Both the position numbers and the translations under genes were made by a program. This document shows, one piece after another, positions 1 through 37,676 of a stretch of 37,676 nucleotides of DNA. Under the pieces are notes generated by a model, which saw only the letters and a list, made by a program, of their open reading frames with translations, was not told where the DNA came from and made no database searches. Source of the DNA: a virus. Positions within the stretch are counted from its first letter, which is position 1, and the number at the start of each line of letters is the position of its first letter. The stretch covers positions 1-37,676 of IMG/VR virus record IMGVR_UViG_3300025138_000115, one strand, 5' to 3'.

Positions 1-107
1 AATGTAATTGAACCAAGTATAAAACCAATTACAAAACAAACCCATTCACGTCTGTAATGTAATTCTAATACTTTCCAATCACTTTTAGTTTTACCAAAAA
101 TAATCAT
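1..107 (-). CDS. Small membrane protein, left-end allele (truncated by window edge)
   Basis: Reads MIIFGKTKSDWKVLELHYRR and continues into one hydrophobic segment (about residues 21-36), then runs off the left edge. It is the same gene as 37071..37181, base-identical over 5-108. A good ribosome-binding site (AGGAGG, then 4 bases) precedes the ATG at 107, just after the stop of the 84-residue gene. The predicted product is a roughly 36-residue single-pass membrane protein with a basic, tryptophan-containing N-terminal part. Function unknown. The left edge differs from the right-hand copy at base 4, so the true 3' end here is uncertain. Confidence 0.6.
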   Translation of the reverse strand, partial: MIIFGKTKSDWKVLELHYRREWVCFVIGFILGSIT

Positions 108-108
108 T
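5..108. repeat. Terminal direct repeat A (left copy)
   Basis: Identical over 104 bases to 37079-37182. It contains most of the 36-residue membrane protein gene. Together with repeat B it shows that both window ends represent one locus; the sequence between A and B differs at the two ends. Confidence 0.95.
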
Positions 109-115
109 TTTCCTC

Positions 116-370
116 CTATTCGTTTAAATCAGCAAAATCATAATGCCAATCACCTTCTTGATTATCGTTTTTCTTTATATCTAACTTACCATCATTATGC
201 ATTTGTTCAGCTACTTTTAATGCTTCTTGTTCGTCTTTTGCATAAACATCTGCGTAATACCAATGATCTTTAGTCATTCTTACCGTGTAAGGTTTAGGTT
301 TATTTTTTTCATGTTCTTTAGCTTTGTTTTTACTTCTTACTAAATCCAATGCGTCAAAGTCTATAGCCAT
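116..370 (-). CDS. Variable-locus protein X, left allele (84 aa)
   Basis: An 84-residue soluble, charged protein. Its first 18 residues (MAIDFDALDLVRSKNKAK) are identical to the start of the 73-residue gene at 37181..37402, but the remainder is unrelated. The C-terminal part has a Y-T-V-R...A-D-V-Y-A-K-D-E-Q-E-A-L pattern like small beta-alpha proteins of the DpnD/PcfM type; this is a loose resemblance only. The ATG overlaps the TAA of the upstream 50-residue gene (TAATG), so translation is probably coupled. Function unknown. The conserved head and swapped tail suggest recombination within the gene. Confidence 0.75.
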   Translation of the reverse strand: MAIDFDALDLVRSKNKAKEHEKNKPKPYTVRMTKDHWYYADVYAKDEQEALKVAEQMHNDGKLDIKKNDNQEGDWHYDFADLNE

Positions 371-462
371 TATTTACCTCCTTTATGTTCTTTATAGTGA
401 TTGTGTAAAATTAAAAATCCACCACCTCCAATAATAGTGCCAAATACAAATTCAATTGTAAA
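364..462. repeat. Terminal direct repeat B (left copy)
   Basis: Identical over 99 bases to 37578-37676, where the window ends. It covers the start of gene X (left) or gene Y (right) and the 3' part of the 50-residue membrane protein gene. The offset to the right copy is 37214 bases, against 37074 for repeat A, so the right allele is 140 bases longer. Confidence 0.95.
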
Positions 463-522
463 AGCAAAAACAACGCCAAAAAAAAACATAAATCCTCCCG
501 TTATTAAAATATATTTATTCAT
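370..522 (-). CDS. Small hydrophobic membrane protein (50 aa)
   Basis: The 50-residue product starts MNKYILITGG and is hydrophobic from about residue 4 to 39, with a glycine run GGGG at 32-35 and a polar histidine/lysine tail (HNHYKEHKGGK). This suggests one or two membrane passes. The start overlaps the upstream gene as ATGA, and its TAA overlaps the next ATG. The 3' two thirds is repeated exactly at the right edge of the window. The family was not recognised. Position and size suit an accessory membrane microprotein acting at the host envelope, but that is inference. Confidence 0.7.
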   Translation of the reverse strand: MNKYILITGGFMFFFGVVFAFTIEFVFGTIIGGGGFLILHNHYKEHKGGK

Positions 523-656
523 TTTTTACCTTCTAATTTATTTGTAATAGTTATTAATTTAGCGTTTATATCAATAGGCTGCTTAATAGCTTGACACAAA
601 CAATCATACACGGTTTTACCCGTGTACAATTTTCCCTTTATTCTCATTTTAATCAT
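519..656 (-). CDS. Small hypothetical protein (45 aa)
   Basis: Reads MIKMRIKGKLYTGKTVYDCL and ends in a lysine-rich tail. Two in-frame ATGs exist, at 656 and 647. I chose 656 because it overlaps the TAA of the upstream gene (TAATG), the junction used throughout this block. The stop overlaps the next gene as ATGA. No domain was recognised. Basic and soluble. Confidence 0.6.
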   Translation of the reverse strand: MIKMRIKGKLYTGKTVYDCLCQAIKQPIDINAKLITITNKLEGKK

Positions 657-1255
657 TAAGCTGACTTTCTAACTAAATTATCTTTTACTTGAGCCAAGTT
701 TAAAATGTTTTTGGTAGCGGTAATAAAACCAGAGGCTTTACATTTAGACCCTTTTTTAATTTTAAACCTTACCCAAGTTGTTTTAGTCTTGTCCTCATTA
801 TCTTCATCAAACATCTGATAATATTTAATATCTGACATAGGTAATTTATTATCCTCAACTTGATCGTTGCGTATAAACTTTACAGATAATGGCTCATCTG
901 CGGGCTGTGGGTTTTTCTTCCAAGACCAAGCATCACGACAACATTCAAAGTCTTTTTTAATCATTTGGCAAAATGTAAGTAAATGCCAAACAGGTAGATC
1001 GTAAGGCAATTCCCTAGTTTTACAGTAATGAGTTTCCACATCCTGCCCCTCGTAGTCTGGTACAGTTTTAGCTTTTTTCATCAATGAAAAACTTTCACAA
1101 CTTTCATAATTACCATTAATAATAATTTCATCTGGGTAAATCCCTACGTTGAAATTTTTACCAATGCTTTTTAAGTATTTTGCTTCATTCATAACAGCAA
1201 CCCACTCATCTGCGGTAAAATCTGTCGGTTGTGTAAAGTAGTTAGTATATCCCAT
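656..1255 (-). CDS. Conserved phage hypothetical protein, MGYTNYF-type (199 aa)
   Basis: The largest gene of the leftward accessory block. It begins MGYTNYFTQ, a start often seen in uncharacterised phage proteins (MGYTHYW/MGYTNYF-type), and carries several cysteines and tryptophans (CRDAWSWKK, HYCKTR). It is soluble, with no signal peptide or membrane segment. An AGGAGGAAAA ribosome-binding site precedes the ATG and overlaps the stop region of the 42-residue gene. Biochemical function unknown. Confidence 0.75.
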   Translation of the reverse strand: MGYTNYFTQPTDFTADEWVAVMNEAKYLKSIGKNFNVGIYPDEIIINGNYESCESFSLMKKAKTVPDYEGQDVETHYCKTRELPYDLPVWHLLTFCQMIKKDFECCRDAWSWKKNPQPADEPLSVKFIRNDQVEDNKLPMSDIKYYQMFDEDNEDKTKTTWVRFKIKKGSKCKASGFITATKNILNLAQVKDNLVRKSA

Positions 1256-1263
1256 TTTTCCTC

Positions 1264-1392
1264 CTAGTTTGATTTATTGATTAATACTATTTTTTTAATA
1301 CCTATCCCATTTTTATACGGGATAACCTTATAAGGCGTAGGGCTGTTAAGCCCTGCCTCAATTGCTTGTTTTATATATTCTGCCCAATTCAT
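1264..1392 (-). CDS. Small hypothetical protein (42 aa)
   Basis: Starts MNWAEYIKQAIEAGLN and ends KKIVLINKSN. A strong AGGAGGAAT ribosome-binding site precedes the ATG at 1392, and it fills the gap between its neighbours, which supports it as a real gene. The amphipathic N-terminal helix and short beta-like tail match no family I know. Probably translated with the 199-residue gene, 8 bases downstream. Confidence 0.65.
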   Translation of the reverse strand: MNWAEYIKQAIEAGLNSPTPYKVIPYKNGIGIKKIVLINKSN

Positions 1393-1399
1393 ATTCCTC

Positions 1400-1555
1400 C
1401 TAGTTTAATTGCGGTAGATAAGACCAAAATTTAATCCCTGCTACTGCGGTTAATGATAGACCAAGCCACACGCTTAAATGTATGGCTATAATTACTCCTA
1501 AAAACATAAGCGCAAAACAAAGCGCAAACGCAATTGCTGATAAATAAATATTCAT
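1400..1555 (-). CDS. Two-pass membrane microprotein (51 aa)
   Basis: MNIYLSAIAFALCFALMFLG followed by a second hydrophobic stretch (about residues 26-42) predicts a hairpin membrane protein with almost no soluble part. The ATG overlaps the TAA of the 21-residue gene upstream (TAATG), with a G-rich ribosome-binding site. Function unknown. One of several membrane microproteins packed in this block. Confidence 0.65.
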   Translation of the reverse strand: MNIYLSAIAFALCFALMFLGVIIAIHLSVWLGLSLTAVAGIKFWSYLPQLN

Positions 1556-1620
1556 TATTCATCCCCCCATAATCTAACGATTATAAGGGAACAAATTAGA
1601 GCCAATAAAAAGTATTCCAT
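1555..1620 (-). CDS. Single-pass membrane micropeptide (21 aa)
   Basis: MEYFLLALICSLIIVRLWGD plus a final E. It consists almost entirely of one hydrophobic helix with a charged end. Both ends join their neighbours as TAATG (stop of the 100-residue gene at 1620-1622; start of the 51-residue gene at 1555), so ribosomes could pass through by termination-reinitiation. The coupling is the main evidence; the ORF is very short. Confidence 0.5.
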   Translation of the reverse strand: MEYFLLALICSLIIVRLWGDE

Positions 1621-1922
1621 TACCACTCCTTCCTAGTTTCTGGCAAAATATGGATAACATTACCAAAAATTTCACCATCAAATAATTTGTTATAAAGTTT
1701 GGTAGCCTCAACATTGATAGGTTTAAGCCTCCATTGACCTTTTTCATCTTTTTGTTTTAGTTTGCCATTCTCATCAACTAATAAACAACCATAACTTTCA
1801 AGATCAATTCTCTCAACATAACCGCCAACGTGTTTTTGAGCCTCCTCTAATGTAGGCTCAACACCATCATAAACAGTTAATCTGCCTTCAAAGTTATTAT
1901 TAATTACGCTTACTGTTTCCAT
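1620..1922 (-). CDS. First gene of leftward accessory operon, hypothetical (100 aa)
   Basis: A 100-residue soluble acidic protein, METVSVINNNFEGRLTVYDG..., with a central KLKQKDEKGQWRLKPINVEA segment. It resembles small single-domain phage proteins of unknown role. It is the first gene after the leftward promoter (box at 1956-1984) and has an AGGAGAGAAAAC ribosome-binding site. Being promoter-proximal under an operator-controlled promoter, it could be an early host-takeover or regulatory protein; that is inference only. Confidence 0.7.
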   Translation of the reverse strand: METVSVINNNFEGRLTVYDGVEPTLEEAQKHVGGYVERIDLESYGCLLVDENGKLKQKDEKGQWRLKPINVEATKLYNKLFDGEIFGNVIHILPETRKEW

Positions 1923-1941
1923 GTTTTCTCTCCTATTTTAA

Positions 1942-1955
1942 TTAACATAAGTTAA
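1942..1955. promoter_or_regulatory. Operator palindrome (left control region)
   Basis: A perfect TTAAC-ATAA-GTTAA inverted repeat. It lies just after the -10 box of the leftward promoter, across the expected transcription start. The same palindrome occurs at 2788 and 31634, with near-matches at 31658 and 31679. Probably bound by the phage Cro-like protein. Confidence 0.65.
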
Positions 1956-1984
1956 TAATTATTTCATTTGATAAAACCCGTCAA
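1956..1984 (-). promoter_or_regulatory. Leftward promoter of the accessory block
   Basis: On the minus strand: TTGACG (1984-1979), 17 bases, TAATTA (1961-1956). The -35 is good and the -10 weak. The expected start near 1949 gives a leader of about 27 bases with a ribosome-binding site. Confidence 0.5.
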
Positions 1985-2000
1985 CCCATAAAATAACAAT

Positions 2001-2029
2001 TTGCATAAAAAAAAACTTTAGTTTATAAT
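2001..2029 (+). promoter_or_regulatory. Strong sigma70-type promoter of terS
   Basis: TTGCAT (2001-2006), 17 bases including an A-tract, then a consensus TATAAT (2024-2029). Start expected at 2035-2037, only 2-4 bases before the terS ATG at 2039 and without room for a ribosome-binding site. The message is therefore probably leaderless or nearly so. Confidence 0.75.
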
Positions 2030-2038
2030 GTTGCAAAT

Positions 2039-2467
2039 ATGTCACAAACCCTTACAGACAAACAAAAAATGTTCGTTGAATACTTTAGTCAGACGGGCAA
2101 CGCTACACAATCCGCAATCAAGGCGGGATACTCTGAAAAGACTGCTGAACAGCAAGGCTACGAACTTAAAAACAAACTACAAAACCAAATTGAGGCGGCC
2201 ACTAAAAAGCTGCTCGGGTCTGCTGTACCAATGGCGGTAGATAAACTTAAAAAATTGATAGAGAACGACAAGACTACTCCAAGCGTTCAACTAGGTGCAA
2301 TCAATTCATTGCTAGATCGTACGGGCTACCAAACTACAACCAAATTTGAAGATATAACGGGTAAGAAAACAGACGAGGAACTTAAGGCCGAACTAGATCA
2401 CTTACTATCAAACATGAAGATCGTTAAACTTACTGATCCTAATGATGGCGGGTCTAGCTTAAACTAG
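2039..2467 (+). CDS. terS: Terminase small subunit
   Basis: A 142-residue DNA-recognition subunit of the packaging motor. The N-terminus has the typical Terminase_2 signature: LTDKQKMFVEYF, then GNATQSAIKAGYS (about residues 20-32) and KTAEQQGYEL, forming the helix-turn-helix that recognises the packaging site. A middle helical part (about 60-95) would form the oligomer and the C-terminus is polar. The ATG at 2039 is needed to keep the conserved LTDKQK segment; there is no Shine-Dalgarno sequence. Unusually it is separated from terL by a GC-rich non-coding stretch, which may hold the site it recognises. Confidence 0.88.
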   Translation: MSQTLTDKQKMFVEYFSQTGNATQSAIKAGYSEKTAEQQGYELKNKLQNQIEAATKKLLGSAVPMAVDKLKKLIENDKTTPSVQLGAINSLLDRTGYQTTTKFEDITGKKTDEELKAELDHLLSNMKIVKLTDPNDGGSSLN

Positions 2468-2787
2468 GTCGTTACTCCTCCATATCTCATCATACATAAG
2501 CATAACACCTAAAGGATGACACAAGCCTCATCACTCTGATTACCTGCGTAAGATGGCTGGATGATCGGTGTCCACACACACACACGCCTTCCCCCTGCTG
2601 CTGCCTCAAGTGCTGCGGTCTGGTAGATATTACCCCTGCTTTGTTCTATTCCTCTCCTACATACACACACAAACAATAGCTTCGTTGTGTGGATGGATGC
2701 CCGTGATTTGACCCCCACCCCCCCAAAACGATATTTGTGTCACTATACAATGGATGCCTCCGCAAACTCATGGGTAATTATTAAATA
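2468..2787. other. GC-rich non-coding region between terS and the terL operon
   Basis: About 320 bases without a convincing gene. From about 2515 to 2725 it is roughly half G+C, against about one third elsewhere, and strongly pyrimidine-biased on the + strand. It holds two CA-repeat tracts (2572-2582 and 2662-2670), CTGCTGCTGCC (about 2597), and C5-A-C7 (2712-2724; G7 and G5 runs on the other strand). It also has a bulged hairpin (arms CACACAAAC and GTTGTGTG, 2665-2691) and an 8-base long-range complement (2571-2578 with 2686-2693). ATGGATGCC occurs twice (from 2693 and from 2751). Candidate packaging site, genome-end region or structured RNA. Confidence 0.5.
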
Positions 2788-2818
2788 TTAACCTATGTTA
2801 ATAGCTTGCATATATAAA
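2788..2818 (+). promoter_or_regulatory. Operator and promoter of the terL-structural operon
   Basis: A perfect palindrome TTAAC-CTAT-GTTAA (2788-2801) lies at the -35 position of a TATAAA -10 box (2813-2818). There is no good -35 hexamer. The expected start near 2825 leaves about 7 bases before the ATG at 2832. The operator would block or, by contact, activate this promoter. Confidence 0.55.
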
Positions 2819-2831
2819 ATTTTTAAACTAT

Positions 2832-3059
2832 ATGGCTTATATGGCACGTAAATTTCTACAGATAAAAAAACCTCAAACTTTATTGCATTTTCAGAATAGT
2901 ACGTATATCTATAGATATGTTCTTGTTGATAGAGTTCCTTATACTGCTACACAACATTATGGGTTTGATGATAAGACGCATATGACTACCGAAGAAATTT
3001 TTGAGTTAGCAACACCACGTAAAATACGTAGAAAATATATTATAAAAAATGACAAGTGA
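2832..3059 (+). CDS. Small basic protein before TerL (75 aa)
   Basis: MAYMARKFLQIKKPQTLL... with many aromatic residues (YIYRYVLVDRVPY) and a C-terminus of EEIFELATPRKIRRKYIIKN. It overlaps the TerL start by 11 bases, so translation is probably coupled. ATGs at 2832 and 2841 are both possible; neither has a ribosome-binding site. No known family. It may be a terminase accessory factor by position, but there is no sequence evidence for that. Confidence 0.6.
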   Translation: MAYMARKFLQIKKPQTLLHFQNSTYIYRYVLVDRVPYTATQHYGFDDKTHMTTEEIFELATPRKIRRKYIIKNDK

Positions 3060-4470
3060 CGACCTAGAACAAGCTGTTAAGATAGCCAAAATATTAGAGC
3101 AAAGAAAAGCTACTAATCGTATGAGTGAATATAAACCATACAAATACCAAATGAAATTCCATAATGCAAAAGCGCAACAAAGATTGCTTATGGCTGGAAA
3201 TAGGATCGGTAAGTCTTTTAGTGGGGCTATGGAAATGGCGTACCATGTGACGGGTCTATACCCAACGTGGTGGGAAGGTAAACGGTTTAACAGACCAATT
3301 CGTGCTTGGGCTGGGGGTGTTTCTAACGAAACCACTAGGGATGTTTGCCAAAAAGAACTTATCGGTCAACCAGATGACCCGTCTGCTAAAGGCACAGGTT
3401 CAATACCTTTAAAATACATAGTAGAAACTATTAGAAAAGCTGGCGTACCTAACGCATTAAACTCTGTTATTATAAAACACGTTTCTGGAGGCCATTCTAG
3501 GTTAGGTTTTAAATCTTATGATATGGGTAAAGAAAAATGGATGGGTGAAAGTGTAGATGTGATCTGGTTAGATGAAGAACCACCTACTCCAATATATACT
3601 CAATCACTAACACGGACAGCCGATAAAGGTGGTGTAGTATATATGACGTTTACACCAGAAAGCGGTATGACACAAACAGTTGCACAATTTGTAAATAATT
3701 TAAGAGCAGGCCAAGCATTAATAACAGCAGGATGGGATGATGCACCTCATATGACAAAAGAAGTTAGAGATCAAATTTTAGCCGCATTACCGCCACACGA
3801 AAGAAAAATGAGAGAACGTGGAATACCACAATTAGGTACTGGTTTAGTATTTCCTGTAGCAGAAGAAGAAATTGTATGTAAAGAAATTGAATTACCAGAT
3901 CATTGGCCAAAAATTTGTGGGCTGGATTTTGGTTGGGATCACCCAACAGCCGCAGTATGGATTGCTTGGGATAGAGATACAGATACAGCTTATGTTTATG
4001 ATTGTTATTCTATGAGGCAAGAAGCAGTACCTATTCATGCATCTGCTATAAAAATGAGAGGTAAACATATTCCTGTAATTTGGCCTATGGATGGTAGGCA
4101 AGCTGATAAAGGGTCTGGAAAAAGTCTAACACAACAATACAAAGAAGAAGGTGTAAACATGAGTAGAGAACATTTTAGTAATGCACCTGCAAATGGACAA
4201 AAAGAAGGTTCTGGAGGTAACTCTGTAGAAGCAGGTGTTCAAGAAATATATACTAGATTTAAAACACAAAGGTTGAAAATTTTTAAAAATCAAGGTAAAC
4301 TACTAGAAGAATTGCGTATGTATCATAGAAAAGATGGTAAGATTGTACCAGCTAATGATGACGTAATATCTGCAATGAGATATGCAGTTATGTCGTTAAG
4401 AAAAGCTAGAACAAAATCGTATGAAAGATTACAAGTGCAATCAGAACATGAGTTTAATATATTTAATTAA
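3049..4470 (+). CDS. terL: Terminase large subunit (packaging ATPase-nuclease)
   Basis: A 473-residue motor that drives DNA into the prohead and cuts it. The ATPase domain shows Walker A AGNRIGKS (49-56), Walker B VIWLDEE (171-177) and coupling motif TFTP (200-203). The C-terminal RNase H-like nuclease starts with GLDFGWDHP (Asp293) and has a late acidic motif NDDVISAMRYA (about residues 436-446). The motifs LMAGNRIGKS and HVTGLYPTWW are typical of podovirus/siphovirus Terminase_6-like proteins. Length is normal. It overlaps the preceding 75-residue gene and is followed 12 bases later by a small structural gene. Confidence 0.93.
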   Translation: MTSDDLEQAVKIAKILEQRKATNRMSEYKPYKYQMKFHNAKAQQRLLMAGNRIGKSFSGAMEMAYHVTGLYPTWWEGKRFNRPIRAWAGGVSNETTRDVCQKELIGQPDDPSAKGTGSIPLKYIVETIRKAGVPNALNSVIIKHVSGGHSRLGFKSYDMGKEKWMGESVDVIWLDEEPPTPIYTQSLTRTADKGGVVYMTFTPESGMTQTVAQFVNNLRAGQALITAGWDDAPHMTKEVRDQILAALPPHERKMRERGIPQLGTGLVFPVAEEEIVCKEIELPDHWPKICGLDFGWDHPTAAVWIAWDRDTDTAYVYDCYSMRQEAVPIHASAIKMRGKHIPVIWPMDGRQADKGSGKSLTQQYKEEGVNMSREHFSNAPANGQKEGSGGNSVEAGVQEIYTRFKTQRLKIFKNQGKLLEELRMYHRKDGKIVPANDDVISAMRYAVMSLRKARTKSYERLQVQSEHEFNIFN

Positions 4471-4482
4471 CAAGGAAAAAAA

Positions 4483-4737
4483 ATGGGATTTGTAAGAAGA
4501 ATTATAAGAACAATTACTCAAACAGTACAACCACCTGTAGCACAAGTACAAGCACCTGTACAAGCACCTGTAGCAGCACAAACTGCACCAGTAGATGTTG
4601 CGGCACAAAAAAAAGCAGCATTAGGTTCTGGTTATGGTACAAGTGGACAGACAGTAATGGCTGGTGGTGATACAGAAGAAGCAAATGTTTCTAAAACTAT
4701 TTTAGGTGGCGGAAAAAAGAAAAAAATCAAAGCATAA
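4483..4737 (+). CDS. Small proline/alanine-rich protein with SKTILGGG tail (84 aa)
   Basis: The N-terminus MGFVRRIIRTITQ is amphipathic and basic, followed by a PVQAPVAAQ-type Pro/Ala/Gln linker (residues 17-42). The C-terminal part TSGQTVMAGGDTEEANVSKTILGGG recalls the short conserved tail (..TILTS..KKTLLG) of small proteins near podovirus portal genes. The same ending recurs in the gene at 5180. Likely a minor virion or head-assembly protein; exact role unknown. Confidence 0.65.
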   Translation: MGFVRRIIRTITQTVQPPVAQVQAPVQAPVAAQTAPVDVAAQKKAALGSGYGTSGQTVMAGGDTEEANVSKTILGGGKKKKIKA

Positions 4738-4740
4738 TTT

Positions 4741-5169
4741 ATGGTTGAAGTCGTAACAAACGACAAGTGGAGAAAACCAATTGGTAATTATTTAAAAAAA
4801 AATTGTCATATATCTGCTGACATAAAAGATGAATTTTCTTACATTGGTTTTATAGAAAATGATAAAATATTAGGTGGATTTTTATTTACTGATTATGATG
4901 GTCATAACATCTACGTTCATCTAGCTATAGAAAGTCCTAGATTATTTACAAGAAAACATATAAGATACGTCTTTGACTACGGTTTTAAACAAATCGGCTG
5001 TGGTCGTATGACAGCAGTTTGTAAAAACGGATATGAACGTAATGAACGTATTTTATCTGGAACAGGTTGGAAAAAAGAAGGCGTAGTTAGACAAGTTATG
5101 AAAATAGATAATAATTTTGTTGATGCGGCTATATACGGTATGTTAAAAGAAGAATGTAAATGGATTTAG
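4741..5169 (+). CDS. GNAT-like N-acetyltransferase
   Basis: A 142-residue single-domain protein whose size, predicted alternating strands/helices and central region fit the GNAT fold. The strand pair IGFIENDKILGGFLFTDYDG is followed by HLAIESPRLFTRKHIRYVFDYGF (the motif A/acetyl-CoA loop region, about residues 60-83) and GRMTAVCKNGYERNERILSGTGWKKEG (motif B, about 87-113). Small GNATs occur between terminase and portal genes in many podoviruses. The substrate is unknown; it could modify a capsid or host protein. Assignment is by pattern only. Confidence 0.65.
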   Translation: MVEVVTNDKWRKPIGNYLKKNCHISADIKDEFSYIGFIENDKILGGFLFTDYDGHNIYVHLAIESPRLFTRKHIRYVFDYGFKQIGCGRMTAVCKNGYERNERILSGTGWKKEGVVRQVMKIDNNFVDAAIYGMLKEECKWI

Positions 5170-5179
5170 GAGAATAATT

Positions 5180-5389
5180 ATGGGCGGAAAACCACAACCA
5201 CAAATGCCACCACCAGTAGATCAATCGGTCTATGATAAAACAGATGCTGCAGAAGCAAAACTTGCGGCTGAAAAAGAAAAAATGTTAGGTACAAAGAAAA
5301 AAGGAATGCGTGGAACAATTTTAACTTCTGGTGTAGGTGATGAAACAGAAGCGGAAACAAGTAAAACAGTATTAGGAGGAGGAGTATAA
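5180..5389 (+). CDS. Small virion-associated protein, TILTSGVG...SKTVLGGG type (69 aa)
   Basis: It has a proline-rich start (MGGKPQPQMPPPVDQ), a charged alpha-helical middle (AAEAKLAAEKEKMLG) and a glycine-bearing end (GMRGTILTSGVGDETEAETSKTVLGGGV). This end is the characteristic tail of small proteins encoded just upstream of podovirus portals. It shares SKT(I/V)LGGG with the 84-residue gene at 4483, so the two may be paralogues or bind the same partner. The stop overlaps the next start (TAATG) after a GGAGGAGG purine run that would serve as a ribosome-binding site. Confidence 0.7.
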   Translation: MGGKPQPQMPPPVDQSVYDKTDAAEAKLAAEKEKMLGTKKKGMRGTILTSGVGDETEAETSKTVLGGGV

Positions 5390-5517
5390 TGTCATTGGTA
5401 AAAAATATTAATGCTAGAAAAAAAGCTGGTACTTCAAGACCAAAAAGTAAATCAACAGTATCTGCAAAAGCATATAAAGCAATGAAGTCTGGTTGGAAGA
5501 ATACAAAAAAAAGTTAG
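5389..5517 (+). CDS. Small lysine/serine-rich basic protein before portal (42 aa)
   Basis: MSLVKNINARKKAGTSRPKS..., very basic and ending GWKNTKKS. The KAGTSRPKSKSTVS segment is one I recognise as recurring in marine podoviruses next to the portal gene. GGAGGAGG lies just upstream; the start overlaps the previous stop (TAATG) and the portal ATG follows one base after its stop. Perhaps a DNA- or RNA-binding assembly factor. Function unknown. Confidence 0.65.
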   Translation: MSLVKNINARKKAGTSRPKSKSTVSAKAYKAMKSGWKNTKKS

Positions 5518-5518
5518 T

Positions 5519-7183
5519 ATGGCATCTTTTGAATATGTAAAAAAACGTCTAGGCTCTATGGAAGAAGATAGAGGGTCTTGGGAAAGTCATTGGCAAGAAA
5601 TTCTTGATTATGTTATGCCAAGAAAAGCAGATGTTATTACATTAAAAACTCGGGGTGAAAAAAGAACAGAAGTTCTTTATGATAGTACAGCTATTACTGC
5701 TAACAATTTATTAGCAGCATCATTACAAGGTACACTTACATCTCCATCATTAGCATGGTTTTCAATTAAATTAAGAGATGAAAATCTAAATCAAAATAGA
5801 GAAGTTGCTTTATGGTTAGAAGATACTGCAAAAAGAATGTATGATACTTTTAACGAAACAAATTTTAATACAGAAGTACATGAATTATATCTTGATCTAT
5901 GCTCAATAGGTACAGGTGCAATTTTTGTTGAAGAAGCACAAAAAGGATTTGATACAGATGGTATTCATTTTAATTGTTTGCATATTGCAGAATACTATAT
6001 TCAAGAAAATATAAATGGAAAAGTAGATACACTTTATAGAAAATATAAATTAACAGCTAGACAAGCTGTACAAGAATTTGGTGAAGAAAATTTAGGTGAA
6101 AAAATTTTAAAAGCATCAAGAGAAAAACCAGAAAAAAAATTTACATTTATTCACGCTGTAGAACCAAAAGAAGATTACGAAAGAGCAATAGGAAAATCTG
6201 CAACTAAATTACCATTTCATTCATGTCATGTTTGTGAAGAAGATAAAATGGTTGTTAGAACAGGTGGTTATAATGAGTTTCCATATTTAGTACCACGTTG
6301 GTCAAAAGCAACTGGTGAAATATTTGGAAGATCACCATCATTTAATGCGTTACCAGATATTAAAACTTTAAACAAAGCAGTTGAAATTGGATTAAAAGCA
6401 TGGGCTAAAGCAATTGATCCACCATTACTTGTTCAAGATGACGGTGTAATTGGTAGAGTTAGAATGACACCTGCTGGTATTACAGTTGTTAGAAATGACG
6501 GTGCTGTTAAACCATTACAAATTGGTTCTAATTGGCAAATAACTGACATGAAAGAAAACCAATTAAGAACTGCTATTAGACAAGCATTTTATTCAGACCA
6601 ACTACAATTACAAGATGGGCCACAAATGACAGCAACAGAAGTTCAAGTTAGATATGAACTTATGCAAAGATTACTTGGGCCAACATTAGGTCGTTTTCAA
6701 ACTGAATTTTTAAATCCATTAATTGAAAGAGTATTTGGAATTATGTTTAGAGCAGGTGCTTTATTACCTGCACCAGATGTTATTCAAGATACTACAATTG
6801 ATGTAGAATATGTTGGGCCATTAGCTAGATCACAAAGAATGGAAGAAGCAGTTGCTATTGAAAGATTATACACACTAGCAATGAATATTGCACAAGTTGA
6901 TCCTGCTATCATGGATAATATAGATCACGATAACGCAATTAGAATGAGAGCAAAATTATTAGGTGTACCTAAAACTGTTTTAAGAGGTAAAGATCAAGTT
7001 GATGAAATGAGAGCCGCACAAGCAGAAGCACAACAACAAGCTGCAATGGCACAACAAGCACAACAAGAAGCGCAAGTAGCCAATACACAAGCTGACGCAA
7101 CTAAAAAATTATCAGACCCTAATGTACAATCCGCTATGGGAGATATGGCAGATGATATGGGTATGTCTGATATGATGGGATAA
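5519..7183 (+). CDS. Portal protein (head-tail connector)
   Basis: A 554-residue podovirus-type portal of the Head-tail_con family (T7 gp8-like), forming the dodecameric ring through which DNA enters and the tail attaches. Typical features are the N-terminal W-x-E-I-x-D-Y-V-M-P-R (about 25-36), YDSTAITANNLLAASLQGTLTSP (about 54-76) and LYLDLCSIGTGAIFVEE (about 123-139). A central TATEVQVRYELMQRLLGPTLGRF helix block and a C-terminal Gln/Ala-rich tail with a methionine-rich end (GDMADDMGMSDMMG) follow. Length is normal. Confidence 0.92.
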   Translation: MASFEYVKKRLGSMEEDRGSWESHWQEILDYVMPRKADVITLKTRGEKRTEVLYDSTAITANNLLAASLQGTLTSPSLAWFSIKLRDENLNQNREVALWLEDTAKRMYDTFNETNFNTEVHELYLDLCSIGTGAIFVEEAQKGFDTDGIHFNCLHIAEYYIQENINGKVDTLYRKYKLTARQAVQEFGEENLGEKILKASREKPEKKFTFIHAVEPKEDYERAIGKSATKLPFHSCHVCEEDKMVVRTGGYNEFPYLVPRWSKATGEIFGRSPSFNALPDIKTLNKAVEIGLKAWAKAIDPPLLVQDDGVIGRVRMTPAGITVVRNDGAVKPLQIGSNWQITDMKENQLRTAIRQAFYSDQLQLQDGPQMTATEVQVRYELMQRLLGPTLGRFQTEFLNPLIERVFGIMFRAGALLPAPDVIQDTTIDVEYVGPLARSQRMEEAVAIERLYTLAMNIAQVDPAIMDNIDHDNAIRMRAKLLGVPKTVLRGKDQVDEMRAAQAEAQQQAAMAQQAQQEAQVANTQADATKKLSDPNVQSAMGDMADDMGMSDMMG

Positions 7184-7184
7184 T

Positions 7185-7400
7185 ATGGCAGATCAAGATA
7201 CTGATCTAAAACAATTAAAGCAACAATACAAAATTACATTTTCATCTAAAGAAGGTGAAAAAGTATTAGCAGATTTAACGTCTGCTTATTATCATAGAAG
7301 TTCATTTAAAGAGAACCCATATGAAACAGCCTTTCGTGAAGGACAACGATCGGTATTAATCAGAATAATCAATCTAATAAAGGAGAATAAAAATGTCTGA
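7185..7400 (+). CDS. Bbp19-like small structural protein (71 aa)
   Basis: The sequence LKQQYKITFSSKEGEKVLADL...YETAFREGQRSVLIRIINLIKE matches the pattern of short Bbp19-type proteins found between portal and scaffold genes of podoviruses. Soluble and helical. It starts one base after the portal stop and overlaps the scaffold gene by 8 bases. The role in virion assembly is unknown. Confidence 0.7.
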   Translation: MADQDTDLKQLKQQYKITFSSKEGEKVLADLTSAYYHRSSFKENPYETAFREGQRSVLIRIINLIKENKNV

Positions 7401-8241
7401 TGAACAAACGACCACTAATGACAATCCAGTAGAAACTCAAACAACTGATGTAGCACAAAACACAGTTAATACAGTTCTTGGATCAGAAGGTGATAATCAA
7501 AATGATTGGAGATCAACACTTTCAGAAGATTTAAAAAATGATCCAACTTTATCAAACTTTAAAGATGTAGAAAGTCTTGCTAAAACTGTAGTACATCAAC
7601 AAAAGTTATTAGGTAGTAAAATACCATTACCTAAAACAGATGAAGAACGTAATGAACTTTATACTAAATTAGGCAGACCAGAAACTGCAGATAAATATGA
7701 AGTTACTATTCCAAATGATATGGAACATTTTATGCCTAAAGAAGATATTTCACAATTTAAAAATGTTGCTCATAAAATTGGATTAAATAATGAACAAGTA
7801 AATGCATTAATGGAATTTCAAGTTAGTGCAACTAAAAATGCTATAGATAATGAAGGCAATGTTCTTAAACAAGAAAAAGAACAATCAACAGAAGCCCTTA
7901 AAAAAGAATGGGGTTATGATTATGATAAAAATGTTAGAGCAGCACAAAGAGCATTAAATGTTTATGGTGATGCAGAATTACAACAACTTTTAAATGAAAC
8001 ATCTGCTGGTAATAATCCTGCTGTAGTAAAATTTTTAGCAACTATTGGTAAAGAAGTAACAGAAGATATGGCTCAAAATACTACTAATAATAGATTAGCT
8101 ACATCTCCGTTAGATGCTAAAGAAGAAATTAATAATGTTATGGCTGATACAAGTCATGCTTATTTTAATCCATCACACCCAAACCATGAAATTGCTGTAG
8201 AAAAAATGCGACAATTACATGAAAAAGTGTATGGTAAATAA
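7393..8241 (+). CDS. Capsid assembly scaffold protein
   Basis: A 282-residue, acidic, highly helical protein directly upstream of the capsid gene, as expected for the internal scaffold that templates prohead assembly and then leaves. The N-terminus is low-complexity (Thr/Asn/Gln). The motif SLAKTVVHQQKLLGSKIPLP (about residues 62-81), then GRPETADKYEV, is characteristic of podovirus scaffold proteins. The C-terminal helix HEIAVEKMRQLHEKVYGK would bind the capsid protein. The ribosome-binding site AAGGAG lies within the end of the preceding gene. Confidence 0.85.
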   Translation: MSDEQTTTNDNPVETQTTDVAQNTVNTVLGSEGDNQNDWRSTLSEDLKNDPTLSNFKDVESLAKTVVHQQKLLGSKIPLPKTDEERNELYTKLGRPETADKYEVTIPNDMEHFMPKEDISQFKNVAHKIGLNNEQVNALMEFQVSATKNAIDNEGNVLKQEKEQSTEALKKEWGYDYDKNVRAAQRALNVYGDAELQQLLNETSAGNNPAVVKFLATIGKEVTEDMAQNTTNNRLATSPLDAKEEINNVMADTSHAYFNPSHPNHEIAVEKMRQLHEKVYGK

Positions 8242-8359
8242 GTCACAAGTGTGATATTATTACAACAATATATTTGCCCGAAAGGACAACAAATGTATAA
8301 GTCATGTTGACTATAAAACCGTAGTGATTGTAGCGTTATTACAATAAGGTTTCCCAGTA

Positions 8360-8434
8360 ATGGACAAAGACCGATTAATTGGAATATGGTTTAATACATT
8401 TGTATTATGCTCTCTATTCTTAACTTTTAAATAA
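8360..8434 (+). CDS. Possible membrane micropeptide between scaffold and capsid (24 aa)
   Basis: MDKDRLIGIWFNTFVLCSLF then LTFK: a charged start and one hydrophobic helix. It is the only credible reading in the 205-base gap before the capsid gene. There is only a weak AAGG 12 bases upstream, so it may be chance; the gap may instead act as a capsid mRNA leader. Confidence 0.3.
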   Translation: MDKDRLIGIWFNTFVLCSLFLTFK

Positions 8435-8446
8435 GGACTAAATAAT

Positions 8447-9304
8447 ATGAGTACACAAATAACAACAGCTTTTGTAGAACAATACAAAAGTAATGTGTTT
8501 CATCTTGCACAGCAAAAAGGTTCAAGGTTAAGAGGTGCGGTTAAATCTGAAACGGTAACTGGTACATCTCACTACTTTGAAAGAATTGGTGCAACTGCAG
8601 CACTTGTAAGAACAACAAGACATCAAAACACTCCTCAAGTGAATACACCTCACTCAAGAAGAAAAGTTACATTGGCTGACTACGATTGGGCTGATTTAAT
8701 TGACCAAGAGGATAAAGTTAGAATGTTAATATCACCTCAATCTGAATATGCGAAAGCTGGTGCTTACGCTATGGGTAGAGCAATGGATGACGCAATTATT
8801 GCGGCCGCTTCTGGCAATGCATTTGGTGGAGTAGCTGGTGCTACTTCTGTTGCATTACCTGCTGGTCAAAAAATTGCAGTAGGCAGTACTTCTCTAACAG
8901 TTGCAAAACTTATTGCTGCTAAAGAGATTATAGATGCTTCTGACGTTGATCCAGATGAAACTAAATACTTGGTTTGTTCAGCTAAAGAGATTACTTCTCT
9001 ATTAGGTGATGAAAAAGTAACTTCTGCTGATTACAATAATGTAAAAGCACTTGTTGCAGGCCAAATTGATAGTTTCATGGGCTTTAACTTTATCAGAACT
9101 GAAAGAGTTGCAACTGTTGGTGGCGATCATCTAGCACTTGCATTTACTGGTTCTGCTATGGGTCTTGCATTAGGTAGAGATATTAATACAAGAATATCTG
9201 AAAGAGATGACAAGAACTATGCAACTCAAGTATTCCTATCTATGACGATTGGTGCAACTAGAGTTGAAGATGAAAAAGTTGTAGAAATAGCTTGTAACGT
9301 ATAA
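8447..9304 (+). CDS. Major capsid protein
   Basis: A 285-residue shell protein, identified by position between scaffold and tail genes and by typical podovirus capsid segments: YFERIGATAALVRTTRHQNTP, DYDWADLIDQEDKVRMLISP, AMGRAMDDAIIAAASG and a C-terminal GRDINTRISERDDKNYATQVF. It is presumably of HK97 fold but shorter than T7 gp10. It uses more C-containing codons (CTC, GGC, GCG) than its neighbours, as often seen in highly expressed genes. An AAGGA ribosome-binding site precedes the ATG, and a hairpin follows the gene, as after T7 gene 10. Confidence 0.88.
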   Translation: MSTQITTAFVEQYKSNVFHLAQQKGSRLRGAVKSETVTGTSHYFERIGATAALVRTTRHQNTPQVNTPHSRRKVTLADYDWADLIDQEDKVRMLISPQSEYAKAGAYAMGRAMDDAIIAAASGNAFGGVAGATSVALPAGQKIAVGSTSLTVAKLIAAKEIIDASDVDPDETKYLVCSAKEITSLLGDEKVTSADYNNVKALVAGQIDSFMGFNFIRTERVATVGGDHLALAFTGSAMGLALGRDINTRISERDDKNYATQVFLSMTIGATRVEDEKVVEIACNV

Positions 9305-9333
9305 TATACTTATACTTACAATTTTTTACAAAG

Positions 9334-9357
9334 TGGGGCGTTGAAATACACGCCCCA
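9334..9357 (+). terminator. Hairpin after the capsid gene
   Basis: A perfect 8-bp stem, TGGGGCGT / ACGCCCCA, with an 8-base loop, 29 bases after the capsid stop. GC-rich in AT-rich surroundings. No uridine run follows, so it may be a leaky terminator or an mRNA-protecting end that raises capsid over tail expression. Confidence 0.6.
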
Positions 9358-9377
9358 TATAATATTTAAAAGGATAT

Positions 9378-9950
9378 ATGGCTACAGAAGTTTCAATTTG
9401 TTCAAACGCATTAAGAAGATTAGGAGATGATCCTATTACGTCACTTACAGATGATACTGAAAGAGCAAGACTTTGTAATTCATTTTATTCAGATGCAAGA
9501 GATGCAGTTTTAAGATTACATACTTGGAACTTTGCAGTTACAAGAGCATCATTAGCACAATTAGCAGCAGCACCCGCTTATGGGTTTACATACCAATATT
9601 CACTTCCTTCTGATTGTTTAAGAGTATTACAAATGGAAGAACCTCATTTTATTTTTAAAATAGAAAACGTAGCTACTCACGGTAGAGTATTATTAACAAA
9701 TGAAGGCACAGCAAATATTATGTATGTTGCAAGAATTACTAATACTACATTAATGGATAGTATGTTTGTTGATACACTTACTGCAAAATTAGCTACAGAT
9801 TTATCTTATCCAGTAACAAACTCTGTACAATTACAAACTCAAATGCAGAAACTCTATGAATATAAACTTTCGGAAGCCCGTAGTGTGGATGGACAAGAAG
9901 GATTTATTGATGATCTTGTTTCTGACACATTTACAACTTTCCGAAGATAA
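9378..9950 (+). CDS. Tail tubular protein A (T7 gp11-like)
   Basis: A 190-residue adaptor that joins the portal to the tail nozzle. The start EVSICSNALRRLGDDPITSL and the following RARLCNSFYSDARDAVLRLHTWNFA (about residues 28-52) are diagnostic of the podovirus gp11/gp4-type adaptor family. Length is normal. A ribosome-binding site AAAAGGA is present. The stop overlaps the next ATG (TAATG). Confidence 0.9.
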   Translation: MATEVSICSNALRRLGDDPITSLTDDTERARLCNSFYSDARDAVLRLHTWNFAVTRASLAQLAAAPAYGFTYQYSLPSDCLRVLQMEEPHFIFKIENVATHGRVLLTNEGTANIMYVARITNTTLMDSMFVDTLTAKLATDLSYPVTNSVQLQTQMQKLYEYKLSEARSVDGQEGFIDDLVSDTFTTFRR

Positions 9951-12169
9951 TGGCTAGAGTACATCCTTTTCAAACAAATTTTACTGCTGGTGAATTAACA
10001 CCAAAACTTGCAGGTCAAATTGATTTTAAAAAATACAATAATGGCGTTGAGATAATGGAAAATATGACAGTATTTCCACAAGGCGGTGCATCAAGAAGAT
10101 ATGGTACTAGATATGTAGCACCAGTTAAGGATAGTTCTAAAGTAACTAGATTAATTCCTTTTGAATTTAATGTTGAACAATCATATGTATTAGAATTTGG
10201 ACATCAATATATTAGATTTTATAAAGATGATGGTCAAATAGTTTCTAGTGGTTCTCCATATGAAATATCTACAAATATTACAGAAGATAAATTATATGAA
10301 ATACAATTTACACAATCAGCAGACGTTATGTATATTGTACATGAAAGTTTACCCGTACAAAAATTATCAAGATTAGGTCATACTAGCTGGACACTTGCAA
10401 CAGTAGATTTTAAAAATGGCCCATATTTAGATAAAAATACTTCATCAACAACTATGACACCTAGTGGTACATCTGGTAGTATAACTATTACATCATCAAC
10501 AGGTACGTTTGTTTCAACAGATGTAGGAAGATTAGTTAGAATAGGAGATGGTCATGCTAAAATTACTGGATTTAGTTCCACTACATCAGTATCAGCAACA
10601 ACTACTACAGATTTTGCAAATACAAGTGCTAATGCTGATTGGTATTTAGGTGCATGGTGTTCTGCAAAAGGATACCCTAAAACAGTTTCATTTTTTGAAC
10701 AAAGATTAGTATTTGGTGGTAGTACATTTTATCCACAAACTATATGGGCATCTGAAAGTGGTTTTTATGAAAAATTTGATACAGGTGCAGGTGATCCTGC
10801 AGATGCATTTATTTATACTATTGCTGCTAACAAAGTAAACACTATAAGATGGTTAGCACCCGCTAGAGATTTAATTGTAGGTACTGCTGGTGGTGAATTT
10901 AAAGTTGGAAAACCTGCTGGTGAGCCTTTACAACCCGATAACGTACAAATTACACAACAAACTACTTATGGCGGTTATACAACACAACCTATTCAAATTG
11001 GTAACGCTGTATTATTTTTACAAAGACAAAGAAAAAAAATTAGAGAATTTTCTTACAGATTTGAAGATGATGCATACCTTGCACCAGACATGACATTACT
11101 TGCTGAACATATTACAGGTAATGGAATTGTTGATGTTGATTATGCACAAGAACCAGAAAGTATTTATTGGGCAGTAAGAGAAGATGGTACTTTATTAGGT
11201 ATGACATATCAAAGAGAAGAAGATGTTATTGCTTGGCATAGACATATTATTGGTGGTTCTTTTAAACAAACTTTTAATGCCGCAACTGCTGTAACATCTA
11301 AAACAAGTGATTCTCTCTTTAATGGTTTTATTACAATATCTAATCATGGTTTTGTTACAGGTGATAAAGTTTTATATAGTTCAAATGGTGGTACTAAAAT
11401 TGGTGGTTTACAAGATAATAGTTTTTATCATGTTATAGCAAAAGATGCTAACAACATTGAATTTGCAGAAACATATCAACAAGCAAAAGATAGAACTGTA
11501 ATACAAATAAGTGCTGGTGTTGGTACACAAAGCATACAATCACAAGCTAAAGTTAAATCTATTTGTACTATTTCAGAAGAATTAGAAAACCAAACATGGA
11601 TTATTGTTGAAAGAAAAGTAAATGGTAGCATAGTAAAATATGTTGAATATTTAGATAAAACTGTAAATATGGATAGTTCTTTATCTACAACTGTAAATGC
11701 TAGTAGTACAACAATAACAGGATTAAATCATTTAGAAGGTGAAAGTGTACAAATACTTATTGGTGATGCTGTATATCCTAACCAGACAGTATCAAGTGGA
11801 CAAATATCTGTTAGTTTATCACCAAATACAGGTTTTAAATCTTTAGAAGTTGGTCTTGGTTTTGTATCACAATTAAAAACTATGCGAGTAGAAGCTGGTG
11901 CTGCTGCTGGTACTGCACAAGGTAGAAAAAAAAGATATAATGAAGTTATGGTAAGATTACATGAAACAGTTGGTATTAATATAAATGGAGATCAATTACC
12001 ATTTAGAACATCATCTACTCCAATGGGTCAAAATATTAAAGAATTTACTGGAGATAAAAGAGTAATTAATTTAGGATGGGATAGAGATGGACAAATAATT
12101 ATAAAACAAGAACAACCATTACCTATGACTATTTTAGGAATAACAGGAACATTAGTAACAAGTGATTAA
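9950..12169 (+). CDS. Tail tubular protein B (T7 gp12-like nozzle)
   Basis: A 739-residue beta-rich nozzle protein. The N-terminus FQTNFTAGELTPKLAGQIDF, then NGVEIMENMTVFPQGGASRRYGTRYV (about residues 32-57), is the hallmark of gp12-like proteins. SVVRED-type segments such as YWAVREDGTLLGMTYQREEDVIAWHRH (about 403-429) confirm it. The C-terminal part is repeat-free beta structure. It forms a hexameric tube through which DNA and ejection proteins pass. Length is close to T7 gp12 (794). Confidence 0.9.
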   Translation: MARVHPFQTNFTAGELTPKLAGQIDFKKYNNGVEIMENMTVFPQGGASRRYGTRYVAPVKDSSKVTRLIPFEFNVEQSYVLEFGHQYIRFYKDDGQIVSSGSPYEISTNITEDKLYEIQFTQSADVMYIVHESLPVQKLSRLGHTSWTLATVDFKNGPYLDKNTSSTTMTPSGTSGSITITSSTGTFVSTDVGRLVRIGDGHAKITGFSSTTSVSATTTTDFANTSANADWYLGAWCSAKGYPKTVSFFEQRLVFGGSTFYPQTIWASESGFYEKFDTGAGDPADAFIYTIAANKVNTIRWLAPARDLIVGTAGGEFKVGKPAGEPLQPDNVQITQQTTYGGYTTQPIQIGNAVLFLQRQRKKIREFSYRFEDDAYLAPDMTLLAEHITGNGIVDVDYAQEPESIYWAVREDGTLLGMTYQREEDVIAWHRHIIGGSFKQTFNAATAVTSKTSDSLFNGFITISNHGFVTGDKVLYSSNGGTKIGGLQDNSFYHVIAKDANNIEFAETYQQAKDRTVIQISAGVGTQSIQSQAKVKSICTISEELENQTWIIVERKVNGSIVKYVEYLDKTVNMDSSLSTTVNASSTTITGLNHLEGESVQILIGDAVYPNQTVSSGQISVSLSPNTGFKSLEVGLGFVSQLKTMRVEAGAAAGTAQGRKKRYNEVMVRLHETVGININGDQLPFRTSSTPMGQNIKEFTGDKRVINLGWDRDGQIIIKQEQPLPMTILGITGTLVTSD

Positions 12170-12179
12170 GGATTAAATT

Positions 12180-12623
12180 ATGGCATGGCAAGTATTAGCC
12201 GCAATGGCGGCAAGCACAGCAGTTACGTTGATGGGTCAACGTCAACAAATGAAAACTATGAAAGCAAACGCTGCTTGGCAAAACTATGAAAATGAACTTT
12301 CATTTCAATACGAAAAACAAAAAACATTAAAAGCACAAACTAAATTAATGAGCAAACAAAGAGCCGCTATAGGTGCATCTGGCGCACAATTTACTGGTTC
12401 ACCATTAATTGTAGCTAATTCAGATTTTGAAGAATTTGAAAGTGATTTATGGTATATGGAAAAAAGATTTTTTGTTCAAAGTGCAGCAAGAGATGCTGAA
12501 CTAACAGGATTACTTACAGCACAAAAATACAAAATGGGTCAAACATTATTGTCTGGCGCAAGTAGTGCAACTAATTATAAATATAATAATAAAGCTGCAA
12601 ATACTACAGGAACTGGTGGATAA
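12180..12623 (+). CDS. Internal virion protein, T7 gp14-like
   Basis: A 147-residue helical protein (MAWQVLAAMAASTAVTLMGQ...) with a hydrophobic start, a heptad-rich middle (NYENELSFQYEKQKTLKAQTK) and RAAIGASGAQFTGSPLIV, the signature of gp14-like ejection proteins that form the outer-membrane pore during infection. First of the three-gene ejectosome set; a TAATG overlap leads into the next small gene. Confidence 0.8.
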   Translation: MAWQVLAAMAASTAVTLMGQRQQMKTMKANAAWQNYENELSFQYEKQKTLKAQTKLMSKQRAAIGASGAQFTGSPLIVANSDFEEFESDLWYMEKRFFVQSAARDAELTGLLTAQKYKMGQTLLSGASSATNYKYNNKAANTTGTGG

Positions 12624-12799
12624 TGATTTATTTAATTAAAGTCTGGGATGGCATGGAAAAAATATTTGAAGGATTTTCAAGAACAGAACCTTCTACTAAA
12701 GAATTTAATGCATGGACAGATAAAACAAATGAAAAAGGAACAACAATAAAGGTAAATTTTACACCTGCTAGATATAGGATTACTTATGAAACTGCCTAG
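12623..12799 (+). CDS. Small protein inside the ejectosome cluster (58 aa)
   Basis: MIYLIKVWDGMEKIFEGFSR..., ending RYRITYETA. It is coupled to the gp14-like gene (TAATG) and overlaps the start of the gp15-like gene by 14 bases, so it fills the gap exactly. A compact beta-alpha pattern; no family recognised. Probably a virion or assembly component, from position only. Confidence 0.6.
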   Translation: MIYLIKVWDGMEKIFEGFSRTEPSTKEFNAWTDKTNEKGTTIKVNFTPARYRITYETA

Positions 12800-14618
12800 A
12801 TATAAAGATAGTGCTTCTTCTAATGTTGTTGCTAGTAATAGATCATTAACAACTGGTGTTGCAACTGGTGGTGCTATTGCTGATATAGGTGCATTAGCTT
12901 TAAGTAAAGTTGCTGAATATGGTGCAATGAAAAATAACCATGAAGCTAAATTAAGAAGATTAGATATTAATACTAATAAATCTTTATCAGACAGTATGAT
13001 GTTTGGTAAAACTTCTGAATTTGAAAACTCTTTAATGAATAGAGAAGATTTTTTAACTCCAGATAATTGGTTGTTAGATTATGACACTCAAGCAAAAGGA
13101 TGGGAAAAAGAATTTAAAACAGGTTTAGATGAGCAAACTTGGACAGAATATCAACCTTTATATTATCAAAAATTTTTTGAAAGTAGAAACAAAGTTGTTA
13201 CAGCAATAAATAATCAAAAACTTAAAAATGCAGGTCATGCTTTTAATGAATCACTTAATACTTATAATAAAACATTAGAAAATGCTACATCATTAAGAGA
13301 AATGGAAACAGCATATGAATTATATACTGAAATACATTTAGCAGATAATGTTAAAACTAATTTATTTGATACTGATAAATTTAACAAAGTTAAAGATGAA
13401 ACTAAACAATATACAAATGTAAAATACGGTATGTTTCAAGCTACACAAGGTTTAAATATTCAATCACCAAATGGTAGTAAAGAAATAGATTGGAATAGCG
13501 TTACATCAAGATTAAAAAATAAAAATTTTAGTATGGTAGATATTGAAGGTAATGAAATTACTGTAGATGATGATTTAAGACAAATTTTAATTAAAGAAGC
13601 AACTGAATTATTTAACACTCAAAATGGATTACACACAAAACAAAAAGAAGATAATGATAAAACAGATAAAAAAGATTTTACTAACAGAATAATTAGTCTT
13701 GAAACTGGATCAAAAGAAGGTGCAGAAGGTGCTAAAAACTTTATGGCTGATTTAGAAAAATCTAATTTAGAACCTTCAATGAAATTAACTTTAAGAACTG
13801 CATACAATGCTTCTCTAAACAATATGAAAAATGGTAAAAATAGTTGGAACTCTGTACAAGGAACGCAAGCATTAAGTTTAGTAACTTATATGGTAGGTTC
13901 TGGTGCAATGGACACAGAAGCAGAAAGACAAGTTATTTTTGATTTAATGGCTAATGGATTATTAAAACCAGAAACTGCATTAAGTTTATATGATAAAAGT
14001 ATTTCATTAACTAAAAATAGAAATGCATTTAAAAAAGATTTAACTACAAGAGCAACATCTATGCTTATGAAAGAAATAGGCGCAGGTGATGGTGTTTTAA
14101 GTTTATTAGATAATATACAAAATGTACCACCAGAACAAAGAACAGCAATGCTAACTCAAGCATTAAGTAGTGGTAGAATGACACAAGAAGCATATAACGC
14201 TATGAATAATATGTTTAGCTTACTTGCTCAAGGTGAAAGAAAAGGATTTACATATGAAAATATGTTAGTCAATCAAAGACACCCTAATTACATTTTAAAT
14301 GATTTAATTTCAACATATAAAGGTTCTATGAATGACGCTAGATTAAAAGAATTACAAACTAAAATTGATGGCATTGTAGGTACAACAGCAACAGATAAAA
14401 CTTTTTATATTATGCCTACAGATTATTTTACAAACAAAACACCTTCTAATGCTAATATGGTTGTACCTCAAAGACTTGAAGGAGAAGGTGTATTAGAATA
14501 CGTTAAACGTGCTAAAAAATTAATTAAAAGAAATGATAACTTACCAAGTGTTATAACAGGTGATAATATAGAAACATTAGATATATCAGATTTGTTTATA
14601 ATGCCAGACTTTGAATAA
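12786..14618 (+). CDS. Internal virion protein, T7 gp15-like
   Basis: A 610-residue, largely helical protein between the gp14-like and gp16-like genes, the place of the T7 ejection protein gp15. The N-terminus contains TTGVATGGAIADIGALALSKVAEYG (about residues 22-46), a glycine-rich hydrophobic stretch seen at the start of such proteins, followed by long charged helices. It is expected to be stored in the head and injected to build the periplasmic tunnel. Identification rests on order, size and composition. Confidence 0.7.
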   Translation: MKLPRYKDSASSNVVASNRSLTTGVATGGAIADIGALALSKVAEYGAMKNNHEAKLRRLDINTNKSLSDSMMFGKTSEFENSLMNREDFLTPDNWLLDYDTQAKGWEKEFKTGLDEQTWTEYQPLYYQKFFESRNKVVTAINNQKLKNAGHAFNESLNTYNKTLENATSLREMETAYELYTEIHLADNVKTNLFDTDKFNKVKDETKQYTNVKYGMFQATQGLNIQSPNGSKEIDWNSVTSRLKNKNFSMVDIEGNEITVDDDLRQILIKEATELFNTQNGLHTKQKEDNDKTDKKDFTNRIISLETGSKEGAEGAKNFMADLEKSNLEPSMKLTLRTAYNASLNNMKNGKNSWNSVQGTQALSLVTYMVGSGAMDTEAERQVIFDLMANGLLKPETALSLYDKSISLTKNRNAFKKDLTTRATSMLMKEIGAGDGVLSLLDNIQNVPPEQRTAMLTQALSSGRMTQEAYNAMNNMFSLLAQGERKGFTYENMLVNQRHPNYILNDLISTYKGSMNDARLKELQTKIDGIVGTTATDKTFYIMPTDYFTNKTPSNANMVVPQRLEGEGVLEYVKRAKKLIKRNDNLPSVITGDNIETLDISDLFIMPDFE

Positions 14619-14620
14619 AT

Positions 14621-17600
14621 ATGAAAATAACAGCTTTACAATTATCACAAGCTGGTTTTGATAACGACACAATTAAGTCGTATGTTGATAACCAATTACC
14701 TTTACTAGAAAAAGCAGGATTTAGTAAAAACGAAATATATAAATCTTACGGTATTATAAAAGTACAAGATACTCCATTACATGATTATGATATGCAGGAA
14801 GATACTACTGCTGTTACAGATAATAGTATAACATTAGGTAAAAAAAATAGCTTAATGGTAAGTCAAGATATAGAAAATGCTGACACTATAAATACTAGCA
14901 AAACAAGTGATGCAAAATATAATCTAAAAAATACTACATTTGATTTACTTAAAAACGAAGATCAAGCTAAAATTGTAGATAAAATAGGTGAGGCATACAA
15001 ATTATTTAAAGAAGATGATGAAGGTAGAGTTGGTTTTATAGATAATTGGATGGAAAACTATTATCCAAATATTGCTTATGAAAAGAAAAACTTTATGCTT
15101 AACCCAGATTTAAGTTTAGCGGAAAGTGCATTAAATGATGCACAAGTTAAAATGTTAGATGGTTTAACAGCTAAAGACAAAATATCTGGTAATTTAGGTT
15201 TTATTAAAGAAGAAGGTAGATATGTATTTGATAAAAATTTTGTAGAAGCTGAAAAAGAAAGAAAATTTAATGAAAAGATAAATGTATTACATACAGCATT
15301 TTCAACAGGCCAAAACACTTTAGCATTATTAGAGTACACAAAACAAAATTATGGATTTAACGATATGCAAAATATGTATCTTAATGAATTTATGTCATTT
15401 GTTTCAGCATTAGAAAGTGATAATAAAAATATTTATAATGCAGATGGTAGTGCAGCAGGTTTATTTCAATTTAGAAAATCTGGTTTTAGAACTGCAATAA
15501 ACAGATTTAACAATATTATGACTAGAATGAACCCTAATTATCAATTACCTAATTGGGTTCAAGATGCATTGGTACACCAAGACCCTACAAGATTATCACC
15601 AGATGAACAAAAAGCATTAGCATTAGCTAACTTTTTAGAAATGCCAGCAAGTACAAAATTTAATCGTGCTGGTTCAGATGCTTTATTAAAAGCAATTGCT
15701 GACGGTGATGTTGATGCAATGAAAGAATTATACATAAAATATCATCATGCTGATTACGAAAAAGTACCAGATATACAAGCAGGTGATGGTCAAGAATTTA
15801 GACTTGTAGATAATGAAGCATTAAAAGATAGAACTGATAAATATTTTTCTAAATGGGGTACTGATAATTATGAATATCAAACAGCACAATTAGCTTATTG
15901 GGGTAACGATAATATAGTTACTAAAGCATTAGAAAAATTACCCGCTAACGCAGGAGATAAATTATTAAATGCTTTTGGTGGTAAAGGTTATTACAACGTA
16001 TTTACAAATGGATATGAACAATCTGTAAATGGTGTAATGGATAGATATTACCAAATATTTATTAATGACCCAAATGCTGATCCATATGAAGCAATACAAA
16101 AAGTATTTATGTATCAAGATCAAAGATTTGATAAAGATATTATTTCGGCTGCTGCAACATTAGTCAATGATTTACCTTATATGGCAGCAGGTTGTTTTGC
16201 TGCAGCAGGAACAGCATTAGTTGGTAGTTTAGGTACTTCTGCACCTGCTACACCTGTTATATGTGGTGCTGGTGGTTTTGCATTACCAGAAGTTATGAGA
16301 TCAGCATACATGAGAGCAATAGAAGATAATTATGTTGGATCATTTCCAGAATTTTTAAGTCATTACATGGATAAAAAAACAGCAGTAGTTGCTGGTAAAG
16401 CAGCAGTTATTGGTGGTGCTACATTTGGTGTTGGTGCTAAAGTAAAAGCAGTTACAGGAAGTACAACAGCTAGATTAGCATCAGAAATAACTGTTATGAC
16501 TACTCTAGGGGCAGCTATGGAAGGCCACGTACCTACTTTAAAAGATTTTGCTCATGCTACGGTCTTGGTTTTTGGAATACACGGATCAATAAGAGGTATG
16601 AGTACGTTTAAAGAAATTTATACTCAATACTCAAGACACCCTAGAGATGTTATTAAAGACATGGAAAGTGATATTAGTATAAGAGTTGCAATAGAAAACG
16701 GTGAAATACCATCTGTTTATAAACAAGGTGCAGAAACTGTTATTAAAGGATTAGAAAAACAAGCTGATATTAAATTATTACCACCACCAAAATATAAAAA
16801 TAATGAAATTGTAAATATATCTACATCTTCAACAGAAGTTGCTAAAGTAAAAGGTAAAGAAACAATAGGTTCAGAACAAGTAATTATTGTTGAAAAAGCT
16901 AATGGTTCAACAATTCCCGTATTAGAAAGTCAAGTAAGAAAAGCACCAATTAAACCAATAGAAGTAATAGTAGAAGGTGATAAACTATCTATAAAAATTG
17001 CTAAAGATAATTCATTTAAAGAAAGAAAAGAAAACGGTGAATTTGCAGCAGATATAGTTGAGTTAGTAAAAGATGTAGATGGAGTATTTAAAGAAACTAA
17101 TTTTAAATCTTCACCAGAAGCAGTTGTAAGAGAAACTGGATCATCTACTAAAGTGGTTACATTAGATGGTAAAACTATTGCTAATGAAAGTATTACAATC
17201 CAAAGTAAATTTTACCCAGAACTAACTAAACTGTTTAATAAAAATCAAACTAAAAAAACAGAATACAAAAATGCTAAAGATTTTATTAATAATGAAAGAA
17301 GTCAAATATCAAGTAGAAATAAAAAAGCAGAAATATTATTTGCATTAGAAGCAGGTGGTAAATCTAGGTTTGAAGTAGCTACTTTAATTGTTAGAGTTGG
17401 TAATGAAAATGTAGCAATTAATAGATCAGCTTATGAACAACTAATTAAATTTACAGAAAATGGTCAAGTTAAAACTGCTCAAGTTATGGGTGCAGGTAAA
17501 GATAGCCCTATACTATTTTTACATCCAGAAACTAATAAAATTTTAGCTACAATAAAACCAGAAAAAATACAAAATGGCGAAATTAATGCACAAGCAAATA

Positions 17601-20600
17601 ATTACTTTGAAAACTTTAAAGAAAAAGAAGGTGTATTTTATGATAAATTAAATAATAGTAAAAGTGGTGATAACTGGGGAATACCTAACGATATATTTAC
17701 ATCAACAAAAAATTTACCAGCAGATTATTCTACTAATGCAGCAGCATGGAAAGGATTGTTTAACTCATCAAGAGGGTTAGACATGATTGATCTTGTAGAA
17801 TTATACAAAGTATTTGTTAAAAAATCACCAGAACTTAAAAATTTACCAGAAGGTTTAAATGGTTATTTTCAGTTTAAAGGAAAAAAATCACCTAGAATAG
17901 TTATAAACGAAGCATTACAAAAAAACCCAGAACAATTTATGATGACGTTTGCGCATGAATTGGGTCATCTAATTGATTATTTACCTAACGGTACTTTAAG
18001 TAGAGGAAACATATTAGGTTCAATAGCTACTTTAAAAGGTTATATGAACAAATGGATTGACGGTAAAAATGAAGGTGCAAAACCTTTTAGTGCAAAAGAA
18101 ATAGAGGGAATGAAAAAAGCCGCTATAAAAGAGGCTAAAGAAAAAGAAGGTGAAGTTAAAGTAGATTTAGAAAAATTAGAAATTACACCAGAAACAGTAT
18201 TACAAATATTTAGAGATGCTGGTGCTAGAGAAAAAATTAATCCAGATTTTTATAATGCATTTGTTAAGTTAGATGGTGCTGTTAAAAAATTAGTAGTTAG
18301 AGATGCATTAAAAGGATTAATGTCAAATCATCTAAAAGCTATTGCAGACAAAATTAACGGTAAACCTAGTGATAGTAGATTAACTAATGAAGCATACAAA
18401 ATCTTTGCTAAAAACTTTGAAAGAAATTTAAAAGAAAGAAACCTAGTAAACAAAGAATGGATTACATCAGAACTTAAAAGTTTATCAGCTAAATGGAAAC
18501 CATTTGATAGAAGTGCTAGCGTAAAATATACAGCATATAGAGATGGCCCAAGAGAATTAATGGCTGATTTTATGATGGCGTTTATGTTACGACCACAATG
18601 GGTTAAAAACAATGCACCTAGAACTTGGGAAATGTGGATGCATTATATGCACGCTAGACCAGAAGTAAAAGCAAATTGGGAAAGAATACAAATAGATTTA
18701 AAATCTGGATCAGACAAAAGATTAGGTAAAGTAGTATCAGATATAAGTAATATGTTTAGAGAAACTAATGACTTAATGATTGAGAGAATAGAAAAAGATT
18801 ACACACCTTCTAAAGCAGATATTCTAGGTACAGAAGCAATAGATAACTTTTATTGGATATACAGAAGATTTAGAGGAACTGGTAATGAAAGATGGCATAG
18901 TCCATTAGCAAAAGACTTAAACTGGTCTATTGAAAATTACAGATACCGTCATGCTAAATTAAAAAGATATACAGAAGATATGATTAACAAGGTTGTCAAA
19001 CCAGCAGAAGAATTGGGATACAACTCAATTGATATTGGTACTGCATTATTTTTAAGAAACATAGCTGAAAGTTCTCAAAGAAATAAATTAGTAAATGCAT
19101 TGGGTATTATGAAAGTTAATCCAGAATTAGCTAAAAAATTAGGAGATAGAACTGCTAAAGAAGTTTATGATTATTATGCAAAAATGCATCCAGATTTAAT
19201 AAATTTAACAAACGAATTTTACAAAGTAAGACAAGAAATGGTTATTCCAGAATTAAAAGAAAGTGGAATGTATAGTGCAGAATTAATAGCTAAATTAGAA
19301 AATAATAAAGAATATATTACATTTAACGTAAGAAAATATTTATTAGAACGTATAGAAAAATATGGGCCAAATTCAAGTGCTACAAAATTTTTAAAAGGTT
19401 CTAAAGGTTCATTTGATGACATTATGAATGTATTTAACGCAACACTTGAAAAAGATATGTTGTTATTAGTTGAAGCTAAAAGACATAGAACAATGGCATT
19501 AACTATCCAATGGTTAAAACAAAATAAAAATTGGATGGAACGATATAGTAAAAAGGTTGGAGAACCATCTGATAGAATTATTTATAAACCTAAATTTGTT
19601 GGAGAAGGTAGATTAGAAAAACCCGCTAAAGGCATGGAACAATTTAGTTACATGAAAGATGGTAAAATGGTGCATTGGCACGTTAATAAATTTGTTGCAC
19701 AATCATTTAAAGAAAATCCTAATGGTACGTTCTATATGTATAAATTAATGACACAAACTGGTGATGTTTTTAGAAAATTATTTACTGAATATAATCCTGC
19801 TTTCTGGCCAATCAACTTGGGTAGAGATTTAAACAGATCAGTTAAATTATTAAAAGGTGCTAGATATGTAGATATAGCTGGTATGGGTAAAAACTCATTA
19901 CTTAAATATTATTTTAAAGCAATAAAACCTGCTTATAAATCTATTTTTAAAGATGGTACTGAACTAACTAAATGGATGGAAAACGAAGGTTTTTTAATAT
20001 CTATGAATGAAGGTTATAGAGGACAGGCAGGTAATAAAGCATTATTAAGAGATAAAGACCCAGACACTTATGCGCTTGAAAAATTACTAGGTGATCTAAA
20101 TAAGAAAAAAGGTTTTGACAAATATTGGAGTTCAACATTTGGGTACTTGTTTGAAAGTCTTGGTAACTTTGCAAGAATGTTTGAAAGAACACCTAAAATT
20201 GCAGGAACAATGTTTTTAAAAGATCAAATTAAAAGAGGTGAATTAAAAATGTCTGATAAAGAAATGATGTTAAGAGTTCAATCAGAAGTAGGATCACCAA
20301 ACTTTTTAAGACAAGGTAAATTAAATGCATTAACTAATAATCTATATTTATATTCTAACGCATTTAAAGAAGGTTGGAGAGCAGATATAACTAGAGCCAA
20401 AGAAGCACCTTTTTCTGTTGGTAGTAAATTTATAGCATACAATGTAATTCCTAAAATATTACAAAAAGCTATGGAAATAGGATTGTTTGGTGTTGGTTTA
20501 GGTGCTGTTTATAAATATGGTATTTCTGATTGGGATAAAATAAATTACATTCCAATAGTATTAGGTGAAACTCCAGATGGCAGACCGATATATTTAAGAA

Positions 20601-21388
20601 TACCACAAGATGAAACATCAAGAATAATTAATGGTGTACTTTATAAAGCAATGAGTATTGGTGATGATGGTAAAGCTGGAACATTGGAAACACCTGCTGA
20701 TTTATTTGGTTATGTAGGATCGTCTGGATTACCTTCTATGAACCCTGTATTTAGTTTATTTGCTGATTTAATAGGATGGATGAATGGTACTACACCATAT
20801 GATGATTTTAGAGGTACAACTGCAATTGATAAAACAACTGATAAAGCAGATGATGCTAGAAAAAATAAAGAAATATTAAAATGGTTTTTTAATACTTATT
20901 CTGGTCAAGGTGTATATAAATTTAAAAGTAATGATTTAAAAGAAATAACAAATGAATTAGAAAAAGTATTAGATATACCAGTAATAGGTAGAGTAATAAA
21001 TAGATGGATTAAAATAGGACAACATCCAGCTATAGGATTTATGGAAAAATCAGAAGGTGGTATAGAGCAATTTGAAAAAGAAAATGCACAAATTACACTT
21101 GATTATAAAGAGGCTGTAGCAAATTTAGTTACAGGAGAACCTTTAACAGATAAACATAAATTGGCCTTAATGGTTAGAGGTGAAAGATTAAAAACAAATA
21201 AATTGTTAATAGAAAGATTATCTGCTCAAGCTGGTGGTACTGTATTATTACAAGAAATATTAAGTGAAAATGACAGTAAAAAACTAGCTATTAAGATAAT
21301 GAAGTTGATTGAATTTATTGAAAAAACTGATAATGAGTATCCTATTAACTTTATTAAAAAGGAAAAATCTGATAAAATAGAAGAATAA
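14621..21388 (+). CDS. Giant ejection protein: transglycosylase plus metallopeptidase-like plus polyvalent-protein C-terminus
   Basis: A 2255-residue virion protein in the place of T7 gp16, which has about 1300 residues. In order: an N-terminal region; a lytic transglycosylase (SLT-like) domain around 255-350, with catalytic Glu265 in SALESDN and SAAGLFQFRKSGF; two hydrophobic alanine/glycine-rich segments (about 506-560 and 585-615); a zincin motif HELGH (1112-1116) with a later RELMADF (Glu1312) as plausible third ligand; and a C-terminal section with EYNPAFWPINLGRDLNRS (about 1721-1738) like the LPD38 domain of phage polyvalent proteins. It would be injected to cut peptidoglycan and build the DNA channel. 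The metallopeptidase and LPD38 calls are inferred from motifs. Confidence 0.8.
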   Translation: MKITALQLSQAGFDNDTIKSYVDNQLPLLEKAGFSKNEIYKSYGIIKVQDTPLHDYDMQEDTTAVTDNSITLGKKNSLMVSQDIENADTINTSKTSDAKYNLKNTTFDLLKNEDQAKIVDKIGEAYKLFKEDDEGRVGFIDNWMENYYPNIAYEKKNFMLNPDLSLAESALNDAQVKMLDGLTAKDKISGNLGFIKEEGRYVFDKNFVEAEKERKFNEKINVLHTAFSTGQNTLALLEYTKQNYGFNDMQNMYLNEFMSFVSALESDNKNIYNADGSAAGLFQFRKSGFRTAINRFNNIMTRMNPNYQLPNWVQDALVHQDPTRLSPDEQKALALANFLEMPASTKFNRAGSDALLKAIADGDVDAMKELYIKYHHADYEKVPDIQAGDGQEFRLVDNEALKDRTDKYFSKWGTDNYEYQTAQLAYWGNDNIVTKALEKLPANAGDKLLNAFGGKGYYNVFTNGYEQSVNGVMDRYYQIFINDPNADPYEAIQKVFMYQDQRFDKDIISAAATLVNDLPYMAAGCFAAAGTALVGSLGTSAPATPVICGAGGFALPEVMRSAYMRAIEDNYVGSFPEFLSHYMDKKTAVVAGKAAVIGGATFGVGAKVKAVTGSTTARLASEITVMTTLGAAMEGHVPTLKDFAHATVLVFGIHGSIRGMSTFKEIYTQYSRHPRDVIKDMESDISIRVAIENGEIPSVYKQGAETVIKGLEKQADIKLLPPPKYKNNEIVNISTSSTEVAKVKGKETIGSEQVIIVEKANGSTIPVLESQVRKAPIKPIEVIVEGDKLSIKIAKDNSFKERKENGEFAADIVELVKDVDGVFKETNFKSSPEAVVRETGSSTKVVTLDGKTIANESITIQSKFYPELTKLFNKNQTKKTEYKNAKDFINNERSQISSRNKKAEILFALEAGGKSRFEVATLIVRVGNENVAINRSAYEQLIKFTENGQVKTAQVMGAGKDSPILFLHPETNKILATIKPEKIQNGEINAQANNYFENFKEKEGVFYDKLNNSKSGDNWGIPNDIFTSTKNLPADYSTNAAAWKGLFNSSRGLDMIDLVELYKVFVKKSPELKNLPEGLNGYFQFKGKKSPRIVINEALQKNPEQFMMTFAHELGHLIDYLPNGTLSRGNILGSIATLKGYMNKWIDGKNEGAKPFSAKEIEGMKKAAIKEAKEKEGEVKVDLEKLEITPETVLQIFRDAGAREKINPDFYNAFVKLDGAVKKLVVRDALKGLMSNHLKAIADKINGKPSDSRLTNEAYKIFAKNFERNLKERNLVNKEWITSELKSLSAKWKPFDRSASVKYTAYRDGPRELMADFMMAFMLRPQWVKNNAPRTWEMWMHYMHARPEVKANWERIQIDLKSGSDKRLGKVVSDISNMFRETNDLMIERIEKDYTPSKADILGTEAIDNFYWIYRRFRGTGNERWHSPLAKDLNWSIENYRYRHAKLKRYTEDMINKVVKPAEELGYNSIDIGTALFLRNIAESSQRNKLVNALGIMKVNPELAKKLGDRTAKEVYDYYAKMHPDLINLTNEFYKVRQEMVIPELKESGMYSAELIAKLENNKEYITFNVRKYLLERIEKYGPNSSATKFLKGSKGSFDDIMNVFNATLEKDMLLLVEAKRHRTMALTIQWLKQNKNWMERYSKKVGEPSDRIIYKPKFVGEGRLEKPAKGMEQFSYMKDGKMVHWHVNKFVAQSFKENPNGTFYMYKLMTQTGDVFRKLFTEYNPAFWPINLGRDLNRSVKLLKGARYVDIAGMGKNSLLKYYFKAIKPAYKSIFKDGTELTKWMENEGFLISMNEGYRGQAGNKALLRDKDPDTYALEKLLGDLNKKKGFDKYWSSTFGYLFESLGNFARMFERTPKIAGTMFLKDQIKRGELKMSDKEMMLRVQSEVGSPNFLRQGKLNALTNNLYLYSNAFKEGWRADITRAKEAPFSVGSKFIAYNVIPKILQKAMEIGLFGVGLGAVYKYGISDWDKINYIPIVLGETPDGRPIYLRIPQDETSRIINGVLYKAMSIGDDGKAGTLETPADLFGYVGSSGLPSMNPVFSLFADLIGWMNGTTPYDDFRGTTAIDKTTDKADDARKNKEILKWFFNTYSGQGVYKFKSNDLKEITNELEKVLDIPVIGRVINRWIKIGQHPAIGFMEKSEGGIEQFEKENAQITLDYKEAVANLVTGEPLTDKHKLALMVRGERLKTNKLLIERLSAQAGGTVLLQEILSENDSKKLAIKIMKLIEFIEKTDNEYPINFIKKEKSDKIEE

Positions 21389-21389
21389 T

Positions 21390-23639
21390 ATGACTATTAG
21401 TACAACAATTATAAAAAATTCTTACTCTGGTAATGCTTCTCAAACAGTATTTCCTTACACTTTTAAGATAAGTGTAAATGCTGATATACAAGTTATTTTA
21501 AGATCAGCTACAGGAACAGAAACAGTTAAATCAATATCATCTGATTATTCAGTTAGTGGTGCAGGAAATGCAAGTGGTGGTAATGTTACTATGGGTGTTG
21601 CACCAGCAAGCGGTGAAACACTTGTTATTAGACGTGCTACAGTACAAACTCAAAATATTGATCTTGTTGAAAACGATCCTTTTTCTGCTGAAACAGTAGA
21701 AGGTGGATTTGATAAATCAGTATCATTAGTACAAGAAATTCAAGAAGAAGCAGATAGATCATTAAAACTATCAAGAACAAATACTATGACATCAACTGAA
21801 TTTACGGTTGACGCAGTTAGTAGAGCAGGTAAAGTTTTAGGTTTTGATAATGCTGGAGAGTTAGCTGTTACAAATGAAATTGGAATTAATAAAGGAAATT
21901 GGTCTGCTTCAACAACTTATGCAAATAGAGATATTGTTAAAGATACTTCTACTAATAATATTTTTATGGCTAACACGGTTCACACTTCAAGTGGCTCTCA
22001 ACCTTTAACAACTAATACAGATAGTGCTAAATGGGATTTATTAGTAGATGCAGCTAGTGCGACAACTGCAGCAACAACTGCTACAACACAAGCAGGAATA
22101 GCAACTACAAAAGCTGGTGAAGCAGCAGCTAGTGCAAGTTCTGTATCAACTTCTGCAAGTAATGCTGCAACAAGTGCAACTAATGCCTCTAACTCTGCAA
22201 CAACTTCTACTAATCAAGCAACAGCAGCAGCATCAAGCGCAACTGCAGCAGCAGGAAGTGCTAGTGCAGCAGCAACAACATTTGATTTATTTGATGATGC
22301 GTATTTAGGCGCAAAGTCAAGCAATCCATCAGTAGATAATGACGGTAACGCATTAGCAGATGGTGCATTGTATTTTGATACTACCAATGATGTAATGAAA
22401 GTTTATAATCTTGCTAGCACTACATGGTTACAACTTACACCAACAGTTACAAATCAAAATAAAATAAACACAGTTGCAGGAATTTCAGCAAATGTAACAA
22501 CAGTAGCAGGTTTAAGTTCAGCGATTGGTACAGTAAATTCTAATTCAACAAATATAAATTTAGTAGCAACTAACAATACTAATGTTACAAATGTAGGTAC
22601 AAACATAGCTGCAATTACAACTGCAGCAACTAACCTTGCAGACATAAATGCTTTTGCAAATATATATCTTGGCCCAAGTGGTACAGCACCAACTGCAGAC
22701 CCAGATGGTTCGGCATTAGATTTAGGAGATTTATATTTTGATACAGCCTCAAACACTATGAAGGTTTATTCTTCTGGTGGATGGATTGCTGCAGGTTCTG
22801 CGGTAAATGGAACAGCTAATAGATTTGAATATACTGCAACAGCAGGTCAAACAACATTTACTGGTGCAGACACTAATTCTGCAACAATGGCTTATGATGC
22901 AGGATTTATTGATTGTTATTTGAATGGGGTAAAATTAGCTAATGCAGATTTTACTGCAACTAATGGAACTTCTGTAGTTCTTGGTACTGGTGCTGCAGTA
23001 AACGATATTTTAATGGTTGTTGCCTTTGGTACTTTTAGTTTATCAAATTTTAGTATTACAGCCGCAAATGATGTACCAGCAGCATTAGGATCAGCAGGAC
23101 AGGCTTTAGTAGTTAATGCTGGTGCTAACGCTTTAGAATTTTCTAATGCTTCTTCTGCAGAAATTTATGGTTTTAATAAATATTACAATCCATCTACTTT
23201 AGTAAAAACAGTAACAGTAGTTTCAGTTGGTGGTTCTAATAAATATTTTATAGATGGTGTTCAACAAGATACTTTAGATTTATACGAGGGTAATACTTAC
23301 ATATTTAACCACCCGTCAGCACACCCATTTAGATTTTCTACAGATAGTGGAAACTCAAGTGCTTACACTACTGGTGTAACTGTAAATTCTACAACACAAG
23401 TTACAATCGTAGTGGCATCTAATGCACCTACACTTTATTATTATTGCTCATCACACTCAAATATGGGTGGACAAGCAAACACACCAACACCTGCAAATAA
23501 TGCAGCTAGATATATTACAACTAATCAAGGTGCAGATAATATAGATGCAGCAAGTTATGCTGGATTTGATGATGTATTATTTAGTGCTTCTGGCTTTGTT
23601 TTTAGTATTAGTAATGGTAATTTAATTGCAACAATATAA
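21390..23639 (+). CDS. Tail fibre with T7-type N-terminus and cupredoxin-like domain
   Basis: A 749-residue fibre. The N-terminal about 150 residues (NSYSGNASQTVFPYTFKISV, ETLVIRRATVQTQNIDLVEN) match the T7 gp17 attachment domain. An Ala/Ser/Thr-rich heptad-like shaft follows (about 215-300). Two copies of a YLG...LYFDT...MKVY module lie near 305-350 and 424-465. The C-terminal domain has YIFNHPSAHPFRFST (His645) and YYYCSSHSNMGG (Cys686, His689, Met692), the ligand spacing of a type-1 copper cupredoxin. It binds the tail and probably the cell surface. Confidence 0.85.
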   Translation: MTISTTIIKNSYSGNASQTVFPYTFKISVNADIQVILRSATGTETVKSISSDYSVSGAGNASGGNVTMGVAPASGETLVIRRATVQTQNIDLVENDPFSAETVEGGFDKSVSLVQEIQEEADRSLKLSRTNTMTSTEFTVDAVSRAGKVLGFDNAGELAVTNEIGINKGNWSASTTYANRDIVKDTSTNNIFMANTVHTSSGSQPLTTNTDSAKWDLLVDAASATTAATTATTQAGIATTKAGEAAASASSVSTSASNAATSATNASNSATTSTNQATAAASSATAAAGSASAAATTFDLFDDAYLGAKSSNPSVDNDGNALADGALYFDTTNDVMKVYNLASTTWLQLTPTVTNQNKINTVAGISANVTTVAGLSSAIGTVNSNSTNINLVATNNTNVTNVGTNIAAITTAATNLADINAFANIYLGPSGTAPTADPDGSALDLGDLYFDTASNTMKVYSSGGWIAAGSAVNGTANRFEYTATAGQTTFTGADTNSATMAYDAGFIDCYLNGVKLANADFTATNGTSVVLGTGAAVNDILMVVAFGTFSLSNFSITAANDVPAALGSAGQALVVNAGANALEFSNASSAEIYGFNKYYNPSTLVKTVTVVSVGGSNKYFIDGVQQDTLDLYEGNTYIFNHPSAHPFRFSTDSGNSSAYTTGVTVNSTTQVTIVVASNAPTLYYYCSSHSNMGGQANTPTPANNAARYITTNQGADNIDAASYAGFDDVLFSASGFVFSISNGNLIATI

Positions 23640-23677
23640 TTGATATTAATATAGAAATAGGATAAAAGGAGAACAAT

Positions 23678-24586
23678 ATGGCAACAATAAATTTAGGCGC
23701 AATAAAATTTAACTGGAAAGGTGCTTACAATAGTAGCACAACCTACGCTATTGATGACGTAGTTTCATCAAGTGGAAATAGTTATGTTTGTATTCAAGCC
23801 CATTCAAATCAAGCAGTAGGCAACGCAACAGCTTACTGGAATATAATGAGTTCAGCAGGTACTAATGGTACTAATGGAACTGACTTAACATCAACACTTT
23901 CAGCTAGAGGAGATATTGTCTTTAAAGGTGCAAGTGCATTAACTAGACTACCAAAAGGTACAGCTGGTTATTATCTTAAACAAGGTGCTAACGATCCAGA
24001 GTGGGCAGCAGTATCAGGTGGAGATGTAGTAAAACTAGCAACAGTTAATGTTTCAGCAGCCTCTACAATATCAATAGATGGTAATGGTTCATGGGTAGAT
24101 AATTCTGTTTATGGAAGTTATATATTCATAATACAAAATTTATCTACTTCAAACGATAGTAGCAGTTCTGAAGTTTTTTGGAGAATGAATACTGGCGGTT
24201 CACCATTCACTAGTTCAGCATATTATTCTATAGTAACTTCTACTGATGCAAATAGTGGTTCTTCTAGTAATGGTAGTACAAAAAGATGGGCAGATGCTTC
24301 ATGGGGTCTTTCACATAACAATATGGATGGTGAGGCTCATAGAACTGGATATGGTAAAATAGAAATATTAAATACTGGTGGAAATAATATTGGTGGTTCT
24401 GGGGATTATTACGTTAATATGATGTCTGATTTTATTTCACACCACTCAAATTCATCAACAGTTTATAGAAATGCCCAAATGGGTTGGTTGGCTAGTAATG
24501 CTAGTTTGTTTTCTGGAATATCAATTTTTCCTACAGGTGGAAATATTGATGATGGAATTATAACAGTTTATGGGAGAAAAAGATAA
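23678..24586 (+). CDS. Tail fibre/receptor-binding protein with carbohydrate-binding-like N-terminus
   Basis: 302 residues. The N-terminal WKGAYNSSTTYAIDDVVSSS then YVCIQAH...YWNIMS (about residues 13-57) fits the pattern of short CBM5/12 (ChtBD3-like) modules. A GTNGTNGTD collagen-like turn and a GDIVFKGASALTRLPKGTAGYYL module (about 78-100) of phage tail proteins follow. The serine/glycine/asparagine-rich C-terminal half is beta-structured and ends IITVYGRKR. A good ribosome-binding site (AAAGGAGAACAAT) is present. Likely an adhesin or fibre tip; receptor unknown. Confidence 0.7.
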   Translation: MATINLGAIKFNWKGAYNSSTTYAIDDVVSSSGNSYVCIQAHSNQAVGNATAYWNIMSSAGTNGTNGTDLTSTLSARGDIVFKGASALTRLPKGTAGYYLKQGANDPEWAAVSGGDVVKLATVNVSAASTISIDGNGSWVDNSVYGSYIFIIQNLSTSNDSSSSEVFWRMNTGGSPFTSSAYYSIVTSTDANSGSSSNGSTKRWADASWGLSHNNMDGEAHRTGYGKIEILNTGGNNIGGSGDYYVNMMSDFISHHSNSSTVYRNAQMGWLASNASLFSGISIFPTGGNIDDGIITVYGRKR

Positions 24587-24795
24587 TGTCTAAAATTCAA
24601 ATTAATAATGAAGTAAGAGATATGACAGCAGAAGAACAAGCAAAATTTGATGCTGATGTAGTTGCAATACAAACAGAAAAGTCAACTGCAATAGCTGAAA
24701 TAGAAGCTAACGATACTCTTAAAGCTAGTGCTAAAGCAAAGTTAATTGCAGGAGAAGCATTAACCGAAGATGAAGCTAACACGATAGTATTGTAG
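24586..24795 (+). CDS. Small helical fibre-associated protein (69 aa)
   Basis: MSKIQINNEVRDMTAEEQAK... with a long charged helix and a C-terminal KASAKAKLIAGEALTEDEAN. Short acidic proteins of this type, with a final loop about a gene product ending in L-T-x-x-E-A, commonly sit between marine phage fibre genes. Coupled to the preceding gene (TAATG). Possibly a fibre chaperone or a tail-decorating protein; unproven. Confidence 0.6.
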   Translation: MSKIQINNEVRDMTAEEQAKFDADVVAIQTEKSTAIAEIEANDTLKASAKAKLIAGEALTEDEANTIVL

Positions 24796-24805
24796 GTAAA
24801 ATCCT

Positions 24806-26572
24806 ATGACTAAAGCTAGAAATATTGCAGACTTACTAGACGCAAATGGAGATGTCAAAACAGCAAGTTTAGACAATGTTCCTGCTAGTAATGATGCAAG
24901 TGCTTTAACTACTGGAACTCTACCTAACGCTAGATTACCAAATAATATAAGTGATGGTGGTACGACAGGTACTAAAGTTGCTAATGGTACTACAGCACAA
25001 AGAGGTTCTACTACTGGAGAATGGAGATTTAATTCTACTACTGGAAAATTTGAGGGTAGAGGTGCTAGTGGTTTTGTTTCTTTAGAAGCTACACCAAGCA
25101 TATCATCTGTTAATGTATCTAACATAACTCAAAAACAAATAGATGATGGATTTGATTTAATTATAACTGGTCAAAATTTTGCTACTGGAGATGTAATTAA
25201 ATTTATTGGAAGTGATAATACAGCATTCACATCTCCTACAGTTACAATTAATAGTGGAACACAAATTACAGCAAGAGTGACATCAAATATTGATGCAACA
25301 AAAGAACCTTATCAAGTAGAAATAACATCTACTGGTGGTCTTACTGGTTCGTTAACTTCTGCTTTTAATATTGATGCTTCTCCTGTTTGGTCAACAACAG
25401 CAGGAAATATAGGTAATATTGATGAGGGTTCATCTACAAATATAACTATAAGTGCTACTGATTCTGAAAGTGATACTATTGCTTATACTGAAACTGGTGG
25501 TAGTGTTTTATCTGGTGCAGGATTTTCTTTAAATTCATCAACTGGTGCAATTACTGGAACAGCCCCAGATGTTAGTGGTAGTGCAACTTACTCTTTTAAT
25601 GCAAGAGCAACAAGTGGAACAAATTTTACAGATAGAGCATTTAACATTATTGTAAGCGAACCACCAACAGGTGGTAATTCTACTGGAACATATTCTTATG
25701 GTGGAACTACATATTCATTTCATAAATTTACATCTAATGGTAATTTTATTTTGCCAGTCACAAAATCTGTTGATATATTTTTAATTGGTGGTGGTGGAGG
25801 AACTGGAGGAGATAACTCTGGTGGTGGTGGTGCAGGTGGATTAATTTGGCGACACAGTTTAAATTTAAGTGCATCAACTTACGCAATAGTTGTTGGTAAT
25901 GGTGGTAATGGAACTAGTGCAGGTTCACAAGCATCTGGTGGTGCGCAAGGAAGTAATTCTACATTTGGAAGTTTATTAACTGCTTTAGGTGCTGGTTTTG
26001 GTGGCGATAGTTCACAACAACCAAGCACGGGTGGATCTGGTGGTGGTGGTGGAAGATATGGAAATCCGGGTGCAGGTGGTACACAAACTAGTGATGGAAC
26101 AATTTCAGCAGATAGTAGAACTTATGGATTTGGTTTTGCTGGTGGAAATGGTAATTCAGGTTCAGAAGGGCCTGGAGGCGGTGGTGGTGGTACTGGTGCA
26201 GTTGGTGTTAACGCATCAAATGGAACAGTAGGAAATGGTGGTGTTGGTAATTCTACATTTGTTGGAGATGCAGCATCTACAACTGCTTTCTTATTAGGTA
26301 CAGTTAGTGGAACTAACGGCTCTAATTCAGCAACAACAAACTCATCATCTGGAACACTTTACATTGGTGGAGGTGGTTCTGGTGGAACACAAAACAGAGG
26401 CAGTCATGGAGGCGGTGGTCTTGGTGGTTATGGCGGTGGTGCTAATATTGGTGGTAATAATAGTGGAAATGATGGAATGACTAATACTGGTTCTGGTGGT
26501 AGTTCAACAACTAGCGGAAGTGGTTCTGGTGGAGATGGTGGCTCTGGATTAGTTATAGTGAGATATAGTTAA
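24806..26572 (+). CDS. Distal tail fibre with Ig-like domains and glycine-rich tip
   Basis: 588 residues. The start MTKARNIADLLDANGDVKTA and NVPASNDASALTTGTLPNARLP are typical of marine phage fibre proteins. An IPT/TIG-like domain (about 95-188, ITGQNFATGDVIKFIGS), a putative Ig-like/He_PIG domain (about 190-285, SLNSSTGAITGTAPDVSGS) and a glycine-rich tip (about 320-588) with many GGGG runs, ending GLVIVRYS, follow. Such polyglycine tips are known as host-range adhesins in other phages. It is the last gene of the rightward late operon. Confidence 0.78.
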   Translation: MTKARNIADLLDANGDVKTASLDNVPASNDASALTTGTLPNARLPNNISDGGTTGTKVANGTTAQRGSTTGEWRFNSTTGKFEGRGASGFVSLEATPSISSVNVSNITQKQIDDGFDLIITGQNFATGDVIKFIGSDNTAFTSPTVTINSGTQITARVTSNIDATKEPYQVEITSTGGLTGSLTSAFNIDASPVWSTTAGNIGNIDEGSSTNITISATDSESDTIAYTETGGSVLSGAGFSLNSSTGAITGTAPDVSGSATYSFNARATSGTNFTDRAFNIIVSEPPTGGNSTGTYSYGGTTYSFHKFTSNGNFILPVTKSVDIFLIGGGGGTGGDNSGGGGAGGLIWRHSLNLSASTYAIVVGNGGNGTSAGSQASGGAQGSNSTFGSLLTALGAGFGGDSSQQPSTGGSGGGGGRYGNPGAGGTQTSDGTISADSRTYGFGFAGGNGNSGSEGPGGGGGGTGAVGVNASNGTVGNGGVGNSTFVGDAASTTAFLLGTVSGTNGSNSATTNSSSGTLYIGGGGSGGTQNRGSHGGGGLGGYGGGANIGGNNSGNDGMTNTGSGGSSTTSGSGSGGDGGSGLVIVRYS

Positions 26573-26640
26573 TGGCTAGAAAAAAAATAACACCAAAAGA
26601 GTATAGCGAAGTCGCTACTGGTGTTAGACTAATTTCTTAA
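26572..26640 (+). CDS. Possible micropeptide after the last fibre gene (22 aa)
   Basis: MARKKITPKEYSEVATGVRL plus IS. It is coupled to the fibre stop (TAATG). The reading contains the hairpin at 26591-26623 and runs 17 bases into the opposite-strand phosphoesterase gene. It may be an incidental reading through a terminator; the coupling and basic start are the only support. Confidence 0.3.
   Translation: MARKKITPKEYSEVATGVRLIS
26591..26623. terminator. Hairpin between converging operons
   Basis: Nested inverted repeats: outer CACCA (26591-26595) / TGGTG (26619-26623) and inner TAGCGA (26604-26609) / TCGCTA (26612-26617). For minus-strand transcripts a uridine run follows (the A7 at 26580-26586 read backwards), making a fair intrinsic terminator for the lysis operon. 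In the plus direction there is no such run. Confidence 0.6.
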
Positions 26641-27322
26641 TCCAATTACCTTTTTTATCTAAAACCATTGGAAGTAATCTTGGGATACCATCTAGGATAA
26701 TTCCACAACCAAGTATAAATCTTGTTTTAAAGTTTTTAGCATATTCAAATGCCATTGATTTTTGATTAGTTAAACACCCTACATTCATTCCAAAGAATAG
26801 ATTGTCTGGATTAGCCCACCAAGAGATTACAAACTTTGTATGATAGTGTCCTTGAACTGCACTCATTCCCATAGCTTGTGATACTTTTAAAATATCAGCA
26901 CTCATACCGTGAGTAAAAAAACACCTTTGACTATTAGACATAGTTAAAGTTAAATTATCTACCCACTTCCATTTTTTAGTACCTAAAAATTCTCCGTAAG
27001 ATTTAATAAATTGTTTACTCATTCCAAACTTTAATGCTCGTCTAAATACTAAACTAGAATGATTACTATCTACCTCTGTAACTTCTGGAAATATATTTTC
27101 TAATTCTTTAATATATCTTCTAGTTAAAGTAAGTTCATCTCCAGCACTAGGTAAGTCTGGGTTACTATCATGCATTGATATAGCATGAAAATCAACGCTA
27201 TCACCTATATTAACAATTTTATCTGGTTTAAATTCTTTTTTAATTTCTTTTAAAAATTCTATACTATCCTTATGATGGTAAGGAATATGCATATCACTAA
27301 TCACTAATATTTTTTTGTTCAT
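26624..27322 (-). CDS. Calcineurin-like metallophosphoesterase
   Basis: A 232-residue phosphoesterase with the family metal ligands: SDMHIP (Asp10, His12), IGDSVDFH (Asp41), SNHSS (Asn87, His88), THGM (His138) and GHYHT (His159, His161). The GNHE/D motif is altered to SNHSS, so the usual acidic residue is missing, but both Asn and His remain. The substrate is unknown; relatives act on nucleotides, proteins or nucleic acid ends. It is last in the leftward operon and overlaps the preceding 61-residue gene by 26 bases. Confidence 0.82.
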   Translation of the reverse strand: MNKKILVISDMHIPYHHKDSIEFLKEIKKEFKPDKIVNIGDSVDFHAISMHDSNPDLPSAGDELTLTRRYIKELENIFPEVTEVDSNHSSLVFRRALKFGMSKQFIKSYGEFLGTKKWKWVDNLTLTMSNSQRCFFTHGMSADILKVSQAMGMSAVQGHYHTKFVISWWANPDNLFFGMNVGCLTNQKSMAFEYAKNFKTRFILGCGIILDGIPRLLPMVLDKKGNWIKKLV

Positions 27323-27482
27323 AATATTCTATTGGTGAACCATCAATAGTTTCCTCCAAGTTTTTTAATTTATCTTTAGGGTCAATAAATTTAACTAAAC
27401 CATTTTCTATATGTACATCATTGATAATTTCAACAGGTTCTTTTTTACCATGATTAATAATTATATTTTCAATAATTAACAT
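27297..27482 (-). CDS. Small acidic protein upstream of the phosphoesterase (61 aa)
   Basis: MLIIENIIINHGKKEPVEII..., with VHIENGLVKFIDPKDKLKN and an acidic end (EETIDGSPIEYYEQKNISD). A beta-rich small protein that overlaps the phosphoesterase start by 26 bases, implying coupled translation and possibly a partner protein. No family recognised. Confidence 0.6.
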   Translation of the reverse strand: MLIIENIIINHGKKEPVEIINDVHIENGLVKFIDPKDKLKNLEETIDGSPIEYYEQKNISD

Positions 27483-27505
27483 TACTAAATTTATAGATTA
27501 ATTTA

Positions 27506-27943
27506 TTAAAATTTGCAACTTCTCATTGTAGATGAAAGTTCTGCTGCACGTTCTGGAGTTTGTTTAGACCATTTACTATCTAACATTTCATCTGCTGCTG
27601 TATCCCAATCTTCTTCATCAACAGCTTTTAATGCTTTTTTAAATTTAAATACACCACCAATACCTAATTGAAACACCATCTCAATTATGACACATTTAGC
27701 TTTAAAATTCATATCACTTACACCTAGTATTTTTTCAGCACCAGATAAAGCAATGTCAAAATCTTTTTCAAATTGTTCATCTAAAATAACTTTAGAATAA
27801 TCCTGTCCTTCTTCGTATGGGTCACCATCTACTATCAAATGACCATATCCAATTGTGGCAAAACCAAGACTATCTTTATAAACTGTACTAACATAACCTT
27901 CATGTTCTTTAATACGTTCTTTTAATTCTTGATAGTCTTGCAT
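27506..27943 (-). CDS. Endolysin, T4-type lysozyme (GH24)
   Basis: A 145-residue muramidase that cuts peptidoglycan at lysis. The catalytic triad spacing equals that of T4 lysozyme: Glu15 (in KEHEGY), Asp24 (YKDSLG) and Thr30 (ATIGYGH). There is no N-terminal signal or anchor, so export needs the holin. The ATG follows directly after the TAA of the 43-residue gene. The C-terminus has WSKQTPERAAELSSTMRS, usual for the family. Confidence 0.93.
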   Translation of the reverse strand: MQDYQELKERIKEHEGYVSTVYKDSLGFATIGYGHLIVDGDPYEEGQDYSKVILDEQFEKDFDIALSGAEKILGVSDMNFKAKCVIIEMVFQLGIGGVFKFKKALKAVDEEDWDTAADEMLDSKWSKQTPERAAELSSTMRSCKF

Positions 27944-28075
27944 TTAATCTTGACCGTTATTTTTTTTTTGAACTCCAGCCCATTGAATAGGTTTGTTAGG
28001 CTTTTTTGTAACAATTTTTTTAGTTGTTTTAATTTTGTTTTTAATGGTTTCTTTTATTTTATTCCATAATCCCAT
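27944..28075 (-). CDS. Small lysine-rich basic protein (43 aa)
   Basis: MGLWNKIKETIKNKIKTTKK..., then PNKPIQWAGVQKKNNGQD. An amphipathic N-terminal helix with a lysine-rich middle, placed between holin and endolysin. Its stop abuts the endolysin ATG. It resembles a peripheral membrane peptide and might help membrane disruption; this is inference from composition and position. Confidence 0.55.
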   Translation of the reverse strand: MGLWNKIKETIKNKIKTTKKIVTKKPNKPIQWAGVQKKNNGQD

Positions 28076-28083
28076 AATATTTC

Positions 28084-28464
28084 TTATTTATTTTTTTTAA
28101 AGATTTGTGTACCTTTTATACCATAAACACTTGCAACGACAAGTATCCATAAATTTGTAAACCAGCTAGGAAGCTGTTGGAACTGTTGAAAGAACTCTTG
28201 AATTTTTGCAGATGCTGCTGGATCATCACTAAAAACCCCATATGCTAGCACCACGATTGGCAACGTAAGAATTATTAAAATTGCCTCATCCTTATAATCT
28301 GATTGTCTAGCTTCTAATAGTTTTCCACTATACTCAATTTCTCCTTTAGCCATTTTTTCTGCATGAGATGCTTGAGCATTGGCCATCATCATTTTAGTTT
28401 CTTGTTTCTTTTTGTAAATATGACTACCAGCATTAACAGCTAATTTAATTGCACTAAACCACAT
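28084..28464 (-). CDS. Holin-like membrane protein
   Basis: 126 residues. N-terminal MWFSAIKLAVNAGSHIYKKK, then a charged helix with KMAKGEIEYSGKLLEARQSD, followed by two hydrophobic segments (about 60-79 and 101-117) and a lysine tail (FKKNK). This architecture resembles the three-segment holins of gene transfer agents and marine phages (GTA_holin_3TM-like). It sits just upstream of the endolysin genes. It would form holes in the inner membrane to release the lysozyme. Confidence 0.75.
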   Translation of the reverse strand: MWFSAIKLAVNAGSHIYKKKQETKMMMANAQASHAEKMAKGEIEYSGKLLEARQSDYKDEAILIILTLPIVVLAYGVFSDDPAASAKIQEFFQQFQQLPSWFTNLWILVVASVYGIKGTQIFKKNK

Positions 28465-28467
28465 TAA

Positions 28468-28563
28468 TTACCTTTTGTTTGGTTTTGGTTTTGGTTTTGG
28501 TTTAGGCTTTGGTTTAGTTGGTCTGCCCACTTTTGATCCGTATGTACCTTGTCCGTATGGCAT
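28468..28563 (-). CDS. MPYGQGTYGSKVGRP micropeptide with Lys-Pro repeat (31 aa)
   Basis: MPYGQGTYGSKVGRPTKPKP then further KP dipeptides ending KPNKR. The MPYG-x-GTYGSKVGRP start is a recurrent small-gene signature of marine phages. The tail has six Lys-Pro pairs in a row. A ribosome-binding site AGGATAAACAAT is present. Three bases separate its stop from the holin start. Probably extended and basic; a nucleic-acid- or wall-binding role is possible but unknown. Confidence 0.65.
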   Translation of the reverse strand: MPYGQGTYGSKVGRPTKPKPKPKPKPKPNKR

Positions 28564-28587
28564 ATTGTTTATCCTATTTGTTAGTTG

Positions 28588-28815
28588 TTATTCCCAAAAT
28601 TTAAAAAACTTTCCTGTTCCTAATACTATAGCAACTAATGAACCAATTGCAAATATAGCTTTTATGCCACCTTTACCCATATTTACTTGGGCTTTTAAAC
28701 CTTCTATGTCATTTGAATTTTTTATTACTAATTCTTTTAATTCATCTAATTTAATTGCAATCATTTTGTGAGATGTAGATGTTCTCGTTATAATTGTTTT
28801 TTTCTTTTTAAGCAT
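28588..28815 (-). CDS. Coiled-coil plus C-terminal membrane segment, XhlA-like (75 aa)
   Basis: A short basic start, an amphipathic coiled coil (about residues 20-44, IKLDELKELVIKNSNDIEGL) and a terminal hydrophobic helix (about 49-68) ending KFFKFWE. This order is that of XhlA-type haemolysin/holin-associated proteins. A shorter start at 28764 (MIAIKLDEL) is also possible. It lies in the lysis cluster and overlaps its upstream neighbour by 8 bases. Confidence 0.6.
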   Translation of the reverse strand: MLKKKKTIITRTSTSHKMIAIKLDELKELVIKNSNDIEGLKAQVNMGKGGIKAIFAIGSLVAIVLGTGKFFKFWE

Positions 28816-29023
28816 TATTACTTTCTTTACACCAAAATCTTACAGCTAATTTTTGTTCATTTATCATAGTAACATCTATTGTCATTAAATATTCTGCCGA
28901 AGCAAAGTAGCCATATATAGCACATTCTGGATAATTATTAAATACTTTTTGGTAATCAATAGCAGTAGAGCAAGACCCATTAATAGTAGAACACATTTGT
29001 AATACAAGAATTAATGTTTTCAT
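28808..29023 (-). CDS. Small exported cysteine-containing protein (71 aa)
   Basis: MKTLILVLQMCSTINGSCST... has a short hydrophobic leader (residues 3-14) and four cysteines (11, 18, 34, 65). This suggests an exported disulphide-bonded protein, or a lipoprotein, though the lipobox is poor. Similar short leader-plus-cysteine proteins are common near lysis genes of marine phages. Possibly a spanin component; not shown by sequence. Confidence 0.6.
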   Translation of the reverse strand: MKTLILVLQMCSTINGSCSTAIDYQKVFNNYPECAIYGYFASAEYLMTIDVTMINEQKLAVRFWCKESNNA

Positions 29024-29238
29024 TATTGAAGTATTAATTTTTTAATTGATTTACTATTATCTATATTTAATTCTAACTCTGCCATAGATTTAATACATTG
29101 GTATTGAATATTATTATTTTTAATAGTACGCATAGCAATTCTTTTACCTTTTAAACATTCTGACATAGTTTCTTGTATTCTATGTTCTTTTATTTCTCCA
29201 TTTACAATCATAAGTAAAGCTATAATTAACTCTGGCAT
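29023..29238 (-). CDS. Small exported/membrane protein, CLKxKR...YQCIKS type (71 aa)
   Basis: MPELIIALLMIVNGEIKEHR..., then MSECLKGKRIAMRT and YQCIKSMAELEL. It has a hydrophobic start and two conserved cysteines in a pattern (CLK-x-KR ... YQCI) that I recognise as recurring in marine phage genomes without known function. Coupled to both neighbours by 1-base overlaps. Probably envelope-located and perhaps part of the lysis apparatus. Confidence 0.65.
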   Translation of the reverse strand: MPELIIALLMIVNGEIKEHRIQETMSECLKGKRIAMRTIKNNNIQYQCIKSMAELELNIDNSKSIKKLILQ

Positions 29239-29603
29239 TAGTGTGTTCCATTTCCATTTGCTCTGACTTTATCTTTTAAATGCTCAATATCTTCTAATGC
29301 TTTATCTAATTGTTCTCTTAAAAATTCTATATTAACTTTGTTAGTCATATTCATTTCTTGAGTTTCTTCCATTTTTTCTACGGACTTATATAAATCCTCA
29401 ATTAAAAAATGTTGTTCTTGATCTGTTGGTACTTGTTCAGATTTTTTAAGTAAATCATTTTCAAATAATTCTCTTGAAGTTTCTAATGATGTTAGTCTTG
29501 CTGTAACTTCTGTATATGCAAATACACCCATAGCTACTGCTACAACAATACCAATCATATTTTTAACTGGCATACTTACTGATGTATTTTCATTAATTTT
29601 CAT
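29238..29603 (-). CDS. Membrane-anchored coiled-coil protein, possible inner-membrane spanin (121 aa)
   Basis: MKINENTSVSMPVKNMIGIV..., one hydrophobic segment (about 14-30), then a long periplasm-type coiled coil (31-118) ending KVRANGNGTH. The topology (N-in anchor with a long helical outer part) is that of Rz-like inner-membrane spanins. The MPxxNxIGI...LEDIxxLKDKVRxNGNG pattern is widespread in marine phages. No disulphide-forming cysteine is present. Confidence 0.65.
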   Translation of the reverse strand: MKINENTSVSMPVKNMIGIVVAVAMGVFAYTEVTARLTSLETSRELFENDLLKKSEQVPTDQEQHFLIEDLYKSVEKMEETQEMNMTNKVNIEFLREQLDKALEDIEHLKDKVRANGNGTH

Positions 29604-29764
29604 TTTGCAATACGACCTTTATTAACACCTTTTTTAATAACATAATGCTGCGTACCATTAGCACCATGATCTACTTCTTTTTTAAGAAGTTTAAATATAT
29701 TCATCTCTTTAAGTTTTTTTTCAGTATGTTTTTTAAACTGTTCTAATACTTTATTATCTCTCAT
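29600..29764 (-). CDS. Small basic hypothetical protein (54 aa)
   Basis: MRDNKVLEQFKKHTEKKLKE..., then DHGANGTQHYVIKKGVNKGR. I start it at the ATG at 29764, not the upstream TTG at 29797, because GGAGGG precedes this ATG at a proper distance and the ATG overlaps the stop of the 24-residue gene (ATGA). Soluble and basic, family unknown. Confidence 0.6.
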   Translation of the reverse strand: MRDNKVLEQFKKHTEKKLKEMNIFKLLKKEVDHGANGTQHYVIKKGVNKGRIAK

Positions 29765-29835
29765 GTTGCTGGCCCTCCAAAAAAAGCCAATAAGCAAAAT
29801 AGTATAACTAATAAAGCTGTAAATTTATAATTCAT
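29761..29835 (-). CDS. Membrane micropeptide, first gene after internal promoter (24 aa)
   Basis: MNYKFTALLVILFCLLAFFG then GPAT: almost wholly hydrophobic, a single membrane helix. The stop overlaps the next ATG (ATGA). No ribosome-binding site; the -10 box at 29844-29849 suggests a leader of only about two bases. Function unknown. Confidence 0.55.
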   Translation of the reverse strand: MNYKFTALLVILFCLLAFFGGPAT

Positions 29836-29843
29836 AACCACGC

Positions 29844-29849
29844 ATTTTA
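29844..29849 (-). promoter_or_regulatory. Possible -10 box of the lysis operon
   Basis: On the minus strand GATAAAATG gives TAAAAT, 8 bases before the ATG at 29835. The -35 position (TCGCTA) is poor. It lies in the only gap of this block. A leaderless start is implied if used. No operator palindrome is present here. Confidence 0.35.
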
Positions 29850-29880
29850 TCAAAAAAAAGGGTTAATAGCGATTATTTTT

Positions 29881-30090
29881 TTATTTGGAGTAATCCCTAG
29901 CCTTAATCATTTCAAGGTAGTGTATGGCCTTCTCTATGTCTTGTAGGCCACCTTTTGAGCCATGCCTACATATGTATTTAATGGCATTTCCCTCTGCAAA
30001 AAGTAGTTTATTATCATTAATAAATTTAGCAGGTTGGATAACCATCTTTTTATAATGGTCACCCCCAATTTGTTTTTTAAAAGCACTCAT
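29881..30090 (-). CDS. DUF3310 protein (69 aa)
   Basis: IGGDHYKKMVIQPAKFINDN, NAIKYICRHGSKGGLQDIEKAIHYLEM: the complete signature of the short DUF3310 family widespread in phages, with conserved GGDHY, KYICRH and KG-x-x-D-x-x-KA. Family function is not established; it is often found with nucleotide and DNA metabolism genes. Coupled to the nuclease gene (TAATG). Confidence 0.85.
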   Translation of the reverse strand: MSAFKKQIGGDHYKKMVIQPAKFINDNKLLFAEGNAIKYICRHGSKGGLQDIEKAIHYLEMIKARDYSK

Positions 30091-30995
30091 TAAAAAGCTA
30101 CATTCATAAAGTGAGAGCAGAACTCATTAACACTACAATAGTGCTGACATCTAACATCTTCACCTTTACGTTCTACAATAGAGCAACCTTTACCTTCTAT
30201 CATTTTTTCACCAACAATAAATTGTTTAGCTAATTCTTTTGTAGGAAATAAACGCCAAGCAGATTTTCTACCGTTTTTCATAACAGCAAACTGATCTTCT
30301 TTACGCCATCTTTCTTTAGCTGTACATAAAGGTAGTTCTTTCATTTGTTCAGCGTCTTGATGTAGTTTTATTCTAGCTTTAACAAACGCATCTTGTTCTT
30401 CTTCTGACCATCTACGAATAGGTATCATAACAACTTGTTTACGTGGATAGTTGTCTGATTGCATTACCCGCATTTTAGACCAATCTCTTAATATGGCCAT
30501 AATAGATAATGATTTAACTTTAAGTATTTTATTATACCTAGTTAAATCTTTTTGGTTTTTACGACAAAGAAAATCAAGAACATTTAATTGTTGTTCCCAT
30601 TCAGCTTTACCTTTAGTCAAAGCATCAAGTGCTGACCAAGCAGAAGTACACTTAAAATCTATAAGTTTACCGTCACTTGTAAGCAAATCAAATGCACCAG
30701 ATAGTGTCCAACCGTTAGTGATGTTATCATCTTTATAATACAATCTACGTTCAGCTATATCAGTTTTAACTTTTGCTCGTTCAATAACATGGTGAACTGA
30801 TTGTCCTAATAAAGAAAATATACGATCAGATACATCCTCTTTTATGAGATCATTATTTCTCATTTGCAAGACCCTAATTCTAGGGGGTGAAATTAAACGG
30901 GTGCAAGAAATATCAGAACCACTACTATCATAGGGGTCATTTTTTACAGCCCGTTCAATTACTTTAGGTAAGTTTGAGTTGTTTGTAATAATCAT
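30090..30995 (-). CDS. PD-(D/E)XK exonuclease with Cas4/AddB-like cysteines
   Basis: A 301-residue nuclease of the RecB/Cas4-like PD-(D/E)XK group. Glu72 (HHVIERA), Asp103 (SGAFDLL), Asp113/Lys115 (LIDFKCT) and Gln135-136 (WEQQLN) form the catalytic motifs. Cys31 (SCTRLISPPRI), together with C-terminal Cys283, Cys287 and Cys293 (CQHYCSVNEFC), gives the one-plus-three cysteine arrangement of Fe-S nucleases. Probably resects DNA ends for recombination or replication, with the SSB-like protein encoded just upstream (1-base overlap). Confidence 0.82.
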   Translation of the reverse strand: MIITNNSNLPKVIERAVKNDPYDSSGSDISCTRLISPPRIRVLQMRNNDLIKEDVSDRIFSLLGQSVHHVIERAKVKTDIAERRLYYKDDNITNGWTLSGAFDLLTSDGKLIDFKCTSAWSALDALTKGKAEWEQQLNVLDFLCRKNQKDLTRYNKILKVKSLSIMAILRDWSKMRVMQSDNYPRKQVVMIPIRRWSEEEQDAFVKARIKLHQDAEQMKELPLCTAKERWRKEDQFAVMKNGRKSAWRLFPTKELAKQFIVGEKMIEGKGCSIVERKGEDVRCQHYCSVNEFCSHFMNVAF

Positions 30996-31597
30996 TAAAA
31001 TGGTATTGGACTATCACCGACACTTGCACCATTACCTTCATCACCTTGATCTTGGTTCATGCCTTCCAACTCTTTTGATCTTAAAATAATGTTTCTAATA
31101 CCTTCTGATAGGTTATTAAAAACTTCTTTTTTACCTGCTTGAAAATCCTCCATACTAAACACAACACTAGGAGTTACTTGTTCAGCAATTGGATCACCTT
31201 TTTTCATAGGCATAATAGATGATATTTTTGCTTTACCATTTTTATCCATTACATTTAGTAAACAAGTCACACCTAATAATTTACTAATATCAAATGATTG
31301 TTTTTCAGCTTCACTAAATGCTCTACCTCTCCATGATGTTAAATCATTACCAAGATTTGCTTTTTCATGTAGTGATAAAGTGTAAAACTTACTAATTGTT
31401 AGTGGTTGACCTTCACTATTATGTTCTTCTGGAGTTTCAAATATAATTAATACTTGTCTTTTCCATGTAACATTACCGTCAAAGTCTGATTTTTGTGTAC
31501 CTAAATCAATGATTTTTACGCATCTTGCTTTATGTACTCCGATTGATACACTTGGATAACGTGGTGCATCTCCACTTCCTGCTATTATACTTGTCAT
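30995..31597 (-). CDS. Single-stranded DNA-binding protein (OB-fold, SSB-like tail)
   Basis: A 200-residue protein with a beta-rich core (VHKARCVKIIDLGTQ, WKRQVLIIFETPEE, ISKFYTLSLHEKANL, LLGVTCLLNVMDKNGKAKIS) typical of phage OB-fold ssDNA-binding proteins. A glycine/acidic tail ends DSPIPF, closely like the DDDIPF tip with which bacterial SSB recruits repair proteins. It is the first gene leftward from the operator-rich control region, with AAAGGA as ribosome-binding site. It should coat ssDNA for replication and recombination. Confidence 0.72.
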   Translation of the reverse strand: MTSIIAGSGDAPRYPSVSIGVHKARCVKIIDLGTQKSDFDGNVTWKRQVLIIFETPEEHNSEGQPLTISKFYTLSLHEKANLGNDLTSWRGRAFSEAEKQSFDISKLLGVTCLLNVMDKNGKAKISSIMPMKKGDPIAEQVTPSVVFSMEDFQAGKKEVFNNLSEGIRNIILRSKELEGMNQDQGDEGNGASVGDSPIPF

Positions 31598-31633
31598 ATG
31601 TCTTTTTTCCTTTTTTTATATATTTATTATTGA

Positions 31634-31647
31634 TTAACTAGGGTTAA
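31634..31647. promoter_or_regulatory. Operator O1
   Basis: A perfect TTAAC-TAGG-GTTAA palindrome. It covers the -10 and start region of the leftward SSB promoter. First of three tandem sites; 24 bases centre to centre from O2. Confidence 0.7.
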
Positions 31648-31671
31648 ATCACAGTAATTAACCAATGTCAA
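31643..31671 (-). promoter_or_regulatory. Leftward promoter of the SSB/nuclease operon
   Basis: On the minus strand: consensus TTGACA (31671-31666), 17 bases, TTTAAC (31648-31643) preceded by TGA (extended -10). Start near 31636; leader about 39 bases. O2 lies on its -35 and O1 on its -10/start. Confidence 0.6.
31658..31671. promoter_or_regulatory. Operator O2
   Basis: TTAAC-CAAT-GTCAA: one mismatch to the perfect palindrome. The mismatched half read on the minus strand is TTGAC, the -35 of the leftward promoter, so the deviation follows from the dual use. Confidence 0.65.
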
Positions 31672-31678
31672 ATATTAA

Positions 31679-31692
31679 TTGACTTCTGTTAA
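31679..31692. promoter_or_regulatory. Operator O3
   Basis: TTGAC-TTCT-GTTAA: one mismatch, and again the mismatched half is the -35 (TTGACT) of the rightward promoter. 21 bases centre to centre from O2, about two helical turns. Confidence 0.65.
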
Positions 31693-31706
31693 TAAATTTG
31701 TATAAA
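31679..31706 (+). promoter_or_regulatory. Rightward promoter of the Cro/replication block
   Basis: TTGACT (31679-31684), 16 bases, TATAAA (31701-31706). Start expected at 31712-31714, on or just before the ATG at 31714, so the first message is leaderless. O3 overlaps the -35. Confidence 0.7.
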
Positions 31707-31713
31707 TTTTGAT

Positions 31714-31923
31714 ATGGCTACAATATTAAATGAATTAATTGACGAGTTAGATGCTAAAGCTAAAAGAATTGAAAAAGAAATCATCAATTTAGATAGATCA
31801 TCTGTAATACCAGAGCATTACAATAAGGCAGAAAGCATTTTAAAATTAACAGATAAAGGTATTCAAACAGAAGAACAATGTAAATACTTATCTAAATTAA
31901 GGAATATGAATGAGCAATTATAA
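31714..31923 (+). CDS. Small coiled-coil protein, first rightward early gene (69 aa)
   Basis: MATILNELIDELDAKAKRIE..., strongly heptad-like over residues 5-30, then KLTDKGIQTEEQCKYLSKLR. No ribosome-binding site; it probably starts from a leaderless message. It overlaps the Cro-like gene by 14 bases. Family unknown; it could be a regulatory partner or a host-directed early protein. Confidence 0.65.
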   Translation: MATILNELIDELDAKAKRIEKEIINLDRSSVIPEHYNKAESILKLTDKGIQTEEQCKYLSKLRNMNEQL

Positions 31924-32119
31924 AATAGCACAAGATAGAAAAAAGGAAGTAGTCAACCAATACGGTGGTAAAAATTTAGCTAAAATGCTTGGTATATCTC
32001 ACCCTGCTGTATCTAAATGGAAAGTTGTACCTCCCTTTCGTGCATATCAGATTGCAAAACTTGGTGATTTTGATATAGAGTACATTAGACCAGATTTACA
32101 AATTGCGCCTTTAAGGTAG
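31910..32119 (+). CDS. Cro-like helix-turn-helix repressor (69 aa)
   Basis: MSNYKIAQDRKKEVVNQYGG..., with helix-turn-helix GKNLAKMLGISHPAVSKWK (residues 20-38) and a following VVPPFRAYQIAKL helix, as in Cro/YdaS-type regulators. The turn GIS and recognition helix SHPAVSKW are intact. AAGG lies 7 bases before the ATG. It is encoded immediately beside three tandem palindromes and is the only obvious DNA-binding regulator in the genome, so it is the likely ligand of the TTAAC-N4-GTTAA sites. No CI-like gene with a protease domain is present. Confidence 0.82.
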   Translation: MSNYKIAQDRKKEVVNQYGGKNLAKMLGISHPAVSKWKVVPPFRAYQIAKLGDFDIEYIRPDLQIAPLR

Positions 32120-32162
32120 GCGTAGCGCATCCACAATTTAGCGTAAAAATATACCTTCGGTT

Positions 32163-32206
32163 TTGGGGTAGTTTTTTTTACTCTCTAGTTTAGTTTTCTA
32201 CCCCAA
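32163..32206. repeat. Long-loop inverted repeat downstream of cro
   Basis: Perfect 9-base arms TTGGGGTAG (32163-32171) and CTACCCCAA (32198-32206), loop 26 bases, beginning with T8. It could form an mRNA hairpin that reduces read-through from cro to the replication genes, or an origin structure. GC-rich arms in AT-rich DNA. Confidence 0.55.
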
Positions 32207-32233
32207 TTCCCCCTTATTTAACAACAAAACTGT

Positions 32234-32310
32234 ATAGCAATGCCATAGCAATGCCATACGTTTGCTATAGCAATGCTACAAGTCTGCTATACGTCTGCTA
32301 TCGTTTTGCT
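32234..32310 (+). repeat. Seven tandem 11-bp iterons (candidate replication origin)
   Basis: Units start at 32234, 32245, 32256, 32267, 32278, 32289 and 32300. Examples: ATAGCAATGCC (twice), ATAGCAATGCT, ATACGTCTGCT. All end TGCC or TGCT, and most start ATA or AT. The 11-base step keeps each unit on the same helix face, as in plasmid and lambda-type origins. Non-coding, and just upstream of the DUF1376, primase and helicase genes. Confidence 0.75.
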
Positions 32311-32327
32311 AATGGCAAAAGATAGCC

Positions 32328-32375
32328 CTTCATCTTCATCTTCACCTTCAACTTCACCTTCATCTTCAACTGCAC
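32328..32375 (+). repeat. Eight tandem 6-bp repeats CTTCAN beside the iterons
   Basis: CTTCAT, CTTCAT, CTTCAC, CTTCAA, CTTCAC, CTTCAT, CTTCAA, then degenerate CTGCAC. The strand bias (one strand pyrimidine-rich with A) is like the accessory arrays next to iterons that bind a second protein or help opening. Confidence 0.75.
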
Positions 32376-32389
32376 CCAAGATAGCCCAG

Positions 32390-32437
32390 TTGACAACCAT
32401 TTCTTTTTGGTCTAAAAATGAAATTAACTAAACTCAA
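32390..32437 (+). promoter_or_regulatory. Promoter of the replication genes with degenerate operator
   Basis: Consensus TTGACA (32390-32395), 17 bases, TAAAAA (32413-32418). At the expected start (about 32425) lies TTAAC-TAAA-CTCAA (32424-32437), 8 of 10 positions of the palindrome. A ribosome-binding site AAGGA follows before the ATG at 32450. Confidence 0.5.
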
Positions 32438-32449
32438 GGAATTATATAT

Positions 32450-32842
32450 ATGAGAAAATCAATCACGGATGAACAATCACCTGCGTTTCAGTTCTATGCG
32501 CAAGATTGGATCACAGACCCAAATAGAATGAAGTTATCTTTAGATGAACAAGGTGCATACATTTTATTGTTTTGTCATTGTTGGAGAAGTTTTAAAATAC
32601 TAAATGATTTAGAAATATTATCTAAAATGTGTGGATGTAGATTGCAAAAAATAGAAAAAATTTTTCCAAAAATAAAACATCTATTTACAGAAATTAAAGA
32701 GGATGGAATAAAATATCTTATTTGTAATCAAGCGGAAGAAGAAAGAAAAGAACAAGTAAAAAATAGAAAACGTAGATCGGTTGCAGGAAAACTTGGTGCT
32801 AAAATTAGATGGAAAGAAGAAAGTTTATCGGAGAGTAAATGA
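32450..32842 (+). CDS. DUF1376 (YdaU-like) replication protein
   Basis: A 130-residue protein with the DUF1376 signature PAFQFYAQDWITDPNRMKLS, LDEQGAYILLFCHCWR (about residues 11-46), followed by a winged-helix-like part and a basic tail (KNRKRRSVAGKLGAKIRWKEE). Proteins of this family are encoded in the replication modules of lambdoid and other phages and are thought to act in origin recognition. Its place directly after the iteron array fits an initiator that binds it. Start supported by AAGGA. Confidence 0.8.
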   Translation: MRKSITDEQSPAFQFYAQDWITDPNRMKLSLDEQGAYILLFCHCWRSFKILNDLEILSKMCGCRLQKIEKIFPKIKHLFTEIKEDGIKYLICNQAEEERKEQVKNRKRRSVAGKLGAKIRWKEESLSESK

Positions 32843-33045
32843 CAAAAATAATTATATTTATATTAGCTTGTTCAACTTGTGAAATAGAAAAAATAGAAAT
32901 ACTTAAACCGTTGTATAAAAGTTGTGGTGAATTTGGAAATGAAATTAGAGAAAAAACAACAACATATAAAAATGCATCTGATGATGTATGGCAAGGGAAT
33001 TATACAAAAGATGGTAAACTATTTGTAGGTTTTACTTGTGAATAG
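32839..33045 (+). CDS. Small exported protein with cysteines (68 aa)
   Basis: MTKIIIFILACSTCEIEKIE...: a hydrophobic leader ending LAC (lipobox-like, cysteine at 11), two more early and late cysteines (14, 29, 67) and a polar body. Either a lipoprotein or a disulphide-containing periplasmic protein. ATGA overlap with the DUF1376 gene. Its presence in the early operon suggests a host-envelope role such as superinfection exclusion; inference. Confidence 0.6.
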   Translation: MTKIIIFILACSTCEIEKIEILKPLYKSCGEFGNEIREKTTTYKNASDDVWQGNYTKDGKLFVGFTCE

Positions 33046-33856
33046 TTATAATGAAAATTCTCATTACGCCATGTTTATGGAGTATTTTGGCCAACATCAT
33101 TCGTTTCAAACATTTGATGACAAAGGTTTAAATAAAAGATTAATTAAACAATTACATGGTAGTCTTAAAATACATTTTAATGAATTATCTGAACTGAATA
33201 GTAAAGGTGCGGGTGTTTATTTTACAGTTAATGAAACTAATGGTCTTGGAAGAACCACTAAAAATATTATAAAAATTAGGTCTGTGTTTATAGATTTAGA
33301 TGGTACACCACTACCAGATAGTTTTGGTATTCCACCAAGTTTAATTGTAAATACTTCGCCTAAAAAATACCATGTATATTGGATAGTTAAAGATATGCCT
33401 TTAGAAACTTTTACTCTGTATCAGCAAGCATTGGCAGCTAAATTTAATTCTGATCCCGTTGTAAAAGATTTGCCTAGAATTATGCGAGTTGCAGGTTTTT
33501 ATCATCATAAGAAAAAACCATACCCTGTAAAAATATTACAATGTACAACAGCAGAGCCTTACACAATGAAAGAAATTAAAGAAGGCCTAGATTTAAAAAG
33601 GCCAGAACAAAAAACTATTAAAATGGATTATACTCCATCAACTTACAAAGGTAAGTACACGGGAACTTTAAGATATGGAATTAATGCAGGTGAACGTCAT
33701 GCACAATTAGTTAAAATTTTGGTAGCTATAAAAAAACGTGGTGAAACATTTGAGTATGCAAAAGGTGAGGCTATTGAGTTTGCTAATTCATGTGTACCAC
33801 CAGAAAATATAAATGAAGTTATGTTTCAATTAAAAGATATATGGAAAAGATATTAA
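33038..33856 (+). CDS. RepB-type DNA primase
   Basis: A 272-residue primase of the archaeo-eukaryotic superfamily (RepB_primase-like). The metal site is FIDLDG (Asp86, Asp88); the strand VNTSPKKYHVYWIV carries His112; and LPRIMRVAGFYHHK (145-158) is the typical third motif. The C-terminal GINAGERHAQLVKILVAIKK...FANSCVPP (about 213-257) matches a PriCT-like helical domain. It should synthesise primers at the nearby origin; host polymerase would extend them. It overlaps the upstream gene by 8 bases. Confidence 0.85.
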   Translation: MNSYNENSHYAMFMEYFGQHHSFQTFDDKGLNKRLIKQLHGSLKIHFNELSELNSKGAGVYFTVNETNGLGRTTKNIIKIRSVFIDLDGTPLPDSFGIPPSLIVNTSPKKYHVYWIVKDMPLETFTLYQQALAAKFNSDPVVKDLPRIMRVAGFYHHKKKPYPVKILQCTTAEPYTMKEIKEGLDLKRPEQKTIKMDYTPSTYKGKYTGTLRYGINAGERHAQLVKILVAIKKRGETFEYAKGEAIEFANSCVPPENINEVMFQLKDIWKRY

Positions 33857-33963
33857 TGAAATATATTGTAATATTTTTATTTTTAACAAGTTGTTTTGGT
33901 AGTGATTATGATTTTAACCCTACGACTACGATATTTAAACAAATAATAAAAGAAAAAAAATGA
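33856..33963 (+). CDS. Tiny lipoprotein (35 aa)
   Basis: MKYIVIFLFLTSCFGSDYDF..., then NPTTTIFKQIIKEKK. A short lysine start, hydrophobic core and lipobox LTSC (Cys13) followed by a 22-residue polar mature part. Coupled at both ends: TAATG with the primase stop and ATGA with the helicase start. Small phage lipoproteins of this size block receptors or DNA entry of competing phages, so superinfection exclusion is a reasonable guess. Confidence 0.65.
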   Translation: MKYIVIFLFLTSCFGSDYDFNPTTTIFKQIIKEKK

Positions 33964-35453
33964 ATTTATTAAGAGATTACCAAAAGAAAGCCATAGAAGA
34001 TATTAGGCAACATTTTAAGGAAGGCAAAAAGAAAATATTATTAGTTGCACCAACGGGTAGTGGTAAAACTGTTATAGCCTGCTCTATGATGGAAGCGTTA
34101 GTAAAAAATAATAGGTTTGGAATGTTTGTAGCGCATAGACGTGAACTTGTAATGCAATGTAGTAGAAAACTTGCAGACTTTGAAATAAAACATGGTGTTA
34201 TTATGGCAGGTAAAAGTGGTAGTGTTTATTCTGACGTACAAGTAGCAAGTGTTCAAACATTTGCAGCTAGAAAAGATAATGATGATTTTATAAAACCACA
34301 AGCAGATGTAATTATATTAGACGAAGCCCATAGAAGTACATCTAAAACATTTGAAGATTTAATTAAGGCCTATCCAGAGGCTTGGGTTATCGGTTTAACT
34401 GCAACGCCATGTAGAAATGATGGTCGTGGTCTTGGTAATATTTACGAAGAACTTGTCAATTGTGGTACGATTAAAGAACTAACTGCAAAAGGTTATTTAG
34501 TACCTAATAGAATAGTTGCACCATCAATTCCAGATTTACAAAATATTCGTATTATGGCAGGAGATTATGAAAAAAAAGAATTAGATAAAAGAATGAACAC
34601 ACCTAAACTTGTAGGAGATATTGTATCTCATTGGATGAAACACGGTGAGAATAGGCCAACAGTAGTATTTGGTTCATCTATTAAACATTCTAAATACATT
34701 GCTAATATCTTTAATCAAAATGGAATACCTGCAGGCCATATAGATGGAGAGATGAAAGAGATTGATAGGGAAAAAGTATTACAAGATTTAGATGATGATA
34801 AAATAAAAATAATATCTAACTGTATGGTATTGACAGAGGGTTGGGATAAACCAAAAATTTCATGTGTAATTATAGCTAGACCTACTAAATCTTATTCTAT
34901 GTATTTACAGATGGTAGGTAGAGCATTAAGGCCTGCTGAAAATAAAAAAGATACACTTATCATAGATCATTCTGGATGTGTATATGAGCATGGCTTTCCA
35001 GAAGATGCACCTAATTGGGAACTAACTTATTCTAAAATAAAAGAACGTGAGAAGAAAATAATAGAACCTATTGAAAAGCAACCATTTACTTGTGTAGAGT
35101 GTGATACGGTTTATAAACCTACAAAAGAACAACCAGAGTGTCCTAATTGTAGTTTTATGCCAACTAAAAAAGAACAAGCTATTTTAATTCAGCAAGGTAG
35201 ATTAATTGAACTACCTAAAATGAAACCAAATGTAGATGACAAGCAAAAATTTTATGCTGAATTGCTTTACTACTCTAAACAAAAAGGTTTCAAAGAGGGT
35301 TGGGCTAGTCATACTTTTAAAAGAAAGTTTGGCCATTTCCCTCATAGTAAAAAAGTATTTCCTATTGCTACAAGTAAGGAGGTAATGGGTTTTATACAGC
35401 ATTGTAATATAGCAAGAGCAAAATCATACAACATGAAGGAGTTATCAATATGA
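33960..35453 (+). CDS. SF2 DEAH-box helicase with C-terminal zinc ribbon
   Basis: A 497-residue helicase of the RecG/UvsW/RAD3-like SF2 type. N-terminal Q-like LLRDYQKKAIEDI; Walker A APTGSGKT (30-37); DEAH (121-124); LTATP (146-150); and motif VI YLQMVGRALRP in the second RecA domain. A C-terminal zinc ribbon C-x2-C...C-x2-C (CVECDTVYKPTKEQPECPNC, about 378-397) is followed by KFGHFP-type tail residues. It is probably the replicative or branch-migration helicase acting with the primase. Confidence 0.88.
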   Translation: MNLLRDYQKKAIEDIRQHFKEGKKKILLVAPTGSGKTVIACSMMEALVKNNRFGMFVAHRRELVMQCSRKLADFEIKHGVIMAGKSGSVYSDVQVASVQTFAARKDNDDFIKPQADVIILDEAHRSTSKTFEDLIKAYPEAWVIGLTATPCRNDGRGLGNIYEELVNCGTIKELTAKGYLVPNRIVAPSIPDLQNIRIMAGDYEKKELDKRMNTPKLVGDIVSHWMKHGENRPTVVFGSSIKHSKYIANIFNQNGIPAGHIDGEMKEIDREKVLQDLDDDKIKIISNCMVLTEGWDKPKISCVIIARPTKSYSMYLQMVGRALRPAENKKDTLIIDHSGCVYEHGFPEDAPNWELTYSKIKEREKKIIEPIEKQPFTCVECDTVYKPTKEQPECPNCSFMPTKKEQAILIQQGRLIELPKMKPNVDDKQKFYAELLYYSKQKGFKEGWASHTFKRKFGHFPHSKKVFPIATSKEVMGFIQHCNIARAKSYNMKELSI

Positions 35454-35815
35454 GTGAAGAAATAACAGAACAACATATGCACAAACTACGAGAAATTGGT
35501 GGCAATCATGCAAAAGCCAAGCAAAACCTAGAAAGATTGCAACATGGTCGTAAAATATTATTAGCTGTGATAATGAAAGAAAAAATGATAAATTCCAATA
35601 CGGGTAAATTAGATAGTGTGAACGCACAAGAACGTGAAGCACGATCTGATGATAGATATAAAACTCATATTGACGAACTTGCTAAAGCTGTAGGTGAAGA
35701 AGCTAAATGGAATTGGGAAAAGAAAATGATTGAAATTAATTTTGAAACATGGAAAACAAAAATGATTAATCAAATGAGAGAAGCAAAAGCATACGGTTTG
35801 AATAAGAATGGCTAA
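35450..35815 (+). CDS. Helical conserved phage protein (121 aa)
   Basis: MSEEITEQHMHKLREIGGNH..., highly charged and helical throughout, with a SVNAQEREARSDDRYKTHID segment characteristic of unnamed phage proteins from replication modules. The tail is WNWEKKMIEINFETWKTKMI. ATGA overlap with the helicase. No catalytic motif. Likely an accessory replication or recombination factor, from position only. Confidence 0.6.
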   Translation: MSEEITEQHMHKLREIGGNHAKAKQNLERLQHGRKILLAVIMKEKMINSNTGKLDSVNAQEREARSDDRYKTHIDELAKAVGEEAKWNWEKKMIEINFETWKTKMINQMREAKAYGLNKNG

Positions 35816-36125
35816 AAAGAAAAAGATAAAAGAAATCCCCATGTATCAGTTTGATAGATACGAATGTTGGTGGGAGGATGCGTGTGGTAGCTGTGAATGG
35901 AAATCAATCAAAGAGGCTGTACAAGATAAACCGTCTATGTGTTTTACGGAAGGTTATCTAATTAAAAAAGATAAAGACAGCCATATATTTACTATGTCGT
36001 TTCAAGCTGATGAAGTGGGAGATCAAATGATTGTACCTTCAAAAAATATTAAAAAATTGACTTACTTATATACTAAAAAATTTTATGAAAAAGATTACAA
36101 ATATGAAACGTACAAAAAGCAATAA
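35808..36125 (+). CDS. Small protein, WWEDACGSCEW type (105 aa)
   Basis: MAKKKKIKEIPMYQFDRYEC..., with WWEDACGSCEWKSIKEAVQD and EGYLIKKDKDSHIFTMSFQA. The motif W-x-D-x-x-x-D/G-x-x-W followed by a beta hairpin is a pattern seen in short phage proteins of unknown function. Soluble. It overlaps its neighbours on both sides. Confidence 0.6.
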   Translation: MAKKKKIKEIPMYQFDRYECWWEDACGSCEWKSIKEAVQDKPSMCFTEGYLIKKDKDSHIFTMSFQADEVGDQMIVPSKNIKKLTYLYTKKFYEKDYKYETYKKQ

Positions 36126-36399
36126 AGAGAAACTACATATGTCCATAGTTGCAGGTCTTGGTTGTTTAATTTGTAATAAGATGGGTTTTCCTGACAGCCC
36201 TGCTGAACTACATCATATTAAGGATAAGACGGGTATGGGTCGTAAAGCAAGTAATTTTGAGGTTATTCCATTGTGTCCAAGACATCACAGACAAGGGGTA
36301 GCTGCCTATCATTATAGCCCTAAATCATTTACTAAAAAATGGGGAACACAAAAAGAACTATTGAATGAAACATTAACTATGGTAAAGTCCAATGGATAA
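36103..36399 (+). CDS. HNH nuclease, Ref-like (RecA-dependent nuclease family)
   Basis: A 98-residue zinc-binding HNH protein: Cys21-x2-Cys24 (GCLICNKM), AELHHIKDK (His37, His38), Asn51 (SNFEVIPL) and CPRHH (Cys58, His61, His62), then WGTQKELL. This arrangement is that of the Ref/DUF968-like nucleases, P1 Ref being RecA-dependent. An upstream ATG at 36085 would add six residues. Probably makes cuts or resolves joints during recombination, or assists packaging. Confidence 0.78.
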   Translation: MKRTKSNKEKLHMSIVAGLGCLICNKMGFPDSPAELHHIKDKTGMGRKASNFEVIPLCPRHHRQGVAAYHYSPKSFTKKWGTQKELLNETLTMVKSNG

Positions 36400-36787
36400 T
36401 AAAACTATAATTAAAAAAGGAGAAGAAATGATAGGTCAATTATATAAAATATTAAACGAACATGATGCTCATAAAATTGATGCAATGTTAAACATTGACG
36501 GTATTGATTGGATAAGTAAGTTTGATAACGAAATGGTAAAAAACGGTTATGCTGTTATTAAAGATGGTAAAGCGTCTGTTAAAATGACACCCAATGAAAC
36601 TAAATTGTTTTTAACTGTTAAAATTATGGGTATGCATCAAATAAGATTTTTGTTAGATGCATTACAAAAAATGACTACATCATATAAAGATGAAATTGAA
36701 ATTAAAGATAAGGAAATTGATACTTTAAAACAAATCATTGATCTGAAAGTATTAAATGAAAAAGTAAATGGCAAAACAAAACTTTAG
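36392..36787 (+). CDS. Hypothetical protein with C-terminal coiled coil (131 aa)
   Basis: MDNKTIIKKGEEMIGQLYKI..., an N-terminal helical/beta part (DGIDWISKFDNEMVKNGYAV) and a C-terminal coiled coil (about 95-125, DEIEIKDKEIDTLKQIIDLK). No motif points to an activity. It overlaps the HNH gene by 8 bases and the following 43-residue gene by 20. Confidence 0.65.
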   Translation: MDNKTIIKKGEEMIGQLYKILNEHDAHKIDAMLNIDGIDWISKFDNEMVKNGYAVIKDGKASVKMTPNETKLFLTVKIMGMHQIRFLLDALQKMTTSYKDEIEIKDKEIDTLKQIIDLKVLNEKVNGKTKL

Positions 36788-36899
36788 TAATTTTATACCC
36801 AGAGATAAACCTAGAAAGAGGCCTCGTGTTCATAAGAAATCAAAAAACAAATCCGAAAAGCTATCCTTCAAAAAGTACAACGGTCAAGGGCGTGGGTAA
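36768..36899 (+). CDS. Small basic protein, HKKSxNKxEK...YxGQGR type (43 aa)
   Basis: MAKQNFSNFIPRDKPRKRPR..., then VHKKSKNKSEKLSFKKYNGQ and GRG. This very basic sequence is one I recognise as a recurrent short phage protein (PGRHKKS-x-NK...KKYRGQGR). Lying in the replication/late switch area, it may bind nucleic acid. A longer reading in another frame (from 36826) overlaps it, but the residue pattern here is convincing. Confidence 0.7.
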   Translation: MAKQNFSNFIPRDKPRKRPRVHKKSKNKSEKLSFKKYNGQGRG

Positions 36900-36918
36900 A
36901 AACTTATTATTAGGGTTT

Positions 36919-37059
36919 ATGGTAAAATTAGATAAAGCTAAAAAAGAAAAAGCTAAATCAATTAAGATTAAGCATCAATGGAAATTAAAGTATTTAAACC
37001 TATTAGAAAAGTATAAAAAATTAAAGGTGTCCTACAAAGAAATGTACGAACACCCTTAA
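36919..37059 (+). CDS. Small lysine-rich helical protein (46 aa)
   Basis: MVKLDKAKKEKAKSIKIKHQ..., then LKYLNLLEKYKKLKVSYKEM. A lysine-rich helix, last gene of the rightward early block, 11 bases before the converging membrane gene. The start at 36919 avoids a long overlap with the 43-residue gene; GTG at 36892 is also possible. Function unknown. Confidence 0.5.
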   Translation: MVKLDKAKKEKAKSIKIKHQWKLKYLNLLEKYKKLKVSYKEMYEHP

Positions 37060-37070
37060 TCATATGTTAA

Positions 37071-37181
37071 TTAAAATATAATTGAACCAAGTATAAAACC
37101 AATTACAAAACAAACCCATTCACGTCTGTAATGTAATTCTAATACTTTCCAATCACTTTTAGTTTTACCAAAAATAATCAT
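37071..37181 (-). CDS. Small membrane protein, right-end allele (36 aa)
   Basis: MIIFGKTKSDWKVLELHYRR..., then one hydrophobic helix to the end (GFILGSIIF). The complete copy of the gene cut at 1..107. The ATG overlaps the TAA of the 73-residue gene. Last gene of the leftward accessory block, facing the replication block. Confidence 0.65.
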   Translation of the reverse strand: MIIFGKTKSDWKVLELHYRREWVCFVIGFILGSIIF

Positions 37182-37182
37182 T
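37079..37182. repeat. Terminal direct repeat A (right copy)
   Basis: Identical to 5-108. It marks the point where the right end enters the same locus as the left end. Confidence 0.95.
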
Positions 37183-37402
37183 AATCCTCCTTTGCTCTTT
37201 TATTTAACCAATCATGTATATCAATTGATATAGTTTCTGGCAATTCAGTTATAGTTTCTGTGTACCACGTTTTATCTTCTCTTTCCCAAGTTACAACAAC
37301 TGCCCAACCTTCTGGTTTTTTACTCATTGCTTTTTTCTTTTCATGCATTTTAGCTTTGTTTTTACTTCTTACTAAATCCAATGCGTCAAAGTCTATTGCC
37401 AT
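37181..37402 (-). CDS. Variable-locus protein X, right allele (73 aa)
   Basis: It shares the first 18 residues with the left allele (84 aa), then diverges completely: MSKKPEGWAVVVTWEREDKT..., ending DIHDWLNKRAKED. The tail has a WAVVV strand followed by TWYTETITELPE, a compact beta-type domain. TAATG junctions at both ends. Function unknown. The constant N-terminus with an exchanged C-terminus suggests domain swapping. Confidence 0.7.
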   Translation of the reverse strand: MAIDFDALDLVRSKNKAKMHEKKKAMSKKPEGWAVVVTWEREDKTWYTETITELPETISIDIHDWLNKRAKED

Positions 37403-37584
37403 TATTTTTCCCCTTCTATTGTTACAACTGTTTTTTCACTAACTAAACTTTCTTTGTCATAAGAAACAAAATTTAAAACATCATCTGGATGATCACAACA
37501 ACAATCACAAAGAGGATGTCTATAAACCTCCGTTACAGTTATTAATGCAAATTCATTTTCTAAACTTATTTTTTTTTTAGCCAT
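37402..37584 (-). CDS. Cysteine-cluster protein Y, only in the right allele (60 aa)
   Basis: MAKKKISLENEFALITVTEV..., with YRHPLCDCCCDHPDDVLNFV. The CDCCCDH cluster gives four cysteines and a flanking histidine in eight residues, plausible for metal binding. There is no counterpart between repeats A and B on the left. TAATG junctions with both neighbours. Function unknown. Confidence 0.65.
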   Translation of the reverse strand: MAKKKISLENEFALITVTEVYRHPLCDCCCDHPDDVLNFVSYDKESLVSEKTVVTIEGEK

Positions 37585-37676
37585 TATTTACCTCCTTTAT
37601 GTTCTTTATAGTGATTGTGTAAAATTAAAAATCCACCACCTCCAATAATAGTGCCAAATACAAATTCAATTGTAAA
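37578..37676. repeat. Terminal direct repeat B (right copy)
   Basis: Identical to 364-462 and running to the window edge, so the true homology probably continues. Confidence 0.95.
37584..37676 (-). CDS. Small hydrophobic membrane protein, partial copy
   Basis: The C-terminal 30 residues or so of the 50-residue membrane protein also encoded at 370..522, cut by the right edge. The sequence is identical in the shared part. Confidence 0.7.
   Translation of the reverse strand, partial: FTIEFVFGTIIGGGGFLILHNHYKEHKGGK

Follow-up and report, generated by a model that had tools for sequence, protein, structure and literature searches.

Candidate operators of a P22-family Cro at several promoters of a SAR11-type phage genome without a detected CI gene

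Studies of Cro usually treat it as an antagonist of CI. In the immC region of phage P22 (c2-OR-cro) the c2 repressor gene lies divergent from cro, and in phage lambda the recombination genes are placed to the left (PL/OL) and cro with the replication genes to the right (PR/OR) of a rex-cI block, with tandem operators overlapping the promoters. In enterobacterial phages CI occupies the same sites as Cro. SAR11 phages are abundant, and a search of the literature on Cro-only lytic phages and pelagiphage repressors yielded nothing direct, with no description of a regulon of the kind proposed here and no account of Cro-type control in SAR11 phages found.

The DNA analysed here (the window) spans a complete virus record, 37,676 bases long. 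It resembles P22 immC in the family and fold of Cro, in the 5-4-5 operators and in the autoregulatory placement of these sites, whereas an SSB/exonuclease operon stands where P22 has c2, the half-site ends in C and not in G as in P22, and extra operators lie at a distance. The likeness to lambda is in the layout, with recombination genes on the left, cro and replication genes on the right and tandem operators overlapping the promoters; unlike lambda there is no rex-cI block and no integrase, no N or Q was noted, and Cro is of the all-helical P22 type. Because cI and rex are missing between PL and PR, a single three-site array would serve both promoters. Enterobacterial prophages with the Cro recognition helix ISHPAVCRW (e.g. 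Klebsiella phage ST13-OXA48phi12.2) share a near-identical helix and the operator core TAAC-N4-GTTA with the window but have G as the outer operator base in place of T, and ST13-OXA48phi12.2 differs further in carrying a divergent gene at the place expected for cI. Divergent early operons without an integrase are also seen in Proteus phage vB_PmiP_RS51pmB, with a P22_Cro-family gene beside the primase, and in Alteromonas phage PB15, with a Cro-annotated gene in that position. The arrangement is therefore not unique, although these are unrelated phages with other recognition helices, and no clear operator array was seen among the palindromes in their gaps.

Among the annotated genomes of the phage collection the nearest to the window is that of Pelagibacter phage EXVC032P Baldr, whose host is HTCC1062; it has the same gene order, a Cro about 80% identical and six operator-like sites at the corresponding promoters. 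Differences occur in a leader with an AGGA box ahead of the first right-hand gene of Baldr and in an additional gene ahead of DUF1376. The Baldr record annotates Cro merely as a hypothetical protein, its locus tags read EXVC031PHodr, and no CDS is annotated over its SSB-like gene (31098-31688, 64.5% identical). The final 99 bases of the window are identical to positions 364-462, and 37075-37191 has a 97% match at positions 1-117; the two ends of the contig thus appear to join, so that it would hold a complete genome of about 37 kb, which bears on the statements about missing genes made below. The overlap between the ends (1-462 and 37075-37676) is imperfect beyond the 99 identical bases, with one gene present in two versions, 116-370 and 37181-37402, each beginning MAIDFDALDLVRSKNKAK, as if an assembly join had brought together two strain variants. 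No tRNA genes or known RNA families were found. The features referred to below are as follows.

31634..31647, candidate operator O1 (TTAACTAGGGTTAA, TTAAC-TAGG-GTTAA), exact; covers what is presumed to be the -10 of PL, the leftward promoter
31658..31671, candidate operator O2 (TTAACCAATGTCAA, TTAAC-CAAT-GTCAA), one mismatch; right half is the PL -35 (TTGACA, minus strand)
31679..31692, candidate operator O3 (TTGACTTCTGTTAA, TTGAC-TTCT-GTTAA), one mismatch; left half serves as the -35 of PR, the rightward promoter
1942..1955, candidate operator A, an exact copy; flanked by the promoter and the ribosome site of a leftward accessory operon
2788..2801, candidate operator B, an exact copy; ahead of a 75-aa gene (2832-3059), which precedes the terminase large subunit
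32424..32437, weak candidate operator (TTAACTAAACTCAA), two mismatches; lies between TTGACA (32390) and the replication operon
1620-1922, minus strand, first gene of the accessory operon behind site A
30090..30995, minus strand, exonuclease of the left operon (phrog_2139, E=1e-43)
30995..31597, minus strand, SSB-like gene, first of the left operon, C terminus SPIPF, OB-like model
31714..31923, plus strand, 69-aa gene that opens the right operon, no function assigned
31910..32119, plus strand, Cro-like repressor of the P22 Cro family, 69 aa, second gene of the right operon
32450..35453, plus strand, replication genes (DUF1376/primosomal, RepB-like primase, helicase)

The divergent gap is 116 bp long, with the ATG of the leftward gene at 31597 and that of the rightward gene at 31714. 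The initial annotation reported three palindromes of the pattern TTAAC-N4-GTTAA at 31634, 31658 and 31679, and these are confirmed, their starts being separated by 24 and 21 bases. Of 200,000 first-order Markov shuffles of the gap, none contained three sites when up to one mismatch per site was allowed, and 36 contained two. Over the whole window the exact pattern occurs 3 times where 0.18 would be expected, a count matched in 0 of 100 shuffles, and the shuffles of gap and window rule out a chance origin of the palindromes. When one or two mismatches are permitted the pattern is not enriched across the window, so weight is placed only on sites that are exact, clustered or conserved. The mismatches in O2 and O3 fall, as had been described for the imperfect copies, at the -35 boxes, giving TTGAC/GTCAA and hence -35 matches facing right (31679-31684) and left (31671-31666). 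PR has a -10-like TATAAA at 31701-31706. Tandem candidate operators placed between divergent promoters, as in a CI-Cro switch, are thus present; the -10 boxes are weak matches, and scans of the region for promoter consensus and terminator-like elements performed no better than shuffles. The PR -10-like box lies 8 bases ahead of the ATG at 31714, possibly giving a leaderless mRNA.

The operons to either side are largely as first described. The SSB assignment is strengthened by the OB-like model, by the SPIPF end and by top fold matches that are SSB-like, the best being PrgE (E=9e-4), an OB-fold ssDNA-binding protein. On the right, cro and the replication genes are both present, with the correction that the operon begins with the 69-aa ORF at 31714-31923 and that cro is its second gene. 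Two further elements lie just 3' of cro. At 32164-32204, GGGGTAG and CTACCCC are the arms of an inverted repeat around a long loop; in relatives the arms change in pairs (for example GGGGCAG/CTGCCCC), which points to a conserved hairpin. At 32233-32298 lie tandem repeats with a unit of about 11 bp (TATAGCAATGCC-like), followed by a CTTCATCTTCACC tract; they take varied forms in relatives and are a candidate replication origin.

The Cro-like protein matches PF14549 (P22_Cro) with E=3e-12 and 46.6 bits against a cut-off of 30.2, all 13 records compared exceed the curated cut-off of this profile, and the sequence matches P22 Cro in the PDB (1rzs). The predicted model is an all-helical helix-turn-helix fold of five helices (pLDDT 90) with 1rzs as its best PDB match (rmsd 1.2 over 48 columns, although with E=0.07). 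The designation as a Cro-like repressor is therefore retained, whereas the lambda-like label is replaced by the P22 family, the protein not being of the type of lambda's own Cro. It is the sole Cro/HTH_3-like protein detected in the window.

The recognition helix of this Cro reads ISHPAVSKW, and ISHPA(V/I)SKW is preserved in relatives. Enterobacterial Cro proteins with ISHPAVCRW have GTAAC-N4-GTTAC in all 45 distinct upstream gaps; the same operator is found in related bacterial genomes, where in several cases the ORF start is set too far upstream and only part of the site is therefore covered. One such locus, on a contig titled Chryseobacterium sp., carries the enterobacterial type of Cro and operator and may be an assembly contaminant. 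P22 Cro, with helix SDAAVSQW, has the operator TTAAG-N4-CTTAA, and mEp390 (ISHASVSGW) and 720R4 (IKHPSVSEW) have GTAGG-N4-CCTAC. That helix-operator rules exist is an established idea according to passages in PMC4488713 and PMC4997575, which cite Hall et al. 2005. As the 5-4-5 geometry is shared and the half-site varies with the helix, the phage's own Cro is the likely binder of the palindromes, the match with the enterobacterial phages counting as effectively one independent lineage. The 69-aa ORF at 31714 was dismissed as the binder since relatives lacking it retain the sites.

Conservation of the sites beside cro was one of the tests by which the initial annotation could have been refuted, and apart from O1 the sites are conserved. 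At all 43 loci with a related cro, at least two palindromes (at most 2 mismatches) lie upstream of cro, these being homologous sites among relatives and not independent evidence; the full set of three is not universal, as O1 is retained in many relatives and degenerate or lost in one group. When 15 distinct gap sequences are aligned, O3 is invariant in its two half-sites and O2 in its GTCAA, and the 4-bp centres vary. Baldr has all three sites with one or two mismatches each. In distant relatives (L031-L040) the gene corresponding to the 69-aa ORF at 31714 is absent and cro follows directly after the sites.

The list of sites given earlier holds for the gap but omitted the exact palindromes at 1942 (A) and 2788 (B), which have counterparts in Baldr at 38928 and 233, respectively. 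Eight long records contain 2-3 exact sites each, 17 in total, compared with 1 for the reversed pattern. Of 19 close homologues of the site B gene, 17 have the exact site, which is absent from the 14 distant homologues sampled. At site A the first downstream gene differs among relatives and the operator is constant, so coding constraint does not explain its retention. The weak site at 32424 has counterparts in most relatives. A profile trained on relatives with the window left out places the five main sites at ranks 1-5 in the window and the six promoter sites at ranks 1-6 in Baldr, a training set that is not independent of either genome, the sites being homologous and two Baldr sites included; A and B score highest, and O1 to O3 receive similar scores. 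A broad alignment, when used for a genome scan, gave no usable pattern. The sixth-ranked operator-like site in the window, 36373-36386 (TTAACTATGGTAAA), lies a few bases ahead of a gene at 36392. In the region 2024-2041, at the terminase small-subunit gene, a TTGCAT-17-TATAAT ends about 10 bases before the ATG, again possibly giving a leaderless mRNA. Together the conserved exact sites at 1942 and 2788 and the weak site at 32424 suggest a regulon, with likely Cro sites on at least five phage promoters.

The reported absence of CI-type and integrase genes is borne out in a genome that looks complete. Searches of the window, Baldr and ten relatives, several of the latter fragments, detected neither a tyrosine integrase or serine resolvase (Phage_integrase, Resolvase) nor an S24 repressor or second HTH_3 protein. 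The SSB-like gene occupies the place of a divergent CI-type repressor gene, and as to integrase or resolvase no means of lysogeny is apparent. Without CI there is no second state, and sites occur also at 1942, 2788 and 32424; the term genetic switch, in the two-state sense, is therefore abandoned. The circuit works like the Cro half of lambda or P22, built on a P22-class Cro, and is not a CI/Cro switch. A motif scan of 84,980 species genomes returned 12 loci, none titled SAR11, and with no lysogeny genes detected this makes an obligately lytic life style probable. The Cro-only timing role put forward in the initial annotation is, like a strictly lytic life style, an inference.

A temperate switch could still be imagined in which the partner repressor belongs to a novel family and went unrecognised, or is supplied in trans, and Cro acts as in lambda and P22. 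The operator array and the early-gene layout do recall the lambda and P22 immunity regions, and many of the phage genes have no known function, but the genes sought in the window, Baldr and the ten relatives were not detected, the place expected for cI between PL and PR is empty, and a related cro was found in no genome titled SAR11; we regard this explanation as unlikely. Still harder to sustain is a role for Cro as an activator or as a replication or packaging factor, not a repressor, at some of the sites (B and 32424). Site B leads toward the terminase and structural genes, and the weak site at 32424 and the iteron-like repeats flank the replication genes, yet every site overlaps a core promoter or start region and none is upstream of a -35.

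The half-site spacing is identical to that of the CRP/FNR family, whose sites have 5-4-5 geometry (FNR, TTGAT-N4-ATCAA; NNR-like, close to TTAAC-N4-GTCAA), and TTAAC-type sites appear in papers on that family. A host regulator of this type binding the palindromes would couple phage transcription to host physiology. Against this, the sites remain beside cro from one relative to the next, differ in other phages according to the recognition helix of Cro and are missing upstream of the distant homologues of the site B gene, leaving this the least credible of the alternatives, with a very low probability.

We consider it quite probable that the palindromes are operators of the phage's own P22-family Cro and form a CI-less, autoregulated shut-off regulon in a probably obligately lytic phage. 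Once a cell is infected, five promoters would be read by the host RNA polymerase: PL (SSB/exonuclease), PR (the small gene and cro), those of the replication genes (near 32390) and the accessory operon (near 1960), and one near 2790. The Cro expressed from PR would build up and bind the sites overlapping a -35 (O2, O3, site B) and those overlapping a -10 or start region (O1, site A, 32424), repressing PL, PR and the other promoters and hence its own expression. O2 and O3 would retain one mismatch because a half-site doubles as a -35 box. The perfect sites (O1, A, B) may fill earlier than O2 and O3, which are one base off for the sake of the -35, and the promoter of Cro itself would be among the last to close; the order of filling within the three-site array is uncertain.

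More tentatively, and with somewhat less than even confidence, this clade of SAR11 phages may use Cro alone as a genome-wide tiered shut-off, the promoters with perfect accessory and PL sites being silenced first and O3, at the promoter of Cro itself, being filled last. Taken with the comparable early regions of unrelated phages that look lytic, this would make Cro-only control a circuit type of its own. The match between helix and operator makes a concrete prediction on the specificity of P22-class Cro proteins, and a clade without CI that carries Cro, its operators and distant operators would make the stand-alone role of Cro testable in nature. If the proposal is true, Cro-only control is perhaps a widespread circuit, from which CI/Cro switches might be gained or lost.

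Follow-up and report, generated by a model that had tools for sequence, protein, structure and literature searches.

In phage lambda the iterons lie within the O gene, and the origin of the IncQ plasmid RSF1010 is characterized by 20-bp repeats. Iteron plasmids such as RK2, F and R6K place their initiator repeats beside a second repeat set in the unwinding element. The plasmid Rep proteins also bind one strand of this element (PMC10797057), and DnaA likewise binds one strand of the unwinding element (PMC8287927). The DnaA-trio/BUS of bacterial oriC requires, by definition, three or more NAN trinucleotides in a row next to a DnaA box (PMC8287927). The RepA_N origins include that of the Vibrio phage satellite PLE, whose initiator is PLE RepA (structure 4ro3; PMC7145576). 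The origins of SAR11 phages are apparently undescribed in the open-access literature searched, in which no paper pairing pelagiphage with iteron was found.

Genomic setting of the arrays

The window, meaning the whole stretch of DNA analysed, is a virus record of 37,676 bases with its best similarity to Pelagibacter phages, viruses of the ocean bacterium SAR11. The nearest cultured relative over the array region is EXVC032P Baldr, the sole isolate with a related DUF1376 or Cro protein in the phage collection searched. The end of the record repeats parts of its start at 37075–37191 (117 bp, 97%), 37331–37407 (77 bp, 92%) and 37578–37676 (99 bp, 100%), which probably means a circular or terminally redundant record whose overlap contains a strain variant. 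Pfam and phrog matches place the arrays between a P22_Cro-type gene and a set encoding DUF1376, a RepB-type primase and an SF2 helicase, in that order:

2–9.3 kb: terminase (2.0–4.5 kb), portal-like adaptor and capsid genes
31714–31923: gene for a 69-aa protein upstream of cro, with a weak HHH_9 match below the cut-off
31910–32119, + strand: cro-like repressor gene (P22_Cro; Pfam PF14549, E 3e-12)
32450–32842, + strand: DUF1376 gene (PF07120), predicted winged-helix protein and candidate initiator
33038–33856, + strand: RepB-type (AEP) primase (PF16793, E 4.7e-11)
33960–35453, + strand: SF2 DNA helicase (ResIII/Helicase_C; phrog_16)

A gene for DNA polymerase A was not found in the phage, nor was any other polymerase family among the ORFs scanned. 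The 69-aa gene is present in part of the family only. In some relatives (L165 and L189) the helicase gene has the opposite orientation and is located some 3 kb downstream; cro, array and DUF1376 are still together. The region around the arrays contains the following elements:

31634–31692, no strand: operator-like sites TTAACTAGGGTTAA (31634), TTAACCAATGTCAA (31658) and TTGACTTCTGTTAA (31679) in the divergent promoter region
32163–32206, no strand: hairpin separating cro from the 11-mers, with a 9-bp stem and a T-rich loop of 26 nt
32233–32309, + strand: seven tandem, semi-palindromic 11-bp repeats of the YATAGCAWTGC type, candidate initiator-binding iterons
32273–32431: 52-aa ORF crossing the array region
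32304–32320, no strand: junction palindrome TTTTGC-TAATG-GCAAAA, of the AATCGC..GCGATT type in some relatives
32321–32327, no strand: short C-rich spacer GATAGCC directly before the hexamers
32328–32375, + strand: eight CTNCAH hexamers, mostly seven or eight copies across the family
32377–32383, + strand: CAAGATA box closing the hexamer array, 1–2 bases after it
32390–32419, + strand: sigma-70-like promoter (TTGACA ... AAAAAT) for the DUF1376/primase operon
32424–32437, no strand: site TTAACTAAACTCAA, resembling the repressor operator, immediately after the DUF1376 promoter

The 11-bp repeats

A first-pass annotation had proposed seven 11-mers from position 32234. All seven are present, in the order TATAGCAATGC CATAGCAATGC CATACGTTTGC TATAGCAATGC TACAAGTCTGC TATACGTCTGC TATCGTTTTGC, and the array starts one base earlier, at 32233. 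Their periodicity exceeds that of every shuffled sequence: the lag-11 self-identity of the 77-bp stretch is 46/66, the top value in the whole window, compared with a best of 39 in 100 whole-window dinucleotide shuffles and of 37 in 2000 shuffles of the intergenic region, none of which attained 46. In relatives, 48 of 50 neighbouring pairs of motif copies are spaced at 11 bp and the other two at 22 bp. Lag 11 is the strongest period among 36 representatives; weaker signals at 5–6, 16–17 and 27–28 arise because GC steps recur every half unit. Uniformly spaced tandem direct repeats near an initiator gene, the hallmark of an iteron-type theta origin, are thus found at this locus, if DUF1376 is, as we infer, the initiator itself.

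The possibility that the 11-mers are Cro operators was considered and rejected. A candidate operator, TTRAC-N4-GTYAA, is kept across the family, with up to three copies left of cro and usually one at the DUF1376 promoter. A scan of representatives with TTRACNNNNGTYAA, allowing at most one mismatch, gave 91 matches in the divergent regions and 37 at the DUF1376 promoter, and none within either array. This motif is likely to be the operator of the phage repressor (Cro). With both arrays free of it in these representatives, the motif of the 11-mers is not that of a Cro site.

The hexamer array

The second array had been described as eight CTTCAN hexamers. The number eight stands, but the motif does not: the last unit reads CTGCAC, and CTNCAN describes the array instead. 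No other place in the window has three CTNCAN units in succession, and none is expected in shuffles; the hexamer pattern itself has six overlapping matches in the window, where 0 are expected. Across relatives, 82 distinct arrays with 576 units were tabulated, one of these arrays being a chance match in unrelated sequence. Seven hexamers are present in 63 of the 82 arrays and eight in 14. The skeleton is close to invariant (C1 in 575 units, T2 in 576, C4 in 576 and A5 in 573), so that these four positions deviate in 4 of 2,304 cells. All four bases occur at position 3; position 6 takes C, A or T, and only three of the 576 units have G there. The array opens with CTTCA after an ATCCC, TAGCC, ATGCC or TAGCT spacer and closes with one or two bases followed by CAAGATA. 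The hexamers are the most constrained part of the element, and the label 'accessory sites', which they had been given, is probably too weak.

The skeleton has a 3-nt phase (C-T-N, C-A-H) and the top strand of the array is almost free of G, a combination that would suit recognition as a single strand. A C-rich, nearly G-free top strand downstream of cro also brings to mind transcription termination, as Rho favours C-rich, G-poor RNA and lambda tR1 lies between cro and the replication genes. The composition fits, and the hexamers might act in RNA as a Rho-utilisation site, the counterpart of tR1. This is improbable: an exact 6-nt skeleton is not needed by Rho, near-invariance of C1, T2, C4 and A5 with positions 3 and 6 freely A is the opposite of pyrimidine-C selection, and the 11-mers and their rigid 13-bp link to the hexamers would be left unexplained. 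An Rfam scan for known RNA families returned non-significant matches only.

In the Baldr annotation, CDS WDQ27616.1 starts at an ATG and runs right through the array, as though the hexamers were low-complexity coding sequence for a Ser/Pro/Thr-rich peptide. This idea is scarcely credible and was rejected, as the reading frame is not conserved: the ATG-opened frame through the array differs among relatives, five of which are without any, and the variable hexamer positions would alter amino acids in the annotated frame. The earlier view of the arrays as non-coding is therefore upheld. WDQ27616.1 corresponds to 32360–32731 of OQ414636.1 (L310), and its true start is probably a downstream ATG. The array of Baldr lies at about 32.3–32.45 kb.

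A rigid unit and a separate promoter

Of 79 distinct arrays, 78 have their last GC dinucleotide exactly 13 bp ahead of the hexamers, and the intervening spacer has C at position −2 in 79/79 and at −1 in 76/79. On the other side, the TTGAC element in relatives is found anywhere from 1 to 39 bp beyond CAAGATA, without helical phase; the promoter consensus scan by itself performs no better than chance. The fixed 13 bp, set against the floating promoter distance, indicates that 11-mers, junction palindrome and hexamers form one rigid unit from which the promoter is separate.

This arrangement bears directly on whether the arrays serve transcription control of the DUF1376/primase operon, with an activator or nucleoid-type protein on the repeats regulating the downstream promoter. 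Repeat arrays ahead of promoters are common, and a TTGACA-type element follows the arrays in relatives. We nevertheless regard such a role as unlikely, given the unphased and variable distance between hexamers and promoter as opposed to the fixed spacing within the unit. Furthermore, the repressor operators are a different motif located elsewhere, and no other conserved regulator gene was seen at the locus, the 69-aa gene being not found in many relatives.

Stem-loops similar to the hairpin between cro and the 11-mers occur in most representatives, with stems of 8–14 bp and mostly T/C-rich loops, sometimes followed by a T run. As the hairpin recurs with changed stem sequences and is absent in several representatives, it is probably a terminator or an accessory element.

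Conservation across relatives

To gather relatives, viral contigs were searched twice by protein and twice by DNA pattern. Had close relatives been without repeats here, this would have spoken against the first-pass reading; each of the 84 DUF1376 loci whose upstream sequence spans 250 b or more has the hexamer array. At least four perfect CTNCAN units stand in a row in 79 of these, and in the remaining five a unit of the array is altered. Conversely, the DNA-pattern search alone leads, apart from one chance match, to the cro–array–DUF1376 neighbourhood in all groups, and a looser pattern recovered two more complete members (L245 and L266). Array and gene thus predict each other. CAAGATA formed part of one of the DNA search patterns, and it is also found upstream of DUF1376 in the loci found by protein.

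Outside the family, a protein search of GTDB genomes found no prophage relatives. The hexamer plus CAAGATA pattern gave ten matches in bacterial genomes, each overlapped by an ORF of more than 300 codons, and the six-hexamer runs in other viral contigs were, among the matches listed, mostly simple repeats inside long ORFs; both sets were set aside.

The position of the unit is likewise constant: wherever the DUF1376 gene of a family member is in view, the unit precedes it. This constancy is at odds with a packaging or recombination site (pac/cos-like) used by terminase or another enzyme, a function that comes to mind as the terminase sites of some phages contain short repeats bound by winged-helix proteins. 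The terminase genes of the window, at 2.0–4.5 kb, are also about 7 kb off round the circle, and a packaging role appears quite improbable.

DUF1376 as candidate initiator

The PF07120 match of the window protein scores 34.5 bits against a curated cut-off of 30.1, and the profile matches all 41 family members. RepA_N is absent from the families matched by these 41 sequences, which therefore do not qualify as RepA_N by sequence, and a PDB sequence search with the DUF1376 profile gave no meaningful match. AlphaFold2, run on the 41-member alignment, predicts a winged helix and, C-terminal to it, a long basic helix, at a mean pLDDT of 82. Fold matches include the RepA_N domains 4pql, 4pt7, 5kbj and 4pta, Vibrio 4ro3 and DnaD 2v79, with Z scores of 5.8–7.0; as unrelated winged helices score 6.7, the likeness is suggestive, not conclusive.

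A second line of evidence is provided by co-divergence. In pairwise comparisons, the divergence of the 11-mer region is most strongly correlated with that of DUF1376 (r 0.39–0.57). When Cro, the primase and the phrog_862 protein are controlled for, the partial correlation with DUF1376 is 0.22–0.37 across three redundancy levels (permutation p 0.001–0.016), bearing in mind that partial Mantel tests may overstate significance among related sequences. The corresponding p values are 0.5–0.8 for Cro and 0.05–0.14 for the primase, and DUF1376 alone retains a clear partial correlation. Related genomes are not independent, and the co-divergence therefore amounts to support, not proof. Some relatives with DUF1376 proteins 86–91% identical differ by 0.44–0.53 in their 11-mers, so that recognition by DUF1376 would have to be loose. 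Together, fold prediction and co-divergence suggest that DUF1376 may be the 11-mer binder. By title and abstract, none of the four papers found on DUF1376 and replication ties it to an origin.

A putative replication origin

Two arrays in a rigid layout beside the gene of a predicted DNA-binding replication protein, recurring in more than 80 related viral sequences, probably constitute a replication origin. In favour of this, the unit heads a primase and helicase module in a phage without a detected DNA polymerase A. With moderate confidence, the 150-bp unit at 32233–32383 is interpreted as the phage origin: DUF1376 would occupy the 11-mers, and the hexamers would be a strand-specific opening or loading site. 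The repeats with their conservation and rigid spacing, the separate operator motif and the gene context are observed, whereas initiation within 32233–32383 and the role of the hexamers are inferences.

The DUF1376 winged-helix initiator would bind the semi-palindromic 11-mers in helical phase, as double-stranded DNA. The resulting complex would then act on the adjoining, rigidly spaced CTNCAH array, which may be a strand-specific element for duplex opening or for loading of the phage primase and helicase (or the host replisome). Transcription of the replication operon would start at the separate promoter, controlled by the phage repressor via its own operator.

No separate AT-rich unwinding element was identified at the origin candidate. 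GC skew was considered as an origin sign and dropped. Plain cumulative skew in the window tracks gene direction. Raw third-position skew of the forward-strand genes in the window runs from +0.57 right of the array down to −0.32; this gradient vanished at fourfold-degenerate sites in 13 genomes, where no reversal occurs at the array, and was discarded as origin evidence.

Comparison with known origins

Iteron origins as such are already known, and an origin with a hexamer array of this kind was not found described in the collections and open-access literature searched. The phage resembles the lambda-type origin in having repeats and initiator just downstream of cro in an early operon. In contrast to lambda, its repeats lie outside the initiator gene and its helicase and primase genes are different. 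RSF1010 shares a sequence-related RepB-type primase (the phage primase has sequence matches to 3h25 and 3h20, solved chains of Replication protein B), separate helicase and initiator genes and a hairpin nearby; the phage differs by its SF2 helicase, by DUF1376 as candidate initiator and by repeats of 11 rather than 20 bp, and its hairpin is not present in all relatives.

The RepA_N origins (pSK41, pTZ2162 and Vibrio PLE) are comparable in their winged-helix initiator, whose fold the DUF1376 prediction suggestively resembles, and, according to the sections of PMC7145576 that deal with them, in their short semi-palindromic direct repeats at the origin. DUF1376, however, forms a Pfam family of its own, is only some 130 aa long and lacks the RepA_N-type C-terminal domain, and a hexamer array is not described in those sections (PMC7145576). 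The origins of RK2, F and R6K share the juxtaposition of initiator repeats with a second repeat set; theirs are AT-rich 13-mers, whereas the second array of the phage is 6-nt, G-poor and of invariant skeleton. As Rep proteins and DnaA bind one strand, the phage arrangement would work like theirs.

The element is a precise, testable origin candidate in the cultured phage Baldr, and about 80 natural sequence variants are available for finding the bases read by the initiator. It also concerns a protein that many phages encode and that Pfam still names as of unknown function.

The resemblance to the BUS of bacterial oriC extends to double-strand sites, a short C/G-rich spacer and a polar array with 3-nt phase (PMC8287927). 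The phage array falls outside the DnaA-trio definition: the complementary strand reads 3'-GAN-GTD-5', so that on the candidate strand every second trinucleotide has a middle T, not A. DnaA boxes were not identified at the phage unit, and an AAA+ initiator gene is absent at the locus. A tentative and somewhat doubtful extension of the origin reading would have a small non-AAA+ initiator, or its primase partner, seeded by the 11-mers and assembling on the CTNCAH array, whose 3-nt phase (C-T-N / C-A-H) would offer a strand-specific platform; such a system would be an independently arisen viral counterpart of DnaA-box plus DnaA-trio. If strand-specific loading at the hexamers were confirmed, the DnaA-trio idea would have a viral parallel, built from different parts.
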